From: Metallumcola ferriviriculae
GTDB lineage: Bacteria > Bacillota > JADQBR01
Reading direction: 5' to 3'
NCBI RefSeq assembly: GCF_035573695.1
Contig: NZ_CP121694.1
Span: 1,898,501 to 1,962,500, forward strand
Length of the DNA stretch: 64,000 nucleotides
Shown here: piece by piece, positions 1-64,000 of the stretch
Layout: each line of letters begins with the position of its first letter
Numbering within the stretch: the stretch's first letter is position 1
The notes under the pieces: generated by a model
Database searches by the model: none
The model's input: only the letters and a program-made list of their open reading frames with translations
Told to the model about the DNA's origin: nothing
Program-made: the position numbers and the translations under genes

Positions 1-546
1 GGTACCCATGAACATCCAACCCAAGCCTTATTAGATTTGTTTACCATTCGGGAGAGTAAAGGAAGTATCGCGGGATTAACAGTGACAATTGTGGGAGATA
101 TCCTGCATAGCAGAGTTGCCCGCTCAAATATATGGGGTCTTACTAAACTGGGTGCAAAAGTTCGACTGGTAGCTCCGCCGACCTTGATGCCTCCCGGTAT
201 AGAACAATTGGGTGCGGAAGTTTTTTACCGCCCGGAGGAGGCCTTGGCAGGCAGCGATGTGGTGATGGCCCTGCGTATTCAGAAAGAGCGGCAACAAAAG
301 GGCTTGTTTCCAAGTCTACGAGAATATGCCAAGATTTATGGTATTAATCAAGAACGATTGGCACTGGCGAAAGATGGTTGTCTCCTTTTGCATCCCGGAC
401 CTATTAACAGGGGTATTGAATTAAGTAATACGGTGGCGGATTCAATTCAGTCCCGCATCAATGAGCAAGTCACTAATGGTGTCGCTGTTCGTATGGCCAT
501 ACTGTTTTTGTTAATGGGAGGTGGAAAAGGTGAAACTATTAATTAG
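1..546 (+). CDS. pyrB: Aspartate carbamoyltransferase, 3' part (5' end outside window)
   Basis: This is the catalytic subunit that joins carbamoyl phosphate to aspartate, the first committed step of pyrimidine synthesis. The frame is open from base 1 and begins with [18 protein letters not shown], which contains the family's HPTQ carbamoyl-phosphate loop. About 181 of the usual ~310 residues are present, covering the end of the first domain and the aspartate-binding domain (HPGPINRG near the end). The coding region overlaps the start of pyrC, as in other Firmicute pyr operons. The upstream regulatory region (PyrR attenuator, pyrR or pyrP) would lie outside the window, so regulation cannot be read here. 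Confidence 0.96.
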
Positions 547-1822
547 GGGCGGTAGGATTATAGACCCTGCCCAAGCGATGGATAAAGTGACCGATATATT
601 AGTTATAAACGGTAAAGTGGAGACAGTGGCCAATAACATTGAAGCGCGTGAAGGCATGAAAGAGATTGATGCTGAGGGATTGATTGTTTGTCCCGGCTTA
701 ATCGATGTCCATACTCACCTACGTGAACCGGGCCAAGAGCATAAAGAAACAGTATTTACCGGCGCTGCCGCCGCTGCTGCAGGAGGGTATACAGCTGTTT
801 GCGCCATGCCTAACACTGACCCGGTAGCCGATAATCAGACAGTGGTATCCTTTGTGAAGCAAAGGGGAATTAATGCGCAATTGTCAAGGGTTTATCCCAT
901 TGCAGCCATTACCAAAGGCTCCCAGGGGCAGGAATTGACAGAGGTGGGTGACCTGGTTGGTGCCGGCGCAGTTGCTTTGTCTGATGATGGACAACCGGTG
1001 ATGAACGCTGCGGTGATGCGGAGGGCACTTGAATATACTAAATTATTTAGTCTGCCTATTGTTTCCCATGCAGAAGACAAGACGTTATCTGCGGGTGGTG
1101 TGATGCATGAGGGAGAAGTTTCCACCCGGTTGGGGTTATCAGGCATTCCGGCGTTAGCTGAAGAAGTGGCAGTAATGCGTGACATCCTCTTAGCCGAGGC
1201 TACCGGCGGGCAGCTGCACTTGGCGCATATTAGTACTGTCGGTGCGGTAAATTTGGTGCGTCAAGCCAAACTTAGGGGGGCGAATATTACTGCCGAAGCG
1301 GCACCGCATCATTTCTCGCTTACTCACCAAGCAGTAGACGGGTATCATACCGATACTAAGGTCAATCCGCCGCTGCGTACCGAAGCGGATGTGGAAGCAG
1401 TTATTAAGGGATTGAGTGAAGGAACTTTGGATGTTATTGCCACGGACCATGCACCGCATTCAATGGAAGAAAAAGATGTAGAATTCGACTTGGCACCTTT
1501 TGGCCTGGTGGGCTTGGAAACCGCTTTGGCATTAGTGGTCTCTAAGTTGATTAGACCCGGTCACTTGAATTGGACTCAGGCAGTAACCCTCTTGAGCACT
1601 AATCCGGCGCGAATTTTCAAACTGCCGGGAGGGACACTAACGCCTGGCAGTGAGGCGGATATAACCATTATTAATCCTGATTTGGAACGCACCGTCACTA
1701 AGGAGCTGTTTAAATCTAAGGGGCGTAATACACCTTTTGACGGTTGGAAACTTCAGGGTTGGGCCGAATATACCATTGTCAGCGGCAAAATTATCTTTCA
1801 ACGAAACTCAAAGGAGGGCTAA
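530..1822 (+). CDS. pyrC: Dihydroorotase
   Basis: Cyclises carbamoyl aspartate to dihydroorotate. The class I metal-binding HxH is seen as [10 protein letters not shown] with His61 and His63, and DHAPH near residue 305 supplies further metal ligands. Length is 430 residues, typical of the Bacillus-type enzyme. I chose GTG at 530 because GGGAGG at about 515-520 is correctly spaced for it; the in-frame GTG at 521 lies against that site. The gene overlaps the pyrB end by 17 bases, which suggests translational coupling. Confidence 0.96.
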
Positions 1823-1823
1823 T

Positions 1824-2924
1824 ATGGACGCATATTTGGTGCTGGAAGACGGTGCCGTTTTTAAGGGTCGGGGATTTGGTGCTGCAGGTAAACGACATGG
1901 TGAAGTAGTTTTTAACACCAGCATGACCGGATACCAGGAAATTCTTACCGACCCATCTTATTGTGGGCAGATTGTTACCATGACTTACCCGCTAATTGGC
2001 AATTATGGTTTAAATGAAGAAGACTTTGAGTCAGTACGTCCCTATGTGACAGGGTACGTCGTCAGGGAACGTTGTCAGGTGCCCAGCAATTGGCGTTCGC
2101 TCGAAAACTTGGACGAGTTTCTAAAAAAGCACCAAATTGGTGGTATTGAGGGGATTGATACTCGAGCGCTGACCAGACGCCTGCGTACCAACGGCACAAT
2201 GCGCGGGGTATTGGCAGTTGGCGATTGGGATGTGGCGGAATTGCTTAAAAGTGCCGGCCAACATGCACAATTGTCCGGCGAGAAGTTGGTGCCTCATGTG
2301 ACAACTGATAAACCATATATCATCAAAGGGGATAAATTTAATGTTGTTTTGGTGGATTTTGGTGTCAAGCATAACATTATTCGCTGGTTGAGCCGAATCG
2401 GCTGTTCGGTGCAGGTGGTGCCTGCCACCACTTCGACCGCAGAGATTTTAGCTTTAGCACCGGACGGCGTAATGCTTTCAAACGGCCCCGGCGACCCGAA
2501 AGATGTGCCATATGGCGTGGAAACGGTAAAAGGGCTGTTGGGACACGTGCCGATATTCGGCATTTGTTTAGGTCATCAACTGTTAGGCATGGCCTTAGGA
2601 GCAACTACCTTCAAGCTGCCCTTTGGGCACCGCGGGGCCAACCATCCGGTAAAGGAATTTGCTTCCGGCAGGGTTTATATAACTTCTCAGAACCATGGCT
2701 ATGCTATTGACCCTGACAGCGTCAAAGCAGAACGGGCTGAAGTAACTCATATCAATTTAAATGATAATACTGTTGAAGGGCTAAAGGCAGTGGGCCTGTC
2801 TGCCTTTAGCGTACAGTATCACCCCGAATCTTCCCCGGGGCCTACGGATAGTGAATACTTGTTTTATCAATTTTTCGATATGATTGAGCGGTTTCGCGGG
2901 AAGGGGGAACAATATGAAGCTTAA
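1824..2924 (+). CDS. carA: Carbamoyl-phosphate synthase small (glutaminase) subunit
   Basis: Hydrolyses glutamine and channels ammonia to CarB. The N-terminal domain opens [13 protein letters not shown]; the C-terminal class I amidotransferase domain carries the nucleophile in [10 protein letters not shown] (Cys248) and the His333/Glu335 pair in QYHPESS. Length is 366 residues, as expected. ATG at 1824 is preceded by a strong AAGGAGGG at 1811-1818 and starts one base after the pyrC stop; an upstream in-frame extension inside pyrC has no such support. Confidence 0.97.
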
Positions 2925-5900
2925 AGGATTACGAAAAGTTTTGGTTATTGGTTCCGGCCCAATAATAATCGGGCAGGCGGCAGAATTTGACTATGCCGGC
3001 ACTCAGGCCTGCCATGCCTTGAGGGAAGAAGGTCTTGAGGTGGTGCTGGTAAACTCTAACCCTGCCACCATCATGACTGATAATAATGTGGCAGACCGGG
3101 TCTATATTGAACCCCTGACTCCGGAATTTGTTGCTAAGATAATTAAAAAAGAAAAACCTCAAGGGCTGCTGCCCACGTTAGGCGGTCAGGTGGGTTTGAA
3201 TATCGCCCTGGAGTTAGCGCGTATGGGTGTTTTGGAAGAGGCAGGAGTTAAGCTTTTAGGTACTCCTTTAGAAGCTATAGAGAAGGCAGAGGATAGGGAA
3301 AAGTTTAAGAACATGATGCAGGAGATTGATGAACCCATCGCTGAAAGCAGCATTGTATCGTCAGTAGCTGACGCAGTTTCTTTCGCAGAGGAAATCGGTT
3401 ACCCGGTAATCGTACGACCGGCGTATACCCTAGGCGGTACCGGCGGCGGGGTTGCCCAGAGCCGCAGCGAGTTAGAGGAAATTGCAGGACGAGGACTGAA
3501 GCACAGTCCAATTAAACAAATTCTAGTAGAGTTCTCTGTCGCCGGTTGGAAGGAGATAGAATACGAGGTAGTCAGAGATGCCAACAATAACTGTATTACC
3601 GTCTGCAACATGGAAAATATTGACCCGGTTGGTATTCATACGGGTGATAGTATTGTAGTTGCGCCGTCCCAGACTCTAGCGGACAGAGAATATCAACTGC
3701 TGCGGCGGGCATCGCTGAAGATTATTCGTGCCTTGGGTATTGAAGGTGGATGTAATATTCAATTCGCCTTAGATCCCTGTAGTTTTCAATACTATGTAAT
3801 TGAAGTAAACCCTAGGGTAAGCCGATCCAGTGCCTTGGCGTCTAAGGCCACTGGTTATCCCATTGCCAAGGTTGCGGCAAAAATTGCCGCTGGTTTGACT
3901 TTGGACGAAATTCGTAATGCAGTGACAGGTAAAACCTATGCTTGTTTTGAGCCGGCATTGGATTATGTTGTGGTCAAAATCCCCCGTTTTCCCTTTGATA
4001 AATTTGCTTTTGCTGACCGCATTCTTAATACCCAGATGAAAGCGACCGGTGAAGTGATGGCCATTGACCGAACAATTGAGGGAGCGCTGCTTAAGGCGGT
4101 GCGCTCTTTAGAAATAGATACTACCGGATTTTGGAATGAGGGGTTGACCCAGGTAGGTGATGAAGAACTCAGGCTAGCATTGGCTAAGCAGGACGACCAA
4201 CGGTTGTTTGTAGTGGCTGAGGCATTGCGCCGGGGTATAGACTCAGAAGAAATACATGGGGTTACCGGCATTGATATATTTTTCTTGGAAAAAATCAGGC
4301 ACGTCATGTCAGAAGTTACTGCAGTTCAGGGGCTAAATATGGATCAATTAAGCCCCGACCAGTGGCGCAGTTTAAAACGATTAGGCGTGGCTGATGAGGA
4401 TTTGGCAGTTTTTTTTAACACAACAGAGGAGTTAATTAGAAATCAACGTCTGGAAATGGGAATAAAGCCTGTCTATAAGATGGTAGATACTTGTGCGGCC
4501 GAATTTGAAGCAGAAACACCATATTTTTATTCTTGCTATGACAGCGAAGACGAAGCACTGCCGGAACAGCGTCAGAAAATTGTGGTGTTGGGGTCGGGAC
4601 CGATTCGGATCGGTCAGGGGATTGAGTTTGATTATTGTTCTGTTCACTCGGTTTGGGCACTGCGTGATGCAGGAGTGCAGACCATAATTATCAATAATAA
4701 TCCGGAAACTGTCAGTACGGATTTTGATACGGCGGACCGACTATATTTTGAGCCGCTGCGGCCGGAAGAAGTGTTGAATATTCTTGAACACGAACGACCG
4801 GATGGAGTTATTGTGCAGTTCGGCGGGCAAACTGCCATTAATTTGGCGGAACCTTTGGCCCGAGCGGGGTGGCAGATTTTAGGTACATCCTTGGAAGACA
4901 TTGACCGAGCTGAGGACCGGGATAAATTTGAGCAGTTGTTAAACCGTTTAGAAATTCCCCGACCTTCGGGTAAAACCGCTATTTCCGTGTCTCAGGCGCA
5001 GACCATCGCGCAGGATATTGGTTTTCCGGTTCTGGTCCGCCCATCCTACGTACTGGGAGGGCGCGCTATGGAAATAGTTTATAATGAGGAAGAATTACTG
5101 CAGTATATGCATCACGCGGTGGAAGTATCGCCCCGTCACCCGGTGCTGGTAGACCAGTACCTTATGGGTACGGAAATGGAGGTAGATGCCGTTTCTGATG
5201 GTGATGAAGTATTAATACCCGGAATTATGGAGCATGTGGAGCGTGCGGGTGTTCATTCGGGAGATAGTATCGCCGTTTATCCGGCGCATAATATCAAGGA
5301 CATTGTTCGGGAGCAGATCTTGGATTATACCCAAAAGCTGGCTAGAGGCCTTAGAATAAAAGGGTTATTAAACATTCAATATGTCGTTGACGAAGATAAT
5401 AAGGTATTCGTCTTGGAAGTAAATCCCCGTTCCAGTCGTACTGTACCGTACTTAAGTAAGGTAACCGGTATTCCTATGATGAAGTTGGCAACGAAGGTGA
5501 TATTAGGGGAAAATGTAAAAGAGCAGGGCTATGGCACAGGATTACTCAAACCACCAGAGCATGTAGCGGTAAAGGTGCCGGTATTTTCTTTTGCCAAGCT
5601 GTTGCAGGTGGACACTACTTTAGGACCGGAGATGAAGTCAACCGGGGAAGTAATGGGGATTGATTCCACCTTTGCCCGAGCCTTATATAAAGGATTGGTG
5701 GCAGCGGGCTGTGAGGTGCCGCAGCAGGGCAGCATCTTAGCTACAGTAGCTGATAAGGATAAGCAGGAAGCTCTGCCCCTTCTTGAAATTCTTGCTTCCA
5801 TGGGTTACGAACTGGTAGCCACCAAAGGAACAGCGGAATTCCTGGCTGAGCAGGGGTTGAATGTGCAGACAGTAAATAAAATCCATCAGGGGTCGCCTAA

Positions 5901-6150
5901 CATTGTAGATCTGATTAGGCGAGGGGATATCCATTTTGTGATTAACACCTTGACTAAGGGTAAGAAACCGGAAAGAGATGGGTTTAAAATTCGCCGGGCT
6001 GCAGTAGAGCATGGAATTCCTTGCCTGACTTCTTTAGATACGGTAAAAGTACTGCTGCATGTTCTCACTGCTATGCAGCGGGGTGAGGACTTAACGGTAC
6101 AAGCAATGCAAGATTATATTCCATGGGAGGGAAATCACTGTGGAGTGTAA
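2914..6150 (+). CDS. carB: Carbamoyl-phosphate synthase large subunit
   Basis: The ATP-dependent synthetase subunit, using bicarbonate, two ATP and the ammonia delivered by CarA. It has 1078 residues and shows the internal duplication of the family: the first half opens [20 protein letters not shown] and the second half repeats [20 protein letters not shown] near residue 558. The C-terminal allosteric MGS-like domain follows at about 940-1060. ATG at 2914 has AAGGGGG upstream and overlaps the carA end by 11 bases. No key loss is visible. Confidence 0.97.
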
Positions 6151-6919
6151 TAAGGTAGAAATCTTGGCTGTGAAAGCGGTTTCTCAGCATTATTATCTGC
6201 TGACATTAATGGCCCCCCGCTTAGCCCGGTCAGTGAGGCCGGGGCAATTTGTGCAGGTGCGGGTGGCAGACGGGCTAGACCCACTGCTGAGAAGACCTTT
6301 TAGTGTTCATGATTGGGATGCTAAGCAGGGGACGGTAGCGCTGCTGGTGCAAGTCAGGGGCAAAGGTTCCAAAATGCTGGCAGATAAGCGACCCGGGGAA
6401 CGATTGGATGTATTAGGGCCGTTGGGGCGAGGGTTTGAAATCAGTGAAACCAAGGGCAGGGCGTTGTTGGTGGGGGGAGGCATCGGTGCTGCACCATTAT
6501 GGTCATTGGCGCGGCAATTAAAAGATAAAACTTGGGACTTGACAGTGCTGCTGGGAGCGTCAGCAGACAGTTTGCTGGTAAAGGCCGTCGATTTTTCCCA
6601 CCTAGCTAATACGATAATCGCCACTGACGATGGTTCCGCCGGCATTAAGGGTAAAATAACGAAGCTGCTGCCGTTGGCGGCATCTGATTATAATCAGGTC
6701 TATGCCTGCGGACCAAAACCGATGCTCGCTGCATTAGCTGTCTGGACGAAAGCGGCAGGATTTCCGCTCCAAGTATCTTTAGACGAAGTAATGGCCTGCG
6801 GCATGGGGGTTTGTCTCGGCTGTGCACAGCCGGTAAAGCACAATAAATCTGTCAATTATGCAAAGGTATGCACCCAAGGGCCGGTGTTTGATGCAGATGA
6901 GGTGGTGTGGAATGAATAG
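6140..6919 (+). CDS. pyrK: Dihydroorotate dehydrogenase B electron-transfer subunit
   Basis: The FAD and [2Fe-2S] partner that lets type 1B PyrD pass electrons to NAD+. The ferredoxin-reductase fold shows RPFSVHDW (FAD-binding RxFS) near residue 54 and [10 protein letters not shown] for nucleotide binding. The C-terminal cluster ligands are in [14 protein letters not shown] plus a later Cys in KVCTQGP. GTG at 6140 is preceded by GGGAGGG and overlaps the carB stop. Length 259 is normal. Its presence next to pyrD fixes the enzyme as the heterotetrameric NAD-linked type. Confidence 0.95.
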
Positions 6920-7832
6920 TATTAACCTGACAACAAAGCTGGGAGCGCTGACACTGAAAAATCCGGTGGTTACGGCTTCCGGTACCTTTGGTTTTGGGTT
7001 AGAATACGCTCAACTTTTTGATATCGGTATGTTGGGCGGGGTAGTGGTAAAAGGATTGACCCTCAATCCGCGCCCGGGTAATCCACCGCCCCGTATAGTA
7101 GAAACGCCTGCAGGTTTATTAAATGCAATTGGTCTTGAAAACCCGGGGTTAGAGTCATTTTTGAGAGATACATTACCCTGTTTGAAGGAATATAACGTAC
7201 CGGTAATAGTGAATATATCCGGCAATACCATTGATGAATACGCAGCCATGGCGGCGGGATTAAACGAAAGTGGTGTGCAGGCTGTGGAAGTGAATATCTC
7301 TTGTCCTAACGTTAAACAGGGCGGCATGGTATTTGGTACCAGTCCTGAGCAGGCTGCCCAGGTAACTGCTGCGGTACGGGCAAATACCGCCCTGCCTTTG
7401 ATAGTGAAGCTGTCCCCAAATGTAACTGATATTGTAACCATTGCCCAGGGTGTTGCTGCAGCTGGCGCAGATGCAATTTCGCTGATCAACACTCTGCTGG
7501 GCATGGCAATCGATGTGCAGCGGAAACGGCCGGCGCTGGGGAATGTTTTTGGCGGATTGTCCGGGCCCGCTGTTAAGCCTGTGGCTTTAAGAATGGTATG
7601 GCAGGTGTCTCAGGCGGTTGAGCTGCCGATAATTGGTATGGGTGGTATTGCTTCAAGCCAAGATGCCTTGGAATTTATCTTAGCCGGCGCGAGTGCGGTG
7701 TCAGTAGGTACTGGAAACTTTATCAATCCCAAACTCACGGTGGAGATTATCGAAGGTTTGGCAGAATACTGTCGCGAAGAAGGTATTAACGATATCAGCG
7801 ACCTGATAGGCGCAGCATGGAGGAGGCAGTGA
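6912..7832 (+). CDS. pyrD: Dihydroorotate dehydrogenase B catalytic subunit
   Basis: Oxidises dihydroorotate to orotate with FMN. It has 306 residues and the class 1 signature [12 protein letters not shown], with the active-site base Cys131; class 2 enzymes have Ser there. FMN phosphate-binding glycines appear in [10 protein letters not shown] near residue 240. ATG at 6912 lies inside the last codons of pyrK, an 8-base overlap that argues for coupled synthesis of the two subunits. Confidence 0.96.
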
Positions 7833-8551
7833 TGAAAAGAAAAGAGAGAAAACTGATACTGGCATTGGATACGGGCGATAGGCAGCGAGTAAATGACTTG
7901 GTTAAGCTGCTATATCCTAGGGTAGATTACTTCAAAGTGGGGCTTGAATTATTCACATCCTTCGGGCCGGAAATTGTCAGCCAGTTAAAACATCAAGGAT
8001 GTAAAGTTTTTGTAGACTTAAAACTGCATGACATTCCAAATACAGTGGGTAGAGCGGCGGTCTCTTTAGCTAAAATGGGCGTTGATATGCTTAATATTCA
8101 TTTATCAGGGGGAATAGGGATGAGCAGGGCTGCAGTAGAGGAAGTCCGGCATTATGCGGCGGAACAAGGGGTAGCAGCGCCTTTAATAATCGGTGTTACG
8201 GTACTTACCAGCACCGGAATGACGGACTACTCCTCTATGGGCTATACCGATACGCTGGAACGGCGGGTGGTTCGCCTAGCCCAGATGGGCAAGGAAGCTG
8301 GTTTGGATGGGGTTGTAGCCTCACCCCGCGAAGCACAATCGATTAGGGCAGCCTGCGGCCCCGATTTTGTTCTTGTTACACCAGGCATCAGACCACTATG
8401 GGCAGCAAAGAATGATCAGCAAAGAATTACGACACCGAAGGAAGCTCTAGATTTAGGTGCTGACTATCTAGTGGTGGGGAGGCCCATTACAGCGGCTCAA
8501 GACCCGCTCTCGGCGGCGGAAAAGATTTTGGCGGAAATGGAGGGAGAATAA
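7832..8551 (+). CDS. pyrF: Orotidine 5'-phosphate decarboxylase
   Basis: Decarboxylates OMP to UMP. The catalytic array is visible in VFVDLKLHDIPNT (Asp-x-Lys-x-x-Asp), and the C-terminal phosphate-binding part reads VVGRPIT. I chose ATG at 7832, overlapping the pyrD stop by one base, because AGGAGG lies at 7821-7826; an in-frame ATG at 7817 would leave that ribosome site inside the gene. Length is 239 residues, as usual. Coupled to pyrE by an ATAATG junction. Confidence 0.96.
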   Translation: MKRKERKLILALDTGDRQRVNDLVKLLYPRVDYFKVGLELFTSFGPEIVSQLKHQGCKVFVDLKLHDIPNTVGRAAVSLAKMGVDMLNIHLSGGIGMSRAAVEEVRHYAAEQGVAAPLIIGVTVLTSTGMTDYSSMGYTDTLERRVVRLAQMGKEAGLDGVVASPREAQSIRAACGPDFVLVTPGIRPLWAAKNDQQRITTPKEALDLGADYLVVGRPITAAQDPLSAAEKILAEMEGE

Positions 8552-9123
8552 TGGAACGGATGTTGGATATTTTTAGACAGAGTGAGGCTTTGCTTGAAGG
8601 ACACTTTATTTTGACTTCCGGTAAGCATTCTAACCGATATATTCAATGTGCCAAAGTACTTCAGTATCCTCATTATGCAGAAATTCTCGCGACAGAGTTA
8701 GCAGAACAGGTAAGAGGATATAATGCTTCGGTAGTAATCGGACCAGCCATGGGCGGCGTGGTATTAGCCCAAGAAGTGGGTGGGCAGTTAGGGGTACGCG
8801 CTATTTTTAGCGAGCGGGAGCAGGGTAATATGACCTTGCGCCGGGGTTTTGTAATTAATCCCGGTGAAAGAGTTTTAGTGGTGGAAGATGTAATAACCAC
8901 CGGCGGTTCAGTAAAGGAAGTTGTCCAACTGGTTAAGGATGCCGGCGGTATTCCGGTAGCAGTGGCAGTATTGGTTAATAGAAGCGGAGGTAAGGGGAAC
9001 TTTGGTATTCCATTACATCAGTTGATAAGCCTGGAGGCAGTTGCATACATGCCTGAACAATGTCCTCTTTGCGAAGGGGGCACTCCGGCGGTAAAACCGG
9101 GCAGCAGGAACATTGGTTCTTAA
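8551..9123 (+). CDS. pyrE: Orotate phosphoribosyltransferase
   Basis: Adds ribose 5-phosphate from PRPP to orotate. The PRPP-binding motif VLVVEDVITTGGS is present near residue 110, and the substrate-side segment LTSGKHSNRYIQCAK near residue 22. It has 190 residues and is the last gene of the pyr operon here, so the operon encodes every step from carbamoyl phosphate to UMP. A tail of about 67 bases without an obvious terminator separates it from the next gene. Confidence 0.95.
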   Translation: MERMLDIFRQSEALLEGHFILTSGKHSNRYIQCAKVLQYPHYAEILATELAEQVRGYNASVVIGPAMGGVVLAQEVGGQLGVRAIFSEREQGNMTLRRGFVINPGERVLVVEDVITTGGSVKEVVQLVKDAGGIPVAVAVLVNRSGGKGNFGIPLHQLISLEAVAYMPEQCPLCEGGTPAVKPGSRNIGS

Positions 9124-9190
9124 TTGAGAGATACTTCCAAACTGTTGCCGAAAAACCCAAACATGTATAGAATGGTAATAGGTGATTTAA

Positions 9191-10690
9191 ATGGAAAAGA
9201 AAGTGGTTTTATGTGTAATAGATTCCTTTAACCCTATAGTTTTGGAGGATTGTTTTCGCCGGGATTGGGTACCGGCGTTACAATTTTTGCGTAATAATGG
9301 TTTCTATCATAAGGACTGTGTGTCAGTTTTTCCTACCATGACGCCTACAGCGGCGGCATCCATTGCCACCGGGCACCACCCCGACCGTCATGGTATTGGC
9401 GGCTTTATTTGGTATCATCCCACTGAGAAACGGATTGTTAACTATGGTGCCACCCCGATGGCGATAAAGCAAATCGGCGCAAAACAGGTAATCAAAGAGT
9501 TAATATATAATCTCAATACCAGACATTTAAGTCCATCAATACCTACACTCTACGAAGCTTTGAATTCACAGGGTGTCTCCTCAGGCTGTATTAACTTCTT
9601 TGTGAACAGGGGTTATCACTCTTATGACGCCGTGATTCCTTTCAGCCTTCGTCTGCTGACGCGTTTTCAATTAAAGACCCAATCCATAAAGGGGCCGGAT
9701 GAACTGATATTAGGAAAGGTAGTATGTCCTAAGTGGCTTAACCCGAAAGGTGCGCCGGCTGCACCATGGAATAAGTTTGGGGTTAATGACCTTTTTTCCG
9801 GATATGCTTTGAAAGAAATGATCAAAAAAGACAGACTTCCTTCGTTTACCTTAGCATATTTTCCTGATACTGACGCAATGGCTCACGACCATGGTCCGAT
9901 GCGCACCCATAAGAGTATTCGGCGGGTGGATAGACAGCTGGCCGGGGTGCTTAATTTATTCGGCAGCTGGGATAAGGCATTGGAGGAGATTGCTTTTATA
10001 GTGGTGGGCGACCATTCCCAGACGCTAATTGGTAAAAGTCGGCGCCATTTGATTGATTTGGTTGAGAAGTTTGATAAGCTTGACCAATTGCGGTTGGGCA
10101 GCCGGCATCAAAATGAAACTCTGGCAATCAGTCCGAACGAACGTATGGCTATCGTAAATTTTCCCACGGGAGATACGGTCATTCGGGAAACGGTGATTAG
10201 AATTCTTGCCCGGGATTATCGTATTAGTCAGGTAATGTGGAAACAGGGTGACGAATATCGGGTGGTTCAGGGAGGAAGTGGTCGAAAATTAGCTTTCAAA
10301 CCTGGCGGGAACTATTGGGATCGTTATAATCAGGATTGGTCCTGGCATGGGGACCTGAAGGTACTTGATATGAGGTTACAAGATTGTCAGCTGGTGGATG
10401 GAGATTACCCCAATGCATTTTATCGTGTCAAAGCGGCTTTGGAAAGCAGCCCCGGAGCGGTATTTTTATCGGCGTTACCCGGCTATGAGTTTAAAGGTGA
10501 ACATGCTCCCCTTCATCCTGGCGGCGGTAGTCATGGTTCTCTGCATAAGGAGGATTCGTTAGTGCCCCTTATTATTGCCGGCTTGGAAAAGGATATTTCC
10601 AATCCCAGGATTACTTCCTTTATGTCCTATCTGACTGACCATTTTGCAGTAAAGCTTGAGCATCCGCAGAAACTAAAAACGGTAACATAA
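9191..10690 (+). CDS. Alkaline-phosphatase superfamily phosphodiesterase (type I PDE/nucleotide pyrophosphatase-like)
   Basis: 499 residues with features of metal-dependent phosphodiesterases: an early metal Asp in VVLCVIDSF, the nucleophile region SVFPTMTPTAAASIATGHHP, then FPDTDAMAHDHGP and VVGDHSQT, which supply further metal ligands, and HPGGGSHGS near the end. No signal peptide or membrane segment is seen, so it is probably cytoplasmic. Substrate is unknown; relatives cleave phosphodiester or pyrophosphate bonds, or phosphonates. It may be cotranscribed with the pyr operon and ends at a bidirectional-looking terminator. Confidence 0.85.
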   Translation: MEKKVVLCVIDSFNPIVLEDCFRRDWVPALQFLRNNGFYHKDCVSVFPTMTPTAAASIATGHHPDRHGIGGFIWYHPTEKRIVNYGATPMAIKQIGAKQVIKELIYNLNTRHLSPSIPTLYEALNSQGVSSGCINFFVNRGYHSYDAVIPFSLRLLTRFQLKTQSIKGPDELILGKVVCPKWLNPKGAPAAPWNKFGVNDLFSGYALKEMIKKDRLPSFTLAYFPDTDAMAHDHGPMRTHKSIRRVDRQLAGVLNLFGSWDKALEEIAFIVVGDHSQTLIGKSRRHLIDLVEKFDKLDQLRLGSRHQNETLAISPNERMAIVNFPTGDTVIRETVIRILARDYRISQVMWKQGDEYRVVQGGSGRKLAFKPGGNYWDRYNQDWSWHGDLKVLDMRLQDCQLVDGDYPNAFYRVKAALESSPGAVFLSALPGYEFKGEHAPLHPGGGSHGSLHKEDSLVPLIIAGLEKDISNPRITSFMSYLTDHFAVKLEHPQKLKTVT

Positions 10691-10692
10691 CG

Positions 10693-10726
10693 CCCGACCG
10701 GGTTTTAGGGTCGGGTTTTGTTTTTT
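10693..10726 (+). terminator. Rho-independent terminator after the phosphodiesterase gene
   Basis: CCCGACC (10693-10699) pairs with GGTCGGG (10709-10715) and is followed by a T-rich tract. It lies between two convergent genes. Confidence 0.85.
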
Positions 10727-10729
10727 ATC

Positions 10730-12487
10730 TTATTTATGAGATAGTGATTGAACCAAGGATAGGTCCGGCGTGGCATAAACTGTTTTTTGGTGGTCGTAGA
10801 TGACCATACCCGGCTTAGCTCCCCGGGGTTTGCGTACATGTTTTACCAGTGTATAATCTACAGGCACATTGGCAGAGTCCTGTGCTTTGCTAAAATATGC
10901 CGCTAATAAAGCAGCCTCTTCCAAGGTGCTTTGGGGTACATCGTCTGATAAAACAATAACATGAGAGCCTGGTATATCTTTCACATGCAGCCATAAATGT
11001 TCCGGTTTAGCGGTTTTCAAAGTGATTAAATCGTTTTGCCGGTTGTTTTTACCCACCATAATGGGTATTTCGTCACTGGACAGGTATTGGCGAGGTTGAG
11101 AGTAAGGAATGTCGGCTTTTTTCTTTTGTTTCTTATTTTTAGTGTTTTTCTCTTCTATCAAAGCTAATTCAAGTAATTCCTGATAGATTTCCCTCAGGTC
11201 CGCTAAACTGTCGCTGGTGCTAATGGCCTGGTGGATGCTGCCCAGATAATCCAATTCGTTAGTTGCTTTTTTCAGGAAGTTGGCCGCAATTTTTCCACCT
11301 TGTTTAGCCTTGGCATATCGCTTAAAATACCGTTGGGCGTTTTCTGAAGGACTGAAATTAACCTTTAACGGTACTGTAACAGATTCCCCGGTATAAAAGT
11401 TTTCTGCCGTAAGCTCTTGTTGGCCCCGATGCATTTGGTAAATATTAGCGGTGATAATCTCGCCGAATAGACGCATTTGTTCTGCATCTGAAGCATCTTG
11501 CAACTTTTGCTTATTAATAGCAATTTTTTTGGAAGTATGAGACATTGCTTTTTCCGTTTGAACTTGAAGCAAATGCCTTAATTCTTTGAATTGCTGTTCC
11601 TGGCGTTTGGCTTGGAAATACCTGTCCAAAGCCTGGTTAGCGGAGGGCAGTTGTTCCTTTTCTCCGTTAAGGTGCTGCAGATTGAAGATGCTGTACGCCG
11701 TATAACCGTCTTTATTCCTTATCAAGGTCGGCTGATATGAATTGTTTTTGGCTTCCTGCAGCAATTCTTGGAGTGACTGCCACAGGCGGCTGAATTCATA
11801 TTGGCCGCATTGATCAACTGTTATCGTTGAAGATAGATCTGCCCGGTCAACTGCCTCTTTACAACTTTGAGGGCTGAAACCGGCCAAAATAATCAGCAGG
11901 GCGCGGTGAAGCTGTTTGTCCAGGCCCACTCGGAATAACATCTCGACCATCATATCCTCAGTGAGACTGAAGGGGTCAAGTTTTTCCTGGGCCGGCGGCG
12001 GGATATAGGGAAGCCCGGGAAGCACCTCGCGATAATGGTTAGTAGCACCGGAAAAACGTTTCGCAGAATCCATTATCTGCATAGTTTCATTCAGAAGCAG
12101 GATGTTGCTATGTTTACCCATCAGCTCACATTGAAGTATGCGGGTGGTGGGTTCGCCGAACTCGTCAAAGGCAGCAATTTTCAAGCTAACCATTCGTTCT
12201 AAGCCATGTTGTTCAAAGTTTACTATTCTACCGCCTTCTAAATGTTTACGGAGCAGCATACAAAACGCCGGCGGCTGCAGTGGATTAGTAAAATGATCTT
12301 CTGTGATGTGCAGACGTGCTCCGTCCGACGCAGCTGATATCAATAAACGGCGGTTTTCCCGCCCAGAGCGGATGTGCATGAGCAGCATTTGTTTGGTGGG
12401 TTGATAGATTTTATCTATCCGACCGTTAACAAGTTCCTTATTTAGTTCCTTTGTTACCACATGAAGCATTAAACCATCAAATGCCAT
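10730..12487 (-). CDS. rqcH: RqcH (NFACT family) ribosome quality control protein
   Basis: RqcH binds 50S subunits blocked by peptidyl-tRNA and directs alanine tailing of the stalled chain; it was long annotated as fibronectin-binding protein. The 585 residues show NFACT-N (1-~200), a central coiled coil (~270-430), a Lys-rich linker near 455-465, and the NFACT-R/DUF814 domain with HVKDIPGSHVIV near 505. At residues 97-98, where B. subtilis RqcH has the essential Asp-Arg, this protein has Glu97-Arg98 (GLERMV). The gene is convergent with its upstream neighbour, though the yloA-yloB relationship of B. subtilis is kept. Confidence 0.93.
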   Translation of the reverse strand: MAFDGLMLHVVTKELNKELVNGRIDKIYQPTKQMLLMHIRSGRENRRLLISAASDGARLHITEDHFTNPLQPPAFCMLLRKHLEGGRIVNFEQHGLERMVSLKIAAFDEFGEPTTRILQCELMGKHSNILLLNETMQIMDSAKRFSGATNHYREVLPGLPYIPPPAQEKLDPFSLTEDMMVEMLFRVGLDKQLHRALLIILAGFSPQSCKEAVDRADLSSTITVDQCGQYEFSRLWQSLQELLQEAKNNSYQPTLIRNKDGYTAYSIFNLQHLNGEKEQLPSANQALDRYFQAKRQEQQFKELRHLLQVQTEKAMSHTSKKIAINKQKLQDASDAEQMRLFGEIITANIYQMHRGQQELTAENFYTGESVTVPLKVNFSPSENAQRYFKRYAKAKQGGKIAANFLKKATNELDYLGSIHQAISTSDSLADLREIYQELLELALIEEKNTKNKKQKKKADIPYSQPRQYLSSDEIPIMVGKNNRQNDLITLKTAKPEHLWLHVKDIPGSHVIVLSDDVPQSTLEEAALLAAYFSKAQDSANVPVDYTLVKHVRKPRGAKPGMVIYDHQKTVYATPDLSLVQSLSHK

Positions 12488-12795
12488 TATCTTACCTCGC
12501 AGTATCTATTGGTCTCTTTGTCAGTATATCTTGTTTAATGAAACAGTGCAATTCAACCAGTTGCTAAGAAAATCTCAAAAATGAGAGTTTTTAATTGGGG
12601 ATCCAATCGTGGAATTTTAGCAAAAAACAAAAAAATTGTTATTTGTAAAGGAAAGTGGTATCTTTTAAAGAACTAATAAATTATATATGTCTATTATCAA
12701 AGTTTGTTATGCTGTATGCAGAAACCGGGCTGTGGGGCACTGCGGCCTGAGTATACTGATAAAACCTATAGAAAAAGAAAAGGGAGTGATGCTAA
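12488..12795. other. Divergent intergenic region between rqcH and the pyruvate:ferredoxin oxidoreductase gene
   Basis: No gene is seen. It should carry promoters for both flanking genes. A candidate + strand promoter is TTGTTA (12636-12641), 17-base spacer, TATCTT (12659-12664). An A-rich stretch lies near 12600-12635. No riboswitch-like structure was recognised. Confidence 0.45.
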
Positions 12796-15700
12796 GTGGG
12801 AAAAACTATTAAGACGATGGATGGTAATACTGCTGCTGCTCATGTGGCGTATGCCTTTACTGATGTAGCAAGTATTTACCCAATCACACCGTCTTCGCCT
12901 ATGGCTGAGGTGATTGACGAGTGGAGCGCCCACGGAAGAAAGAATATTTTCGGCCAAGAAGTCAGTGTGGTGGAACTGCAATCTGAGGCTGGAGCAGCCG
13001 GGGCGGTACATGGCTCATTAAGTGCCGGAGCATTGACCACAACCTTCACAGCTTCTCAGGGGTTATTGTTGATGGTGCCAAACATGTATAAGATTGCGGG
13101 TGAAATGCTTCCAGGGGTATTTCATGTAAGTGCTCGCGCTTTGGCTTCTCACGCTCTGTCCATCTTTGGCGACCATTCTGATGTAATGGCCTGCCGGCAG
13201 ACCGGTTTTGCCATGCTGGCCTCAGGCAGCGTTCAGGAAGTTGCGGACCTTGCTGGAGTAGCACATTTGGCCTCCATCAAGTCAAGACTACCATTTATGC
13301 ACTTTTTTGATGGTTTCCGTACCTCTCATGAGGTACAAAAGGTTGAAGTGCTTGATTACGAAGATCTTGCCAAATTGACGGATATGGACGCCGTCAAGCG
13401 GTTTAGACAAGATGCTTTAAACCCTGCACACCCGGTTACCAAGGGTACGGCTCAAAACCCGGATATTTTCTTCCAGGCCAGAGAAGCATCTAATAAGTTT
13501 TATGATGAACTGCCTGACATAGTCAATGAATACTTACAGGAAATCAGCAAGTTGACCGGTCGGGAGTATCGACCGTTTAACTACTATGGTGCTCCTGACG
13601 CGGACCGAGTGATTATCGCTATGGGCTCTGTTTGTGATACCATCGAAGAAACTGTTGACTACCTGTTGGCTAAAGGAGAAAAAATTGGTGTAATTAAAAT
13701 CCATTTATACCGGCCCTTCTCCGAGAAATACCTGCTGCAGGTAATGCCTGAAACGGTAGAAAAAATCGCGGTGATGGACAGGACTAAAGAACCGGGTGCC
13801 GGTGGAGAACCTCTTTATCAAGATATCCGGTCACTGTTCTATCGAAAGGAAAAGGCACCATTAGTAGTGGGGGGGCGTTATGGTCTTGGTTCAAAGGATA
13901 CCACTCCTGCCCAAATCAAAGCAGTATTTGACAATTTAAAACAGGATCAGCCTAAGGACGACTTTACAGTAGGCATTGTCGATGATGTAACGTATACATC
14001 TTTGCCGGTGGGTGAAAAGATTAATACTATCCCCGCGGGAACAATCAGCTGCAAATTTTGGGGTTTAGGTTCTGATGGTACTGTTGGTGCTAATAAAGAA
14101 GCGATCAAAATCATCGGTGATAATACTGACATGTATGCTCAAGGATATTTTGCCTATGACTCGAAAAAGTCCGGCGGTGTGACAATCTCCCACTTGAGAT
14201 TTGGCAAAAATGCCATCAAATCCACTTATTTGATAGAGCAGGCGGACTTCGTGGCTTGTCATAATCAATCCTATGTTTACAAATATGATGTGGTGGACGG
14301 ACTGAAGTCCGGCGGCACATTCCTTTTGAACTGCCAGTGGACTGCTGATGAGCTAGAAGAAAATCTTCCCGCATCCTTAAAAAAATACTTGGCGGAAAAC
14401 GATATCAACTTTTACATTATTAATGCCGTAGACATTGCTAGGAATGTTGGCCTTGGTGGTCGAATCAACATGATCATGCAGTCTTCATTTTTTAAGTTGA
14501 CTGAAGTAATTCCTTTGGATGATGCAGCGAAGTATTTGAAGGATGCAATTAAAAAAGCCTATGGTAAAAAGGGTGACCAAATTGTCCAAATGAATTGGCA
14601 GGCGGTTGACCAAGGCATCGAGGCAGCACAAAAGATTGATATTCCTCAATCCTGGGCGGACGCTGAGGACGCGGCTGCGGCCACGGCTGAAGAAGAAGTG
14701 CCTGAGTTTGTTAAAAATGTTATGGTACCTATGAACCGCTTAGAGGGGGACAAACTTGCGGTAAGCACCTTTGTCGGTCGGGAAGACGGTTCTTTCCCTC
14801 AAGGTACAGCAGCATACGAGAAACGAGGCATTGCAGTACAAGTACCCCGGTGGACTGGAGAAGGATGCATCCAGTGTAACGATTGCTCATTGGTATGTCC
14901 TCATGCGGCGATCAGACCGGTACTGTTAACGAAGGAAGAGGCGGACAAAGCACCGGCAGGTTTTGACACAGCAGATGCTATCGGTAAGAAGTTTGCCGCT
15001 CATCAGTTCCGGGTGCAGGTAAGTCCTTTAGATTGTTCCGGTTGTGAAAACTGCGTAAATGCTTGCCCGGTAGAGAATGCTTTAGAACTAGAAGATCTAA
15101 ATAGTGCAGCGGCAGCACAGAATAGCAATTGGAAATTTGCTCAGACTGTCAGCAGTAAGGCTGACTTAGCCGGAAATAATACCACTAAGGGAACTCAATT
15201 TTCCCAACCGCTCTTGGAATTTTCCGGTGCTTGTGCCGGTTGTGGGGAGACTCCTTATGCCAAACTATTAACGCAGCTCTTCGGTGACCGGATGATGATC
15301 GCTAATGCTACCGGTTGTTCCTCCATCTGGGGAGGTTCGGCTCCGGCAACGCCATATTGCACTAATGCAGAAGGGAAAGGTCCAGCTTGGGCTAATTCAC
15401 TCTTTGAGGATAACGCGGAATACGGCTTTGGTATGTTCCTTGGTGCCAAGCAAATTAGGCACAGACTGACTGACTTAGTAAAACAGGCCGTAGAGCAAGA
15501 TATTTCTTCTGAATTAAAGACTGGTTTTCAAGAGTGGCTTGAGGGCAAAGATAATGCCGATGCATCTAAAGCTGCGGCTAAAAAGATTGTTTCCCAGTTG
15601 AAAGCTGACAGCGACAGTGCCGTATTGGCAGAAATATTTGAGAAGCAAGATTATCTGATTAAACAATCTCAATGGATTTTTGGTGGTGACGGCTGGGCTT

Positions 15701-16308
15701 ACGATATTGGCTACGGCGGTTTAGACCATGTATTGGCATCCGGTGAAAATGTAAATGTATTCGTATTTGATACCGAGGTTTATTCTAATACCGGTGGTCA
15801 GGCGTCCAAAGCATCACCTACTGCAGCAGTGGCTAAATTTGCTGCAGCCGGTAAGAGAACAAAGAAAAAGGATTTAGGTATGATGGCCATGAGTTACGGT
15901 TATGTCTACGTTGCTCAGGTAGCTATGGGCAGCAGCAAGTCGCAACTGTTAAAAGCAGTTAAAGAAGCTGAAAGCTATGACGGGCCTTCTTTGATTATCG
16001 CCTATGCACCATGTATTAATCACGGTATTAAGGGTGGTTTGACCAATACCCAGCTGCAGGAGAAAAAAGCTGTGGAAGCCGGCTATTGGCATTTATATCG
16101 CTTCAACCCGTTATTGAAAGAAGAAGGTAAAAATCCCTTTAGTCTGGACTCTAAGGAGCCCAAGGGTTCCTTCCGTGACTTCCTGCTTAGCGAAGTACGC
16201 TATTCCTCGCTGGTAAAGACCTTCCCCGAAGCTGCGGAAGCCTTATTTGAAAAAGCAGAGCGGGATGCGAAAGAGCGTTACAAAAACTATAAGCAGTTAG
16301 ATGCTTAA
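12796..16308 (+). CDS. nifJ: Pyruvate:ferredoxin (flavodoxin) oxidoreductase, single chain
   Basis: Converts pyruvate and CoA to acetyl-CoA, CO2 and reduced ferredoxin, the central oxidative step of many anaerobes. The 1170-residue fused form carries the pyrimidine-binding domain (YPITPSSPMAE near 29), a ferredoxin-like domain with CIQCNDCSLVCP (from Cys691) and CSGCENCVNACP (from Cys747), the extra-cluster ligand region CAGCGETPY (Cys813) and the TPP site GDGWAYDIG (GDG at 964-966) with VYSNTGGQ. GTG at 12796 is preceded by AGGGAGTGAT. It stands alone between its own upstream region and a strong terminator. Confidence 0.96.
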   Translation: MGKTIKTMDGNTAAAHVAYAFTDVASIYPITPSSPMAEVIDEWSAHGRKNIFGQEVSVVELQSEAGAAGAVHGSLSAGALTTTFTASQGLLLMVPNMYKIAGEMLPGVFHVSARALASHALSIFGDHSDVMACRQTGFAMLASGSVQEVADLAGVAHLASIKSRLPFMHFFDGFRTSHEVQKVEVLDYEDLAKLTDMDAVKRFRQDALNPAHPVTKGTAQNPDIFFQAREASNKFYDELPDIVNEYLQEISKLTGREYRPFNYYGAPDADRVIIAMGSVCDTIEETVDYLLAKGEKIGVIKIHLYRPFSEKYLLQVMPETVEKIAVMDRTKEPGAGGEPLYQDIRSLFYRKEKAPLVVGGRYGLGSKDTTPAQIKAVFDNLKQDQPKDDFTVGIVDDVTYTSLPVGEKINTIPAGTISCKFWGLGSDGTVGANKEAIKIIGDNTDMYAQGYFAYDSKKSGGVTISHLRFGKNAIKSTYLIEQADFVACHNQSYVYKYDVVDGLKSGGTFLLNCQWTADELEENLPASLKKYLAENDINFYIINAVDIARNVGLGGRINMIMQSSFFKLTEVIPLDDAAKYLKDAIKKAYGKKGDQIVQMNWQAVDQGIEAAQKIDIPQSWADAEDAAAATAEEEVPEFVKNVMVPMNRLEGDKLAVSTFVGREDGSFPQGTAAYEKRGIAVQVPRWTGEGCIQCNDCSLVCPHAAIRPVLLTKEEADKAPAGFDTADAIGKKFAAHQFRVQVSPLDCSGCENCVNACPVENALELEDLNSAAAAQNSNWKFAQTVSSKADLAGNNTTKGTQFSQPLLEFSGACAGCGETPYAKLLTQLFGDRMMIANATGCSSIWGGSAPATPYCTNAEGKGPAWANSLFEDNAEYGFGMFLGAKQIRHRLTDLVKQAVEQDISSELKTGFQEWLEGKDNADASKAAAKKIVSQLKADSDSAVLAEIFEKQDYLIKQSQWIFGGDGWAYDIGYGGLDHVLASGENVNVFVFDTEVYSNTGGQASKASPTAAVAKFAAAGKRTKKKDLGMMAMSYGYVYVAQVAMGSSKSQLLKAVKEAESYDGPSLIIAYAPCINHGIKGGLTNTQLQEKKAVEAGYWHLYRFNPLLKEEGKNPFSLDSKEPKGSFRDFLLSEVRYSSLVKTFPEAAEALFEKAERDAKERYKNYKQLDA

Positions 16309-16340
16309 GACTAGGCAGTAGGACACATTAGTTTCAAAAC

Positions 16341-16376
16341 AACCGCCCTTTTCTCTAGAGAAAAGGGCGGTTCTTT
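16341..16376 (+). terminator. Terminator after pyruvate:ferredoxin oxidoreductase
   Basis: A perfect 32-base palindrome (16341-16372) with arms AACCGCCCTTTTCTCT and its complement, followed by CTTT. It could also work from the other direction. Confidence 0.85.
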
Positions 16377-16393
16377 CTACGAGGAGGTTTAAA

Positions 16394-16843
16394 ATGAAAT
16401 ACCAGGAGGCAGGTATCGGCCGTACATTTGTATTGCGTTTAGAACACGAAGATCGACTGCCGGACACGTTGGAGCTCTTTGCACAAAAGAAAGGAATTCA
16501 ATCGGGATTGGTCTTTTTCTTGGGCGGGGCCGCAGGAGATAGTAAGGTGGTAGTTGGTCCTGAAGATGGCTTAGCCGACCGAATTGTACCTATGATTACC
16601 TCACTTGCCGGCACCAGTGAGGCGCTGGGAGTGGGCACGATTTTTCAAAATACAGCAGGAACAGCTAAGCTGCATCTGCATTCCGCCTTTGGGCGGGGAG
16701 AAGAGACGGTTACCGGTTGCACCAGGGAAGGGGTAGACATCTGGCATATTGGCGAAGTGGTAATCCTGGAACTAGTGGGAATTAACGCTGAGAGACAAAT
16801 TGACCGGGAAACCGGCTTTGAACTGTTGGAATTAAAGGAATAA
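16394..16843 (+). CDS. PPC/DUF296-domain protein (putative DNA-binding)
   Basis: A 149-residue single-domain protein of the PPC (DUF296) family. Seen in the sequence: FVLRLEHEDRLPDTLELFA at the start, the glycine-rich GLVFFLGGAAGDS, then LHLHSAFGRG and EVVILELVG. Plant PPC domains occur with AT-hooks; bacterial stand-alone forms are trimeric and mostly uncharacterised. GAGGAGG at 16381-16387 supports ATG 16394. Function in this organism is not known, and its position between metabolic genes gives no clear clue. Confidence 0.85.
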   Translation: MKYQEAGIGRTFVLRLEHEDRLPDTLELFAQKKGIQSGLVFFLGGAAGDSKVVVGPEDGLADRIVPMITSLAGTSEALGVGTIFQNTAGTAKLHLHSAFGRGEETVTGCTREGVDIWHIGEVVILELVGINAERQIDRETGFELLELKE

Positions 16844-16919
16844 AACATGCCTGTCATTTTTTCGCTAAGCCCCGAATATCAATGATTAAAGACTAGCTAT
16901 TTGTGACGGGGGGAAAGGT

Positions 16920-19643
16920 ATGGGAGAAAATTGGTACAATCTTGAAGTGGAAGAAAGTATGAAGAAGTTGAAGACCTCAGCAAAAGGACTAAAAGAAAAG
17001 GAAGCGAAAAAACGGCTGGAACAGTATGGGCCTAATCGGATAAAGGAACAAAAGGGCAAGTCGCCGGTATTGATGTTTTTAGGTCAGTTTACTGACTTTA
17101 TGGTACTGGTGTTAATTGCTGCCACTGTGATTTCGGTAATGCTGGGTGAGATAGCCGATGCAGTGACCATCTTGGCAATCATTATTTTAAATGCCGTATT
17201 GGGTTTCATCCAGGAGTTCAGAGCGGAAAAATCCATGGAAGCGTTGAAACAACTTACTGCACCCGAGGCTAAGGTGATGCGAAACGGCGAGGAAACAAAA
17301 ATACCGGCCGCCAAATTAGTCCCCGGCGATATTATAATACTGGACACCGGTGATAGAATTCCGGCGGACTGCCGTCTTTTAGAAGGAAGTAACCTTCAGT
17401 TGGAGGAATCTGCTCTCACAGGCGAATCAGTACCGGTGAAAAAAGTCAACAGTGTCATCACCGACAATCGGGTGGCATTAGGTGACCAGGAGAATATGCT
17501 ATTTATGGGTACCAGTATAACTCGGGGCAGGGGGCACGCCCTGGTAGTGGGAACGGGAATGAATACAGAGATGGGTAATATCGCAGGCATGATGCAGGAA
17601 GTGGGAGACAGCGAAACCCCGCTGCAGCGCAGGTTAGCGGGGTTGGGCCGATGGCTGGTATTTTTCTGTATTTTGGTGTGCGTGGTGGTGGTAGTAACCG
17701 GTATACTCCGCGGAGAGCCTGTTTATCGTATGTTTCTGGCCGGGGTAAGTCTGGCAGTGGCAGCTATTCCTGAAGGGCTTCCCGCCATAGTTACCGTAGC
17801 ACTGGCTATCGGTGTACAAAAGATGATTCGCCGCAATGCAGTTGTTCGGCGGCTGCCGGCGGTAGAGACTCTGGGTTGTGCTACTGTAATATGTTCCGAT
17901 AAAACTGGCACGCTGACCCAAAACCAGATGACGGTACGCCGCTTATGGCTGGGCAAAGAACATGAAGTCAGCGGTGACGGATACGAACCCAAGGGTGAAT
18001 TTTCTATCTTGGGGAAGAGGGTAAAGCCTAAAGGACAGTTGGAAACAGCATTAAAAATTGCTGCGGTATGTAATAATTCTAATTTAACTAAAAACGGGAT
18101 TAAGGTTGGCGGCTTGTTTCGTAAAAAAGAGTCCACTTGGCATATTAACGGTGACCCTACTGAAGGAGCACTATTGGTAATGGCAGCCAAAGGAGGAATT
18201 TGGAGGGAAAGTGTAGAAAAGAAAGAACAGCGTATTTATGAATTGCCCTTTGATTCCGACAGAAAACGTATGACTGTTGTTATGGAAGATGGCAAAGGAA
18301 ATAGGACTGCTTATACCAAAGGCGCTCCGGATGTGATATTAAAGCGATGCAGCCATTTCCTGCAAGATGGAGAAGTTCGGGTAATGGACAGCAAAATGCG
18401 AGATGTTATTAGCGATGAGAACACGCTGCTGGCAGGCCAGGCACTCCGTGTGCTTGCTCTAGCCTATCGACCTGCTGACCGGTTGGACGAAGAGGAACTT
18501 GAGTCGGAAATGGTCTTTGTGGGGCTCGCAGGAATGATAGACCCACCTAGGCCCGCGGCGGTAAAAGCAATCGACACCTGTAAACAGGCCGGGATTATGC
18601 CGGTGATGATTACAGGTGACCATCAAGCCACTGCTTGGGCCATTGCTCGGGAGATGGGTCTGCTTACCGGGGATAAAAAGGTACTTACCGGCAACCAGCT
18701 GGACCTTTTATCTGACCAGGACTTAGCCGGAGAAGTAGAACAGGTGGCGGTATATGCCAGGGTATCGCCTCAGCATAAACTACGAATTGTGCGGGCATTA
18801 AAGGACAAGGGTCATGTAGTAGCTATGACTGGTGACGGTGTTAATGATGCGCCAGCGGTGAAGGAAGCAGACATCGGTGTCGCCATGGGTAAGACAGGTA
18901 CCGACGTTACCCGGGAAGCATCAGACATGGTGCTCACCGATGATAATTTTGCTACTATTGTGGCGGCCATTGAAGAAGGCCGCGCCATTTATGATAATAT
19001 CCGCAAGTTTATCCGTTACCTCCTATCATGTAATGTAGGTGAAGTACTGACCATGTTTTTTGCAGCTTTGGCGGGACTGCCCCTTCCACTGCTGCCCATT
19101 CAGATATTATGGGTGAATCTGGTCACTGACGGATTACCTGCTATGGCGTTAGGGGTAGATAATGCGGATAAGGATGTTATGCTGAGGTCGCCTAGACATC
19201 CTAAGGAAAGTATTTTTTCCCGGGGTTTGGCTTCGAAGATTATGTCTAGAGGTTTTCAGATTGGGTTAGGCACACTGTTGGTGTTTACCCTGGGCGTGTG
19301 GTTGGGTGACGGTGAACTGGCTGCTGCAAGAACCATGGCTTTTGCCACCCTGGTTTTCTCTCAGCTGTTTCATGTCTTCGATTGCAAGTCGGAACGGTAC
19401 TCGCTTTTTCAGGTAGGTGTTTTTTCCAATTCCTTTTTGGTAATTGCAGTGACCTGTTCTGTGATAATGCAGCTAAGTGTAATTTATCTGCCATTTTTCC
19501 AGCCAATCTTTAAGACTGTGCCCTTAAATTTGTTTCATTGGTGCGTAATTTTACTGGCTGCAGGATGGCGTACCTTTGGGTTGGCCATATACCATTATGC
19601 TTGGCGCCCGCTGGCTCGAAGGTTGGTATTTTTAAAGGCATAA
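16920..19643 (+). CDS. Calcium-type P-type cation ATPase (P2A, YloB-like)
   Basis: A 907-residue membrane pump, probably exporting Ca2+. Order of motifs: cation-transporter N-terminal domain (1-70), actuator TGES at 167-170, M4 ion-binding IPEGLPA (PEGL 284-287), phosphorylated Asp327 in DKTGTLTQ, hinge GDGVNDAP near 638-645, and M6 NLVTDGLPA. PEGL in M4 and NLVTDG in M6 fit SERCA-like calcium pumps rather than heavy-metal or K+ pumps. GGGGGGAAAGG lies just upstream of the ATG. It occupies the place of yloB in the conserved B. subtilis order. Confidence 0.94.
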   Translation: MGENWYNLEVEESMKKLKTSAKGLKEKEAKKRLEQYGPNRIKEQKGKSPVLMFLGQFTDFMVLVLIAATVISVMLGEIADAVTILAIIILNAVLGFIQEFRAEKSMEALKQLTAPEAKVMRNGEETKIPAAKLVPGDIIILDTGDRIPADCRLLEGSNLQLEESALTGESVPVKKVNSVITDNRVALGDQENMLFMGTSITRGRGHALVVGTGMNTEMGNIAGMMQEVGDSETPLQRRLAGLGRWLVFFCILVCVVVVVTGILRGEPVYRMFLAGVSLAVAAIPEGLPAIVTVALAIGVQKMIRRNAVVRRLPAVETLGCATVICSDKTGTLTQNQMTVRRLWLGKEHEVSGDGYEPKGEFSILGKRVKPKGQLETALKIAAVCNNSNLTKNGIKVGGLFRKKESTWHINGDPTEGALLVMAAKGGIWRESVEKKEQRIYELPFDSDRKRMTVVMEDGKGNRTAYTKGAPDVILKRCSHFLQDGEVRVMDSKMRDVISDENTLLAGQALRVLALAYRPADRLDEEELESEMVFVGLAGMIDPPRPAAVKAIDTCKQAGIMPVMITGDHQATAWAIAREMGLLTGDKKVLTGNQLDLLSDQDLAGEVEQVAVYARVSPQHKLRIVRALKDKGHVVAMTGDGVNDAPAVKEADIGVAMGKTGTDVTREASDMVLTDDNFATIVAAIEEGRAIYDNIRKFIRYLLSCNVGEVLTMFFAALAGLPLPLLPIQILWVNLVTDGLPAMALGVDNADKDVMLRSPRHPKESIFSRGLASKIMSRGFQIGLGTLLVFTLGVWLGDGELAAARTMAFATLVFSQLFHVFDCKSERYSLFQVGVFSNSFLVIAVTCSVIMQLSVIYLPFFQPIFKTVPLNLFHWCVILLAAGWRTFGLAIYHYAWRPLARRLVFLKA

Positions 19644-19697
19644 AATTACCTGTGGCGGTAATAATGACAATGACCGATATGTTTCGGGAGGTAAGCA

Positions 19698-20558
19698 ATG
19701 ATGGACTTTATCAAAATGCACGGTTTGGGAAATGACTTTATCATGGTAAATGATATGGACGAAAATATTGCGGAAGGGCGTTTGCCGGAGCTAGCGACAA
19801 AATTATGTGATCGTAAGTTCGGTATCGGTGCTGACGGTTTGGTGTTGATGCTGCCGTCCACGCAGGCGGATGTACGCATGCGAATTTTTAATCCAGATGG
19901 CTCAGAGCCGGAAATGTGCGGCAATGCCATTCGTTGTTTCGCCAAACTGGCCTGGGAAGAAGGAACGGTAAAAAAAGAGGCTCTAACCGTAGAAACTTTA
20001 GCCGGTATTATTAAACCCCGACTGCTGCTAAAGGGTAGTGACATAGAAGCAGTACGTGTGGATATGGGAGAGCCCCGCCTAGAGCGCGGGGAAATCCCCA
20101 TGTCCGGGACCGGGACAAGTCCTGTAGCAGGAGAAACCATCAATCTGGCTGATGGTAAGAATTTCCAGTTTACTGCTGTATCAATGGGCAATCCCCACTG
20201 TATAATTTTTGTGGACGATATGAATACAGTACAGTTAAAAAATTGGGGAGCCGAACTGGAAAAACACCCGCTCTTTCCTAAAAAGACAAATGTGGAATTT
20301 GTGGAGGTTGTCAACGATAGTCATGTTAAAATGCGGGTCTGGGAGCGGGGTGCAGGCGAGACACTAGCCTGTGGTACCGGCGCCTGTGCCACAGGTGTGG
20401 CAGCGGCACTGAATAAACACACCGGCCGCAAGGTAACTGTCTCCTTAACAGGAGGAGATTTAGTAATTGAATGGGATGACAAGACTAACCACGTGTACAT
20501 GACCGGGCCGGCAGCCAAAGTATTTACCGGCCGGGTAGAAATAAAGGAGGAGATTTAA
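19698..20558 (+). CDS. dapF: Diaminopimelate epimerase
   Basis: Interconverts LL- and meso-diaminopimelate for lysine and peptidoglycan synthesis. It has 286 residues with the two catalytic cysteines in MCGNAIRCFAKLA and LACGTGACATGV, and the N-terminal MHGLGNDF. GGGAGG lies 7-8 bases before ATG 19698; a second ATG follows at once. It ends 6 bases before dapL, so the two genes form a compact unit for meso-diaminopimelate. Confidence 0.96.
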   Translation: MMDFIKMHGLGNDFIMVNDMDENIAEGRLPELATKLCDRKFGIGADGLVLMLPSTQADVRMRIFNPDGSEPEMCGNAIRCFAKLAWEEGTVKKEALTVETLAGIIKPRLLLKGSDIEAVRVDMGEPRLERGEIPMSGTGTSPVAGETINLADGKNFQFTAVSMGNPHCIIFVDDMNTVQLKNWGAELEKHPLFPKKTNVEFVEVVNDSHVKMRVWERGAGETLACGTGACATGVAAALNKHTGRKVTVSLTGGDLVIEWDDKTNHVYMTGPAAKVFTGRVEIKEEI

Positions 20559-20564
20559 ATCAAC

Positions 20565-21737
20565 ATGAAAGAAGCCAAGAGATTGCAAAAATTGCCACCC
20601 TATCTTTTTGCCAGAATTGAAAAGAAGATTCAAGAAAAAAAGGCCCAAGGGGTAGATATCATCAGTTTGGGAATTGGTGATCCGGACCGTCCGACACCGG
20701 AACACGTCATCGACAAATTAGTGGAACAAGCACATAATCCCGAAAACCATGGTTACCCCAGTTCGGTAGGGATGCTTGAATACCGGGAGGCAGTTGCTGA
20801 TTGGTATAAGAAGCGATTTGATGTGGAATTAGACCCAAAAGAAGAAATAGTTAGCTTAATTGGTTCTAAGGAAGGTATCGGGCACATTTCTTTCTGTTAT
20901 GTAGATCCGGGCGATATCAATTTGGTACCTGACCCGGGCTATCCTGTTTACGGCATAGGGACCCTGCTTGCGGGGGGCGAGCCATATTATCTGCCACTCA
21001 AAGAAGAAAACGGTTTCCTGCCGGACTTAGCTGCGGTACCCGGTGATGTGGCGGACAAGGCAAAGATTCTTTTTATCAATTACCCAAATAATCCAACCGG
21101 TGCTTTAGCTGACCTGGATTTTTACAATAAAGTGGTGGCTTTTGCTAAAAAGCACGATTTGATTATCTGCCATGATGCTGCCTACAGCGAAATTGCTTTT
21201 GATGGCTACGAGCCGCCAAGTTTTCTTCAAGCGGAAGGTGCCAAAGATGTAGGTATAGAATTTAACTCTCTATCCAAGCCCTATAATATGACCGGTTGGC
21301 GGATAGGCTGGGCTGCCGGAAACAAAGAGGTTGTAGAAGCTTTGGGACGAATTAAATCAAATCTTGATTCCGGAGCCTTCCAAGCGATTCAGCATGCTGC
21401 TATTGCTGGACTGTCGGGGTCCCAGGACCCGGTAAAGGAAATGCAAAAGGTTTATCAAGAACGCCGGGATGCCGCAATAGATGGTTTAAATAAAATGGGC
21501 TGGACTATGGATAAACCCCAAGCTACCTTTTATGTATGGGCCCCGGTACCGAAAAAATACAACTCCAGTGAATTTGCAGAACTAGTACTTGAAAAAGCCG
21601 GTGTCATTATTACGCCCGGAATTGGCTACGGTGAAAATGGTGAAGGATATTTCCGTATTGCCCTTACCGTGGAGAAAAATCGTATCGAAGAAGCTTTGCA
21701 GCGTATGCAGGAAGCTATCGGTAAGGTGGAATTTTAG
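20565..21737 (+). CDS. dapL: LL-diaminopimelate aminotransferase
   Basis: Converts tetrahydrodipicolinate directly to LL-diaminopimelate using glutamate, bypassing the acylated intermediates of the Dap pathways found in Bacillus and E. coli. A 390-residue class I/II PLP aminotransferase: [10 protein letters not shown] near 40, NYPNNPTGA near 170, PLP-binding Lys238 in [14 protein letters not shown]. The pairing with dapF directly upstream supports the specific substrate over a general aspartate aminotransferase. The aminotransferase route is common in Clostridia, plants and Chlamydia. Confidence 0.92.
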
Positions 21738-21925
21738 GAATAATTAGCTGAATATTGAAAGCAAGAGCATCTATCGTGGTGTATCTTGCTTTTTTCTCTG
21801 TTTTTCTTAAAGTTAGGAAGGATTTTACCCAAATAGGTAGAAGTTATTTTTGTTGTCGAAGATGTCAATAATATAAGCAAATGGTTCCTTAAGAGGGTAT
21901 TTTGAAAGACGATGGAGGAAATCGA

Positions 21926-22801
21926 ATGATTAAGAGTATGACAGGCTATGGACAGGGTGCAGCTATCGGTGGCGGCAAAGCGATAGCCGTAGAGATGAAA
22001 TCGGTCAATCATCGGTTTTTGGATGTTTCCGTACGTATGCCCCGGCAGTATTCGCTGCTGGAGGAGCGTTTCCGCGGTGTCATCAAGGATAGACTGAACC
22101 GTGGAAGGGTAGACATATATGTGAAGATTGAAAATGTTGCCGAAGCGGAGCGAACACTGACCGTTGACAAGGCATTGGCGCAGGCATATTATAATTCAAT
22201 AATGGAACTAAACCAACTGCTTGGTGTAGATGCCAGTGTATCAGCTTACGATATAGCTCAACTGCCCGATGTTATTCAGCTGGAGAATGACGATGACCTA
22301 GATAAGATATGGCCGCCGATGGAGGACGCCTTAAGGCAGGCTCTTGAGCAGATGGTAACTATGCGTGAAAGTGAAGGTGAAAAGCTGCAGGATGATCTGA
22401 ATGAAAAAAAGGCAACCATTGAAAAATTATTGCAGGATGTGGAACAACGGGCGGGCACTGTAGTAGAAGACTATCGGGGAAGGTTGAAACAGCGCATAAG
22501 TGAATTAATGGCAGAAACCCCGGTAAATGAAGAACGTTTGGCTGCAGAAGTGGCTATAATGGCAGATAAGAGTAATGTCAATGAAGAGATTGTCCGCTTA
22601 AAAAGTCATTTGGAACAATTGCAACAAACTTTAGAGATAGTTAAACCGGTAGGTCGCAAACTGGACTTTTTGGTACAGGAAATGCACAGGGAAATCAACA
22701 CCATCGGCTCCAAGAATTACGATCTTAGTCTAGGACGCCTGGTAATTGACATAAAAAGCGAAATAGAAAAAATTCGTGAACAGGTGCAAAACATCGAGTA
22801 G
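21926..22801 (+). CDS. yicC: YicC/YloC family endoribonuclease-like protein
   Basis: 291 residues, opening MIKSMTGYGQGAA as in YicC, with the conserved MKSVNHRFLD and C-terminal DFLVQEMHREINTIGSK. YicC proteins have been linked to RNA degradation and stationary-phase survival. ATG at 21926 has GGAGGA at 21914-21919; an in-frame TTG 24 bases earlier lacks one. It stands before remA and gmk, as yloC does in B. subtilis. Confidence 0.93.
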   Translation: MIKSMTGYGQGAAIGGGKAIAVEMKSVNHRFLDVSVRMPRQYSLLEERFRGVIKDRLNRGRVDIYVKIENVAEAERTLTVDKALAQAYYNSIMELNQLLGVDASVSAYDIAQLPDVIQLENDDDLDKIWPPMEDALRQALEQMVTMRESEGEKLQDDLNEKKATIEKLLQDVEQRAGTVVEDYRGRLKQRISELMAETPVNEERLAAEVAIMADKSNVNEEIVRLKSHLEQLQQTLEIVKPVGRKLDFLVQEMHREINTIGSKNYDLSLGRLVIDIKSEIEKIREQVQNIE

Positions 22802-22893
22802 GGGGTGCAAAACCTCCTAATTTCATAGATGAGTTTGCTAATTATAGGTGTAATTTTCATTAAAGTTAATAATTAGGTTGGGAGGAAGGGACT

Positions 22894-23169
22894 ATGAGTA
22901 TTAAATTAATCAATATTGGCTTTGGAAACATTGTTTCCGCTAACCGCATTGTGGCTATCGTCAGCCCAGAATCAGCACCCATTAAGAGAATTATCCAAGA
23001 AACCAGGGACAAGGGTATGTTGATTGATGCTACATACGGAAGGCGAACTCGGGCCGTTATCATTACCGACAGTGACCATATCATTCTTTCCGCCGTTCAG
23101 CCGGAAACTGTGGCACATCGTCTAACCAGCAAGGAAGCGGCTCAACAAGGTGAAGATAAAGACGAGTAA
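22894..23169 (+). CDS. remA: RemA-family DNA-binding regulator (DUF370)
   Basis: A 91-residue protein matching RemA/YlzA along its length: [13 protein letters not shown] at the start, the highly conserved [20 protein letters not shown] and [14 protein letters not shown]. In B. subtilis it activates biofilm matrix and osmoprotection genes and forms a ring-shaped DNA-binding oligomer. GGGAGGAAGG precedes ATG 22894. Its position before gmk is conserved even in species that make no matrix, so the target genes here are unknown. Confidence 0.95.
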
Positions 23170-23186
23170 CTTGGGGGAGAAGAAAC

Positions 23187-23798
23187 TTGGCAGAGCAAGG
23201 TTTGTTAATTGTTATATCCGGCCCCTCGGGTGCCGGAAAAGGAACTATTTGTTCGAGGATGATGGAAAGTGAACCCGAACTTCGTTATTCCATTTCCGCA
23301 ACTACCAGACCGCCGCGAAAAGGAGAAGTAGACGGAGAGAATTACTTTTTTCTGGAGCGGGAAGAGTTTGTATCCATGCGTGAAACGGGAGGATTTTTAG
23401 AGTGGGCCGAAGTTTACGGTAATTTTTACGGCACACCTCGAAAAAATGTGGAATTAATGCTTAATCAGGGTTATGATATAATTCTTGAGATAGATATCCA
23501 AGGAGCCCTGCAAATTAAAGAAAAATTTCCTGAAGGAGTATTTATCTTTATAGAGCCGCCCTCTTTAAAAGAATTAGAAACCAGAATTACCAAAAGAGGT
23601 ACCGATAGTAAGGATGTAATTGCTCGGCGGATGCAAGAAGCCTCCAAGGAACTTAAATATGTTACCGAGTATGATTATGTCGTAGTGAATGACTGCTTAG
23701 AGGTAGCCGTAACTCGTGTTAAATCAATTATTGTTGCGGAGAAGTGCCGCCCTCAGCGAAAAAGATTAACATTGACTAATGAGGTGATGGGAAAATGA
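23187..23798 (+). CDS. gmk: Guanylate kinase
   Basis: Phosphorylates GMP to GDP. 203 residues with the P-loop GPSGAGKGTI at about 11-20, the GMP-binding segments TTRPPRKGEVDGENYFF and FLEWAEVYGNFYGTP, and the lid TKRGTDSKDVIARR. It begins with TTG at 23187 after GGGGGAGA. The stop overlaps the start of rpoZ by four bases (ATGA), so translation is coupled. Confidence 0.96.
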   Translation: MAEQGLLIVISGPSGAGKGTICSRMMESEPELRYSISATTRPPRKGEVDGENYFFLEREEFVSMRETGGFLEWAEVYGNFYGTPRKNVELMLNQGYDIILEIDIQGALQIKEKFPEGVFIFIEPPSLKELETRITKRGTDSKDVIARRMQEASKELKYVTEYDYVVVNDCLEVAVTRVKSIIVAEKCRPQRKRLTLTNEVMGK

Positions 23799-23998
23799 AT
23801 CAACCGCCAATTGATATTCTGCTTAAACGGGTGGACAGTAAATACGCCTTGGTGGTGATGGCCGCTAAACGGGCCAGAATCCTTACAGATGAAAATTTAC
23901 TGGAACAAGAAAAAACAGTAAAACCCGTAACCCGTGCTCTGCATGAGATTGGGGAAGGAAAATTTACATATGTTCGAACAAAAGACGGTATCAAATAA
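23795..23998 (+). CDS. rpoZ: RNA polymerase omega subunit
   Basis: 67 residues: NQPPIDILLKRVDSKYALVV followed by AAKRARILTD and KPVTRALHEI, which is the omega fold that clamps the beta' subunit. Directly after gmk, as in most Firmicutes. Its 3' end overlaps the start of coaBC by 29 bases. Confidence 0.95.
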   Translation: MNQPPIDILLKRVDSKYALVVMAAKRARILTDENLLEQEKTVKPVTRALHEIGEGKFTYVRTKDGIK

Positions 23999-25217
23999 CC
24001 AGGTGCTGAGTGGCAAAAGCGCAGTGGTCGCGGTAACCGGCGGTATAGCCGCATATAAAGCGGCGGATATGGTAAGCAAACTTAAAAAACTGGGCGCAAG
24101 GGTGCAGGTGATCATGACCGCAGCCTCAAAAGAGTTTATCACCGCGACAACTTTAAGTACCCTATCCGGTAATCCCGTGCTGGATGATTTATTCGGCAGC
24201 CCGGGAGAGGTCAGTCACATAGATGTGGCTACCACTGCCGATATAGTGGTGATTGCGCCCGCTACTGCAAATATTATCGGTAAACTTGCCCATGGTATTG
24301 CTGACGATTTTGTCAGCACAGTAATGCTTGCGGTACAATGTCCGGTAATAATTGCTCCGGCTATGAACAATGCGATGTTTTTAAACCCGGTTGTTCAGGA
24401 TAACCTTGATGCCCTACAGACAAGAGGCTATCAGGTGGTACAGCCTGATAGCGGCAGGCTTGCCTGTGGTACTGACGGGCCCGGCCGTCTTGCGCCGGTG
24501 GAAACGATTTTGGAATTAGTGCAGAAGAATTTCGCACAGCGGCGGGATTTAACAGGAAAGAAGATACTGGTTACCGCAGGGGGTACGCAGGAACCTATCG
24601 ACCCGGTGCGATATGTAGGTAACCGCAGTTCAGGAAAGATGGGTTTTGCCGTAGCCGCTGCCGCTGCTTTAAGGGGCGCTGAAGTGGTGCTGATTCATGC
24701 AAATACCCACCTCCCCATACCTACGGGGGTTACCGCCGTGGCGGTAAGCACTGCTGATGAGATGCTCCGGGCAGTTTTAGATTATTGTTCCCATAGCGAC
24801 GTGGTTATTAAGGCGGCAGCGGTGGCCGATTACAAGCCGGCACGGCAGGCAGATTCAAAGATGAAAAAGGAAATTAACAATTTGGCGTTAACGTTGGTGC
24901 CGACGACTGACATTTTGGCGGAATTGGGAAAAAGAAAAGGCAAGCAGATATTAGTGGGCTTTGCCGCTGAAACTGATGACCTTTTGGCAAATGCCAAGAA
25001 GAAAATACAGCGGAAAAATCTTGATTTGATTGTGGCTAATGATGTAAGTCGTACAGATATTGGTTTTGCAACTAACGAAAACCAGGTAACTTTTCTTTAC
25101 GCCGATGGCAGGCAGGAAACATTGGCCAAAATGAATAAGAATTTGGTGGCCCAGGAAATTATGGACCGCGTTATTGATATTATCGCAGCAAGATACCCAG
25201 CGGGGAAAGAGGAGTGA
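23970..25217 (+). CDS. coaBC: Bifunctional phosphopantothenoylcysteine decarboxylase/synthetase
   Basis: Makes 4'-phosphopantetheine in two steps of coenzyme A synthesis. The CoaC half (1-~190) has VTGGIAAYKAADM, the catalytic-His region SHIDVATTAD, the PAMNNAMF motif and the substrate-lid Cys in LACGTDGPGRL. The CoaB half (~195-415) has VTAGGTQEPIDPVRYVGNRS and KMGFAVA. ATG at 23970 follows GGGGAAGG; an earlier in-frame start would overlap rpoZ more deeply. 415 residues is normal. In B. subtilis priA follows; here metK does. Confidence 0.95.
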   Translation: MFEQKTVSNNQVLSGKSAVVAVTGGIAAYKAADMVSKLKKLGARVQVIMTAASKEFITATTLSTLSGNPVLDDLFGSPGEVSHIDVATTADIVVIAPATANIIGKLAHGIADDFVSTVMLAVQCPVIIAPAMNNAMFLNPVVQDNLDALQTRGYQVVQPDSGRLACGTDGPGRLAPVETILELVQKNFAQRRDLTGKKILVTAGGTQEPIDPVRYVGNRSSGKMGFAVAAAAALRGAEVVLIHANTHLPIPTGVTAVAVSTADEMLRAVLDYCSHSDVVIKAAAVADYKPARQADSKMKKEINNLALTLVPTTDILAELGKRKGKQILVGFAAETDDLLANAKKKIQRKNLDLIVANDVSRTDIGFATNENQVTFLYADGRQETLAKMNKNLVAQEIMDRVIDIIAARYPAGKEE

Positions 25218-25220
25218 TTA

Positions 25221-26411
25221 ATGGTGAGAAAATTATTCACATCAGAGTCCGTAACCGAAGGGCATCCGGATAAAATTGCTGATCAAATATCCGATGCCGT
25301 ATTAGATGCAATTTACGCCCAGGATCCAATGGCCAGAGTTGCCTGTGAGACGGCAATCACCACTGGTCTGGTACTAGTCACCGGTGAGATTACTACTAAT
25401 TGTTATGTTGATATTCCCAAAGTGGTTCGGGAAACCATCAGAGAAATCGGCTACACCCGAGCAAAATTTGGCTTCGACTGCGATACCTGTGCTGTACTGA
25501 CAGCAATAGATGAGCAGTCAACGGATATTGCCATGGGCGTGGACCGGGCGTTGGAAGAGAAAGAAGGCAGCCTGTCTGAAAAAGAAATTGGTGCCATTGG
25601 CGCCGGTGACCAGGGTATGATGTTTGGTTATGCCAGCAATGAAACGCCGGAATTGATGCCGCTGCCCATTTCATTGGCCCATCAACTGACGCGCAAACTT
25701 GCAGAAGTACGTAAAAGTAGAGTAATTCCTTATCTTCGCCCTGATGCAAAATCCCAGGTAACAGTGGAATACGAGGGTGATTTACCGTCAAGAGTGGATA
25801 CAGTGGTAATATCCTCCCAGCATCGTCCCGATTTGGCGATGGAAACCTTAAAAGAAGATATTATGAAATACGTTATAAAACCGGTTGTGCCCGAGGAATT
25901 ATTGGATGAAGACACTAAATTTTTTATTAATCCTACCGGTCGTTTTGTTATTGGTGGTCCCCAGGGTGATTCAGGTCTTACCGGCAGAAAGATTATTGTA
26001 GATACCTATGGCGGTATGGCCCGGCACGGCGGCGGCGCCTTCAGCGGCAAGGATCCCACAAAGGTAGACCGTTCCGCAACGTATGCTGCGCGGTATGTGG
26101 CTAAGAATATTGTGGCTGCCAGGCTGGCTGACCGCTGCGAAGTACAGCTGGCCTATGCCATCGGCGTCGCTAAACCCGTCTCAGTCCGGGTAGATACTTT
26201 TGGCACAGGTAAGGTAGATGATGAAACTTTAGTTAAATTAGTAGAGAAACACTTTGACCTGCGTCCTGCAGGTATTATCAAAGAACTGGATTTGAGAAGA
26301 CCTATCTATAAACAGACTGCTGCGTACGGACATTTTGGTCGTAATGACCTGGATCTGCCTTGGGAACGCACTGATAAGGCAGAAATACTTAGTCGAGAAG
26401 CAGGTTTGTAA
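25221..26411 (+). CDS. metK: S-adenosylmethionine synthetase
   Basis: Makes SAM from methionine and ATP. 396 residues; [18 protein letters not shown] at the start carries the ATP-binding His, [12 protein letters not shown] is the family hexapeptide region, and [17 protein letters not shown] is the P-loop-like motif. It begins 3 bases after coaBC, with GAGGAG upstream. It ends at a clear intrinsic terminator, which closes the yicC-remA-gmk-rpoZ-coaBC-metK run. The SAM it makes is the ligand sensed by the riboswitch at 30.8 kb. Confidence 0.97.
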
Positions 26412-26417
26412 GACATT

Positions 26418-26450
26418 CGGGCGCCTGAAAGCAGGTGCCCGTTATTTTTT
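26418..26450 (+). terminator. Terminator after metK
   Basis: CGGGCGCCTG pairs with CAGGTGCCCG (26418-26441, one G-T pair), followed by TTATTTTTT. Confidence 0.88.
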
Positions 26451-26521
26451 CTGATTAATTGCCGGTCAGTGCGATAATTTACAATCTTTTGGAATAAAAT
26501 TTTGGCAAGGAGGGAGAAAGA

Positions 26522-27472
26522 ATGACTAAAGTTACCATAGATACTGCCTTGGAGCAGCATCACCTGCAAAAACTAATAAAGCAATTTCCTCAGGCTGAGT
26601 TTTGCCTATGTGAGGAACTAGCAGAGGAAAAGGAGCTTTTACTTGAAACTGAAGTGTTGGTTACATACGGTTGGAAGTTAACAGCAGAACTGGTGCGGCG
26701 GATGCCGAAATTAAAGTGGATTCAGGCACTCCGGGCTGGAGTTGATAACTTTCCTGATGGAGAAATAACTAAGCAGGGAATTGTGGTTACCACGGTCAGG
26801 GGAATTCACGGTATACCGATGGCAGAGCATGCTTTTGGCATGATGTTGTCCTTTAGCAGAGAGTTATTGGCTTTTAGGGGTGCCCAAAGCCAGAAGCAAT
26901 GGAGACGGGATATGTCGCCGAACGAAATATACGGGATGACCTTAGGGGTGGTGGGTACGGGAAGTATCGGTCGGGAAGTAGCTAGGCGAGGCACAGCATT
27001 CGGTATGATGGTTTTAGGGGTTAATACCAGCGGAAATCCGGTTGATGGAATTGAAAAGATGTTTAGCGCGAAGAAGCTGGAAGTGCTTCTTAAACAATGC
27101 GATTACGTAGTAGTAACTCTGCCGCTAACCGACGCGACATACCATATGTTTGGCGAACAAGAGTTTAGCCAGATGAAATCAACCGCCTACTTTATAAACC
27201 TGGCCCGGGGACAGGTAGTGGAGGAGCCTGCTATGGTAAAGGCATTGCAGGAAAAAGAAATTGCCGGGGCAGGCCTGGATGTCTTTGAAGAGGAACCACT
27301 TTCACCTAACAGCCCTTTATGGGAAATGGAGAATGTCCTAATAACTCCCCACCTGGCTGCTTTATCTCCGCGCTATACCACTCGGGCAGTGGATGTATTT
27401 GCGACAAATTTAGCTGCATATCTAGCAGCCGAATCCCTGCATAATGTAATGAACTGGAAAAGGGGATATTGA
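26522..27472 (+). CDS. D-isomer-specific 2-hydroxyacid dehydrogenase
   Basis: 316 residues of the phosphoglycerate dehydrogenase/D-2-hydroxyacid dehydrogenase family. The Rossmann glycines are in GVVGTGSIGREVARRG near 142-157, the catalytic Arg region is INLARGQVVEE, the Glu is in AGLDVFEEEPL, and the His is in LITPHLAAL. The N-terminal lid is short and divergent, so substrate cannot be predicted; serA is unlikely because there is no ACT domain. GGAGGGAGAAAG precedes ATG 26522. Confidence 0.9.
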   Translation: MTKVTIDTALEQHHLQKLIKQFPQAEFCLCEELAEEKELLLETEVLVTYGWKLTAELVRRMPKLKWIQALRAGVDNFPDGEITKQGIVVTTVRGIHGIPMAEHAFGMMLSFSRELLAFRGAQSQKQWRRDMSPNEIYGMTLGVVGTGSIGREVARRGTAFGMMVLGVNTSGNPVDGIEKMFSAKKLEVLLKQCDYVVVTLPLTDATYHMFGEQEFSQMKSTAYFINLARGQVVEEPAMVKALQEKEIAGAGLDVFEEEPLSPNSPLWEMENVLITPHLAALSPRYTTRAVDVFATNLAAYLAAESLHNVMNWKRGY

Positions 27473-27494
27473 AGCCAAATCTAGAGCATGCAAC

Positions 27495-27523
27495 TTGACA
27501 GCGAAAATGCAATATAGTAGAAT
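27495..27523 (+). promoter_or_regulatory. Sigma-A-type promoter of the selenoprotein gene
   Basis: TTGACA (27495-27500), a 17-base spacer, then TAGAAT (27518-27523), about 36 bases before the start codon. Confidence 0.75.
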
Positions 27524-27559
27524 TGAAAGTGACAATTTTACTTGAGGAGGCATTTCAAA

Positions 27560-27883
27560 ATGGATAAGAAGGTACAGATTCAGGTGTTTGGTTCACGTTC
27601 TTGGGACGCATGCAATAGCGGCGGTTGAGGCCCCAAACAGACTCAGGAAGAACTCACCGGTCTGGTGAGAAAGATGGTAATGGACCAATATGGTGACACT
27701 GTGGAAATGACTTACATTGATGTTAGCGATGACGCAGTAAATGATTATCCCGAGGTTAAGCCTCATTTGGATCATCCCGGGACACCACTGCCAATTGTTG
27801 CTTTAGACGGTGAACCTAAATGGGCAGGAGCAATTTCCTACCACCATATCGTTAAAGAACTGCAAAGCCTAGGAGTTGCATAA
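27560..27883 (+). CDS. Thioredoxin-fold-like small selenoprotein (UGA read as selenocysteine)
   Basis: The frame opens at ATG 27560 after GAGGAGG and runs to TAA 27881-27883 with one in-frame TGA at 27626-27628 (codon 23). Both sides read as one protein of 107 residues: KVQIQVFGSRSWDACNSGG, then U23, then GPKQTQEELTGL. Cys18 and Sec23 form a CNSGGU redox-type motif. The C-terminal part has YIDVSDD and HPGTPLPIVALDGEP, an arrangement like thioredoxin-like YuzD/SaoT-type small proteins, with a cis-Pro-like TPLP. A SECIS hairpin lies downstream of the UGA. Own promoter and terminator make it monocistronic. Substrate unknown. Gene finders would start it too late, at 27665. Confidence 0.9.
27653..27669 (+). 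promoter_or_regulatory. Bacterial SECIS element inside the selenoprotein gene
   Basis: CTCACC (27653-27658) pairs perfectly with GGTGAG (27664-27669) around the loop GGTCT. The loop begins 30 bases after the UGA and has the GG(U) start expected for SelB binding; the same GGUCU loop occurs in E. coli fdhF. Confidence 0.88.
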
Positions 27884-27888
27884 CAGGA

Positions 27889-27917
27889 ACAGGTCTTTTT
27901 TAAGGCCTGTTTTTTTT
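27889..27917 (+). terminator. Terminator after the selenoprotein gene
   Basis: ACAGGTC (27889-27895) pairs with GGCCTGT (27904-27910), followed by seven T. Confidence 0.88.
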
Positions 27918-28055
27918 GTCAGTACAAGAAAAGGTATTTTTTAATGCACCGAAGGGATGAAAACGTTTCCTTGTTGAAGGTTAAAAAGCAAGTTTTGTCG
28001 AAATATAACAGTGAAAGTTAATAAAGATAAAAACAAAAGAAAGGTCTGAAGCCAG

Positions 28056-28844
28056 TTGGTAGAAGCGATTATCGAGATGCAGGGAGTTTCCTGGATACGG
28101 GACGGTATAAAAATTCTAAAAGGCATTGAGTGGCAGGTACGCCCAGGGGAGAACTGGGCAGTGATGGGTCTAAATGGTTCAGGGAAGACAACTTTGTTGG
28201 ATATTATTAATGGCTATATATACCCATCCCTTGGCCGGGTTACTGTCTTGGGTCATACATTCGGTGCCAGTGATTTGCGGGAAATGCGCAAATCTATCGG
28301 ATTGGTCAGTTCATCACTGCAGGAAAAGCTTTACCTCAATGAGACGGCAGCAGAAATAATCTTATCAGGATGTTTTGCCACCATCGGCCTTTATCAGCTT
28401 CCTGGAGACAAGGAAAAACATCGAGCCGAAGAAATCATGGCAGAACTCGAGTGCAGTCATTTTGCCCATCGTCGTTACAAGACCCTGTCTCAAGGGGAAA
28501 GGCAAAAGGTAATGATTGGACGGGCGCTGGCTTCTTCACCAGATCTACTGATACTGGATGAACCCTGCTCCGGCTTGGATTTATTTGCGCGGGAGCAGCT
28601 GCTGGATACCGTGGAGCGCATTTCAAGGATTGAGAACCCGCCCACCTTAATTTATGTCACTCATCACGCTGAAGAAATTTTACCGGCCTTCAGTCATACA
28701 TTATTGATGCGTCGGGGTGAAACATTCGCAGCCGGTGAGACCGGTGCGATACTGACCGGGGATAGCCTTTCTGAATTTTTCGAACGTCCGGTTGCCGTTA
28801 AGTGGCGGGATGGCAGGGCATGGATTGATATTGACAGGTGTTAA
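28056..28844 (+). CDS. YlmA-type ABC transporter ATP-binding protein
   Basis: 262 residues of an ABC ATPase: Walker A GLNGSGKTTL near 38-47, signature LSQGERQKV near 148, Walker B LLILDEPCSGLD, and the H-loop His in YVTHHAEE. It matches the ModF/YlmA type, which has no permease next to it, and none is seen here. The C-terminal ~40 residues (FFERPVAVKWRDGR) extend beyond the ATPase core. It starts with TTG at 28056. Role unknown; it may serve a distant permease or a non-transport function. Confidence 0.85.
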   Translation: MVEAIIEMQGVSWIRDGIKILKGIEWQVRPGENWAVMGLNGSGKTTLLDIINGYIYPSLGRVTVLGHTFGASDLREMRKSIGLVSSSLQEKLYLNETAAEIILSGCFATIGLYQLPGDKEKHRAEEIMAELECSHFAHRRYKTLSQGERQKVMIGRALASSPDLLILDEPCSGLDLFAREQLLDTVERISRIENPPTLIYVTHHAEEILPAFSHTLLMRRGETFAAGETGAILTGDSLSEFFERPVAVKWRDGRAWIDIDRC

Positions 28845-28867
28845 TTTTTTTAAAGGGGAAAGTTTGT

Positions 28868-29542
28868 ATGTTACAGAAAGGCTTGATGAAAAAAATTAAG
28901 GTATTGGCTCTGCTTGCCGTGTTAGGTGTGGTGGGGGTTCTCTCTATAAATTTTATGATTAAATTTGGTGGGGAGAAGCATATCTTTCCCGCGCAGCGAA
29001 TTGAGCCGGTGCAGGCAGCTATTGTCCTTGGCGCCAGGGTCTATTCGGATGGAAGGGTGTCCCCGATGCTGGCGGACCGATTGAACAAGGCAATTGACTT
29101 ATATCAATCCGGAAAGGCAGAAAAACTACTTCTTAGCGGTGATCATGGGCAAAAATCATACGATGAAGTAAATACCATGCGCCAATTTGTCTTAGAAAAA
29201 GGGGTGCCCTCGGAGGATATCTTTATGGATCATGCCGGTTTTAGTACTTATGATTCCATGTATAGAGCTAGGGATATTTTTAATATAGACAGAGCAGCGG
29301 TAATAACCCAGGAATTTCATCTGCCCAGAGCAGTATTTACAGCCCGAAGCTTAGGCATTGATGCAGTGGGACTTAAGGCTGACCAGCATACTTATTACGC
29401 CGAGAATTATTACGAATTCCGAGAGATTTTAGCACGCAACAAGGCATTTCTACAGTTATTTATCCTGCATTCAACCCCCAAATACCTGGGTGATGCAATA
29501 CCCATTACCGGCGATGGCAGAGTTACTTGGGATAAATTGTAA
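28868..29542 (+). CDS. SanA/YdcF-like DUF218 protein with N-terminal membrane anchor
   Basis: 224 residues. One hydrophobic helix at about 8-28 (IKVLALLAVLGVVGVLSINF) is followed by the DUF218 domain: AAIVLGARVYSDGRVSPMLADR, LLLSGDHG, MDHAGFSTYDSMYRA and ITQEFHLPRA. Members such as E. coli SanA affect cell envelope permeability. ATG 28868 is chosen for the AAAGGGGAAAG upstream. The preceding gene ends 24 bases before, so the two may be cotranscribed. Confidence 0.88.
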   Translation: MLQKGLMKKIKVLALLAVLGVVGVLSINFMIKFGGEKHIFPAQRIEPVQAAIVLGARVYSDGRVSPMLADRLNKAIDLYQSGKAEKLLLSGDHGQKSYDEVNTMRQFVLEKGVPSEDIFMDHAGFSTYDSMYRARDIFNIDRAAVITQEFHLPRAVFTARSLGIDAVGLKADQHTYYAENYYEFREILARNKAFLQLFILHSTPKYLGDAIPITGDGRVTWDKL

Positions 29543-29567
29543 TGTCATATGCATCTTAGTTGATCAT

Positions 29568-30716
29568 CTAGTTGTCCTCCTCTATGGTCAATGCCTGATC
29601 TAGGTCATTGATAAGATCTCCCACGTGCTCGATACCCACCGATAATCTAAGCAGGCAATCTGTGATACCGAGCTCATCGCGTATTTCTTTTGGAATATCG
29701 GCATGGGTCTGCTGGCAGGGAAATGTAATTAAGCTTTCTACTCCGCCTAAGCTTTCAGCAAAGGAAATCAGCTTTAACCGGTTTAAAACCGTCCCAATAA
29801 GTGCTGGCTGGGCTACCTCAAAAGAAATCATAGCACCAAAACCTGTACAGTTTTTTGTCATGATTTGATAGCCGGGATGTTCCTTTAAGCCCGGGTAATA
29901 CACACTTTTTACTTGAGGATGTTTCTTTAACCAATGTACCAGTTCAAAGGCATTTTTCTGGCTTTGCTCTAACCGTACTGCCAGTGTTTTAAGCCCTCGA
30001 AGCAGCAGCCAAGAATCCTGTGGTCCCAAAATTGAACCGATGGAATTCTGAATGAAGCCCAGCTTTTCTCCTAAGCCCGGGTCTTTTACTGCAATTAAGC
30101 CGGCGACAAGGTCGTTATGACCACCCAGGTACTTACTCGCACTGTGAATCACAATATCTGCTCCCAGAGACAGTGGCTGCTGCCAGTAAGGAGTCATAAA
30201 GGTATTATCTACGGCTAACAATAAACCGTGGCGCCGGGCAAAATCAGCAATTAAACTGATATCAGCAATTTTCATCATCGGGTTAGACGGGCTTTCAATT
30301 AAAATGCCTTTGGTTATGCCCTTAACAGCCTTTTCCATTTGAGCCAAATCACTGGTATTGACGTAGGTCACTTTTAAACCAAGGGAGGCATAGATTTGCT
30401 CCAATAGGCGGTAAGTACCCCCATAAAGGTCATTGGACACAATGATATGATCACCGCTTTTAAAAAGGTGGATAAAAGCAGAGATTGCTGCCATGCCTGA
30501 AGAAAAGGCCAGCCCGCGGGTTCCCGATTCCAATTCAGCGATACTTTTCTCTACGGCTTCTCGGGTGGGGTTACCAGTTCGGGAATAGTCGTAACCGGTG
30601 CTTTCTGTAAGGCCTGGATGTTTAAATGTAGCAGTCTGGTAAATGGGCATGCTGATGCTTCCGGTCTTCTCATTTTTTGACACCCCGGCCCAGACACATT
30701 TGGTTTCAATCTTCAA
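29568..30716 (-). CDS. Cystathionine gamma-synthase/gamma-lyase family PLP enzyme
   Basis: 382 residues of the Cys/Met-metabolism PLP family. The PLP lysine is Lys195 in HSASKYLGGHNDL, with YSRTGNPTREA and the C-terminal LRLSVGIEHVGDLI. Whether it works as synthase (MetB/MetI) or lyase (MccB) cannot be told from sequence. The SAM-I riboswitch directly upstream shows that it is made when SAM is low, which fits methionine synthesis or transsulfuration. Plus-strand sanA ends 25 bases away, convergent. Confidence 0.92.
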   Translation of the reverse strand: MKIETKCVWAGVSKNEKTGSISMPIYQTATFKHPGLTESTGYDYSRTGNPTREAVEKSIAELESGTRGLAFSSGMAAISAFIHLFKSGDHIIVSNDLYGGTYRLLEQIYASLGLKVTYVNTSDLAQMEKAVKGITKGILIESPSNPMMKIADISLIADFARRHGLLLAVDNTFMTPYWQQPLSLGADIVIHSASKYLGGHNDLVAGLIAVKDPGLGEKLGFIQNSIGSILGPQDSWLLLRGLKTLAVRLEQSQKNAFELVHWLKKHPQVKSVYYPGLKEHPGYQIMTKNCTGFGAMISFEVAQPALIGTVLNRLKLISFAESLGGVESLITFPCQQTHADIPKEIRDELGITDCLLRLSVGIEHVGDLINDLDQALTIEEDN

Positions 30717-30752
30717 TTTGGTTACCTCCTTATGTAGGCAAATAAACCCAAC

Positions 30753-30778
30753 AAAAAAACTCCTCAGATGAGGAGTTT
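30753..30778 (-). terminator. Riboswitch-controlled terminator
   Basis: On the minus strand AAACTCCTC pairs with GAGGAGTTT and is followed by a U-run (30753-30759). It is the expression platform of the SAM-I riboswitch; the aptamer's 3' side (GATGAG) can take part in the alternative pairing. Confidence 0.88.
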
Positions 30779-30872
30779 ACCGATTCTCATCTGGCAGGAA
30801 TTGGCACCTTGCAGTCAGCAGGTTGCCGTGGCGTCATGGGGCCTGTCCCTCAACCACTCTTGATAAGAGTTT
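30779..30872 (-). promoter_or_regulatory. SAM-I (S-box) riboswitch aptamer
   Basis: Reading the minus strand: CTTATCAAGAG, then GGTTGAGGGACAGGCCC, ATGA, the core CGGCAACC, then GGTGCCAATTCCTGCC and CAGATGAGA. These are the conserved segments of the S-box in the right order. Followed by a terminator and then the PLP gene start with a GGAGG-type site. High SAM should stop transcription. Confidence 0.95.
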
Positions 30873-30897
30873 ATTTACATTTGGTGATGTGCATACA

Positions 30898-30926
30898 ATT
30901 GTAATATGTAATTCCAAGCATGTCAA
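30898..30926 (-). promoter_or_regulatory. Promoter of the SAM-I riboswitch transcript
   Basis: Minus strand TTGACA (30926-30921), 17-base spacer, TACAAT (30903-30898). Confidence 0.75.
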
Positions 30927-30992
30927 ATATGAGCAGTACCTAATACCTCCCAGCCTTTTACATCAGAAAAGAGTCTTATCAAATTCGAAGAC

Positions 30993-31021
30993 TTGACTAT
31001 CAGGGTTTAGAAGAGTAAAAT
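30993..31021 (+). promoter_or_regulatory. Promoter of tRNA-Thr
   Basis: TTGACT (30993-30998), 17-base spacer, TAAAAT (31016-31021), 36 bases before the tRNA. Confidence 0.75.
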
Positions 31022-31056
31022 ATTTAATGCTGATAAAAAAATATATATTATGTTAT

Positions 31057-31131
31057 GCTGATGTGGCTCAGAGGTAGAGCAGCGCACTCGTAATGCGCAG
31101 GTCGTCGGTTCAAATCCGACCATCAGCTCCA
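31057..31131 (+). tRNA. tRNA-Thr (anticodon CGU, CCA encoded)
   Basis: Acceptor GCTGATG/CATCAGC pairs perfectly. D arm GCTC AGAGGTA GAGC, anticodon stem GCGCA/TGCGC with loop CTCGTAA (anticodon CGT), and T arm GTCGG TTCAAAT CCGAC are all present, and CCA is encoded. It reads ACG codons. The integrase and excisionase remnants just downstream suggest that its 3' end was used as an attachment site. Confidence 0.95.
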
Positions 31132-31158
31132 GAAAAACGTCGGCCCCGCAAGGGTTTC

Positions 31159-31234
31159 AGGGTTTGGTGGATATTGGTTCGGGTGAGGCAAAAGTGCTTT
31201 ATCAAACCGATATCAAACCAAACCCTATTTTTTA
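31159..31234 (+). terminator. Long hairpin and T-tract after tRNA-Thr
   Basis: AGGGTTTGGT (31159-31168) pairs with ACCAAACCCT (31217-31226), with further partial pairing inside, followed by ATTTTTT. It probably ends the tRNA transcript. Confidence 0.6.
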
Positions 31235-31596
31235 GCTTCTTGCAGGTATATCAGTAATGCTAGCAGCTTCTTGTTGTAGTGATGGTGCGACGTGGGAATA
31301 TATGTTGATTGTAACATCAATTGATGAATGACCTAAACGCTCTTGGACAACTTTTGGATGTACATTATTCAGCAAAAGAGAAGTCGCATGCGAATGCCGC
31401 AAATTATGAGGTGTAAGGCCAGGAATCCCTAGTTTCGCAACCATTTTGCGCATGTGTTTTGAGCTTCACGTTTTGAGTATACAGTGCGTGAGATATTTGC
31501 CCTTCTGCCAGTTTTAAGGTCAGTATAAGACACCATTACATCATAAACAGTTCCTCTTGTCTTCGTCTCTCGCTCTTCAATATGTCCTCTTGACAT
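31232..31596 (-). pseudogene. Tyrosine recombinase (integrase), internally deleted
   Basis: The 5' part starts at ATG 31596 after a GGAGG site and encodes about 58 residues of the N-terminal arm-binding domain (GTVYDVMVSYTDLKTGRR, ISRTVYSKREAQ). Near 31455 the frame changes and only the C-terminal catalytic part follows: LTPHNLRHSHATSLL, LGHSSIDVTINIYSHV, which holds the R-H-x-x-H box, the later His and the Tyr. Roughly 200 residues between are missing, including the first catalytic Arg. The protein cannot be active. It points away from tRNA-Thr, next to a putative excisionase, as in integrative elements. Confidence 0.85.
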
Positions 31597-31631
31597 CACT
31601 CGAACCTCCTTTGGCTTTACCCAGAGGACAT

Positions 31632-31883
31632 CTATTGTATATCACTATTTACTTGAATTTGCAACCACTTCTTTAATGAAACCAAAGGTACACGGATGTG
31701 TTTGCCAAGCCGTATAGAAGGTATAATATCGTCGCGTACTAACTCGTAGGCTTTTGTTCTTCCTATTCTTAAGATCTTAGCAACTTCAGGAACTGTAAGT
31801 AATACTTTATCTTCAAATAAAGCAAGCAAGGTTTCGTTAGAATTCTTTTCCTCAGTGGATGTAATTTTCCTGTCAGCAATCAC
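31632..31883 (-). CDS. Excisionase-like helix-turn-helix protein
   Basis: 83 residues with a MerR-type winged helix as in phage/ICE excisionases: LLTVPEVAKILRIGRTKAYE, then SIRLGKHIRVPLVSLKKWL. It sits upstream of the integrase remnant in the same orientation, the usual xis-int arrangement. A good ribosome site (GAGGAGGTGAG on the minus strand) precedes it. The IS4-type element has inserted about 36 bases upstream, probably cutting it off from its promoter. Confidence 0.75.
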   Translation of the reverse strand: MIADRKITSTEEKNSNETLLALFEDKVLLTVPEVAKILRIGRTKAYELVRDDIIPSIRLGKHIRVPLVSLKKWLQIQVNSDIQ

Positions 31884-31906
31884 CAGTTACTCACCTCCTC
31901 GTATAC

Positions 31907-31919
31907 AGACATTAAACAA
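31907..31919 (+). repeat. Left target-site duplication of the IS4-type element
   Basis: AGACATTAAACAA, identical to 33636-33648 on the other side of the element. Confidence 0.85.
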
Positions 31920-33635
31920 TAGGCGTTTGCAAAACGCCGCAACCCTTGCAAATTCTATCTTTTTTCTTGCTTAGTTATATAGAACTCCTCACTTGTCTTG
32001 TGTAAAATATAGTTAACAGGCAATATCTACATTCAACAAGAAAGGAGATCTATTCTGTGAAATTTAAACAATTATCCCTATCTGATATTTATGACGGTTG
32101 TCTTGATTTCGTTGATAAGGATAAACCTCGGTTTCTAGCGCTTCTTGAAGAGCATATTCAACTTTCAGAGTATATTTCGCTGAGTTTCTATCAGGCTTTT
32201 TACAAGCACTTTGGTCGCAAACGAAAATTTAAGCTTGAGTCTTTTCTTTATGCACTCATCATTCAGAGAATCTTTTCTATTCCTACAGATGCGCTTCTGA
32301 TTATTTTTTTGAATTTTTCCAAGGAAATCCGTGAATTCTGTGGTTTTTCTAAAGTACCTGATGCATCAAAATTTACACGATTTAAGCAAGATTTTTCTAA
32401 ACATCTTCAAACACTTTTTGATAACCTTGTTGATCAAACTGAACCTATTTGTGAGCAAATTAACTCAGAACTTGCTTCATATCTCGTCTTTGATACCTCT
32501 GGCGTTGAAGCTTACGTTACTGAGAATAATCCTAAGTTTATCAATCGCTTAATCAAGCAGCTTAAGTCTCAATACAAAGGCAACTCTTCTGTTGACCCAT
32601 ACAAAATGGCATACGGCATTATGCCTTCCTGCGCATCATCAAATCCAAATGTCAAACAGCTTTACATCAATGGCCATTTTTGCTATGTCTATAAATTTGG
32701 TATGCTCACAAATGGCCTTGGTATAGTCAGAAATATTTCCTTTTTTGATGAAGACTTTATAAATGCACACCCTGAAATCCCAATAGAGAAAAAGTCTGAT
32801 TCCCCTGATGAAGATAAATCCTTATCCGATTCTAAAGCACTTAAACCTGTTCTGCGCGACTTTTTTAAAACACATACTCATTTTAAACCCAGCACGTTTA
32901 TTGGCGATGCTGCTTTTGATACAAACGATTCCTATAACTTTTTATTGAAGGATTGTCACTTTTTAAAAACAGTCATTCCTCTGAACGAACGAGGTTCTAA
33001 GAACCTCCCTGAACCCGGGTTCAACGAATCTGGACAACCTCTGTGTCCGTTAGATTCTTCTTTACCCATGAAATATGAAGGTAAAGCGCCCTTAAGGAGT
33101 GGCGTTGTTAGAGATAAATGGGTTTGCCCAAAAATGAAGTGGAAAGGTTCTAAACGCATTACTTTATGTGAACATCCTTGCTCCGACTCTCCTTCTGGTA
33201 GAATGTTTTATACCTATCCTGAAAAAGACTTAAGACTTTATCCTGGCATTATTAGAGACACCCCTGAATGGATTGATATCTACAAAAATCGTTGCGTTAT
33301 TGAGCAAACCATTCAACACTTTAAATCCAATTTTGGCGTCGCCAACAGAAAAACTACAAATGCTTTAACCATTAAGGCTGACTTACTCCTTGCAGGAATT
33401 ACTCAACTGCTTACCGTTATTCTTGCAGACAAACTCCATAAACACGAACTCATCAGAAGCCTTAAACCTCTTTTGGCTTAGCAAATCCTTTATACTTGCT
33501 CTTTCAACCCGCAAAATACTTGCGGTTATTTGTGCCGAATTTTTTCTGTCCAACCTCTGCTTAAAATTTTCTGTCCTCTTTATTAAACTTTCTGATTAGC
33601 TGCCTACGTTAAATTTTGAATTTCGCAATTACCTA
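31920..33635 (+). mobile_element. Complete IS4-type insertion sequence, 1716 bp
   Basis: Bounded by imperfect inverted ends (left TAGGCGTTTGCAAAA; right, reversed, TAGGTAATTGCGAAA; 11 of 15 match) and by a perfect 13-bp direct repeat. A 13-bp duplication fits the IS4 family (about 9-13). One transposase gene fills the element. The codon use is more AT-rich than the flanking chromosome. The exact duplication suggests a fairly recent insertion. Confidence 0.85.
32057..33481 (+). CDS. IS4-family DDE transposase
   Basis: 474 residues. The N-terminal part (FKLESFLYALIIQRIF...ASKFTRFKQDF) resembles the DNA-binding domain shared by IS5/IS1182-type enzymes. The DDE triad is Asp146 (YLVFDTSGVEAYV), Asp284 (TFIGDAAFDTND) and Glu416. 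The last lies in YKNRCVIEQTIQHFK, exactly the IS4 signature Y-x2-R-x3-E-x6-K (Tyr409, Arg412, Glu416, Lys423). GTG/ATG start region follows AAAGGAG. No frameshift, so it is probably functional. Confidence 0.9.
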   Translation: MKFKQLSLSDIYDGCLDFVDKDKPRFLALLEEHIQLSEYISLSFYQAFYKHFGRKRKFKLESFLYALIIQRIFSIPTDALLIIFLNFSKEIREFCGFSKVPDASKFTRFKQDFSKHLQTLFDNLVDQTEPICEQINSELASYLVFDTSGVEAYVTENNPKFINRLIKQLKSQYKGNSSVDPYKMAYGIMPSCASSNPNVKQLYINGHFCYVYKFGMLTNGLGIVRNISFFDEDFINAHPEIPIEKKSDSPDEDKSLSDSKALKPVLRDFFKTHTHFKPSTFIGDAAFDTNDSYNFLLKDCHFLKTVIPLNERGSKNLPEPGFNESGQPLCPLDSSLPMKYEGKAPLRSGVVRDKWVCPKMKWKGSKRITLCEHPCSDSPSGRMFYTYPEKDLRLYPGIIRDTPEWIDIYKNRCVIEQTIQHFKSNFGVANRKTTNALTIKADLLLAGITQLLTVILADKLHKHELIRSLKPLLA

Positions 33636-33648
33636 AGACATTAAACAA
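33636..33648 (+). repeat. Right target-site duplication of the IS4-type element
   Basis: AGACATTAAACAA, identical to 31907-31919. Confidence 0.85.
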
Positions 33649-33804
33649 TCTATCCTGATGTTCTGCATTCTGGTTCCTTACTACATAAAGGACCAGTTGG
33701 TAATTTTAGTATAAGTGTAAAAAGGTAGATACAAATTTGCCAGTAAACGGTTCGTTCGCTCGTGCGTCCTTTTCCTGCCCATCAGGGGGTAGATAATACC
33801 TGCG

Positions 33805-34068
33805 GTGCCTGCGTTAAAACCAGGGGCCGCAGGGCCCCAAAAAGTGCAGGCGGAGAAAATAAGTAACCAACTTAAACAGACTATCGGCTCCTTAAAGAAA
33901 ACCCTGTTAGGCTCTAATGAAATATCTGCTGGCCAAGTCAACAGGGCGCTTGATGAAGGGAAGTACGTTGTGGAGAACTTTGTCCAGTATCAGCAGACGC
34001 TGGGTACAGATCTCGATGATATGAGAGAGCTGACATCCCTTCTTAAAAGGCAGATGCGAAAATTTTAG
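33805..34068 (+). CDS. Hypothetical 87-residue protein
   Basis: Not recognised. A charged, probably helical sequence (VQAEKISNQLKQTIGSLKK, then LTSLLKRQMRKF at the end) with no membrane segment. The start is uncertain: GTG at 33805 has GGGGG about 18 bases upstream, which is too far. It may be a 3' remnant of a larger gene cut off when the element next to it decayed. No neighbour suggests a function. Confidence 0.35.
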   Translation: MPALKPGAAGPQKVQAEKISNQLKQTIGSLKKTLLGSNEISAGQVNRALDEGKYVVENFVQYQQTLGTDLDDMRELTSLLKRQMRKF

Positions 34069-34720
34069 TCGAAAAAGAATAATCCTGGCGCTGACGGGGG
34101 AAAGAGGGGTTTTGTTAGTACCTTTTCTCTCGGTAATACTCCGATTTCCGGAATGCATTCCCAGGAAGACAATTAGCGGCAAAGTAGATGTAAACAGACT
34201 GTTAGCATGTACTACGCCTTATTCTAAAATCCCCGACTGCAAAAGAAACTGTTGTAGTCGGGGTTTCTTAATTTTCTAAAGACGGAAGGAGAGGTGCCTT
34301 ATGGCGCAACAAAAATTCAAGGACATTCAGACCAATTAGTTCAGGCGGCAACGTTGTTTGACAGCCAAGCTACAGACGCTATATTTTCAGTCTAAAAACA
34401 AATTGAACCCCCTGTGCTAAAGGGGTTTAATTTTAGAGTTGAAAATATGTTTTCATAGTAAGCGTCCCAAAAAGGTCGTATATCACATCACACAAGAAAG
34501 GCCCTCAATCAGTATGGTTGAGGGCCTTACAAATTGATAGGGTAAAGCACTGTAGTTATGTCTCTCTCAGTTTAAATAACGGCGCAAACCACTTTCCTCA
34601 GAAATGTCGTTTAAATAACAAAGAGCGCATTAACTCAAGTTAGCTTTCCGTTTGTTTCAGCGAAACAAACAGTTTAAAATACGCTTGCGAAAATTTTTCT
34701 TGGTTCTACACATTGCTTAG
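34069..34720. other. Gene-poor stretch with three hairpins
   Basis: A terminator-like hairpin CCCCGACT...AGTCGGGG lies at 34231-34263 with a T-rich tail. A ribosome site and ATG at 34301 lead to only 12 codons. A weaker hairpin AACCCC/GGGGTT lies at 34406-34427. An 11-bp perfect stem AAGGCCCTCAA/TTGAGGGCCTT lies at 34498-34528. No complete gene is seen; it looks like eroded sequence. Confidence 0.5.
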
Positions 34721-34855
34721 CTAATAGCTGCAAAATTGTTCTATTTGAATATAGGAATGGAAAAGGAAAAATAAAAGAGCGCCTAAAATTATAACCCCTG
34801 CGAATCCTAGTACCAATAACTGAGGCGGCCCCAGTTTATTTAGAATAGTGCTCAT
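34721..34855 (-). CDS. 44-residue TrkH/KtrB N-terminal stub
   Basis: Reads MSTILNKLGPPQLLVLGF, then a hydrophobic helix AGVIILGALLFFLF, then stops. This is the start of Trk/Ktr-type K+ channel subunits (short polar start, P-P-Q, first membrane helix), but the rest of the protein is absent. It begins 45 bases after the nhaA stop on the same strand, with AAGGAT upstream. It is either a truncated trkH once cotranscribed with nhaA, or a small one-helix membrane protein. I favour the remnant. Confidence 0.55.
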   Translation of the reverse strand: MSTILNKLGPPQLLVLGFAGVIILGALLFFLFHSYIQIEQFCSY

Positions 34856-34899
34856 TAAAAATCCTTCGATTGCTATTTATGTGTGGTTGAGATCTCTAT

Positions 34900-36078
34900 T
34901 TAAGCATTGCCCGGATTTTCCTGGACAGATTTCCTTATCCCTAATACTTTAGCCAAAAGGAACGCTATAAGCCCGGCACCGGCACTAAAAAGCGCCCCCA
35001 TCTTTGCCGCGCCTTGCACATCAGCACGTACAAAGGCTGCGCCCGCCATAAACAAAGCTACGGTTAGACCCGTTGCTGCTACAACAGCGGCTACCAAAAG
35101 TTCTTTTTGCCCCATACCATCAGGTAGTGGAAACCCAATCAGCCTAGCAATGTTAGCCAGAAGAGAAACCCCAATGGTTTTGCCCAGCAGCAGCCCGGCG
35201 AAGACAAGCCACGTTGCCGTACCGATGCTAGAAAACTGCACACCGGCATTTGTTAAGCCAAAGAAGAAAAGGCCAAAGTCCACTATTATCTTCCAATCGT
35301 GTTCGAAATGCGCCAAAGTGGAAATTTCGTCTTCACATTCATCGGAATCGAAAAGATGGCCGACCGGCCTCACCGGGTGCGGCAAAAACGGGATAACGAA
35401 TATTAATGCTAAAGCCGGATGCAGGTGGGCGTTATGCAGTCCTGTCCAGCTTAGTACCCCCGGAATTAATAGATAGGGCCAATAGTTTCTGACATTGATT
35501 TTTCTCAATGTATATGCCACGAGCATAGCAGCTAAAGTCAACAGTAACCAAATCGGTTCTGTGGGATGCAGCGGATCCGGGTAAAACACCGCAATAATGA
35601 TTAGACCAATTGCATCGTCTGCTATAGCCAGCAGCAGCAGAAACTTTACTGCGGGATGGCTTGCACCGAAGACAAATCGCGCTATTAGCCAAGCCAGGGC
35701 AATGTCTGTAGCCGTGGGAACGCCCCAACCCCTGATTAAATTTGGAGAACCAATTACAGAGTTTAAAATTAAGTACACTGCCACCGGTCCCAAAACTCCG
35801 CCCAAAGTGGCAAACAGAGGATTGATGGCTTTTTTTATGGGGTTCAAATCCCCGCCGGGCATGAGACTTTGGACAATTTCGACGCCGGCGATGGCAAAGA
35901 AAAAGACCATAAACACGTCGTTAATAAGAAAGTGAAAGTTTACCCCGGAGAATAATTCTTTTTCCATTAGCTCGTGATAACCGTCAGGGGCGATGTTTGC
36001 CCAAATTAAGGCTACTATTACACCCGCGATTAAGGGGATGGAAAATTCCCGGAGAAGTTCTACGGTTTTATTTTTCAT
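34900..36078 (-). CDS. nhaA: Na+/H+ antiporter NhaA
   Basis: Exports Na+ in exchange for protons, important at high sodium or alkaline pH. 392 residues, about 12 membrane helices. The ion-binding Asp pair is in AIADDAIGL (Asp154-Asp155), and the crossing-helix motif PTATDIALAW includes Asp125. A hydrophilic loop rich in acidic residues (LFDSDECEDEIS near 245) matches the NhaA cytoplasmic sensor region. ATG follows GAGAGG. The leader carries a c-di-AMP riboswitch and terminator, so expression should fall as c-di-AMP rises. Confidence 0.94.
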   Translation of the reverse strand: MKNKTVELLREFSIPLIAGVIVALIWANIAPDGYHELMEKELFSGVNFHFLINDVFMVFFFAIAGVEIVQSLMPGGDLNPIKKAINPLFATLGGVLGPVAVYLILNSVIGSPNLIRGWGVPTATDIALAWLIARFVFGASHPAVKFLLLLAIADDAIGLIIIAVFYPDPLHPTEPIWLLLTLAAMLVAYTLRKINVRNYWPYLLIPGVLSWTGLHNAHLHPALALIFVIPFLPHPVRPVGHLFDSDECEDEISTLAHFEHDWKIIVDFGLFFFGLTNAGVQFSSIGTATWLVFAGLLLGKTIGVSLLANIARLIGFPLPDGMGQKELLVAAVVAATGLTVALFMAGAAFVRADVQGAAKMGALFSAGAGLIAFLLAKVLGIRKSVQENPGNA

Positions 36079-36178
36079 ATTTTCAGATCCTCTCTAGATT
36101 ACAAAAGTTCCGATCTTTTGTATTTTTTCTTATGGTTATAAAGCAATTCTTAAAAATAAAAATGGTTGAAAAACAAAA

Positions 36179-36201
36179 AATCATGGAGAAGAACCATGAT
36201 T
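36179..36201 (-). terminator. Terminator of the nhaA leader
   Basis: AATCATGG/CCATGATT stem around a 7-base loop, followed on the minus strand by a U-run. Expression platform of the adjacent riboswitch; same stem as at 40373-40395. Confidence 0.85.
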
Positions 36202-36206
36202 CATAA

Positions 36207-36332
36207 AGATCATCTCCTTTTCCAACGCCTACGAGGTTAGCTGTCGGGTTCGGGTTGGGAAAAGTAACCCTACCTCTACATAGAGGACTCACCCCAGAAA
36301 ATTGGGTCCCCCGTTCCTAAAGGATTCGGCGA
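36207..36332 (-). promoter_or_regulatory. c-di-AMP (ydaO/yuaA) riboswitch upstream of nhaA
   Basis: The minus strand reads CGCCGAATCC, AGGAACGGGGGACCCAA, GGGGTGAGTCC, GGGTTACTTTTCCCAACCCG, ACAGCTAACCTCGTAGGCGT and GGAAAAGGAGA, the conserved blocks of the ydaO class in order. Known ydaO switches turn off K+ and osmolyte import genes when c-di-AMP is high. A near copy lies at 40405-40532. Confidence 0.95.
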
Positions 36333-36361
36333 TTGCGTTATTAACTTTAGTTTCTACATTA

Positions 36362-36389
36362 ATTCTACGCTTATGATTTATGTAGTCAA
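36362..36389 (-). promoter_or_regulatory. Promoter of the nhaA riboswitch transcript
   Basis: Minus strand TTGACT (36389-36384), 16-base spacer ending AAGCG, TAGAAT (36367-36362). The layout is the same as at the second riboswitch. Confidence 0.7.
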
Positions 36390-36530
36390 ATTAATTTAAA
36401 CTTTAAATAGCGCCAAAATGGTCTATGGTAATATCTGTACCAGCGACGTCTTGACAGATTCCTTGTTTCTTTCTAATTAGACACATTATGCTAAGGAATG
36501 CTCGTTAATTTATAATGCTAATGTGAGATA

Positions 36531-36566
36531 GAAATGTTGCCTCAGAACTTGTAGAGGCAACATTTC
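36531..36566. terminator. Perfect 13-bp hairpin after trkH
   Basis: GAAATGTTGCCTC (36531-36543) pairs with GAGGCAACATTTC (36554-36566). It lies between the trkH stop and the next promoter. There is no strong U-run on the minus side, so termination is likely but not certain. Confidence 0.55.
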
Positions 36567-36606
36567 TTGATAATCTTTACAATTTTAGAACTTGGCTCAC
36601 AGTATT

Positions 36607-38082
36607 TCAACTTCTCAGCGATTGCCAACAATCCTTAACTAGTTTACTGATTGCTACTATTATAGCGGTGAACTCCAATCTACCCAGCCACATACCCAGT
36701 ATCTCCGCCACTTTTGCCGCTGCCGGCATGTCTGGCCCGGTTATACCCACTGAAAGTCCGACTGTACCCAATGAAGAAGCAAATTCAAATAATGAATCTC
36801 TTAAACTGAAGCCGCTAAACATGAGCACCAACACACCTGCCAAGTAAGTCATGAGGTAAATAAAGATATAAAAGGCAACCTCTAGCAAGTGTTCATGGCT
36901 GATAACCACCTCTTCACCCTGCTTATTGAGGGTGTGGCGTATTATGGCGGTTCTGGGGAATAATTTACTTTTTATTGACCAGTACACAGTTTTAAAAGCA
37001 AGGGAGATCCGATAGAGCTTTAGACCCCCGGCGGTAGCTCCCGTACCCCCGCCGATAATCATTAAAATGATAATTAATAATACTGCTGTTTCGGTCCAAT
37101 GGGTAAAAGGAACTGTTTGAAAACCCGTTGTGGAGAGGGCTGAAATCGCCTGAAACAAAGCAATTCGAAATGTATGCCCCACGCCCTGGTATACTGTATT
37201 TACAAGGGCATACAGGATCAAAGGTACGGTAATCCCCATCAGTACAAAAAATGCGACCACTTCATTATCCATTAGCGTCTTAATGCGTCTTTGTGTTAAT
37301 AATACATAATGGGTGGAAAAGTTGGTGGTACCTAGAATCATTAACACTAAAGTTACCGTCTCTACGGAAATGCTGTTCCAATAGCCTATACTTTCCCCTC
37401 GGGTGGAAAAGCCTCCCGTGGATAAAACAGCCATTGAATGGTTGATGGCATCAAACCATGTCATTCCGGACAGCATATATAAAACAGCACCCACTCCAAA
37501 ATACGTCAAATAAAGTTTTAGCAATATCCGACTGGTATCAATAACATTGGGTACAAATCTATCACTGCGTGCCTCTGCTTCATAAAGACCGTTGGCTTCC
37601 GGGCCGACTACTGCCGAAAGCATCAAGACAGCTAATCCGGCCCCGCCCACAAATTGCATTAGACTGCGCCAAAACAAAAATACCGGGGAAGTTTGGGACA
37701 CATCAACCATGGATAAACCGGTTGTTGTCCAGCCGCTCATGGCTTCAAAGATAGCATCCAGCCATGTTAACTGGCCGGTAACTACAAAAGGTATCGCACC
37801 TAATATAACGGCAACGACCCAGGTGAGAGTTACCACCACTGCCCCGGATTTCATGGAAAAAGCAGTTGCTCCGTTTATAGTATACTTTACTATTGCATAG
37901 CCCCCTATGATAGCTAAGGCTGCCGGTGCAATAAAGGCGATGAAATCTAAGAAGGTACTTGTTTGGAACATCAGCATAGGAATAGGAATTAACTGTACCA
38001 CGCCGATGCCGATAATTAGTTTTCCGAAATAATATGCGATTGTCCGGTATTCCCTTAAAATTTTTTCTCGATAGGTCAACAA
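36607..38082 (-). CDS. trkH: Trk-type K+ uptake membrane subunit
   Basis: 491 residues with the four-fold pore repeat of Trk/Ktr channels. Selectivity-filter regions are SGWTTTGLSM (first), LSTGGFSTRG (second), ISALSTTGFQTV (third) and SSLGTVGLSVG (fourth). TTG at 38082 lies 3 bases after the trkA stop, with GAAGGG upstream. With the two TrkA genes upstream it makes a complete uptake system whose gating is controlled by NAD(H)/nucleotide-binding TrkA subunits. Confidence 0.93.
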   Translation of the reverse strand: MLTYREKILREYRTIAYYFGKLIIGIGVVQLIPIPMLMFQTSTFLDFIAFIAPAALAIIGGYAIVKYTINGATAFSMKSGAVVVTLTWVVAVILGAIPFVVTGQLTWLDAIFEAMSGWTTTGLSMVDVSQTSPVFLFWRSLMQFVGGAGLAVLMLSAVVGPEANGLYEAEARSDRFVPNVIDTSRILLKLYLTYFGVGAVLYMLSGMTWFDAINHSMAVLSTGGFSTRGESIGYWNSISVETVTLVLMILGTTNFSTHYVLLTQRRIKTLMDNEVVAFFVLMGITVPLILYALVNTVYQGVGHTFRIALFQAISALSTTGFQTVPFTHWTETAVLLIIILMIIGGGTGATAGGLKLYRISLAFKTVYWSIKSKLFPRTAIIRHTLNKQGEEVVISHEHLLEVAFYIFIYLMTYLAGVLVLMFSGFSLRDSLFEFASSLGTVGLSVGITGPDMPAAAKVAEILGMWLGRLEFTAIIVAISKLVKDCWQSLRS

Positions 38083-38085
38083 AAA

Positions 38086-38766
38086 TCACACCCTTCTTTT
38101 CGCTGCCCCCATTAGGACGATTTCCAGGGCATCTTGATTATCCAAGGTAGTTACGGCTATTAAGGCATCCCCCTTGCGAAGCACTGTATCTCCCCGGGGA
38201 AATATCACTTGATGTTCCCGCAGAACCGTGACCAGCACGCAATTCTGAGGCAGTTTTGAAGCTATCTGCAGTACACTTTTATCAACTACGGGGGAATCCG
38301 CCCTAATAGTTGCTTCAACTATGGTCATGGAGCCCCTTTCAAATGTCAGTAAGGTCTTAATTTCATCGGTAACCGCCTCTTTTTCAATTAACCCGGCAAT
38401 TGTGCCGGTACTGCTCACGGTGGTTTCAATTCCCAAACGCTGGAAAACTTCTTCGTTCTTAGGATTATTTACCCGTACAATTATCCGGGGAATGGAGAAG
38501 TTCTCGCTGGCCACCTGAACAGCAATCAAATTATCTTCATCTTTACCGGTAACCACTACCAAAACTTTAGCCAAATCAACTTCCGCTTCCTTCAGGGTAT
38601 TTAAGTCCGAGCCATCACCCTTTATTACTAAAACCCCAAGTTCGTCGGCAATTTTTTGAGCCCGGTCCGGATCCTTTTCTATCAAAGTCACCTTATGCTT
38701 GTGGTCCAACAACGTCTTCACCAGGTAATAACCGACCTTACCGCCGCCAATTACGGTGATTCTCAT
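38086..38766 (-). CDS. trkA: TrkA K+ uptake regulatory subunit (RCK-N plus RCK-C)
   Basis: 226 residues: Rossmann RCK-N domain with the dinucleotide motif VIGGGKVGYYLVKTL at 4-18 and the acidic IEKDPDRA strand end, then a TrkA-C domain (~140-220) with VDKSVLQIASKLP and VLRKGDALIAV. It binds the cytoplasmic face of TrkH. Its start overlaps the end of the other trkA gene by four bases. Confidence 0.93.
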   Translation of the reverse strand: MRITVIGGGKVGYYLVKTLLDHKHKVTLIEKDPDRAQKIADELGVLVIKGDGSDLNTLKEAEVDLAKVLVVVTGKDEDNLIAVQVASENFSIPRIIVRVNNPKNEEVFQRLGIETTVSSTGTIAGLIEKEAVTDEIKTLLTFERGSMTIVEATIRADSPVVDKSVLQIASKLPQNCVLVTVLREHQVIFPRGDTVLRKGDALIAVTTLDNQDALEIVLMGAAKRRV

Positions 38767-39158
38767 GATATTACCTCCATTATCTGCCGTATTTGCAGCG
38801 TCACAGGATAAATTATTTCAATATTATGCCGTGCTGATATCATTTGCGCATGTGTGCCGCTGGCACGGGCTGTTACTTGCCTAACAGAAAAAATCTTTTT
38901 GGCCATTTGGGCAGCCATTAAATTGGCATTATCATTTTGGGTCACGGCAATAAACACGTCGGCTTTGTCCATGCCGGCTTTCCTCTGTACCTCCAGGTCA
39001 ATGGTATTGCCCTGCACTGTCCTGCCGTTAAACCCCGGTTCCAGTTTTTCAAAAGACTTGTTATCCTCATCAATAACTACGATATTATGCATGGCCTTGG
39101 CCAGGGTATTGGCCAGTTGTGACCCAACTGCACCGCAGCCCGCAATTATCACATACAC
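38763..39158 (-). CDS. TrkA-N (RCK-N) single-domain protein
   Basis: 131 residues: MYVIIAGCGAVGSQLANTL (dinucleotide-binding glycines), VIDEDNKSFEKL, FIAVTQNDNANL. Only the RCK-N domain is present; no TrkA-C. A split or accessory half that could pair with the full TrkA made next to it. GTG start after GGGGTGATT. Its first 74 bases lie inside the 3' end of the transglutaminase-like gene. Confidence 0.88.
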   Translation of the reverse strand: MYVIIAGCGAVGSQLANTLAKAMHNIVVIDEDNKSFEKLEPGFNGRTVQGNTIDLEVQRKAGMDKADVFIAVTQNDNANLMAAQMAKKIFSVRQVTARASGTHAQMISARHNIEIIYPVTLQIRQIMEVIS

Positions 39159-39756
39159 TGGAAATCACCCCTTTTTCAACTTCAGTTTTATGGTTATGGT
39201 CAATAAAACAATTTGGTACGCCGGCGAAAACCGGACTGGTTTCACCTATTTCGTAATTATCAACTCCCTGCCAGTCTTTGGCAGGTAAAAGGGCATCGTT
39301 TATTCCATCAAAACCAGGAGCAAAGAACTTACGCCCCAGGGCAAAGTGCCTGTCTAAAGAAGGGTCTAATTTTAGCCACCTGTCGGCCAGCCACATACTG
39401 GTGATACCATGCCATTTTTCAGTTGCTTGTTTTGAACTGGTTAATACTTTGTGGTCTTTAAGCAATTGAAAACTAATTCCCGCAGGAATTCCCTCTGCTC
39501 TACATAACGCAGCGAGCAGACATGCTTTACCCAGCGCACTACCCTTGCCAAATACTAGAACCGCTGAAGCCCGTACGGGGATTTCTTCTTCAACCGGGTC
39601 AAAAGGTATCCGGTCCCTGACAAAATAGAAAAACCTTTTTACTACACCGGAAGGGTCAGTTTCAGATTTGGCCAACTTTTGTGCTTTATCAATGATCCTG
39701 GTATCAAGAGAATTGATATATTCGCTTTGCTTCAAGAACTCTTTCAGAGTTTGCAT
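39085..39756 (-). CDS. Transglutaminase-like domain protein
   Basis: 223 residues. The papain-like triad is plausible in KGSALGKACLLAALCRAEG (Cys), EKWHGITSMWLA (His) and WLKLDPSLD (Asp). No signal peptide, so cytoplasmic. ATG at 39756 is chosen because GAAAGG is 9 bases away; the ATG 9 bases earlier touches that site. Its last ~25 codons overlap the next gene by 74 bases, much more than usual, so the 3' end may have slipped out of its original frame. Substrate is unknown; its place in a K+ uptake run is odd. Confidence 0.75.
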   Translation of the reverse strand: MQTLKEFLKQSEYINSLDTRIIDKAQKLAKSETDPSGVVKRFFYFVRDRIPFDPVEEEIPVRASAVLVFGKGSALGKACLLAALCRAEGIPAGISFQLLKDHKVLTSSKQATEKWHGITSMWLADRWLKLDPSLDRHFALGRKFFAPGFDGINDALLPAKDWQGVDNYEIGETSPVFAGVPNCFIDHNHKTEVEKGVISSVCDNCGLRCSWVTTGQYPGQGHA

Positions 39757-39796
39757 AATGGTCATCCTTTCATATAGTATAGTGGTAAAAAGACAA

Positions 39797-39840
39797 AGAC
39801 CAGCCATTTTCCCTAAGGGATAACAGCTGGTCTATCACCG
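39797..39840 (-). terminator. Hairpin between the MpsC-like and transglutaminase-like genes
   Basis: AGACCAGC/GCTGGTCT (39797-39804 with 39826-39833), followed on the minus strand by TTTGTCTTTTT. A likely terminator or attenuator, so the genes downstream may receive only part of the riboswitch-controlled transcript. Confidence 0.65.
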
Positions 39841-39896
39841 GCAAAACCAAACATGGCCCTGCGGTCATTTCCCAGAAACTATTCGGTTATTCTTTG

Positions 39897-40259
39897 TCAA
39901 TTTAATTTCTCTTCTAAATTTTCTCCCAACATAAATACTTCAAGCCTTTCACCGGTTTTAGTGCTGATATCTCCGTGTACGCTAATAACTTTAACTCCTG
40001 TAATATCGTAAATTATTTTTTCCATCTGCGGCCTAGTCATATGCTCAAGGTGAAATCGCAGATCTTTTATCAATCTGCACCCCTCACTGTCATGGGTTAA
40101 CTTGCTTTCAGCGGGCGTCAGCACACCCCTTAAGCGAACGGCAATCATATCTTGAATTATATAACTTTTACCTGATGTGGCTCCCCTTCCGGTTTGTTCT
40201 TTCTGAATCTTTATCATAGCATTAGTTACTTTCTCTTCCATAAGACCTTTTTTGCTCAT
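39897..40259 (-). CDS. DUF2294/MpsC-like protein
   Basis: 120 residues starting MSKKGLMEEKVTNAMIK, with GKSYIIQDMIAVRLRGVLTP and LRFHLEHMTRPQME, typical of DUF2294. The family is named MpsC after a Na+-translocating, membrane-potential-generating system of Staphylococcus; no MpsA/B partner is seen here. ATG 40259 follows AAAGGATGG; an upstream in-frame extension would run into the riboswitch terminator. Its leader has a c-di-AMP riboswitch, which ties it to ion homeostasis. Confidence 0.82.
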   Translation of the reverse strand: MSKKGLMEEKVTNAMIKIQKEQTGRGATSGKSYIIQDMIAVRLRGVLTPAESKLTHDSEGCRLIKDLRFHLEHMTRPQMEKIIYDITGVKVISVHGDISTKTGERLEVFMLGENLEEKLN

Positions 40260-40372
40260 ATTCGACCATCCTTTGAAGAAGTATTTAGAACACCGCATTC
40301 TTCGAGGTCGGCAATCGGCTGATTTTAAAACCCTCCGAAATACATCCCCAAACTTACTGGGAAAAGCAAAAA

Positions 40373-40395
40373 AATCATGGAGAAGAACCATGATT
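40373..40395 (-). terminator. Terminator of the second c-di-AMP riboswitch
   Basis: AATCATGG/CCATGATT stem and 7-base loop, with a U-run on the minus strand; identical to the terminator at 36179-36201. Confidence 0.85.
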
Positions 40396-40401
40396 CATAA
40401 G

Positions 40402-40532
40402 ATATCATCTCCTTTTCCAACGCCTACGAGGTTAGCTGTCGGGTTCGGGTTGGGAAAAGTAACCCTACTTCTGTAAAGCAGAAGATTCACCCCAAAAAAT
40501 TGGGTCCCCCGTTCCTAAAAGGATTCGGCGAT
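40402..40532 (-). promoter_or_regulatory. c-di-AMP (ydaO/yuaA) riboswitch upstream of the MpsC-like/Trk run
   Basis: All conserved ydaO blocks are present on the minus strand (GCCGAATCC, AGGAACGGGGGACCCAA, GGGTGAATC, GGTTACTTTTCCCAACCCG, AGCTAACCTCGTAGGCG, GGAAAAGGAGA). It differs from the 36.2-kb copy mainly in one variable hairpin (CTTCTG...CAGAAG in place of CCTCTA...TAGAGG), where pairing is kept. Confidence 0.95.
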
Positions 40533-40560
40533 TACGCTATTAACTTTGTTCTTGACTACT

Positions 40561-40588
40561 ATTTTACGCTTCTTGTTGACATATTCAA
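40561..40588 (-). promoter_or_regulatory. Promoter of the second c-di-AMP riboswitch transcript
   Basis: Minus strand TTGAAT (40588-40583), 16-base spacer ending AAGCG, TAAAAT (40566-40561). Confidence 0.7.
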
Positions 40589-41000
40589 CTGGGAAAAAGC
40601 CTTGCATTTCATCGAAATCGGCCAAAAATAACTTCTACAATGCATTGACCTTGGAAAAGAGTATTATTTCAAGGAAGGACAAACTATTTACTGGACCGTG
40701 CTATGTTTTACTTAAGTCACTATAATGAACCAAACTCTTTCTGTTGTTCTTAGGGAGAACGACAAACATCTACCATCACGTGCTTTGTCAGTCCGAGGAT
40801 GACCTTGTATTCTTAGACAAAAATGCCCTATTGGGCAGGCGTTGGAAGAAATGAAAAGTGTTATGGATATTCAGCAGTTCCTTTATAGTGGGAAGTTGAA
40901 GAAATTACAAATAAAGCCTTTGCTTAGTAAAATATTTTACAGATTTATTGAACAGTCAAGGTTTATAATTAACTAAAATCATAGAAAGGAGGGTTTTATT
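40589..41000. other. Intergenic stretch without recognisable genes
   Basis: Divergent upstream region. It ends with AAAGGAGGG (40985-40993), the ribosome site of the next gene. I see no complete reading frame and no recognised RNA. Confidence 0.5.
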
Positions 41001-41312
41001 TTGGTTATTACAAATGACGTTAAAGCGGTCATTGAACAAGCACCCTTTGTTCCCATTACCACAGTGTCTGCCGATGGTCAGCCACATCTTATAGTGGTGG
41101 GCAAAGTAAAAGAAGTAAGGGATGACGATATTCTGGTCTTTGGCATCTACAAGATGGAGACTACGCAGCAGAATATAACGGATAACGGCCTGATGCAGGT
41201 TGGTATTGCCGCTACCGATGATGGTCCCAAAGGCTTCCGTCTATCCGGAAAAGCTTGCGTAGAAGGAAAAGAAGTTTTGTTTAAAACGGAAAAAGTTGAA
41301 AGCTTGCTGTAA
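41001..41312 (+). CDS. Pyridoxamine 5'-phosphate oxidase-like flavin-binding protein
   Basis: 103 residues of the split-barrel PPOX class: VPITTVSADGQPHLIVVGKV at the start and VGIAATDDGPKGFRLSGKA in the second half. The usual C-terminal helix is short or absent (ends KTEKVESLL), so it may be slightly truncated. TTG at 41001 is 8 bases after AAAGGAGGG. Such small proteins bind FMN or F420 and reduce diverse compounds; the substrate is unknown. Own terminator at 41355. Confidence 0.82.
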   Translation: MVITNDVKAVIEQAPFVPITTVSADGQPHLIVVGKVKEVRDDDILVFGIYKMETTQQNITDNGLMQVGIAATDDGPKGFRLSGKACVEGKEVLFKTEKVESLL

Positions 41313-41354
41313 TGAAGTGTATGAAGGTCAAATAAACCCATATTGCCATTTTTT

Positions 41355-41376
41355 CGGCCCTCTACGGGCCGTTTTT
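41355..41376 (+). terminator. Terminator after the PPOX gene
   Basis: CGGCCC/GGGCCG stem, 5-base loop, followed by TTTTT. Confidence 0.85.
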
Positions 41377-41421
41377 GGCATGTGAGAATTTGCATCTGTA
41401 AAACCTGGGAGGGAGATTTTT

Positions 41422-41562
41422 ATTATACTGGGAATTAGTGCCAGTGGGAGAAAAAACGGTAGAACTAGTCACGCAGTCAAAGCTTTAGAAGCCAGCAATT
41501 AGGAGGTGAAGTTTTTTATACTGCAGTGGTTGCCGCAAGGGGTCTTTGGTGTTATGATTTAG
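41422..41562 (+). pseudogene. NADPH-dependent FMN reductase, N-terminal fragment
   Basis: Reads ILGISASGRKNGRTSHAVKA, the flavodoxin-like phosphate-binding start of iron-sulfur/FMN reductases, then LEASN, a TAG stop at 41500, then EVKFF and unrelated codons to a second stop. It keeps a GGGAGGGAG ribosome site but no ATG. No catalytic body remains. Confidence 0.65.
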
Positions 41563-41592
41563 AAAATACCTTTTAGCCAAGGAGAATTTACA

Positions 41593-42288
41593 ATGTCTAA
41601 ATGTATCCTCTGTCTGCGCAGTCTGCCTATTTTTGACGGGCTGGCCATGGAAGATTTTAAAAATGTCTGCCTAAATGCATCAAAAATAACACTTAAAAAA
41701 GGTGATTTCCTATTTTGCCGAGAACAAGCTGCGGATACAATCTATCTAATTAAAGAAGGCATAATCAAACTCGCTCAGTGCACAGAAGAAGGAAAAGAAA
41801 TAATACTGGACATCGTGGGTAGAGGCAATGTTTTGGGGGAAATGGCTCTGTTTAAAAAACAGAAACATCTGAGTGATGCGGTAGCCTTAGAAGAAGTACA
41901 TGTCTGTGCGTTTTCCTTATCACAATTCGAAACATTAATCAAAAATAAACCCAATATTGCACTAAGTGTTATTGCCAATCTGGGGCAAAAGCTTTATTCA
42001 GCGATGCAGCAGTTGAGTGACACCGCCAATTACTCGGTAGAGGATAAACTGTTAGCATTGTTTTTCCGACTCGCTAAGGAATACGGCAAAGAAACATCCT
42101 CGGGGCAGTTAATTGAGCTGAACCTTACTCAGCAGGACATGGCCAACATGATTGGGGCTTCTCGAGTGATGGTAGCCCAGGTGATTAAAAAGTTCAAAGA
42201 AGCTGGTTTCCTGACTAAACAAGGTCGATATTATGTACTAAAAGACCAATGTTTAAATACTAAATTTATAAACACCGAAGCCCTGTAG
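41593..42288 (+). CDS. Crp/Fnr-family transcription regulator
   Basis: 231 residues: cyclic-nucleotide-binding-like domain (~10-130; GDFLFCREQAADTIYLIKEG, GNVLGEMALF), dimer helix, and C-terminal winged helix with LTQQDMANMIGASRVMVAQV as recognition region (~180). Two cysteines lie at the N terminus (CILC at residues 4-7), and no further Fnr-type cluster ligands are evident beyond Cys27, so oxygen sensing by a cluster is uncertain. AAGGAG precedes the ATG. Targets are not visible, though flavin enzymes surround it. Confidence 0.9.
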   Translation: MSKCILCLRSLPIFDGLAMEDFKNVCLNASKITLKKGDFLFCREQAADTIYLIKEGIIKLAQCTEEGKEIILDIVGRGNVLGEMALFKKQKHLSDAVALEEVHVCAFSLSQFETLIKNKPNIALSVIANLGQKLYSAMQQLSDTANYSVEDKLLALFFRLAKEYGKETSSGQLIELNLTQQDMANMIGASRVMVAQVIKKFKEAGFLTKQGRYYVLKDQCLNTKFINTEAL

Positions 42289-42322
42289 GTCAATAACCCG
42301 CAGGGCGTTAGTGTAGGATTGG

Positions 42323-42546
42323 TTAAGCACCCTTTCCAGAAAGAAACGCTGCTATATTTTCACCTAACTTCCTGGCATGCTCTGTTACTTCATTCTGTTC
42401 GCAGATGGATGAATATTTATCTTTACTGGGGTGAGCTCCTTCGCCAAAAATATGCGGTAATGTACTCATGTCGCAATCATCACTTTCATGCATGAGAGAC
42501 AGGTGGTATTTCCCGTGCCGCTAATGCCAACAACAATTTTTCCCAT
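42323..42546 (-). pseudogene. NADPH-dependent FMN reductase, collapsed copy
   Basis: From ATG 42546 (after a GGAGGT site) the frame reads MGKIVVGISGTGNTTCLSCM and stops at a TGA. In another frame the C-terminal end follows: MSTLPHIFGEGAHPSKDKY, SSICEQNEVTEHARKLGENI. Both ends of the flavoprotein are recognisable while the middle is deleted. There is no SECIS-like hairpin after the TGA, and the frame changes there. Confidence 0.65.
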
Positions 42547-42548
42547 AG

Positions 42549-43127
42549 TTACCTCCTATTTTTTCTGTCGGAAAGCATTTGCAGTAAATTCTGTTTGAAA
42601 AACTGTAGCGACAAAGCAACACGTTCTATCGGCACCTGGCAATAATCGTAAAATCCCAGAATTTCTAGGTCATCTATTGGCCGTACGTCAGTATCCAACA
42701 GCACCATCCGGTCATAAAACCCTAAATTCTGCCTGGCATCAATGCTATCCCAGCCTAATCCATGTTTAAATATTTCATCGGCGTGTTCAAGCCAACCAGG
42801 AGTAAGGTAGAAATCATTACTGCCTTGGCTGATTTCCTGAAGAAATTCTTTGCCGGCAAGCACCTGAGCACAATCCACCCCTTGGGGCAATAAGCAGTTA
42901 GCCTCCCGGCAAATTTCCTTCAATTCCGGGTGGCAGTTACAACCATAAAGCAGTGCCGGTTGTGGCTCTATTTCCAGGCGACTTGTTACTTCCTTTTCTA
43001 ATGCTGCCAAACTAACATGTAGTGCCGGAGTGAGAAATTCGGTTTCTATGCCGGCAAATATATCAGGGGCCTCGGATTGTACCTTTTCCAATTCTCTTTT
43101 AAAGATGCCGCATGCAATTAGTTTCAT
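42549..43127 (-). CDS. DUF1638-domain protein
   Basis: 192 residues: MKLIACGIFKRELEKV at the start, LLYGCNCHPELKEICRE and DFYLTPGWLEHADEIFKHG in the middle, matching DUF1638. Several conserved cysteines could bind a metal or corrinoid. The family is often found near methyltransferase and corrinoid genes of anaerobes; none is in this window. Probably in one transcript with the MTH865-like gene 12 bases upstream. Confidence 0.8.
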   Translation of the reverse strand: MKLIACGIFKRELEKVQSEAPDIFAGIETEFLTPALHVSLAALEKEVTSRLEIEPQPALLYGCNCHPELKEICREANCLLPQGVDCAQVLAGKEFLQEISQGSNDFYLTPGWLEHADEIFKHGLGWDSIDARQNLGFYDRMVLLDTDVRPIDDLEILGFYDYCQVPIERVALSLQFFKQNLLQMLSDRKNRR

Positions 43128-43139
43128 ATTTATACTCCT

Positions 43140-43379
43140 TTACAGGCCGGCGCGGCCAACAATGGTTACCGCTACGTGTTCCGCACTGGTGAAGGGGAAA
43201 TCCTGCGTAGTTAACAGTTTGCCTGCTTCACCGGCAGTTACTTTGATATCGCCGGCTTCGCAAGTGGTATCAGTTCCCTGGGGAAAGGCCTGCAGCAATT
43301 CCTCGGGACTGTTAATAGGGAATTTTGCAGCGGCTAGAGCGCCGACAATTTGTTTCTTAATAATTTCCGCAGTATTCAT
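43140..43379 (-). CDS. MTH865-like small protein
   Basis: 79 residues matching the MTH865 family: IIKKQIVGALAAAKFPINSP, then ELLQAFPQG and VTAGEAGKLL, ending FPFTSAEHVAVTIVGRAGL. The fold is a helical EF-hand-like bundle of unknown function, known mainly from methanogens and anaerobic bacteria. A GGAGGTGA site precedes it. It lies directly upstream of the DUF1638 gene. Confidence 0.8.
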   Translation of the reverse strand: MNTAEIIKKQIVGALAAAKFPINSPEELLQAFPQGTDTTCEAGDIKVTAGEAGKLLTTQDFPFTSAEHVAVTIVGRAGL

Positions 43380-43464
43380 TGTATCACCTCCTGAAATAAT
43401 GGTAACACTTTTTGGAATCTAAAGCTGTAAACCACTTTACAAAAAATTCGGGAGAATTACTTTC

Positions 43465-43558
43465 TTGACTAGGCACTCTCTAGTGAAATAAAATCAATGT
43501 ATATGGGGGTGAGCAATGAAAAAGAAAAAGATGAGATCGGTAAATTTTCAAAGGAATT
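43465..43558 (+). pseudogene. Promoter and first codons of a truncated gene
   Basis: TTGACT (about 43465-43470), an 18-base spacer and TAAAAT form a plausible promoter, and GGGGGTGAGCA at about 43505-43515 a ribosome site. The ATG at 43516 gives MKKKKMRSVNFQRN and stops, 27 bases before the end of the mini-IS. The rest of the gene is gone. Confidence 0.5.
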
Positions 43559-43584
43559 GAGAAAATTCATTTTTGAGCTAAAAT

Positions 43585-44363
43585 TCACTAGCGTTGCATA
43601 AACAATAACCAGATTTGTCAACCATTAACAACGGCAGAAAAACTGCAGAAAATCACCGAAAAAGCCTGATTTAACAAGAAAAACCCCTTATAATAGAGAT
43701 ACAGGGTAGTCCTTGCCCAAATCTCTAAATAAGAGAGACAAAAATGCAAGGCAAGGATACCAAAAAATCCACATTTTATCAACTGTTCAAACCCATCTTA
43801 AATGGGCAGTTTTTCAAGCAAATAAAAGATTTAGGGGTTGATAAATACGTAAAAAAGCTTTTTACGCCACAATTCATCATTTTTATGATTTATGCTCAAC
43901 TTGAACAACTAAAGGGTTTACGAGCTATCAGTAACAGTCTTAATAATCAAGATTTCAGCCAGGAAATTAACCTTAAATCCATCAGCTTTTCGCAAATATC
44001 ACGGCGGCTAAACAATTTGCCCACAGAGGTTTTCCAAACGCTTTTTAAAGACCTAACCTTTAAGGTTTTGAAAGAGGCCGGCGACGACAACCGGACCATG
44101 AAGCAATCTACCAAGAAATACTAAGGCAGGTGATAACAGACAAAGCAGATCACTTGAGTGATCTGGACTATGACCCGGTAATTCCGTAAAAGTATATTCT
44201 CTGTCAAAATGTGGATGAGGAATACCCTTAGGTGGTTGCTCCTCTTTCACCAAACCAAAGAAACCCATTGTAAATATTATACATATATGCAAAATACAGT
44301 AATGCTGCGGCTTTTGAAATTTCCGCTTGCTATTTGTCAAAAGTTTTTATGCAACGCTAGTGA
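43585..44363 (+). mobile_element. Internally deleted IS4-family element with perfect ends
   Basis: TCACTAGCGTTGCATAAA at 43585-43602 is repeated exactly in inverse orientation at 44346-44363. The ~780 bp between hold only an N-terminal transposase fragment. The right end lies inside the group II intron fragment, so the IS entered or joined that sequence. Its ends are intact, so it could move if a full transposase exists elsewhere. Confidence 0.75.
43744..44124 (+). pseudogene. IS4-family transposase, N-terminal fragment
   Basis: 126 residues resembling the DUF4372 N-terminal domain of IS4-family enzymes: STFYQLFKPI, FTPQFIIFMIYAQLEQLKGL, ISNSLNNQDFSQEINLKSIS and FSQISRRLNNLP. The frame then ends TMKQSTKKY. 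The DDE catalytic domain is missing. Confidence 0.75.
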
Positions 44364-44975
44364 TTCTTTCTAAAAAGTTGATAGCTCGCATCTTTTTCCG
44401 TTTAAGCTTCTTAAATTTACCCTTAGTCCAAAGGACCAGATGTAAGTTGATGTACTCTAGGACTTTCCGTAATATTTTGCGACCGTTTTTCCCATAATAA
44501 TTCAACCACCCTTGAATAATGGGATTGTATTCTTTTGCAATTTCCTCTAGTCCAATGTGGTGTAATTTCAATTTCCACTTCCTTATTTCTTGTCTAATAC
44601 GTTTTTGCGCCTCTTGGCTAATTGCTGGCAGAAAACTTGTGAATTCTGCTCCCTTCCACCCTTTGGCTTTTCTGGGATGAAAGGTATAACCTAGAAAAGT
44701 GAAGTTTGTCACATCTTCTTTCTCTTTTCTGTTACTGTCCTTACAGTACACCACTTTTGTTTTCGTAGGATGTAATTCTAGGCCACAGGACTCAAATCGC
44801 CTACTTAGTGCTTGCCGCTTCTGCCTTACTTTTACAATGCACAATACCATCATCAGCGAATCGACAGATGGGGTTGTTTGGGAAATGTGACGCCATCCAC
44901 TTGTCAAATGCATAGGCATGAAGAGATTCTATAGTACAGGACTTATTACGCCAGCATGGCTTTTCCTCCTCCGAG
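44363..44975 (-). pseudogene. Group II intron reverse transcriptase/maturase, 3' remnant
   Basis: Pieces in shifting frames: GVISPVL with a stop, NLF, HAYAFDKWMASHFPNN, the catalytic-type motif RFADDGIVHC, then a shift to SCGLELHPTKTKVVYCKD, FTFLGYTFHPRKAK and the maturase domain IIQGWLNYYGKNGRK. At least two frameshifts or stops are needed. The last residues (RITSVA and stop) are encoded by the end of the mini-IS. The polymerase N-terminal half and the intron RNA domains V/VI were not found. Confidence 0.8.
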
Positions 44976-45100
44976 TCTTTATATTAACTATACTTTACTC
45001 GGAGCCCTACGACAACTATCCTAACATAGGGGGGGGGATACTAGGGACCCTTAATATAAAGCTGGGATTTAACAATGGTGATCTTCTACTTTATTTTCTC
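44976..45100. other. Degenerate sequence with a run of nine G
   Basis: Upstream remnant of the group II intron region. A G9 run lies near 45030. No gene or RNA domain was recognised. Confidence 0.4.
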
Positions 45101-45128
45101 TTGCCATAATTGTATTTTAGGTTAAAAT
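45101..45128 (+). promoter_or_regulatory. Promoter of structured RNA copy A
   Basis: TTGCCA (45101-45106), 16-base spacer, TAAAAT (45123-45128). The conserved RNA core begins 20 bases later. Copy B has the same arrangement. Confidence 0.7.
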
Positions 45129-45148
45129 AAAACTGTAGTTTAATTCTG

Positions 45149-45270
45149 ACGGTCCGCATTAGGCGAGCAGCCAAGAGGTGCACGAGTGAAACTTGCTAGC
45201 GTTCACGTCTCGCCACAATAGGTGAGCAGACGAAGCACGCACGAGCATGGACAATTTAGGCCATGTAAAA
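45149..45270 (+). ncRNA. Structured RNA, copy A of a two-copy family
   Basis: Core from ACGGTCC to GGCCATGTAAAAT, alignable with 59671-59787. Shared blocks: ACGGTCC; GAGCA...CCAAG.GGTG.ACG; GTGAA; GAGCATGG...GGCCATGTAAAA. Shared hairpins: GCA(g)CC-AAGA-GGTGC here against GCACC-AAGG-GGTGT in copy B, where the closing pair changes G-C to G-U; and CATGG...CCATG with different loops. In copy A GGCGAG/CTCGCC can also close an outer stem. No open reading frame is shared. Its own promoter and terminators make it a free-standing RNA gene. I cannot name the class; the raiA motif is one of similar size worth testing. Confidence 0.65.
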
Positions 45271-45292
45271 TAACAAAATACTAAAAATGTTA

Positions 45293-45320
45293 CCACCCCT
45301 TTCTATTTCTAGAAGGGGGT
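45293..45320 (+). terminator. First hairpin after RNA copy A
   Basis: ACCCCTTTCT pairs with AGAAGGGGGT (one G-T pair), followed by TTCT. Equivalent in position to the terminator of copy B. Confidence 0.6.
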
Positions 45321-45333
45321 TTCTACGATTATT

Positions 45334-45377
45334 AACCGTCTTATCCCGAGGCACTTTCGGGATAGGGCGGTTTTTTT
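45334..45377 (+). terminator. Strong terminator after RNA copy A
   Basis: A 16-bp stem (AACCGTCTTATCCCGA with TCGGGATAGGGCGGTT, two G-T pairs), 7-base loop, then seven T. Confidence 0.85.
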
Positions 45378-45752
45378 ATAAGCTCTTCTAGGCGGCGCTC
45401 TGTTTCTTTGACGATAGACTCTCGAGTGAGACGTTGTTTTTTATTCTTTGGGGTGTTTGACGACAGCATAACGTTTTCTGGCTTCGCAATCATAATTGAT
45501 GAACCGACTAGTGTGGAACCGCTTGCATGATGGAGTAGGAGGGTCGCGGATAATCACCGCCCATTATCTCTGATTTTCTTAGGAAGAGAGATAGCCGATG
45601 CGCTAATGAGGCCCAATAAAATTGTAGACATGTGGAACTAAAGAAAATTATAATCCAGATGTCGTAATAATTTAATATACCGAAACTATAAATAAAAATA
45701 TCTCTAGTTATTTTATTTATTAATATTTTACGTTATATATACAAATACTTGC
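45378..45752. other. Gene-poor stretch between RNA copy A and the catabolic island
   Basis: On the minus strand a ~70-codon open stretch (about 45345-45555) includes KKQRLTRESIVKETERRLEE and runs through the terminator; I do not recognise it, and it lacks a convincing start. The AT-rich part from 45650 leads into the CoA-transferase promoter. Nothing else is supported. Confidence 0.35.
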
Positions 45753-45781
45753 TTGACATTCTCATATATAATCGCTAGAGT
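45753..45781 (+). promoter_or_regulatory. Promoter of the CoA-transferase gene
   Basis: TTGACA (45753-45758), 17-base spacer, TAGAGT (45776-45781). Confidence 0.6.
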
Positions 45782-45888
45782 TATTATATAGGAACATAGC
45801 TAGAGTGAAATATGGGATAAACCAATGAACGCACATCATTTTCATTACTATTTGTGCCGCTGGTGGTAGCGGCGGAATGGAGGTTATT

Positions 45889-47484
45889 ATGACTGATTCA
45901 TCATTGAAGAAAAAACTCATGACTGCGGACGAAGTCGTCAAGCTGATACCTGACGGTGCTACCGTGCGGATTTCTGGCGCAGCCTTGGTGTGCTCGTCCG
46001 CTATAATCTTTAAAAACATTAGGCAATCGTTCCTAAAGACCGGGCATCCGAGAGATCTTTGCATCGTCTCGGAGGGTTCTCCTGGGAGCAATGTGCCGGG
46101 CTACAATTACTTTGAGTACCTAGCCCACAAGGGCCTTGTCAGGCGGGTGGTTGGCGGACATATGGGATTTCATCACGCGCTATTTCCATTGATCAGGAAC
46201 AACGAGATAGAGGCATACAATATCTCTCAGGGTGTGCTGTCGATCTTAACGAGCGAAAGGGCCGCTGGTAAGAATGGCTACCTGACAAAGGTCGGACTGG
46301 GCACTCAGCAGGATCCCCGCCATGAGGGCTGTAAACTCAACGAGGGACTAGAGATGGAAGACTTGGTTGAACTCAGGGAAGTGGATGGAGAACAATACCT
46401 CTGGTTTAAAGCAATAAGGGAGGACATCGCCGTACTGAAGTCAAGCTATGCCGACCTAAACGGCAATATCACCCTCAAAGCCGAGCCATCCAACAATGAT
46501 GCCCTCGGGGTAGCCATGGCGGTCAAAAACGAGGGGGGCAAGGTCTTCGTATATGTCAAGGAACTGAAGGAAGAGTATTTCAACCCGCGTCTCGTGCACA
46601 TTCCGCACTTCCTGGTGGACGGGATCATCCTCGATCCCAGTATAGTACAGGCGGCTCCGCACCTTGAATATAGCCCGTACTTCTCCAATGAAGAGCGGTG
46701 CAGTGAGGAACAAATACATAAGATCATAGAAGAAGATACCAACAACAGTGCCCGGAAAAGAAAGATCAAGCACAAAGTCATAGCCAGAAGGGCGGCAATG
46801 GAGCTGTACCCAGAGGTTGTCGTGAATATCGGGTTCGGCATCCCGCAGATGATTAGCGGCGAGGCCATAGATCTCGGAATCGATATGGATTCCGTCGTGA
46901 TGACCACCGAGACTGGCGTCAGCGGCGGGGTACAGTTGTCCTCGGTATTCAGCGTATCCATGAATACCGACGCCATCTATGACCAAGCGTCCCAATTTAG
47001 ATTTTACGAGGGCGGCGGGCTCGATATCGGTTTTCTAGGCGCTCTGGAGATAGACCAAAAGGGCAACGTCAACGTCTGCAAAAAGGGGACACGCCTCGCG
47101 GGTGTAGGTGGTTTTAATTACATCGTTCACTCTTCTGACAAACTGGTGTACTGCTTTACCTTCATGCAGGGATCGGGCTACGATATCGAAAACGGAGAGT
47201 TAGTCCCGCGCGACGGGAAAGATAAGAAAATCGTGGCGGATGTGGAGAGCATCTCTATGAACGCGGGGCTTGAGTTCGCCAACAATAAGACGGTTCTATA
47301 TATCACCGAACGATGCGTATTAAAGCTGAAAGAAGACGGGCTCGAGATCATCGAGATCGCCCCAGGACTCGACCTTAAAAAAGATATCCTTGATCATCTG
47401 GATTTTACTCCGTCGATTGCGGTAGACCTCAAGGAAATGCCCAAACTCTGTTTTGAGACGAAGGGAGCGGATTATGTCCGATAG
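45889..47484 (+). CDS. Acetate/propionate-type CoA-transferase (family I, fused alpha-beta)
   Basis: 531 residues, both halves of a family I CoA-transferase in one chain, like C. propionicum propionate CoA-transferase and E. coli YdiF. The catalytic glutamate is Glu341 in MTTETGVSGG, near the expected 324-333; the glycine loop is VVNIGFGIPQ. It moves CoA between short acyl-CoAs and free acids, so it can activate an imported acid without ATP. ATG 45889 lies 5 bases after a GGAGG. It starts the catabolic island and is followed by the importer, SDR and thiolase. Confidence 0.92.
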   Translation: MTDSSLKKKLMTADEVVKLIPDGATVRISGAALVCSSAIIFKNIRQSFLKTGHPRDLCIVSEGSPGSNVPGYNYFEYLAHKGLVRRVVGGHMGFHHALFPLIRNNEIEAYNISQGVLSILTSERAAGKNGYLTKVGLGTQQDPRHEGCKLNEGLEMEDLVELREVDGEQYLWFKAIREDIAVLKSSYADLNGNITLKAEPSNNDALGVAMAVKNEGGKVFVYVKELKEEYFNPRLVHIPHFLVDGIILDPSIVQAAPHLEYSPYFSNEERCSEEQIHKIIEEDTNNSARKRKIKHKVIARRAAMELYPEVVVNIGFGIPQMISGEAIDLGIDMDSVVMTTETGVSGGVQLSSVFSVSMNTDAIYDQASQFRFYEGGGLDIGFLGALEIDQKGNVNVCKKGTRLAGVGGFNYIVHSSDKLVYCFTFMQGSGYDIENGELVPRDGKDKKIVADVESISMNAGLEFANNKTVLYITERCVLKLKEDGLEIIEIAPGLDLKKDILDHLDFTPSIAVDLKEMPKLCFETKGADYVR

Positions 47485-47617
47485 TATTCTAGAAACCAAG
47501 AAGCCTCCTGGGTTACAGATGAGGAAATTTTGTTTGCCGGTGGATACAGAACAGGTAATTGAGAGAAAGGGGAAGTTTATTGAAAGTGGAATTAAAGATA
47601 AAAGTTCAAAAAAATAA
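47474..47617 (+). CDS. Short 47-residue open frame overlapping the CoA-transferase end
   Basis: ATG 47474 has a good AAGGGAG site 8 bases upstream and overlaps the transferase stop by 11 bases. It reads MSDSILETKKPPGLQMRK, with a Lys-rich end GIKDKSSKK. No family recognised. It may be the start of a lost downstream gene, fused by deletion to random sequence. Confidence 0.35.
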   Translation: MSDSILETKKPPGLQMRKFCLPVDTEQVIERKGKFIESGIKDKSSKK

Positions 47618-47706
47618 ATATATTTCGGTAACATTGCAATTAAAGTATACTTTTCTCAAAGTCCGCAATATTTGCTTATTTACCCGGTGAGATACACTTA
47701 AATTGC

Positions 47707-47735
47707 TTGACATTTGTTTTTTCGAGTGTTAAAAT
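47707..47735 (+). promoter_or_regulatory. Promoter upstream of the importer genes
   Basis: TTGACA (47707-47712), 17-base spacer, TAAAAT (47730-47735). It could drive the binding-protein gene at 48080, across the SDR fragment. Confidence 0.7.
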
Positions 47736-47880
47736 ATCTAACAAAGGGAAATGAAGGACAGGGGAAGCGTAATTAAAGGAATCTAATGAATTATTAGAAA
47801 ATTCATCATTGACTGAAAAAAGGGTGACCAATGTTCATATTTTGTTGTTATGGGAATAGGGAGTGAAGCTATGTGAAGCT

Positions 47881-47946
47881 ATGATTGTAAACAACGCAGG
47901 GAAAATAACGGCGGATTCTCGGTTGGCTAATATGACAGAAGAGTAA
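47881..47946 (+). pseudogene. SDR dehydrogenase fragment
   Basis: ATG 47881 reads MIVNNAGKITADSRLANMTE and stops. This is the NNAG-to-MTEE segment of FabG-like short-chain dehydrogenases, the same segment as kept in the broken SDR at 55.5 kb. No Rossmann start and no catalytic YxxxK follow. Confidence 0.6.
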
Positions 47947-48079
47947 TATCTCAGTTCGGTGTTATTCAAAATTGCGCGGTTTTGAATTTGGCATTTTTGA
48001 AAGATGTCCATAACGGCATGAATGTTATGATTGCTAGCATTTATCCGATATGATAAAAAATGAAATGGGGGAATGAATA

Positions 48080-49336
48080 ATGATGAGGAAAAATCAGCCT
48101 GTCATCGCAATATTCGTTATAGTTTTAATGATGACGTTAGTACTGGCTGGATGCACTTCCAAAACGACGGACAATACTGCAGATGAGGCGGGCGGCGAAG
48201 TATTACTCGGATATGTCGGTCCAATGACCGGTCCGTCGGCTACGATGGGACTAGCCACTAAGCAGGGCGCCGAACTCGCTATTGAAGAAATTAACAATGC
48301 AGGCGGAATTATGGGAAAAACCATTAAATTTGTATCGCGTGACGATGAAGCAGACCCGACAAAATCAAAAACTGCTGTTCAAGAACTGATTGATAAAGAG
48401 AAAGTTCAGATGATGATTGGCCAGCCGAACTCAACAAGCGTTGCCGCTTCTGAAGCTTATGTCAATGAAAACAAAATTATTCAGATACTTAACATTGCAA
48501 CCAACACCCAGCTTACTAATGTTGAAAAATATCCTTATACCTTCAGAACATTCTTCCCAAGTCCGGTACAGGCTGAAGCCCTTGTAAATATCGCAAAAGA
48601 AGCCGATTTTCAAAGGGCTGTGCTGCTCGGCGACACGACCGCCCTGGGGAATGATGGAATAGCCGCTTTGCAAGCAGCCAGCAAAGCAGCCGGAATAAAG
48701 CCGGTAGAAGCAATTCAATATAAATCCGGAGATGTAGATATGACGCCTGTTGCAGAGAAGATTAAGGATGCTGGCGCAGACGTGGTACTCGCCTGGACCC
48801 TTGGTGCAGATGGTGCGAGAATAGTCTCCGCACTTTCAAGAATCGATTATATGGACAACGTGATTTTTCTTGGATACACAGGACTCTCTTTGCCGAATTT
48901 CCGAGAGCTTGCCGGAGATGGCATTAGCAGGAGCTATATGCTTGGCGGCTACTGGTCGGTAGAAAAAGGTGAAACTCAGCTGGATGAAGCACGTCAGAAA
49001 CTCTATGATAAGATAGTCGAGAAATACGATAAATACGGACCCGGCGGTAGAAGCACCTCCCCTATGATGGTGGCATCCGGCTATGATGCGGTTTATCTTT
49101 ATAAATGGGCAGTCGAAACAGCGAGTTCTTTCGATCCCGACTTAGTAAAAAATACCCTAGAGACAAAAATTTCCGAGTATCCTTTGAAGATTGGTGTTGC
49201 AAACACGTATAGGTTCTCGCCAACAAATCATGAAGCTATTTCCGGAAAAGATCTTTTGCCTGTTCTGTTAGACCCAATGGTATCATCGGATAAAATCTTC
49301 GGAGACGTTTCTATCAGAGGATCCTTTACAAAGTAA
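48080..49336 (+). CDS. Liv-type ABC importer substrate-binding lipoprotein
   Basis: 418 residues. Signal peptide with lipobox VLAGC (Cys25), so it is anchored outside the membrane. The type I periplasmic-binding fold follows: VLLGYVGPMTGPSATMGLA, AIEEINNAGGIMGK and VSRDDEADPTKSKTAVQEL, as in leucine/isoleucine/valine and amide/urea-binding proteins. The ligand cannot be read from sequence; the neighbouring CoA enzymes suggest a short organic acid. The permease and ATPase genes follow after a hairpin and a ~500-base gap. Confidence 0.9.
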   Translation: MMRKNQPVIAIFVIVLMMTLVLAGCTSKTTDNTADEAGGEVLLGYVGPMTGPSATMGLATKQGAELAIEEINNAGGIMGKTIKFVSRDDEADPTKSKTAVQELIDKEKVQMMIGQPNSTSVAASEAYVNENKIIQILNIATNTQLTNVEKYPYTFRTFFPSPVQAEALVNIAKEADFQRAVLLGDTTALGNDGIAALQAASKAAGIKPVEAIQYKSGDVDMTPVAEKIKDAGADVVLAWTLGADGARIVSALSRIDYMDNVIFLGYTGLSLPNFRELAGDGISRSYMLGGYWSVEKGETQLDEARQKLYDKIVEKYDKYGPGGRSTSPMMVASGYDAVYLYKWAVETASSFDPDLVKNTLETKISEYPLKIGVANTYRFSPTNHEAISGKDLLPVLLDPMVSSDKIFGDVSIRGSFTK

Positions 49337-49365
49337 GAGTAAAACGTACACTAAAATCAGAATGT

Positions 49366-49414
49366 GGTGTGTCGATATTGGTTCACAAATAACCGATATT
49401 CGACACACCGTTTG
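49366..49414 (+). terminator. Long hairpin after the binding-protein gene
   Basis: GGTGTGTCGATATTGGTT pairs almost fully with AACCGATATTCGACACACC, followed by GTTTG. It probably lets the abundant binding protein be made in excess over the permease genes. Confidence 0.65.
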
Positions 49415-49913
49415 TTAGAAAAAAATAATGATGTATGGATGCTTATATTGAGGTAGTTGATTGACGTTTGAAATCAGCTGACCAAGTGAGTGTGACTTGC
49501 TCTACTTGTTAGCTGCTGGGTGGCCGGTTTATCCAGGCCTAATAGTTGTTCCCCTGACAAATTAAGCAATTGGCCATTTTCTTCGCCGGTTGTTCGAAGC
49601 TTGACCTCAGATGAACTGGCATATTCGCTTCCGATGCTGTGTTGTTGCAAAGATGGCCTTTGCTTTTTTGGTAAGGTTAACGATTCTTCCAGATTTGCTA
49701 CGCGAGGTAGCTGTTTTTAGCTCAGCCTATCCTCTTGTATGACTCTTTGCTTTTTAAGCAGCCGTTAGACCCCACACAAGAGTATTTTATCTCACTATTG
49801 TCTGTCCAACAAATCGTGATGGGTCATCCTGAGGCAAGTACATTATAATGAGAAAACGATTAAAACACTGGCCGGAACAGTTACAGGCAGTACAAAGAAA
49901 GGAGAATGAGAGG
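49415..49913. other. Gap between binding-protein and permease genes
   Basis: The minus strand has an open stretch of about 80 codons (ending near 49485) that reads like a protein end but has no recognisable family or start. Nothing else is supported until AAAGGAG at 49898-49904, the ribosome site of the permease. The gap within a Liv-type operon suggests an old insertion. Confidence 0.4.
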
Positions 49914-50801
49914 GTGCAGCAATTAATATTTGGGTTGGCGAACGGCAGCATATACGCACTAATGGCGCTTGCAATCGGAATTGTTAGCTCTACGACAGGC
50001 ATCATTAATTTTGGATACGCATCTATTGTAATGATGGGCGCAATGGTGAGCTGGTGGCTGATCGTAATATACGGATTTAGCTATATACCTGCTCTATTAT
50101 TTGCAATAGCCGTCAGCATAGTGCTGAGCATAGTAATGTATGAGACGTGCGTTAAGAAACTTGGGGACTTGCAGGATAATGTAGGGTGGATTATCACATT
50201 GTTCGGCGCGGCTATCATATTGGATAATATTGCGCGAATGGTGTTTGGTACCGAGCCGCAGGCGTTTCCGTATTTATTCGATGGCAAAATCGTAAAATTT
50301 CTTGGGGCAAACATCATGCTTCATGAGTTGATGATGATAACGATAACCCTCGTTATCGGAGTTATATACCATGTGATAATAAAGAAGACCCAGTTTGGTA
50401 GGGCTGTACGCGCTGTTGCATTCAGGCCGACAACTTCGGAGCTGATGGGCATCAATAGCGAAAAGATAATATTGTCCTGCTTTGCAATGGCCGGGATCGT
50501 GTCGGCGGTAGCCGGTGTATTAATCGCTCCTATTACGTTTGCGAGTTACACCATGACGAGTTCAATCGGCCTGAAAGGATTTGCAGCCGCTGTGTTGGGC
50601 GGATTTGAAGACACAAAAGGAGCATTTGTCGGAGGCTTCGTATTGGGGCTCGTCGAAATCTTCATAAGTATGTTTGTCCCCGCCGGGATAAAGGATTCGA
50701 TCAGCTTCTTTATAATGATTATTGTGATAATATTTTTACCGGGGGGGATAATGAGTGCCAAAATTTTTAATAAAAACTGGTCCGCTACGGAAAAAGTATA
50801 G
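49914..50801 (+). CDS. livH: Liv-type ABC importer permease (LivH-like)
   Basis: 295 residues, about eight membrane helices. LivH features: LIFGLANGSIYALMALAIGI at the start, IINFGYASIVMMGAM, FGRAVRAVAFRPTTSELMGI (coupling loop to the ATPase) and GFEDTKGAFVGGFVLGL. GTG at 49914 is chosen for AAAGGAG at 49898-49904; the frame is open 22 codons further but without a better site. Its 3' end overlaps the next gene by 47 bases. Confidence 0.88.
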   Translation: MQQLIFGLANGSIYALMALAIGIVSSTTGIINFGYASIVMMGAMVSWWLIVIYGFSYIPALLFAIAVSIVLSIVMYETCVKKLGDLQDNVGWIITLFGAAIILDNIARMVFGTEPQAFPYLFDGKIVKFLGANIMLHELMMITITLVIGVIYHVIIKKTQFGRAVRAVAFRPTTSELMGINSEKIILSCFAMAGIVSAVAGVLIAPITFASYTMTSSIGLKGFAAAVLGGFEDTKGAFVGGFVLGLVEIFISMFVPAGIKDSISFFIMIIVIIFLPGGIMSAKIFNKNWSATEKV

Positions 50802-52569
50802 CTTGTGGTTTAACATACTAAAGCTGGCATTGCTATTCACCTGCTTGGCATTTCCGTTCATGGCCGGTAATTATTTTTTGCGATTTGCTATAATTTTATT
50901 TATTTACATCATTTTGTCGATCGGTTATGATATTTCCTCAGGGTATTGTGGTATGCTGACCCTCTCCGCCGCGGCTATTTTTGGCGTCGGTGCATATGCG
51001 TCGGCAATAACGATTACCACCCTTAAAATGCCGTTCCTGGTCGGTATGCTTGTAGCAATGGTTGCCACTGGACTGATAAGCCTTCTGATATCCTTGCCGG
51101 CACATAAGGTGAAAGGCCACTATCTTGCCATGATAAGCCTTGGCATTTTAGAGGTCGTGCAGAGGATACTCAACGAGTGGAGTTCTTTAACGCAAGGCGC
51201 GGCGGGATTTTTCCTTCCCAAATGGTCCATATTCGGTATGGAGCTCAGTAATTATGCAAAATACTATGTAATTTTTTTCTTCCTGATTCTCATCATGTTA
51301 TTTGAATGGGGCTTGATCAAAAGCCATTGGGGCCGTGATTTTATTGCGGTCAAGGATGACGAGGTAGCGGCGTCGGGAGTAGGCATAAACAATAGGAATT
51401 TCAAGATTATTGCACTGCTCATAAGCTCAATGGTAATAGGAGTCGCCGGTTCCCTATATGCAAGCTACAGTGAGTTTATCAGTCCTGACACTTTTGGATT
51501 CTACCTGACAATATTTATCCTTTTGACAGTCGTTATAGGCGGAACGGGCACATTGAGCGGCCCAGCTATCGGCGTTACCGTCGTAATGATAATACCGGAA
51601 TTTTTCAATGCATCACCGGACCTTAAGCAGATAGTCTTCGGTGGGCTTCTTATCATACTGACGCAGGTAATGCCCGACGGTATTGTAGGAAAAATAAAGA
51701 AACATTTCGGGGCAATCGAAGATAACAGACATATAGAAAATTTAAGCGACAGGATGCCGATAAGCTTTGAAAAATACAAAGTTTCTGCGGATGGTCCTGA
51801 AAATATCCTGGAAGTAAAAAATCTCACAAGGAGATTCGGTGGACTTACGGCTGTAGGGAATCTAGACTTTGAGATTAAGAGAGGTACGGTACATTCCTTA
51901 ATCGGACCGAACGGAGCTGGAAAGACGACTACGGTTAATATGATAACGGGTATCGACAAACCGAGCGAAGGCAGCGCTATATTCATCGGCGAGGATATAA
52001 CGGGAATGGAACCCTTCGTTTCGGTGAAGCGCGGAATAGCCCGGACATATCAGCATGTCCGGTTGTTCAAAGACTTGCGTGTAATAGATAACGTGGCGAT
52101 GGGGGGAAGAATATACTACACATATAGTATGGCGGGCGCAATCTTCCATTCGCGCAAGAAAAGACAAGAAGAAAAAGAAGCATATCTGGAAGCTTACGAC
52201 TGCCTGAGACTGATGGGACTGGACAGTAAGTCGAATTTTGCCCCCGGAAGCCTTTCAGCGGGACAGCAGAAACTGTTGGAGATTGCCCGTGCCCTATGCG
52301 AAAGGCCAAAACTCATGGTACTGGATGAGCCTTGCGCCGGTCTTAATGAAACGGAAGTAGCAGAGCTTTCCGAGATAATTAAGAAAATAAGAGATGTCGG
52401 GATAACGGTACTTATGATCGAACACCATATGAGCATAGTAATGGGTATTTCTGATTACATAACGGTTATAGATTATGGAAAGAAGATTGCGGAAGGTACT
52501 CCGGCGGAAGTGAGCGTAGACCCGCTAGTAAGGAAAGCATATCTGGGAGAAGAGGTGACGGCATGCTGA
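50755..52569 (+). CDS. Fused Liv permease-ATPase (LivM-LivG)
   Basis: 604 residues in two parts. Residues 1-~320 are a LivM permease (ILSIGYDISSGYCGMLTLSA, LPAHKVKGHYLAMISLGI, GTGTLSGPAIG). Residues ~350-604 are a LivG ATPase: Walker A GPNGAGKTTT from 384, signature LSAGQQKLLE, Walker B LMVLDEPCAGL, and the H-loop in MIEHHMSI. Most operons have these as two genes. GTG at 50755 follows GGGGGGG. The fusion fixes one ATPase to one permease; the second ATPase is the next gene. Confidence 0.92.
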   Translation: MPKFLIKTGPLRKKYSLWFNILKLALLFTCLAFPFMAGNYFLRFAIILFIYIILSIGYDISSGYCGMLTLSAAAIFGVGAYASAITITTLKMPFLVGMLVAMVATGLISLLISLPAHKVKGHYLAMISLGILEVVQRILNEWSSLTQGAAGFFLPKWSIFGMELSNYAKYYVIFFFLILIMLFEWGLIKSHWGRDFIAVKDDEVAASGVGINNRNFKIIALLISSMVIGVAGSLYASYSEFISPDTFGFYLTIFILLTVVIGGTGTLSGPAIGVTVVMIIPEFFNASPDLKQIVFGGLLIILTQVMPDGIVGKIKKHFGAIEDNRHIENLSDRMPISFEKYKVSADGPENILEVKNLTRRFGGLTAVGNLDFEIKRGTVHSLIGPNGAGKTTTVNMITGIDKPSEGSAIFIGEDITGMEPFVSVKRGIARTYQHVRLFKDLRVIDNVAMGGRIYYTYSMAGAIFHSRKKRQEEKEAYLEAYDCLRLMGLDSKSNFAPGSLSAGQQKLLEIARALCERPKLMVLDEPCAGLNETEVAELSEIIKKIRDVGITVLMIEHHMSIVMGISDYITVIDYGKKIAEGTPAEVSVDPLVRKAYLGEEVTAC

Positions 52570-53270
52570 AGGTTGAGAATTTAACTATCGCTTACGGTAA
52601 GACAGAAGTCGTTCACCACGTATCGTTTGATGTAAAGAAAGGCTCAGTTGTTACGATAGCGGGAGCGAACGGAGCGGGAAAGAGTACGATACTAAATACC
52701 ATTGTGGGTCTCCACCGGTCAAAGGAAGGGAATATCGTATATAATGGCGAGGATATAACCAGGAAAGCTCCGGATAAGCTTGTCAGAAAAGGAATAAGGC
52801 TTGTCCCAGAAGGCAGGCAGATATTTGCGGAGCATACTGTTGAAGAGAACATCCTTCTCGGAGCGTATGTGGAAAAGGACGCAAAAAAGATACGTGACCG
52901 AATGGATGAAATGTTTGACCGATTTCCAAGGCTTAAGGAAAGACGCAAGCAAATCGGAGGCACATTATCGGGTGGAGAGCAGCAGATGCTTGCAATTGTA
53001 AGAGCCTTAATAACGGGACCCGATCTTCTTATTCTTGACGAACCATCGCTCGGTCTTGCTCCGATAATAGTAAAGGATGTTTTCAAATTGCTGACGGAGA
53101 TAAAGCAGATGGGTGTAACAATAATACTGGTTGAGCAGATGGTCGAAAACGCGCTTAGCATTTCGGACTATGCGTATATTCTTGAGACCGGAAATATAGT
53201 ATTTTCGGGTACCAAGGACGAAGTGAAGAACAGTGATGATATTGTAAAGGCATATTTAGGTAATGTCTGA
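52563..53270 (+). CDS. livF: Liv-type ABC importer second ATPase (LivF)
   Basis: 235 residues: Walker A GANGAGKST near 35, Q-loop region VPEGRQIFAEHTVEENI, signature LSGGEQQMLAIVRAL, Walker B LLILDEPSLGL and VEQMVENAL. The EGRQIF segment is typical of LivF. It overlaps the preceding gene by 7 bases. It ends the importer unit. Confidence 0.93.
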   Translation: MLKVENLTIAYGKTEVVHHVSFDVKKGSVVTIAGANGAGKSTILNTIVGLHRSKEGNIVYNGEDITRKAPDKLVRKGIRLVPEGRQIFAEHTVEENILLGAYVEKDAKKIRDRMDEMFDRFPRLKERRKQIGGTLSGGEQQMLAIVRALITGPDLLILDEPSLGLAPIIVKDVFKLLTEIKQMGVTIILVEQMVENALSISDYAYILETGNIVFSGTKDEVKNSDDIVKAYLGNV

Positions 53271-53299
53271 TAAAAATTAAAGGTTAAGTGGAATCAAAG

Positions 53300-53475
53300 T
53301 AACAAAAACGGCTTCATTTGGCCTTTGAACAGGCACGGTTCCAACAAGGGATTGATGCTGGTCATGGCCATTGGGATGGCGATGCAGCGGTACGCGAAGG
53401 TGGGCTTCTCAGACAGCGGCAGGAAACTGTCGGAGGCCCCGGCTTTCATTGGAATCGAGGATATGGTATCGTAGA
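53300..53475 (+). pseudogene. Unrecognised C-terminal gene fragment
   Basis: One frame reads NKGLMLVMAIGMAMQRYAKV, then FSDSGRKLSEAPAFIGIED and a TAG stop at about 53473. It looks like the conserved end of an enzyme but has no start and no family I can name. It lies upstream of, and in another frame from, the AraC-type gene. Confidence 0.35.
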
Positions 53476-53503
53476 CAAAAATGAATACAATGGAGTTGAT
53501 TTT

Positions 53504-54397
53504 ATGCAGCAGGAAATCAAGATATTGATAGCGGTGCTATCCAAGCTGAATATGGGCGAAACCTATGAGCCCCATGAACATCCTTATTATCAGCTTAATC
53601 ATGTCGTCCGGGGCGAATATGAAATCACGGTCGAGGGTAATACCTTCGCGGTGGGGTTGGGGGATACGATTTTGATCCCGGCGAACAGCGTTCATTCCAT
53701 CATAAATACCAGCAATGAGCCGAGCTACTATTTCGAGGTAAAGTTTTCGTCGTTTTCCAAGGGCGTTAAGGAGATGTGCTCCGATATCGGTTTTCTGATT
53801 CGGGATGACGATTTCTCGGGGAAGCTCATGAAAGAAATCTTCGACGAGAGCAATAACTCCACGCCGGAGTCCGAGGAGATCATAGTTACGTATCTATACG
53901 CCATGCTCTTCAAACTATCCGCGGAGAAACGGCGGAAGAAAGACACGCTTTCGAAATATATAGAGGTATCGGCTTATTCCGAGCCGGTACGGGAGACCAT
54001 CCGGTTTCTGGAGGACAACTACAAGAAACAGTTGTCCCTGGATGATATTGTTGAGCAAGCGCCACTGCAAAAAAGTTATCTCTGCAGCCTGTTCAAGAAA
54101 GAAACCACGGTCACTATTTTTGAGTGCCTGATGATTATCCGGATCCGGAAGGCGGTGGAGTTGCTCACCTATACCAATATGCCGCTTTCCAAGGTCAGTA
54201 AAGAGACGGGGTTTGTCAATATCACCCATTTCAACCGGGTGTTTACAAAGCACGTGATGATTCCCCCCGGTCGGTACAGAAAGCATCTGAGGTCCCAGGA
54301 CGTCTATTGGAAGGACGCGATGGCCAATCCGATCACTGCTGCCACCGTTGGAGTAAAGAAGATAGATTTCCCAATGCTAAAAGGTATTACCGGGTAA
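53504..54397 (+). CDS. AraC-family regulator with cupin sensor domain
   Basis: 297 residues. N-terminal cupin: MGETYEPHEHPYYQLNHVV, GLGDTILIPANSVHSI. C-terminal double helix-turn-helix (~175-275): LSLDDIVEQAPLQKSYLCSL and LSKVSKETGFVNITHFNRVF. ATG 53504 is supported by GGAG about 10 bases upstream; the frame is open further but that part belongs to an unrelated fragment. It probably senses the acid handled by the island and controls the importer or the SDR/thiolase genes. Confidence 0.88.
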   Translation: MQQEIKILIAVLSKLNMGETYEPHEHPYYQLNHVVRGEYEITVEGNTFAVGLGDTILIPANSVHSIINTSNEPSYYFEVKFSSFSKGVKEMCSDIGFLIRDDDFSGKLMKEIFDESNNSTPESEEIIVTYLYAMLFKLSAEKRRKKDTLSKYIEVSAYSEPVRETIRFLEDNYKKQLSLDDIVEQAPLQKSYLCSLFKKETTVTIFECLMIIRIRKAVELLTYTNMPLSKVSKETGFVNITHFNRVFTKHVMIPPGRYRKHLRSQDVYWKDAMANPITAATVGVKKIDFPMLKGITG

Positions 54398-54529
54398 AAC
54401 CAAAATCCGGTACATACAGGAGAGCTATTTGAAGAACGGGCTTATCGCATTCTGCTGCGGCGGCCAGGGTTTCTCATGCCCGGTGTAGCGTGACTGCGAG
54501 TTTTAAATAAAAATGGAGGGAAACTTAAA

Positions 54530-56002
<1,473 letters not shown>

Positions 56003-56024
56003 TGATAGAACGGGAGGTGTCAAT

Positions 56025-56087
56025 ATGAGTGGGATAGTGGTAGCTGGCATGACGAGGATTCCGAACGGCGCGGGATTACAAGGATAA
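56025..56087 (+). pseudogene. Possible thiolase start, truncated
   Basis: CGGGAGGTG precedes ATG 56025, which reads MSGIVVAGMTRIPNGAGLQG and stops. The opening is like the first strand and R-T-P turn of thiolases. Only 20 codons remain. Confidence 0.4.
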
Positions 56088-56195
56088 AATGGCAATAGTG
56101 TTAGCGGGGAGGAATTAACTACTGACAGTTCAAAGGACGGGCTACACATTTGGTAGGTAACTTAGAGCCAAGAAGAAAGACATTCTTGAGTTATA

Positions 56196-56313
56196 TACCA
56201 GCAATAGATTTGGAAATGCCCAGGATATTAAAGGGTCAGTAGTCTACTAGCTTCAGATGCTTCCAACTATGTTTATGGTTACATTCTAAATGTCGATGGT
56301 GGTTGGACAATTC
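56196..56313 (+). pseudogene. SDR C-terminal fragment
   Basis: Reads RFGNAQDIKGSVVY, a stop/frameshift, then LLASDASNYVYGYILNVDGG and W, the end of a gluconate 5-dehydrogenase-like SDR. It lies directly before the intact thiolase. It is not the same sequence as the other SDR remnants. Confidence 0.6.
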
Positions 56314-56333
56314 AAATAAAGGAGGAAATTTCT

Positions 56334-57545
56334 TTGCATGAACGTGACGTGGTAATAGTAAGTGCCTGTAGAACTCCTTTTGGCAAGTATGGGGGAAGTC
56401 TGAAAGATTTTGATCCAGTTAAATTGGGCGCAATTACTATGAAAGAGGTTTTAGGCAGAGTAGATTATAAAGATGAAGTTGATGAAATTTATTGGGGAGT
56501 AGGTGATACCGCTTCTTTTAAAGATGTTTATACTCCGGTAATAGCAAGACAGACTTTGCTTGAAGCTGGTCTGGCACCTGAAACTCCATCTTGTTCCCTG
56601 GATAAAGCATGTGTTTCTGCAATGTCGGCTGTACAACTGGGACAGAGAGCTATAGCATCAAATGAAGCTGAAATTGTTATAGCTGGAGGTGTAACAACTT
56701 TTAGTCAAATGCCACTTGTAGTTAGAGGACTTAGATTTAAAGGAAATCGTCTCGGCCCTGTTCCTATGGAAGATCCGTTGTTTGAAATAGGATATAAAGA
56801 CTATAATCCTGTGGCAGTTGATGCTGGCGAAGTTGCTTTGGAACATGGGATCAGTCGTGAAGAGCAGGATGAATGGGCATTAAGAAGTCATGAGCTTTAT
56901 GGTAAGTGTTATCAACAAGGTAAAATGAATGAAGAAATGATTAATATGACTATTCCACAGAAAAAAAAGGAACCTTTAGAGTTTAAAAAAGATGAACAAT
57001 ATAGGGAAAACATGTCCATGGAAAAACTGTCTAAACTTCCAACTATATACGGTAGTCCTACCTGCACAGCAGGTAATTCTCCCGGGCTAAACGACGGTGC
57101 AACAGCCATGCTCTTAATGACCCGGAAGAAAGCTGAAGAGTTAAGTCTAGAAGTTTTAGGAACTCTAGTTAGCACAGTTAGTATAGCTAAAAAACCAAGG
57201 TTATTGGCTGAAACCCCTGCCAAAGCTATAGAAACAGCTCTGAAAAAATCAAGTTTGGTATTGGAAGATATGAACTTGATTGAAATAAATGAGGCATTTG
57301 CGGCAGTTACGCTGGTAAGTAGTAAAATGTTAGCTGACGGAGACACTAATAAAACAACAAGTATTAGGGAACGAACAAACGTTAACGGAGGTGCTATTGC
57401 GATCGGGCACCCGAATACTGCAAGTGGTGCAAGGATAATCATGACTATGCTTTATGAACTGCGCCGCAGGGGCGGTGGGTATGGAATAGCTGCAATTTGT
57501 GGTGGTTTGGCACAAGGTGATGCAGCTATAATTAAAGTGGAATAA
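56334..57545 (+). CDS. Acetyl-CoA acetyltransferase-type thiolase
   Basis: 403 residues. Nucleophile Cys93 in SLDKACVSAM, His359 in IGHPNTASGARI and second Cys389 in AAICGGLAQGDA, with EINEAFAAVTL near 320. The first Cys context and GHPNTASG (usually GHPxGxSG) are somewhat unusual, so chain length or substrate may differ from acetoacetyl-CoA. TTG at 56334 follows AAAGGAGGA; an ATG 4 bases later is out of frame. The codon use is more AT-rich than the CoA-transferase and SDR genes, which suggests a different origin. Confidence 0.9.
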   Translation: MHERDVVIVSACRTPFGKYGGSLKDFDPVKLGAITMKEVLGRVDYKDEVDEIYWGVGDTASFKDVYTPVIARQTLLEAGLAPETPSCSLDKACVSAMSAVQLGQRAIASNEAEIVIAGGVTTFSQMPLVVRGLRFKGNRLGPVPMEDPLFEIGYKDYNPVAVDAGEVALEHGISREEQDEWALRSHELYGKCYQQGKMNEEMINMTIPQKKKEPLEFKKDEQYRENMSMEKLSKLPTIYGSPTCTAGNSPGLNDGATAMLLMTRKKAEELSLEVLGTLVSTVSIAKKPRLLAETPAKAIETALKKSSLVLEDMNLIEINEAFAAVTLVSSKMLADGDTNKTTSIRERTNVNGGAIAIGHPNTASGARIIMTMLYELRRRGGGYGIAAICGGLAQGDAAIIKVE

Positions 57546-57559
57546 AAATTCAGCTAAAC

Positions 57560-57814
57560 ATGTTTCCGATGTGCCCTGAACATGAGGTAGATAAGCGTAT
57601 AGCTGAAACATGGATGTATATAAAAAGCGCCAACGACTCGCAGAACATCCATTTGGAACGCCTAAAAGGAACTCCGGGTTTTCTTATTTATTTTCTTACC
57701 AGAGGAACGGAAGGTGCTAGAATGGAGTCGTTCCTACATTTTCTAATATACAATATGAAGCGTGTGATCAATATAATGGGAACTGACAGGCTGATTAGGT
57801 TGTTGCAGAGATAG
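57560..57814 (+). pseudogene. IS1182-type transposase C-terminal remnant
   Basis: Reads YFLTRGTEGARMESFLHFLI, then YNMKRVINIMG, typical of the last helices of IS1182-family transposases. Just upstream another frame reads RQRLAEHPFGTPKRNSGF, the expected preceding segment (with the catalytic Glu), so a frameshift lies near 57685. No N-terminal part or inverted ends found. Confidence 0.7.
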
Positions 57815-57970
57815 ATGGCTCTGCAGCTATTATTTTTTTAGCCGATTTTATTGGTAAAGCAAATGGGAAAAAGGATTTTTTAAGTGGTAGGCACAGTTGG
57901 TTTTCATGATGAAATTGACAAAAGTCAAATTATGTTTTTGTTTGTTGGTAATACTACAGACATAGAATAG
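57815..57970. other. Short spacer without recognisable features
   Basis: No gene or RNA recognised between the IS remnant and the terminator of the small toxin-like gene. Confidence 0.4.
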
Positions 57971-57996
57971 AAAAAACGGGGTAGCGCAACCCCGAG
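57971..57996 (-). terminator. Terminator of the toxin-like transcript
   Basis: CGGGGT/ACCCCG stem with six-base loop; on the minus strand it is followed by six U (complement of 57971-57976). Confidence 0.8.
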
Positions 57997-58038
57997 CTAG
58001 GCATGTACCCAACTCTATGCCAACGAGTCATTTGCGCT

Positions 58039-58077
58039 AAGAAGGTTTAACCTGGTCAGAGGTTAGCCTTCTTATTT
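58039..58077. terminator. Hairpin at the 3' end of the toxin-like gene
   Basis: AAGAAGGTTTAACCT pairs with AGGTTAGCCTTCTT, followed on the + strand by ATTTT. It could stop a + strand antisense transcript or protect the minus-strand mRNA. Confidence 0.55.
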
Positions 58078-58197
58078 TATGCGCTTATTCCAGCTTTGGA
58101 GCCAACCCTGTGCGAAAACAACTAACAGTTGCCCCACTACAGTTCCGGACACCGTTGCCAGAAATGTTGCTAAAAAAACAACATCGCCCATAGGCAT
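58072..58197 (-). CDS. 41-residue hydrophobic peptide, type I toxin-like
   Basis: Reads MPMGDVVFLATFLATVSGTV, VGQLLVVFAQ, then a basic end WLQSWNKRIK: one membrane helix and a charged tail, as in type I toxin and holin-like peptides. A perfect AGGAGG lies 3 bases before the ATG but is inside a 13-bp arm that pairs with an upstream anti-SD. Strong terminator downstream. No antitoxin RNA is proven. An ordinary small membrane protein is the alternative. Confidence 0.65.
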   Translation of the reverse strand: MPMGDVVFLATFLATVSGTVVGQLLVVFAQGWLQSWNKRIK

Positions 58198-58199
58198 CA

Positions 58200-58276
58200 C
58201 CTCCTATATACGTATTAACCAAGCAGCAAGACCCCTAACTCGGTGAGCTGCACTACCCCGCAGCGTATATAGGAGG
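58200..58276 (-). promoter_or_regulatory. Shine-Dalgarno-sequestering leader of the toxin-like gene
   Basis: CCTCCTATATACG (58276-58264 on the minus strand) is perfectly complementary to CGTATATAGGAGG (58212-58200), which contains the ribosome site. The 51-base loop between can form its own hairpins. Folding would close the ribosome site until the leader is processed or opened. Confidence 0.7.
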
Positions 58277-58326
58277 GCGAGGCTGGATAGGTCATAGCCT
58301 GTCAATCACATATCAGAAAAACCGCA

Positions 58327-58360
58327 TTGACGAACCAACTATTATGTGTTACTATATAGT
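58327..58360 (+). promoter_or_regulatory. Promoter and palindrome upstream of padR
   Basis: TTGACG (58327-58332), 17-base spacer, TACTAT (58350-58355). The palindrome ACTATATAGT (58351-58360) overlaps the -10 and is a candidate PadR operator. Confidence 0.65.
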
Positions 58361-58410
58361 GGTAGTAAGTAATACTGAATATAAGTCATACAGAATAGAA
58401 AGGAGTGATT

Positions 58411-58737
58411 GTGCTGGTAAACCTAACAGAAATGCTCAAAGGCGTGCTTGAGGGCTGCGTCCTTGAAATTATAAGCCGCAAAGAAACCTATGGCTACGAA
58501 ATAACTAGGCAGCTGAATGATCTCGGCTTTACGGATGTTGTGGATGGCACAGTTTATACCATCTTGGTGCGCCTTGAGAAAAACAAGTTGGTGGAGATTA
58601 CGAAAAAGCCATCTGATAAAGGACCGCCGCGCAAGTTTTTCGTGCTCAACGATGCGGGGCGCAAGGAACTACGGAAGTTCTGGGAAAAATGGGAGTTCGT
58701 ATCATCAAAAATTAACGAGTTAAAGGAGAAGAAATAA
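58411..58737 (+). CDS. PadR-family transcription regulator
   Basis: 108 residues: winged helix with EGCVLEIISRKETYGYEIT, RQLNDLGF, GTVYTILVRLEKNKLVEI and GPPRKFFVLNDAGRKEL, the PadR signature, plus a short C-terminal helix. GTG at 58411 is chosen for its 6-base distance from GGAG; GTG 58405 touches that site. It overlaps the next gene by one base. PadR proteins usually repress their own operon and respond to small molecules or envelope stress. Confidence 0.9.
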   Translation: MLVNLTEMLKGVLEGCVLEIISRKETYGYEITRQLNDLGFTDVVDGTVYTILVRLEKNKLVEITKKPSDKGPPRKFFVLNDAGRKELRKFWEKWEFVSSKINELKEKK

Positions 58738-59084
58738 TGAATTATTGGGAAAAAATTACCGGAAGCGACATGACTAAAGAATTGAAAACTTTTGAATCGC
58801 GAGCCAAAAAGCTACCGGCTGATTATCAAGCGGCATGGGAAGAAATTAATGCCAACATTTGGGTGTACTCAGATTTTACTGGTCGCAACCTGATGCCAAT
58901 TCTTGGCGGTGTGCTTGGTCTGCTCGAAGAAACGGCGGCGGAGGGGCAAAGTATTCAAGAGGTTTTAGGTGGGGATATCAAAGGCTTCTGTTCAGCGCTG
59001 GTCGGCGAAGAAGGAGCAAAATCTTTTCGCGAAAAGTGGCGCCAGCAGCTCAACAATAATATCGCTAAAAAATTAGGTAAATAG
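58737..59084 (+). CDS. DUF1048 protein, first copy
   Basis: 115 residues: WEKITGSDMTKELKTFESRA, AWEEINANIW, GGVLGLLEETAAEGQSI and VLGGDIKGFCSALVGEE, the DUF1048 pattern. A soluble helical protein. DUF1048 genes are commonly found with padR; function unknown. Start codon ATG overlaps the padR stop (TAATGA). The paralogue follows. Confidence 0.85.
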   Translation: MNYWEKITGSDMTKELKTFESRAKKLPADYQAAWEEINANIWVYSDFTGRNLMPILGGVLGLLEETAAEGQSIQEVLGGDIKGFCSALVGEEGAKSFREKWRQQLNNNIAKKLGK

Positions 59085-59093
59085 GAGGACAAA

Positions 59094-59501
59094 ATGAAAA
59101 TACAAGATATCAAAATGAGAATACAAGATATTATCGAAGGCAAAAAAGAGTGGCGGGCGCACGCGGCACGTGTCAAAGCGCTCCCGCAAGATTATCAGAT
59201 TGTTTATAAAGAGGTTCAGAAATATTTCTTTAAGGTGGGCCCTGTTGAGCTAACCGACGGGATGGGTTTGCTCTCGGGGATTATCGATCTTTTTGAAGAG
59301 GGCGCGGCTTTGGGGAAAGGCGTGCTCGAAGTGACGGGCAGTGACGTAGCGGCTTTCTGCGACGATTTAATCAAAGATTCAAAAACTTACGCTGACATCT
59401 ATCAAGAATCTGCTGGCCAAGAAGTTAGCAAGGCCATGAAAAAGTTACGAATTAAACAAAGTAAAAAGGGGATATCGGGATGGAAAAAGCAATTGAAGTG
59501 A
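59094..59501 (+). CDS. DUF1048 protein, second copy
   Basis: 135 residues, aligned with the preceding protein: ALPQDYQIVYKEVQKYFFK, GLLSGIIDLFEEGAALGKGV, LEVTGSDVAAFCDDLI. It has a longer Lys-rich C terminus (RIKQSKKGISGWKKQLK). The two copies share the helical core but differ at both ends, so they may form a heteromer. AGGAGG precedes the ATG. Confidence 0.85.
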   Translation: MKIQDIKMRIQDIIEGKKEWRAHAARVKALPQDYQIVYKEVQKYFFKVGPVELTDGMGLLSGIIDLFEEGAALGKGVLEVTGSDVAAFCDDLIKDSKTYADIYQESAGQEVSKAMKKLRIKQSKKGISGWKKQLK

Positions 59502-59613
59502 AAGGTAAAAGACAGTTTATGCGGATAAGATACGAGTTCAACGTTTTCGGATAATGCAGCTAAATTTTATTTTTCATTTACTAAAGTCCTTGCAATTGCC
59601 TGTCAATCGTTTA

Positions 59614-59641
59614 TTGCAATAATTTACCATTATGTTATAAT
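59614..59641 (+). promoter_or_regulatory. Promoter of structured RNA copy B
   Basis: TTGCAA (59614-59619), 16-base spacer, TATAAT (59636-59641); same layout as at copy A. Confidence 0.7.
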
Positions 59642-59670
59642 TAACCTAATTAATAATTCTTCAAGCACCT

Positions 59671-59787
59671 ACGGTCCACAAAGTGAGCACCAAGGGGTGT
59701 ACGTTTGTGAAGCTTTCAGTGCCTACGCCCGTGTATCCTGCACAGCAGGCTAGAGGCGCATGAGCATGGCGTATCGGCCATGTAAAA
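59671..59787 (+). ncRNA. Structured RNA, copy B of a two-copy family
   Basis: Same conserved blocks as copy A (ACGGTCC; GAGCA, CCAAG, GGTG; GTGAA; GAGCATGG, GGCCATGTAAAA). Here GCACC-AAGG-GGTGT and CATGGC-GTATC-GGCCATG hairpins form, and an additional CCTGC-ACA-GCAGG hairpin is present in the middle. The variable parts differ strongly from copy A, so the copies are old paralogues rather than a recent duplication. Flanked by its own promoter and terminator, between the DUF1048 operon and dnaN debris. Confidence 0.65.
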
Positions 59788-59807
59788 CCGTATTTTACAA
59801 AAAATCA

Positions 59808-59845
59808 CCACTATGTCCTTTTTCAAAAGGCTATAGTGGGTTTTT
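59808..59845 (+). terminator. Terminator of structured RNA copy B
   Basis: CCACTATGTCCTTT pairs with AAAGGCTATAGTGG (one mismatch, one G-T), followed by TTTTT. Confidence 0.85.
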
Positions 59846-59927
59846 ATATACAAAAATCAATTTCAGGAGGTGACTTCTGACCGGGGGTAATAAACCAACT
59901 GCCCCCGGCAGGGGGCACCCCTGCAGG

Positions 59928-59990
59928 CAGGGGAAAAGTGTAAGCCTTGCAGCTACCAACGGTCATAAGCTAAGTGTAGCAGAAAACGTC
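59928..59990 (+). pseudogene. DNA polymerase III beta clamp, internal fragment
   Basis: A + strand frame reads SVSLAATNGHKLSVAEN, like the conserved ATDGHRLA segment of the second clamp domain. Only about 20 codons match. It touches the opposite-strand N-terminal dnaN fragment, so the gene seems to have been broken by inversion. Confidence 0.4.
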
Positions 59991-60163
59991 TTTGAAGCTA
60001 CCGAATCGTCCAGGTTAGTGGCAAACAGGGTGACGCTATCCTTGCTTTCATCGGTTTTAACCAGAAACGAGGACAGAATCGGCATGGTACCCTTCCCGTC
60101 CACCACTTTACCTACAAGGGTCATGCTTTCCTTTAGTTTCTTTGCATCAATAATAATCTGCAT
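59963..60163 (-). pseudogene. DNA polymerase III beta clamp (dnaN), N-terminal fragment
   Basis: From ATG 60163: MQIIIDAKKLKESMTLVGKV, GTMPILSSFLVKTD, VTLFATNLDDSV, then a premature end at about 66 residues. This is the first clamp domain (compare TLPILGN and TDLE in known DnaN). The remaining two domains are missing. A second dnaN copy of this kind usually belongs to a plasmid or mobile element. Confidence 0.7.
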
Positions 60164-60168
60164 TTTAA

Positions 60169-60402
60169 GTGCGACCAGATGTCCGGCAAAGTTCTCTTGT
60201 TCCCAGTTGGAGAGATGCCATCCGTGATGCGCTATCTGAATTGGGAAGGCAGGCAAGTCTAAAAAATCTCTATGAGAAAGTTTCCGAGCTTTACCCAATT
60301 AAGGCCAAAAAGAATTCTAACTGGCAGGCAAAAATACGAGAACGCCTGCAAACATGCCCGGAATTCTTCAGCACTGAACGCGGAGTATGGGAAGTGGTAT
60401 AG
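60169..60402 (+). CDS. HARE-HTH-like winged-helix domain, probably partial
   Basis: Up to 77 residues; the recognisable part is WRDAIRDALSELGRQASLKN, LYEKVSELYP, then KIRERLQTCPEFF and GVWEVV. This is a winged-helix module often found at one end of restriction-modification or nuclease proteins. Here it stands alone, with no clear ribosome site, next to dnaN debris, so it is likely the surviving end of a larger gene. Confidence 0.5.
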   Translation: MRPDVRQSSLVPSWRDAIRDALSELGRQASLKNLYEKVSELYPIKAKKNSNWQAKIRERLQTCPEFFSTERGVWEVV

Positions 60403-60679
60403 GGGTGTCAAGATGCAGCTGCGTCTTAGAAACTGTTTTGGGAACAGTTAATAGTTGTTACTTTATGAAATGCGTTTGCAGTAGGCCCTTCGTGTCAACA
60501 TGATAAGGATAATTATCAACGGCAGGCATTGTAAAGAAGAATGGCAATTGTATAGCTAAATATTTACAAAGGGTAGTAAGTTGTTAGTATATATTTTTCA
60601 TGGTATAATTTTACAAAGTCCATGGCTTTGGTAACTAGAAAAGTAATAACCGGGAATAAAGGTGGAGGGCTTGATTTTT
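60403..60679. other. Intergenic region upstream of the nucleotidyltransferase-HEPN pair
   Basis: AT-rich, no gene seen. It ends with GGTGGAGGG near 60660, the ribosome site of the next gene. Confidence 0.45.
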
Positions 60680-61126
60680 ATGTCAACTGGAATTGAAAAA
60701 AAGCAAAAAGATTTCATTAGACTGCGTGCAAATACCCTCTTGGCCCAGCGAGAAGAATGGCGTCCGTGGAAAAAGAAAGGTTACAGGGTTGCTGAAAGTG
60801 ACGGGAAAACTATCCTTCATGAAAAGGAAGCCATTCGTAGGACGGTAATGAAAATATTCAGCAATATTGACGCAGACATTTTTCTCTTCGGTTCCCAGGT
60901 TAAGGGAGACGTTACTATTGGCTCTGATTACGATGTTGGGTTTTATGCTGGAAAACCTATTTCCGGTTCAACTCTTACTCTCTTAAAGGGAGAATTGGAG
61001 GAACTACCTATTCCGGGGAGGGTGGACTTGGTCGACTTTAATAGTGTAGATCAGGGATTTACTAAACATGCCCTAAAAGAGGTGGAAATATGGAAGAAAA
61101 AAAAGAGCAGCTCGCTCTTAGATTAA
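60680..61126 (+). CDS. Minimal nucleotidyltransferase (MNT) of an MNT-HEPN pair
   Basis: 148 residues. Polymerase-beta-type core FGSQVKGDVTIGSDYDVGF, with Gly71-Ser72 and Asp83-x-Asp85, and a later acidic residue in GRVDLVDF. In known type VII toxin-antitoxin pairs the MNT protein adds AMP to its HEPN partner and neutralises it. A ~50-residue basic N-terminal extension precedes the core. It overlaps the HEPN gene by 37 bases, typical of such pairs. Confidence 0.85.
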   Translation: MSTGIEKKQKDFIRLRANTLLAQREEWRPWKKKGYRVAESDGKTILHEKEAIRRTVMKIFSNIDADIFLFGSQVKGDVTIGSDYDVGFYAGKPISGSTLTLLKGELEELPIPGRVDLVDFNSVDQGFTKHALKEVEIWKKKKSSSLLD

Positions 61127-61489
61127 AAACACTTGAGAAAGCACTTTCAAGTCTTGAGGAAGCTTTAAGTCAACCTTATTCCGTTTTTATCAGGGATGCC
61201 ACCATTCAACGTTTCGAATACACCTTTGAGCTATCATGGAAGCTGCTTCGAAGGGTAGCAAAAATCGAGGGCCGCGAGGCTAATTCTCCCAGGCAAGCTA
61301 TACGTGTTACTTATGAAACAGGAATCATCAAAGACATTGATCTCTGGTTTGAAATGTTAGAAGATCGTAACAAGAACATCACATGCCTATAGCCAAGAAA
61401 TAGCTGAGTTAGTATACGCTAGTGCTCAACGGTTTCCGGATTTGTTAAAACTGACTTTGCAGGAAATAAGGGAACTTTATCTAAGATGA
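61090..61489 (+). pseudogene. HEPN (HI0074/HepT-like) partner with a one-base frameshift in its RNase motif
   Basis: Reads normally through YSVFIRDATIQRFEYTFELS, WKLLRR and EMLEDRNK, then an extra A at 61375/61376 changes EDRNKTSHAYSQ to EDRNKNITCL and a stop at 61390. With that base removed the frame continues SHAYSQEIAELVYASAQRFP to LRELYLR-like end and TGA 61487-61489, a complete ~132-residue HEPN protein. The insertion falls inside the conserved R-N-x-T-S-H motif that makes HEPN proteins nucleases. As written, the toxin would lack its catalytic His. Confidence 0.75.
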
Positions 61490-61819
61490 ATACAACCAAT
61501 ATCACATTCTGCTCATAATATCTATGCTTCGGAATATCATTACACAATTGACAAGGGTGATTTATCCGCAGCCATCACGGAATTCACCACTCCTTTTGAG
61601 CCCGCTTTTGATGCCTATGTGCTGGAAACTCAATCGGTCGGACGCACGCTGGTTGCTTCCTTCAAGGACCAGGCCCATGCTGATAATTATGGCGTTGCTG
61701 TCCTGGTAAAGGGATTCAACCAAAGATACCGGCTTATCCGCACCCAAATCAAGGATTCTGATTATGCCTCGGTTGTGCAGTTCTTCCCACTGGAAATTAG
61801 GAACGAACACAAGGGATAA
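61490..61819 (+). pseudogene. Unrecognised protein 3' fragment
   Basis: An open frame without a start, in the corrected HEPN frame, reading YHYTIDKGDLSAAITEF, TTPFEPAFDAYVLE, then NYGVAVLVKGFNQRYRLIRT and PLEIRNEHKG. The composition looks like a genuine protein domain (about 100 residues). No family recognised. It may be the end of a longer gene lost by deletion. Confidence 0.4.
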
Positions 61820-61979
61820 AAGCTATCCTTGATGATTGACCGTATTCAAGGGCAGGCTGAGCAGAAAATAGATTCAAACATACCATGAAATGGCCTTACC
61901 ATATTTTTCCCAGTTGCAGGGATTAACAGCAATCATCTTTAATAAAAAAAAGAGGTGGAACGACCCGAGAGAAGGCGTT

Positions 61980-62480
61980 ATGATGCTTGATTTTAAAAAA
62001 GTATACTTAGAAGCTAAGCCTAAGGTATTTCGCTACCTCTACTATCAGTGCGGAAATAAATCGTTAGCGGAAGAATTAACACAAGAAACCTTCTATCAAG
62101 TTTTTCTCTCTAGAAAAAGCTTTAAAGGTAATAGTAATGAAATTACCTGGGTGATGGCTGTAGCCCGGAATGTCTATCTTAAAGATTATAACAGGAATAG
62201 GCTTCTTTCTGACCATGAAGTTAACGTAGATAGGCTTACTGCCTCCAGCAAAGAAGAACCCGATAGTATATTGCTAACAAAAGAAGCTGGCGAAGAAATT
62301 CTTGCTATTTTGCAAGAACTACCGGAAAATTATCGCTCAGTTATTATCTGGAGGGAAATAGAAGGTCTGGCATTTGAGGATATTGGCAAATTACTCCACA
62401 AGTCTCCCTCCACAGTGAGGGTATTATTATTTAGGGCAAAGAAAAGATTTAGAGAACTTTACTTTAAAAAATACACTTGA
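61980..62480 (+). CDS. ECF-type RNA polymerase sigma factor
   Basis: 166 residues: sigma-2 region (FRYLYYQCGNKSLAEELTQE, TWVMAVARNVYLKDY) and sigma-4 region (LPENYRSVIIWREIEGLAFE, IGKLLHKSPSTVRVLLFRAK). ATG 61980 (a second ATG follows) has AGAAGG upstream; the frame is open earlier but without support. ECF genes normally sit beside an anti-sigma factor; none is intact here, though a BlaR1-tail-like membrane protein follows at 63.2 kb. Confidence 0.88.
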   Translation: MMLDFKKVYLEAKPKVFRYLYYQCGNKSLAEELTQETFYQVFLSRKSFKGNSNEITWVMAVARNVYLKDYNRNRLLSDHEVNVDRLTASSKEEPDSILLTKEAGEEILAILQELPENYRSVIIWREIEGLAFEDIGKLLHKSPSTVRVLLFRAKKRFRELYFKKYT

Positions 62481-62687
62481 AATGCAAAAAGGTCAAATTT
62501 TTTTCCTTCTTAAGTGTAATAAAACGGCTCTTGACGGTACTAAATATATAGACCCAAGACATTAAAGGCTATAAGGCTGAAAACCAGACAGGAATCAGTA
62601 GGTAGCAGTTTATGATACAAAAACTGAAAACAGTAAAGTGGTGTTAAAGCGATATGGCAGCATACAAAGCAAAGGAGATGGATTTTA
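62481..62687. other. Spacer between the sigma factor and VanZ-like genes
   Basis: No gene seen. It ends with AAAGGAGATGG near 62670, the ribosome site for the VanZ-like gene. Confidence 0.45.
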
Positions 62688-63200
62688 TTGAGTAACATTT
62701 CGGACAGAATTACTAAGAAAATTTTCTTATCAAAAACAATCAGAGGTATTGCTATCATAGTTTTTGTATTTTATGCTCTTGTCATGTTAAGTGAGTTATT
62801 TTTGGGCGGTCATAGATGGTATTCAAGTGAATTTAGATATAATTTGGTACCATTTAAAACTATCTCCCGATACATTGTTGATTATCATAGATATAATTTT
62901 AATACTTGGTTTATCAATTTATTTGGCAACGTTTTGGCTTTTATGCCGCTGGGATTTTTAGCACCTATAATCTTTCACAAAAAACTCCCTACCATTAAAA
63001 ATGTTTTTGGTCTTTCTTTGACCATACCTTTTTTAATTGAAATTATTCAGTTGGTATTAAGAGTTGGGTCATTTGATATTGATGACATAATTTTAAATTC
63101 AATTGGTGTTATGTTAGGATACTTAATCTTAATTATTGTTTTGAAAACTATTAAAAAAATGTTAAAAAGTGAATACTTGCACGGTTACAGCGTCTTGTAG
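62688..63200 (+). CDS. VanZ-like membrane protein
   Basis: 170 residues, about four or five membrane helices. VanZ features: RYNLVPFKTI, WFINLFGNVLAFMPLGFLAP, FLIEIIQLVLRVGSFDIDDI. TTG at 62688 follows AAAGGAG. VanZ proteins are linked to low-level resistance to glycopeptides in some cases, but most members have unknown envelope roles; no van genes are present, so resistance should not be inferred. Confidence 0.88.
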   Translation: MSNISDRITKKIFLSKTIRGIAIIVFVFYALVMLSELFLGGHRWYSSEFRYNLVPFKTISRYIVDYHRYNFNTWFINLFGNVLAFMPLGFLAPIIFHKKLPTIKNVFGLSLTIPFLIEIIQLVLRVGSFDIDDIILNSIGVMLGYLILIIVLKTIKKMLKSEYLHGYSVL

Positions 63201-63234
63201 TGGAAAGCAGTCTGATTTTAATGGAGATGTAAAG

Positions 63235-64000
63235 ATGATGAAGAAAAGATTTAATAATATCCTGCGGTCGCTGTCGCAAAGAAAAGGGCTTTTGACGGTG
63301 AATCCCCTGGCTTTTGGCGAGAGAAATGTGAAAAGGCCTGCCTTTGGGCTCATCCTTATCGCTATTGTTGTGGTAGTATCTGCGTCGCTTATATTTTCGG
63401 CTAATCCAAAAGAGGCCTTTGACCTGAAAAAAACAAAGGCGAAGGCTACGGTCTTTTCTACCCGGGAGACCGATTTGCTGAAGATTGGAGAAGCAGCCTT
63501 TAATCACTACTATGCTTCTTTTATGGGAGAGGATATCCCGGAAGAGTACAGGATTACAAGCTATCAACTTAACGACATTTCATTGTTTGCGGGCGATAAA
63601 AAGGAATTCTGTGTGCATATTAATTCAAACTATTCCACCACCGGGCTCTACTTCATGAGCGCCAACGGCAGTTTCAAGTCCACGGATACGGGCTATGAGG
63701 CTGAAGGCGACAATAGCGAATTCCGCATCAAAAGTTTGGGAAATAATGAATATCAAATCGTAAGCAAAGGCACGGGCGGGGGCCACCAGGGATTGTTGCC
63801 GGCTGATCCGGCTGACCAAAAAACATTTGTGGAAGACAACATTAATACGATTATGTCCTCCCCCAAGGAATCCTCCAATCCCCAGGATTATATTGACGCC
63901 CATCAAACAGAGTATAATGCCATTCTTGCATTGGATGTTAATGCGTTGCCTTATTTGTTTACTGAGTTTAAAAAGGGCGGACAAACCGGACTCAAGGGCC
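63235..64000 (+). CDS. BlaR1/M56-like C-terminal membrane-sensor protein (runs off the end)
   Basis: Open to the end of the window (at least 255 residues). The start NPLAFGERNVKRPAFGLILI, followed by a membrane helix IAIVVVVSASLIFSAN, resembles the last cytoplasmic loop and helix of BlaR1/MecR1-type M56 peptidases. The zinc-peptidase part (HExxH) is absent; a stop lies directly before ATG 63235. The remainder is an extracellular domain (NHYYASFMGEDIPEEYRITS, SKGTGGGHQGL) of unknown ligand. Either a truncated sensor or a stand-alone anchored domain; it could pair with the upstream ECF sigma factor. Confidence 0.6.
   Translation, partial: MMKKRFNNILRSLSQRKGLLTVNPLAFGERNVKRPAFGLILIAIVVVVSASLIFSANPKEAFDLKKTKAKATVFSTRETDLLKIGEAAFNHYYASFMGEDIPEEYRITSYQLNDISLFAGDKKEFCVHINSNYSTTGLYFMSANGSFKSTDTGYEAEGDNSEFRIKSLGNNEYQIVSKGTGGGHQGLLPADPADQKTFVEDNINTIMSSPKESSNPQDYIDAHQTEYNAILALDVNALPYLFTEFKKGGQTGLKG

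Follow-up and report, generated by a model that had tools for sequence, protein, structure and literature searches.

A probable selenoprotein gene in Metallumcola ferriviriculae points to an uncatalogued family of small proteins with a predicted thioredoxin-type fold

In a 64,000-nucleotide stretch of the Metallumcola ferriviriculae genome (contig NZ_CP121694.1, positions 1,898,501 to 1,962,500 of the forward strand; hereafter the window), a + strand frame at 27560-27883 runs from ATG 27560 to TAA 27881-27883 with one in-frame TGA, at codon 23 (27626-27628). Is this TGA read as selenocysteine, and if so, what kind of protein is made? A previous sequence-only reading had proposed a small selenoprotein, and the single frame that it described, with a good ribosome site, a TAA end, and TGA as codon 23, was borne out by the sequence and its translation. 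The encoded protein has 107 residues (MDKKVQIQVFGSRSWDACNSGGUGPKQTQEELTGLVRKMV...LGVA) and the motif CNSGGU. We consider it very likely to be a small selenoprotein of an uncatalogued family, with a thioredoxin-type fold, UGA decoded by SelB and tRNA-Sec, and a redox role suggested by comparison. The evidence is by sequence: gene structure, a conserved UGA, coding on both sides of it, Sec machinery, a fold model, and Sec/Cys exchange. The features of the locus, in window coordinates, are as follows.

27495..27523, +: sigma-70-like promoter TTGACA-17-TAGAAT, 11/12 matches, a consensus match only
27544..27550, +: Shine-Dalgarno sequence GAGGAGG, from sequence; relatives have similar sites
27560..27883, +: probable selenoprotein gene, 107 codons including Sec23, stop TAA, from reading frame and homologues
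27611..27613, +: codon of Cys18, the nearly invariant partner of Sec23 in alignments of relatives
27626..27628, +: in-frame TGA, very likely read as selenocysteine (Sec23), from frame and homologues
27638..27656, +: usual place of the family SECIS (xxTCTC / GAGAxx, loop 16 nt past TGA), broken here
27653..27669, +: SECIS candidate CTCACC-GGTCT-GGTGAG, loop 30 nt past TGA, from folding and comparison with the sister gene, whose stem is identical
27885..27914, +: intrinsic terminator, hairpin followed by a U run, from folding

The gene had been credited with its own promoter and terminator. The terminator is strong (13-bp hairpin, -15.4 kcal/mol, z -5.8), while the promoter stands as a consensus match. 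TGA is a normal stop in this genome, and the gene directly upstream (26522-27472) terminates with it, so a reassigned genetic code is ruled out as the reason for the in-frame TGA.

The protein-like sequence noted on either side of the TGA was supported by comparison with a sister genome from the same taxonomic family, in which the gene is 72% identical and has TGA at the same codon. Ka is 0.17 before the TGA, where Ks is saturated, and 0.15 after it with Ks of 1.18; the resulting Ka/Ks of about 0.13 indicates that the part past the TGA is under protein-level selection. A protein search of 398 Bacillota genomes gave relatives in 67, the closest dozen all with one in-frame TGA, and a profile search of 396 Actinomycetota genomes gave matches in 28, the 24 best each with one in-frame TGA. 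A DNA pattern combining the UGA with the SECIS of the relatives matched 93 stretches in species genomes, of which 80 were read; 72 encode the family, and the other eight are chance matches that were set aside. The 72 loci belong to Bacillota, Actinomycetota (Coriobacteriia, Anaerosomatales, and Thermoleophilia), Chloroflexota, and Armatimonadota. U23-G24-P25 in the alignment derived from them is imposed by the pattern used for the search and was not counted as evidence. One cultured relative is Carboxydocella thermautotrophica (locus L129). The prediction that homologues would carry Sec or Cys at position 23 was right on both counts, with Sec in several phyla and Cys in one relative (L013) that has GGCGP, codon TGC, and no SECIS-type stem. 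In a wider clade with motifs such as GGU-SCS..SCG, Sec is at the earlier of two Cys positions, and on the tree of the wider family the Sec/Cys label changed at least 5 times, changes forced by supported branches. The two Sec positions may be opposite ends of a single Cys pair, in a part of the alignment that is gappy.

Single-protein scans of genome contigs and viral contigs and a tblastn of plasmids gave no confirmed relatives, the SECIS DNA pattern had no match in the viral contigs, and searches of PHROGs and, with the single sequence, of PDB using the window protein returned nothing. Nothing in these scans pointed to a phage gene.

All four selenocysteine genes looked for, selA, selB, selC, and selD, are present in the genome. 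The first two are adjacent (335958-339261), with selA (recognised by eye) directly upstream of selB (388 bits), and tRNA-Sec (selC, 74.6 bits) lies 5 kb beyond them. About 1 kb past tRNA-Sec is a gene (345488-346294, named by eye) that resembles arsenite methyltransferase genes and begins with a Cys-rich stretch. The selD gene (414315-415238) also encodes a selenoprotein, with a single internal TGA (YACAAGUAAK); no clear SECIS was predicted for it. A search of the genome for GrdA gave no match, and neither did the control for that search. Among Bacillota, selB is present in 39 of the 39 genomes with the Sec form of the family, against 263/398 in the phylum sample. It is also present in 45 of the 50 genomes found by the DNA pattern; the draft state of most of these assemblies, which come from metagenomes, may account for the five that lack it.

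The thioredoxin-like fold that had been proposed from the letters is supported by an AlphaFold2 model (71 sequences) with pLDDT of 92 and strands and helices in thioredoxin order. Its best fold match is 1xg8 (Z 9.7 over 102 residues), followed by ArsD (Z 8.9) and thioredoxins (about 8), and a profile of the relatives also retrieves 1xg8 by sequence (E 3.7e-8). P78, invariant in a 22-row alignment, would occupy the place of the thioredoxin cis-proline. The structure 1xg8 is Staphylococcus aureus SA0798, of the DUF1462/YuzD family (PF07315), which shares the thioredoxin-type fold and a similar length. Several Sec-containing relatives score above the Pfam cut-off for DUF1462 (28.1, 35.0, and 42.9 bits against 25), which is passed by some members from Actinomycetota and Chloroflexota; the window protein itself is unmatched by the PF07315 model (none at E 10). 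In 1xg8, the two cysteines are at a shorter spacing and there is no Sec, whereas the window protein has C-x4-U. No selenoprotein is reported for DUF1462/YuzD in the literature searched. The spacing of C18-x4-U23 is, as had been pointed out, unlike the common CxxU, and the CxxC active site of thioredoxin is absent; it equals the C-x4-C of the ArsD site.

The mechanism that we propose is as follows. In a small cytoplasmic protein, with UGA codon 23 decoded as selenocysteine by SelB and tRNA-Sec and a stem-loop just downstream assisting the decoding, Sec23 would supply the selenol that attacks or binds, with Cys18 as its partner, the two forming a selenenylsulfide. Electrons would pass from thioredoxin reductase or a ferredoxin pool to a disulfide or other soft electrophile, in anaerobes. 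A thiol/selenol redox protein whose C18-U23 selenenylsulfide is reduced in this way is probable. Several points run against this main reading: C-x4-U is not the thioredoxin CxxC, redox-relay genes are missing next to the gene in the genome of the window, and the SECIS is at an unusual place for the family, in a region whose overall folding does not beat that of shuffles.

Neighboring genes were counted over 79 distinct loci, with names from reading the sequences; the numbers are raw counts that include kin and have no random-region control. A small 4Fe-4S ferredoxin gene is directly upstream in 36/79 loci, mostly from related Coriobacteriia, and thioredoxin reductase is a neighbor in 8/79 (Bacillota and Chloroflexota). 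Other neighbors are an FmdB-type zinc ribbon (13 loci), DUF362 (9), PP-loop ATPase (9), thioredoxin (7), and QueC (4). In the genome of the window, metK and a 2-hydroxyacid dehydrogenase gene are near and an ABC ATPase gene is downstream (all three named by eye), with no redox-relay genes; this context tells little about function and is common to the sister genome on the upstream side only. In six loci (L074 to L077, L114, and L158), the selenoprotein gene adjoins one for a small protein (about 60 residues, motif resembling RWPAHSVKP), which in L114 forms a fusion with DUF302.

The resemblance to ArsD raises a different possibility, that the protein is a real selenoprotein but a binder or chaperone of soft metals or metalloids, with C18 and Sec23 as ligands, and not an oxidoreductase. 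ArsD (PF06953, NF033727) has a thioredoxin-type fold, is the second-best fold match, and has a C-x4-C-G-P that aligns with C18-x4-U23-G-P. The same genome encodes a true ArsD (CCSTGVCGP, 1597580-1597816) upstream of an ArsA-like ATPase, and the family profile makes this very alignment to it with 22.8 bits; relatives match Pfam ArsD weakly, at best with 25.5 bits where the cut-off is 27. ArsD, however, has an extra adjacent Cys and an ars operon setting, which the window protein lacks. Only the C-x4-C part of the ArsD ligand set C-C-x4-C has counterparts here, and the third Cys, which in ArsD precedes the one aligned with C18, is Ala and is not conserved in the family. The window protein scores below both ArsD cut-offs (13.6 bits against 27 for PF06953, 15 against 90 for NF033727), and redox genes predominate among the neighbors in relatives, an ArsR-type regulator being limited to a few loci. 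We regard a metalloid-binding role as unlikely and retain the thiol/selenol redox protein as the preferred reading.

A complete SECIS hairpin 30 bases after the TGA had been described, and its position, stem, and loop were confirmed; it is not, however, the usual SECIS of the family. The 20 relatives taken from the protein search share a stem of the form xxTCTC-[ATC]GGxx-GAGAxx, its loop placed 16 nt past the TGA. Its codons are TCT for Ser in 20/20 and GAG for Glu in 20/20, while elsewhere in the same 20 genes TCT makes up only 16% of Ser codons and GAG 43% of Glu codons. The outer stem pairs vary compensatorily (15 cells changed on both sides; 0/500 shuffles). Actinomycetota members mostly have the usual stem, and one clade has it one codon further downstream. 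In the window gene, the usual stem is broken by Thr ACT in place of Ser TCT and by Glu GAA in place of Glu GAG. The Ser codon is likewise Thr in the sister gene (ACT/ACC across the pair), and the usual stem is no longer formed there. Two Actinomycetota relatives (L204 and L205) also have Thr (ACT) for Ser, which shortens their usual SECIS stem.

The hairpin at 27653-27669, 14 nt downstream of the usual place, is apparently a relocated SECIS, to judge from the two genes. It is present in the minimum-energy and centroid structures alike, and with a stem of 6, a loop of GGTCT, and a spacing of 30 it lies within the published bSECIS limits (stem of 4 to 16 bp, loop of 3 to 9 nt, G in the first two loop positions, and spacing of 16 to 37 nt; PMC13188914). 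An equally good SECIS-type stem-loop arose in only 0.5% of synonymous recodings of the protein (P about 0.005). The total folding energy of the region after the TGA does not beat that of shuffles (z about 0, not significant), so the hairpin alone is modest evidence, and the case for a selenoprotein does not rest on whole-energy folding tests. Conceivably the gene encodes a selenoprotein but SelB uses some structure other than the GGTCT hairpin, given that 20/20 protein-found relatives use the stem 14 nt upstream and that the recoding P value is no better than stated. We find this rather improbable: the usual stem is broken in both genes, whereas the new stem is identical in the sister despite about 60% divergence at synonymous sites (pS 0.6), with one difference, in the loop (GGTCT/GGTTT).

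A role in tRNA modification, carrying sulfur or selenium, was also considered. Some relatives have an upstream PP-loop ATPase, which is QueC (with QueD) in 4 loci and thiolation-like in 9, and in the sister genome the gene is followed by one that looks MiaB/MtaB-like by eye. Each of these links is restricted to one lineage, ferredoxin and thioredoxin-system neighbors are commoner, and QueC is not known to use sulfur, which we counted against such a role; it appears quite improbable. A reading of the TGA as a genuine stop or a mutation, leaving a pseudogene or two short frames, is barely credible, for although TGA is a normal stop in the genome and the energy of the hairpin by itself is unremarkable, the TGA is kept at one codon across phyla, purifying selection acts after it, and genomes with the TGA-containing gene have SelB.

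The family is absent from a catalogue of 119 selenoprotein families from May 2026 (PMC13188914), from the nine families newly reported by deep-Sep (PMC12013277), and from NCBIfam release 20. A full-text search of a literature set with few subscription journals found no description of it, so that an earlier report is possible. The catalogue does include other small selenoproteins with a thioredoxin fold and Sec in a Cys-type site, namely, thioredoxin with UxxC, SelW-like proteins with CxxU, Sec.1 with CxU, Sec.2 with UxC, and SaoT, but these are other families with other motifs, and none is listed as DUF1462, ArsD-like, or C-x4-U-G-P (PMC13188914). The gene had been called easily missed by annotation, and indeed standard annotation would cut it to 22 codons, with the result that the family tends to go unseen in public protein sets.

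Tentatively, these genes may form an undescribed, multi-phylum group of selenoproteins in the DUF1462/ArsD superfamily, with Sec at either Cys position depending on the clade. In the same plausible but tentative picture, the SECIS would have jumped 14 nt in one lineage with decoding kept, and the products would be ferredoxin- or thioredoxin reductase-coupled selenol reductases of anaerobes. A conserved family over at least three phyla would bring into the selenoproteome an active site of a new type, C-x4-U-G-P, and tie selenocysteine to the ArsD/YuzD fold. The window gene would further be a naturally occurring example of a SECIS that has moved inside an orthologous gene, on which the plasticity of SECIS placement could be tested.

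Two minor observations were made beside these results. Another large clade of small selenoproteins (L017, L029, L037, L047, L051, L056, L063, and relatives) has earlier-Sec motifs (GGU-SCS...SCG and GU-GP...CG) and includes many Cys forms; those of its members that were scanned had no match to any NCBIfam selenoprotein model. Further along the window, a tRNA-Thr gene (31057-31131, +) precedes short - strand frames that resemble an integrase and an excisionase, and a transposase-like gene at 32057-33481; the region from 31057 to 33481 is probably the border of a mobile element.

Follow-up and report, generated by a model that had tools for sequence, protein, structure and literature searches.

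The window, the whole 64,000-nt stretch of DNA that was analysed, contains two related loci, copy A (45101-45377) and copy B (59614-59845), whose coordinates had been given correctly in the original prediction. In both, a GC-rich core of ~120 nt lies between a promoter-like sequence and terminator hairpins, and both lie among decayed genes. The features of the two loci and their neighbours are listed below; P0 to P6 are helices predicted by folding.

43744-44124, IS fragment with a DUF4372 domain, left of copy A
44347-44919, minus strand, truncated group II intron maturase, left of copy A
45101..45128, plus strand, putative copy A promoter, TTGCCA-16-TAAAAT, 10 of 12 consensus letters, homologous to that of copy B
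45149..45270, plus strand, copy A conserved core (ACGGTCC ... GGCCATGTAAAA), 53% GC against 27% in the 100 nt upstream
45167..45181, plus strand, copy A hairpin P2, GCA(g)CC-AAGA-GGTGC, pair probability 0.38-0.54 in the full transcript
45199..45240, plus strand, copy A arm P3-P4-P5, pair probability ~0.9 for P3 and P4 and 0.25 for P5
45245..45266, plus strand, copy A hairpin P6, GCATGG...CCATGT, pair probability ~0.9
45295..45320, plus strand, copy A first hairpin (11 bp) with a weak T-run, found by folding and aligning with the terminator region of copy B
45334..45378, plus strand, copy A strong intrinsic terminator, stem 45334-45372 followed by a T-run
59614..59641, plus strand, putative copy B promoter, TTGCAA-16-TATAAT, 10 of 12 consensus letters
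59670..59675, plus strand, copy B closing helix P0, 5' strand, pairing with 59787-59792
59671..59788, plus strand, copy B conserved core, 55% GC against 29% upstream
59687..59700, plus strand, copy B hairpin P2, GCACC-AAGG-GGTGT, within P1 (59677-59682 with 59704-59709)
59719..59759, plus strand, copy B arm P3-P4-P5, from folding and pair probabilities
59764..59783, plus strand, copy B hairpin P6, from folding and pair probabilities
59787..59792, plus strand, copy B closing helix P0, 3' strand, pairing with 59670-59675
59808..59845, plus strand, copy B intrinsic terminator, stem 59808-59839 followed by T5
59865..59873, plus strand, perfect Shine-Dalgarno sequence AGGAGGTGA, ~20 nt past the terminator of copy B
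59963-60298, minus strand, DNA polymerase III beta clamp-like N-terminal fragment (E 6e-4, below the Pfam cut-off), right of copy B

Left of copy A, perfect 18-bp inverted repeats at 43585-43602 and 44346-44363 flank the DUF4372 fragment. The stretch 43585-44363 is probably a decayed IS element, comprising this transposase-like fragment and abutting the truncated maturase. On the other side, the next plus-strand gene past copy A encodes a CoA transferase and begins at 45877, 500 nt downstream. CoA-transferase homologues were fetched from G002, a relative from another genus, and from elsewhere in the source genome, and none had the RNA adjoining it (at most 6.1 bits with filters off). Left of copy B, a PadR-DUF1048-DUF1048 cassette ends in a cut-short ABC-transporter gene. 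Positions 59332-59506 matched positions 1-176 of L096 in G002 over 176 nt at 94% DNA identity; the match stopped at 59506, where the ABC gene is cut in the window, whereas the gene is intact in G002. There it lies directly behind a DUF1048 gene, with no RNA between them. The sequences suggest a recent transfer of the DUF1048/ABC cassette, followed by deletion or insertion. The beta clamp-like fragment right of copy B is apparently a remnant. The motif AGGAGGTGA occurred five times in the window, compared with 0.36 expected. Neither the site at 59865-59873 has an ATG, GTG or TTG at a usable distance behind it, nor does the one at 41501-41509 have any of these close behind, hinting that both may be lost gene starts.

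Local alignment of copy A with copy B gave a score of 61, whereas 5000 dinucleotide shuffles gave a mean of 19.6 (sd 3.2) and a maximum of 40; the Gumbel estimate was ~4e-8. Across the core alignment, 75 of 127 columns were identical. Identity was high at both ends and low in the middle (30/37, 20/49 and 25/30 aligned positions by segment), and the blocks identical in both cores were ACGGTCC, GAGCA, CCAAG-GGTG-ACG, GAGCATGG, and GGCCATGTAAAA. By this comparison, A and B are true homologues and diverged copies, in agreement with the original prediction of two ~120-base relatives with conserved blocks in otherwise diverged sequence. The similarity spanned the matching promoter through the terminator region and stopped near these elements, with no terminal repeats in common seen. 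Exactly two copies were found in the 3.72-Mb genome. We rejected a mobile, MITE-like repeat on the copy number and on the terminal sequences, as had been anticipated.

The two promoters were identical at 5/6 positions in the -35 element, 10/16 in the spacer, and 5/6 in the -10 element. Promoter-like sites were frequent locally (7 and 5 in ~1.1 kb, where shuffles averaged 2.9 and 1.7), and weight therefore rests on the A and B promoters being homologous rather than on their presence. A terminator scan called only the second terminator of copy A and did not list that of copy B; folding formed all three hairpins. The similar promoters upstream and terminators downstream that had been predicted were thus recovered, the former as homologous sequences and the latter as hairpins that form on folding. 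Each copy has the make-up of a stand-alone RNA gene as read from its sequence, namely its own promoter and terminator and no ORF.

We then considered the fold. In copy B, P0 (TACGGT/ACCGTA) was predicted to close three arms, P1/P2, P3-P4-P5, and P6, and the ensemble was well defined, with a pair probability of at least 0.8 for nearly all pairs. In the full transcript of copy A, the pair probability of P0 and P1 was 0, and the partner strand of P0 was absent from the matching place. Two hairpins, GCA(g)CC-AAGR-GGTGY and CATGG...CCATG, were common to both copies, and the first showed a G-C to G-U change. Comparison of the pair therefore upheld the claim of two shared hairpins, one of which keeps its pairing through such a change. 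The strongest conservation was in this hairpin and the internal loop that flanks it, in the AGCA bulge, in the junction letters, and in the last hairpin, GAGCATGG...CCATGTAAAA. The middle arm had changed much in sequence between the copies, with pairing still possible.

The consensus fold, computed with RNAalifold on the unmodified (unforced) MAFFT alignment of the two sequences, had an energy of -21.3 kcal/mol, whereas column-shuffled alignments averaged -10.6 (sd 3.2) and only 3 in 1000 of them were as low. We also built a covariance model, R1, with a structure set by hand from which P5 was excluded, as its register differs between the copies. Of its 23 pairs, 20 were canonical in A and B alike (16 unchanged, 2 one-sided, and 2 compensatory); 2 others were gapped and 1 was broken in copy B. 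Compensatory pairs in the predicted consensus numbered 3, no excess over the null mean of 2.8, and A/B covariation is thin. When the cores were folded alone, their energies were unremarkable, that of A being no better than shuffles (z -0.5, 54 of 200 shuffles as good) and that of B slightly better (z -1.8, 13 of 200). Full transcripts, terminators included, each beat 200 of 200 shuffles (z -5.2 for A and -4.1 for B). Within the modelled fold, P2, P3, P4, and P6 are supported, and P0, P1, and P5 are only proposed. Each copy has the anatomy of a transcription unit without a convincing ORF, with a fold that both copies can adopt.

Rfam 15, applied to the whole window at the gathering threshold, matched neither copy; its matches in the window were two c-di-AMP riboswitches, one SAM riboswitch, and one tRNA. 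A permissive cmscan (E up to 10) of A and B returned sub-threshold matches only, mostly around the terminators of copy A. The original prediction could assign no known class and proposed an Rfam scan of both copies, the outcome of which agrees with it. It had also named the raiA motif as a lead. The raiA motif, or ModT, is likewise stand-alone, structured, and ~200 nt long (209 model positions in RF03072). According to PMC11706538, this RNA has its own terminator and a longer isoform produced by read-through to a second one, with eight paired regions and two pseudoknots. Copy A resembles ModT/raiA in its two tandem hairpins, and ModT is like the A/B RNA in kind. However, the RF03072 covariance model gave 0 matches at E<=10 in A, B, or the whole genome, and the raiA lead was dropped.

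Another likeness is with the rare candidates of GC-IGR surveys, which, in PMC6429828 and PMC11109978, are also GC-rich structured islands in AT-rich intergenic DNA with few representatives. The A/B RNA, with two representatives in one genome, is set beside these candidates by description only. In PMC11109978, a candidate usually ranks low when it has fewer than five representatives. By this rule the A/B RNA, known from two sequences, is a candidate of low rank and not an established class.

We next searched for relatives. The source genome's class, order, and family were represented in the collection by three genomes in total, and in the two other family genomes no copy was detected by DNA search, pattern, or model. 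R1, built from the two sequences, was run on 199 and then on 398 genomes of the phylum, the source genome included; the two draws partly overlap, and the larger-set search used a first-look step and stricter filters. No credible relative was detected in the 397 other phylum genomes. Five weak matches outside the source genome (14.9-18.2 bits) had poor alignments and were attributed to chance; four (L124, L125, L126, and L128) overlap long reading frames, and L127 was judged by an alignment like that of L125. A pattern for the 3' hairpin occurred in 13 of 398 genomes (source genome included), at 15 places outside the source genome, all rejected, the best of which re-scored at 18.3 bits (L067) and lay inside the start of a gene. 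A pattern for the 5' block occurred in 21 of 398 genomes (source genome included), and its 21 outside places, best re-score 9.2 bits, were rejected likewise. In genome_contigs (84,980 species by its description), a strict pattern found 0 stretches. A looser one found 22, all of which were re-scored and rejected, the best at 19.0 bits, about what the demanded letters alone give.

A model search from the two copies, proposed in the original prediction, has thus been run over phylum genomes and returned no credible relative in the 397 others. The prediction of a functional noncoding RNA family stood as regards homology, the promoter-to-terminator extent, and a conserved fold, which only 3 of 1000 shuffles equalled in stability; as regards family size, these searches yielded no third sequence. 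The apparent restriction to the lineage of the source genome means that the RNA was not found elsewhere at this sensitivity.

We consider the chances about even that A and B are diverged copies of one small, lineage-restricted structured RNA gene with a shape-based role in trans. Discrete transcripts would measure ~190-245 nt for A and ~200 nt for B, and the B RNA would fold as a closed junction with P0 around the three arms. For such an RNA the shape would be what matters, with binding of a protein (or ligand) in trans as the likeliest mode of action. As the hairpin, loop, and bulge are conserved while the middle arm changes, a shape-based role fits better than antisense action with a single-stranded seed. 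Transcription, the exact fold, function in trans, and the partner are the steps that we infer. Given the decaying surroundings, A and B may also be relics.

A bolder form of this reading, which we advance tentatively and with the balance somewhat against it, is that the RNA represents a new structured class, with a closed multi-arm junction serving as an RNP scaffold or new aptamer. This class would occur only in one sparsely sampled lineage of class rank, where the sequences of the paralogues would have drifted apart but their fold, promoter, and terminator would have been retained. If real, the A/B RNA would be a structured RNA easily missed by cross-species surveys, as its lineage is undersampled. 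The paralogue pair would then offer a natural test of which parts of the RNA matter, and it illustrates a route by which paralogues inside one genome reveal RNAs too rare for cross-species comparison.

The main rival explanation is that A and B are orphaned 5' leaders, in which the core was an attenuator sensor (riboswitch-like or protein-bound), the terminator was the switch, and the downstream genes have been deleted. Riboswitch-type attenuators resemble copy B in its aptamer-like closed junction followed by an intrinsic terminator, with the orphan Shine-Dalgarno sequence behind it. They differ in that no gene directly follows A or B, the next plus-strand gene past A being the one at 45877, and no Rfam riboswitch matches; neither copy now lies directly 5' of a gene that it could control. 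The cut of the ABC-transporter gene beside copy B, where the G002 match ends, would fit a deletion. The Shine-Dalgarno sequence lacks a start codon, but the same motif is over-represented in the window, and at least one other occurrence (41501) also has no close start. In copy A, the conserved GACGGT is complementary to ACCGTC, which belongs to the strong terminator's 5' arm, a possible terminator/antiterminator competitor seen in A only; the equilibrium probability of this pairing is 0. The inclusion of the terminator region in the A/B similarity also counts against the orphaned-leader explanation. We consider this explanation unlikely but keep it in serious view, because of the decayed surroundings and the AGGAGGTGA without a start codon behind copy B. 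If correct, it would imply that a regulated gene has been lost and might add a new sensor.

Less probable still is that the copies are relics of a mobile-element RNA, such as a counter-transcribed or control RNA, stranded in debris. Their positions would suit this, with A between the truncated group II intron maturase plus IS fragment and other remnants, and B between the cut ABC cassette and the beta clamp-like fragment. However, distant blastn with both copies matched none of the 72,556 plasmid and 50,697 phage records. Among viral contigs, 43 stretches were read by eye, and none had the upstream blocks; they were taken for chance, as were 1 and 2 stretches from two other patterns (best 9.6 bits), leaving no credible match there. 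The copy number of two and the lack of visible terminal repeats also argue against such an origin.

An AAGRGGTG motif, which is Shine-Dalgarno-like, lies 5-7 nt before a GTG in both copies, from which frames of 11 and 18 codons run, both beginning Met-Lys-Leu. Beyond the third codon, the homologous frame is broken by a 1-nt indel, and six-frame protein comparison of A with B scored low even at its best (no more than 34, with 9 residues covered in the two alignments shown). Of the original prediction that there is no shared reading frame, the broken frame supports the substance, and the short GTG frames with their common Met-Lys-Leu qualify the wording; the sequences hold no convincing shared frame and do not look like a coding feature. 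A short-peptide gene or leader peptide, GTG-Lys-Leu behind AAGRGGTG at equivalent positions of A and B, would account for these frames and the motif ahead of each, but is very improbable given the indel, the unequal lengths, and the low six-frame scores.

Elsewhere in the window, the two c-di-AMP riboswitches lie on the minus strand at 36211-36341 and 40406-40540, ~4 kb apart, and scored 111 and 117 bits. At 60662-61392, a nucleotidyltransferase and a nucleotidyltransferase-substrate-binding protein are encoded side by side, a pair that we take to be possibly a toxin-antitoxin system of the MNT/HEPN type.
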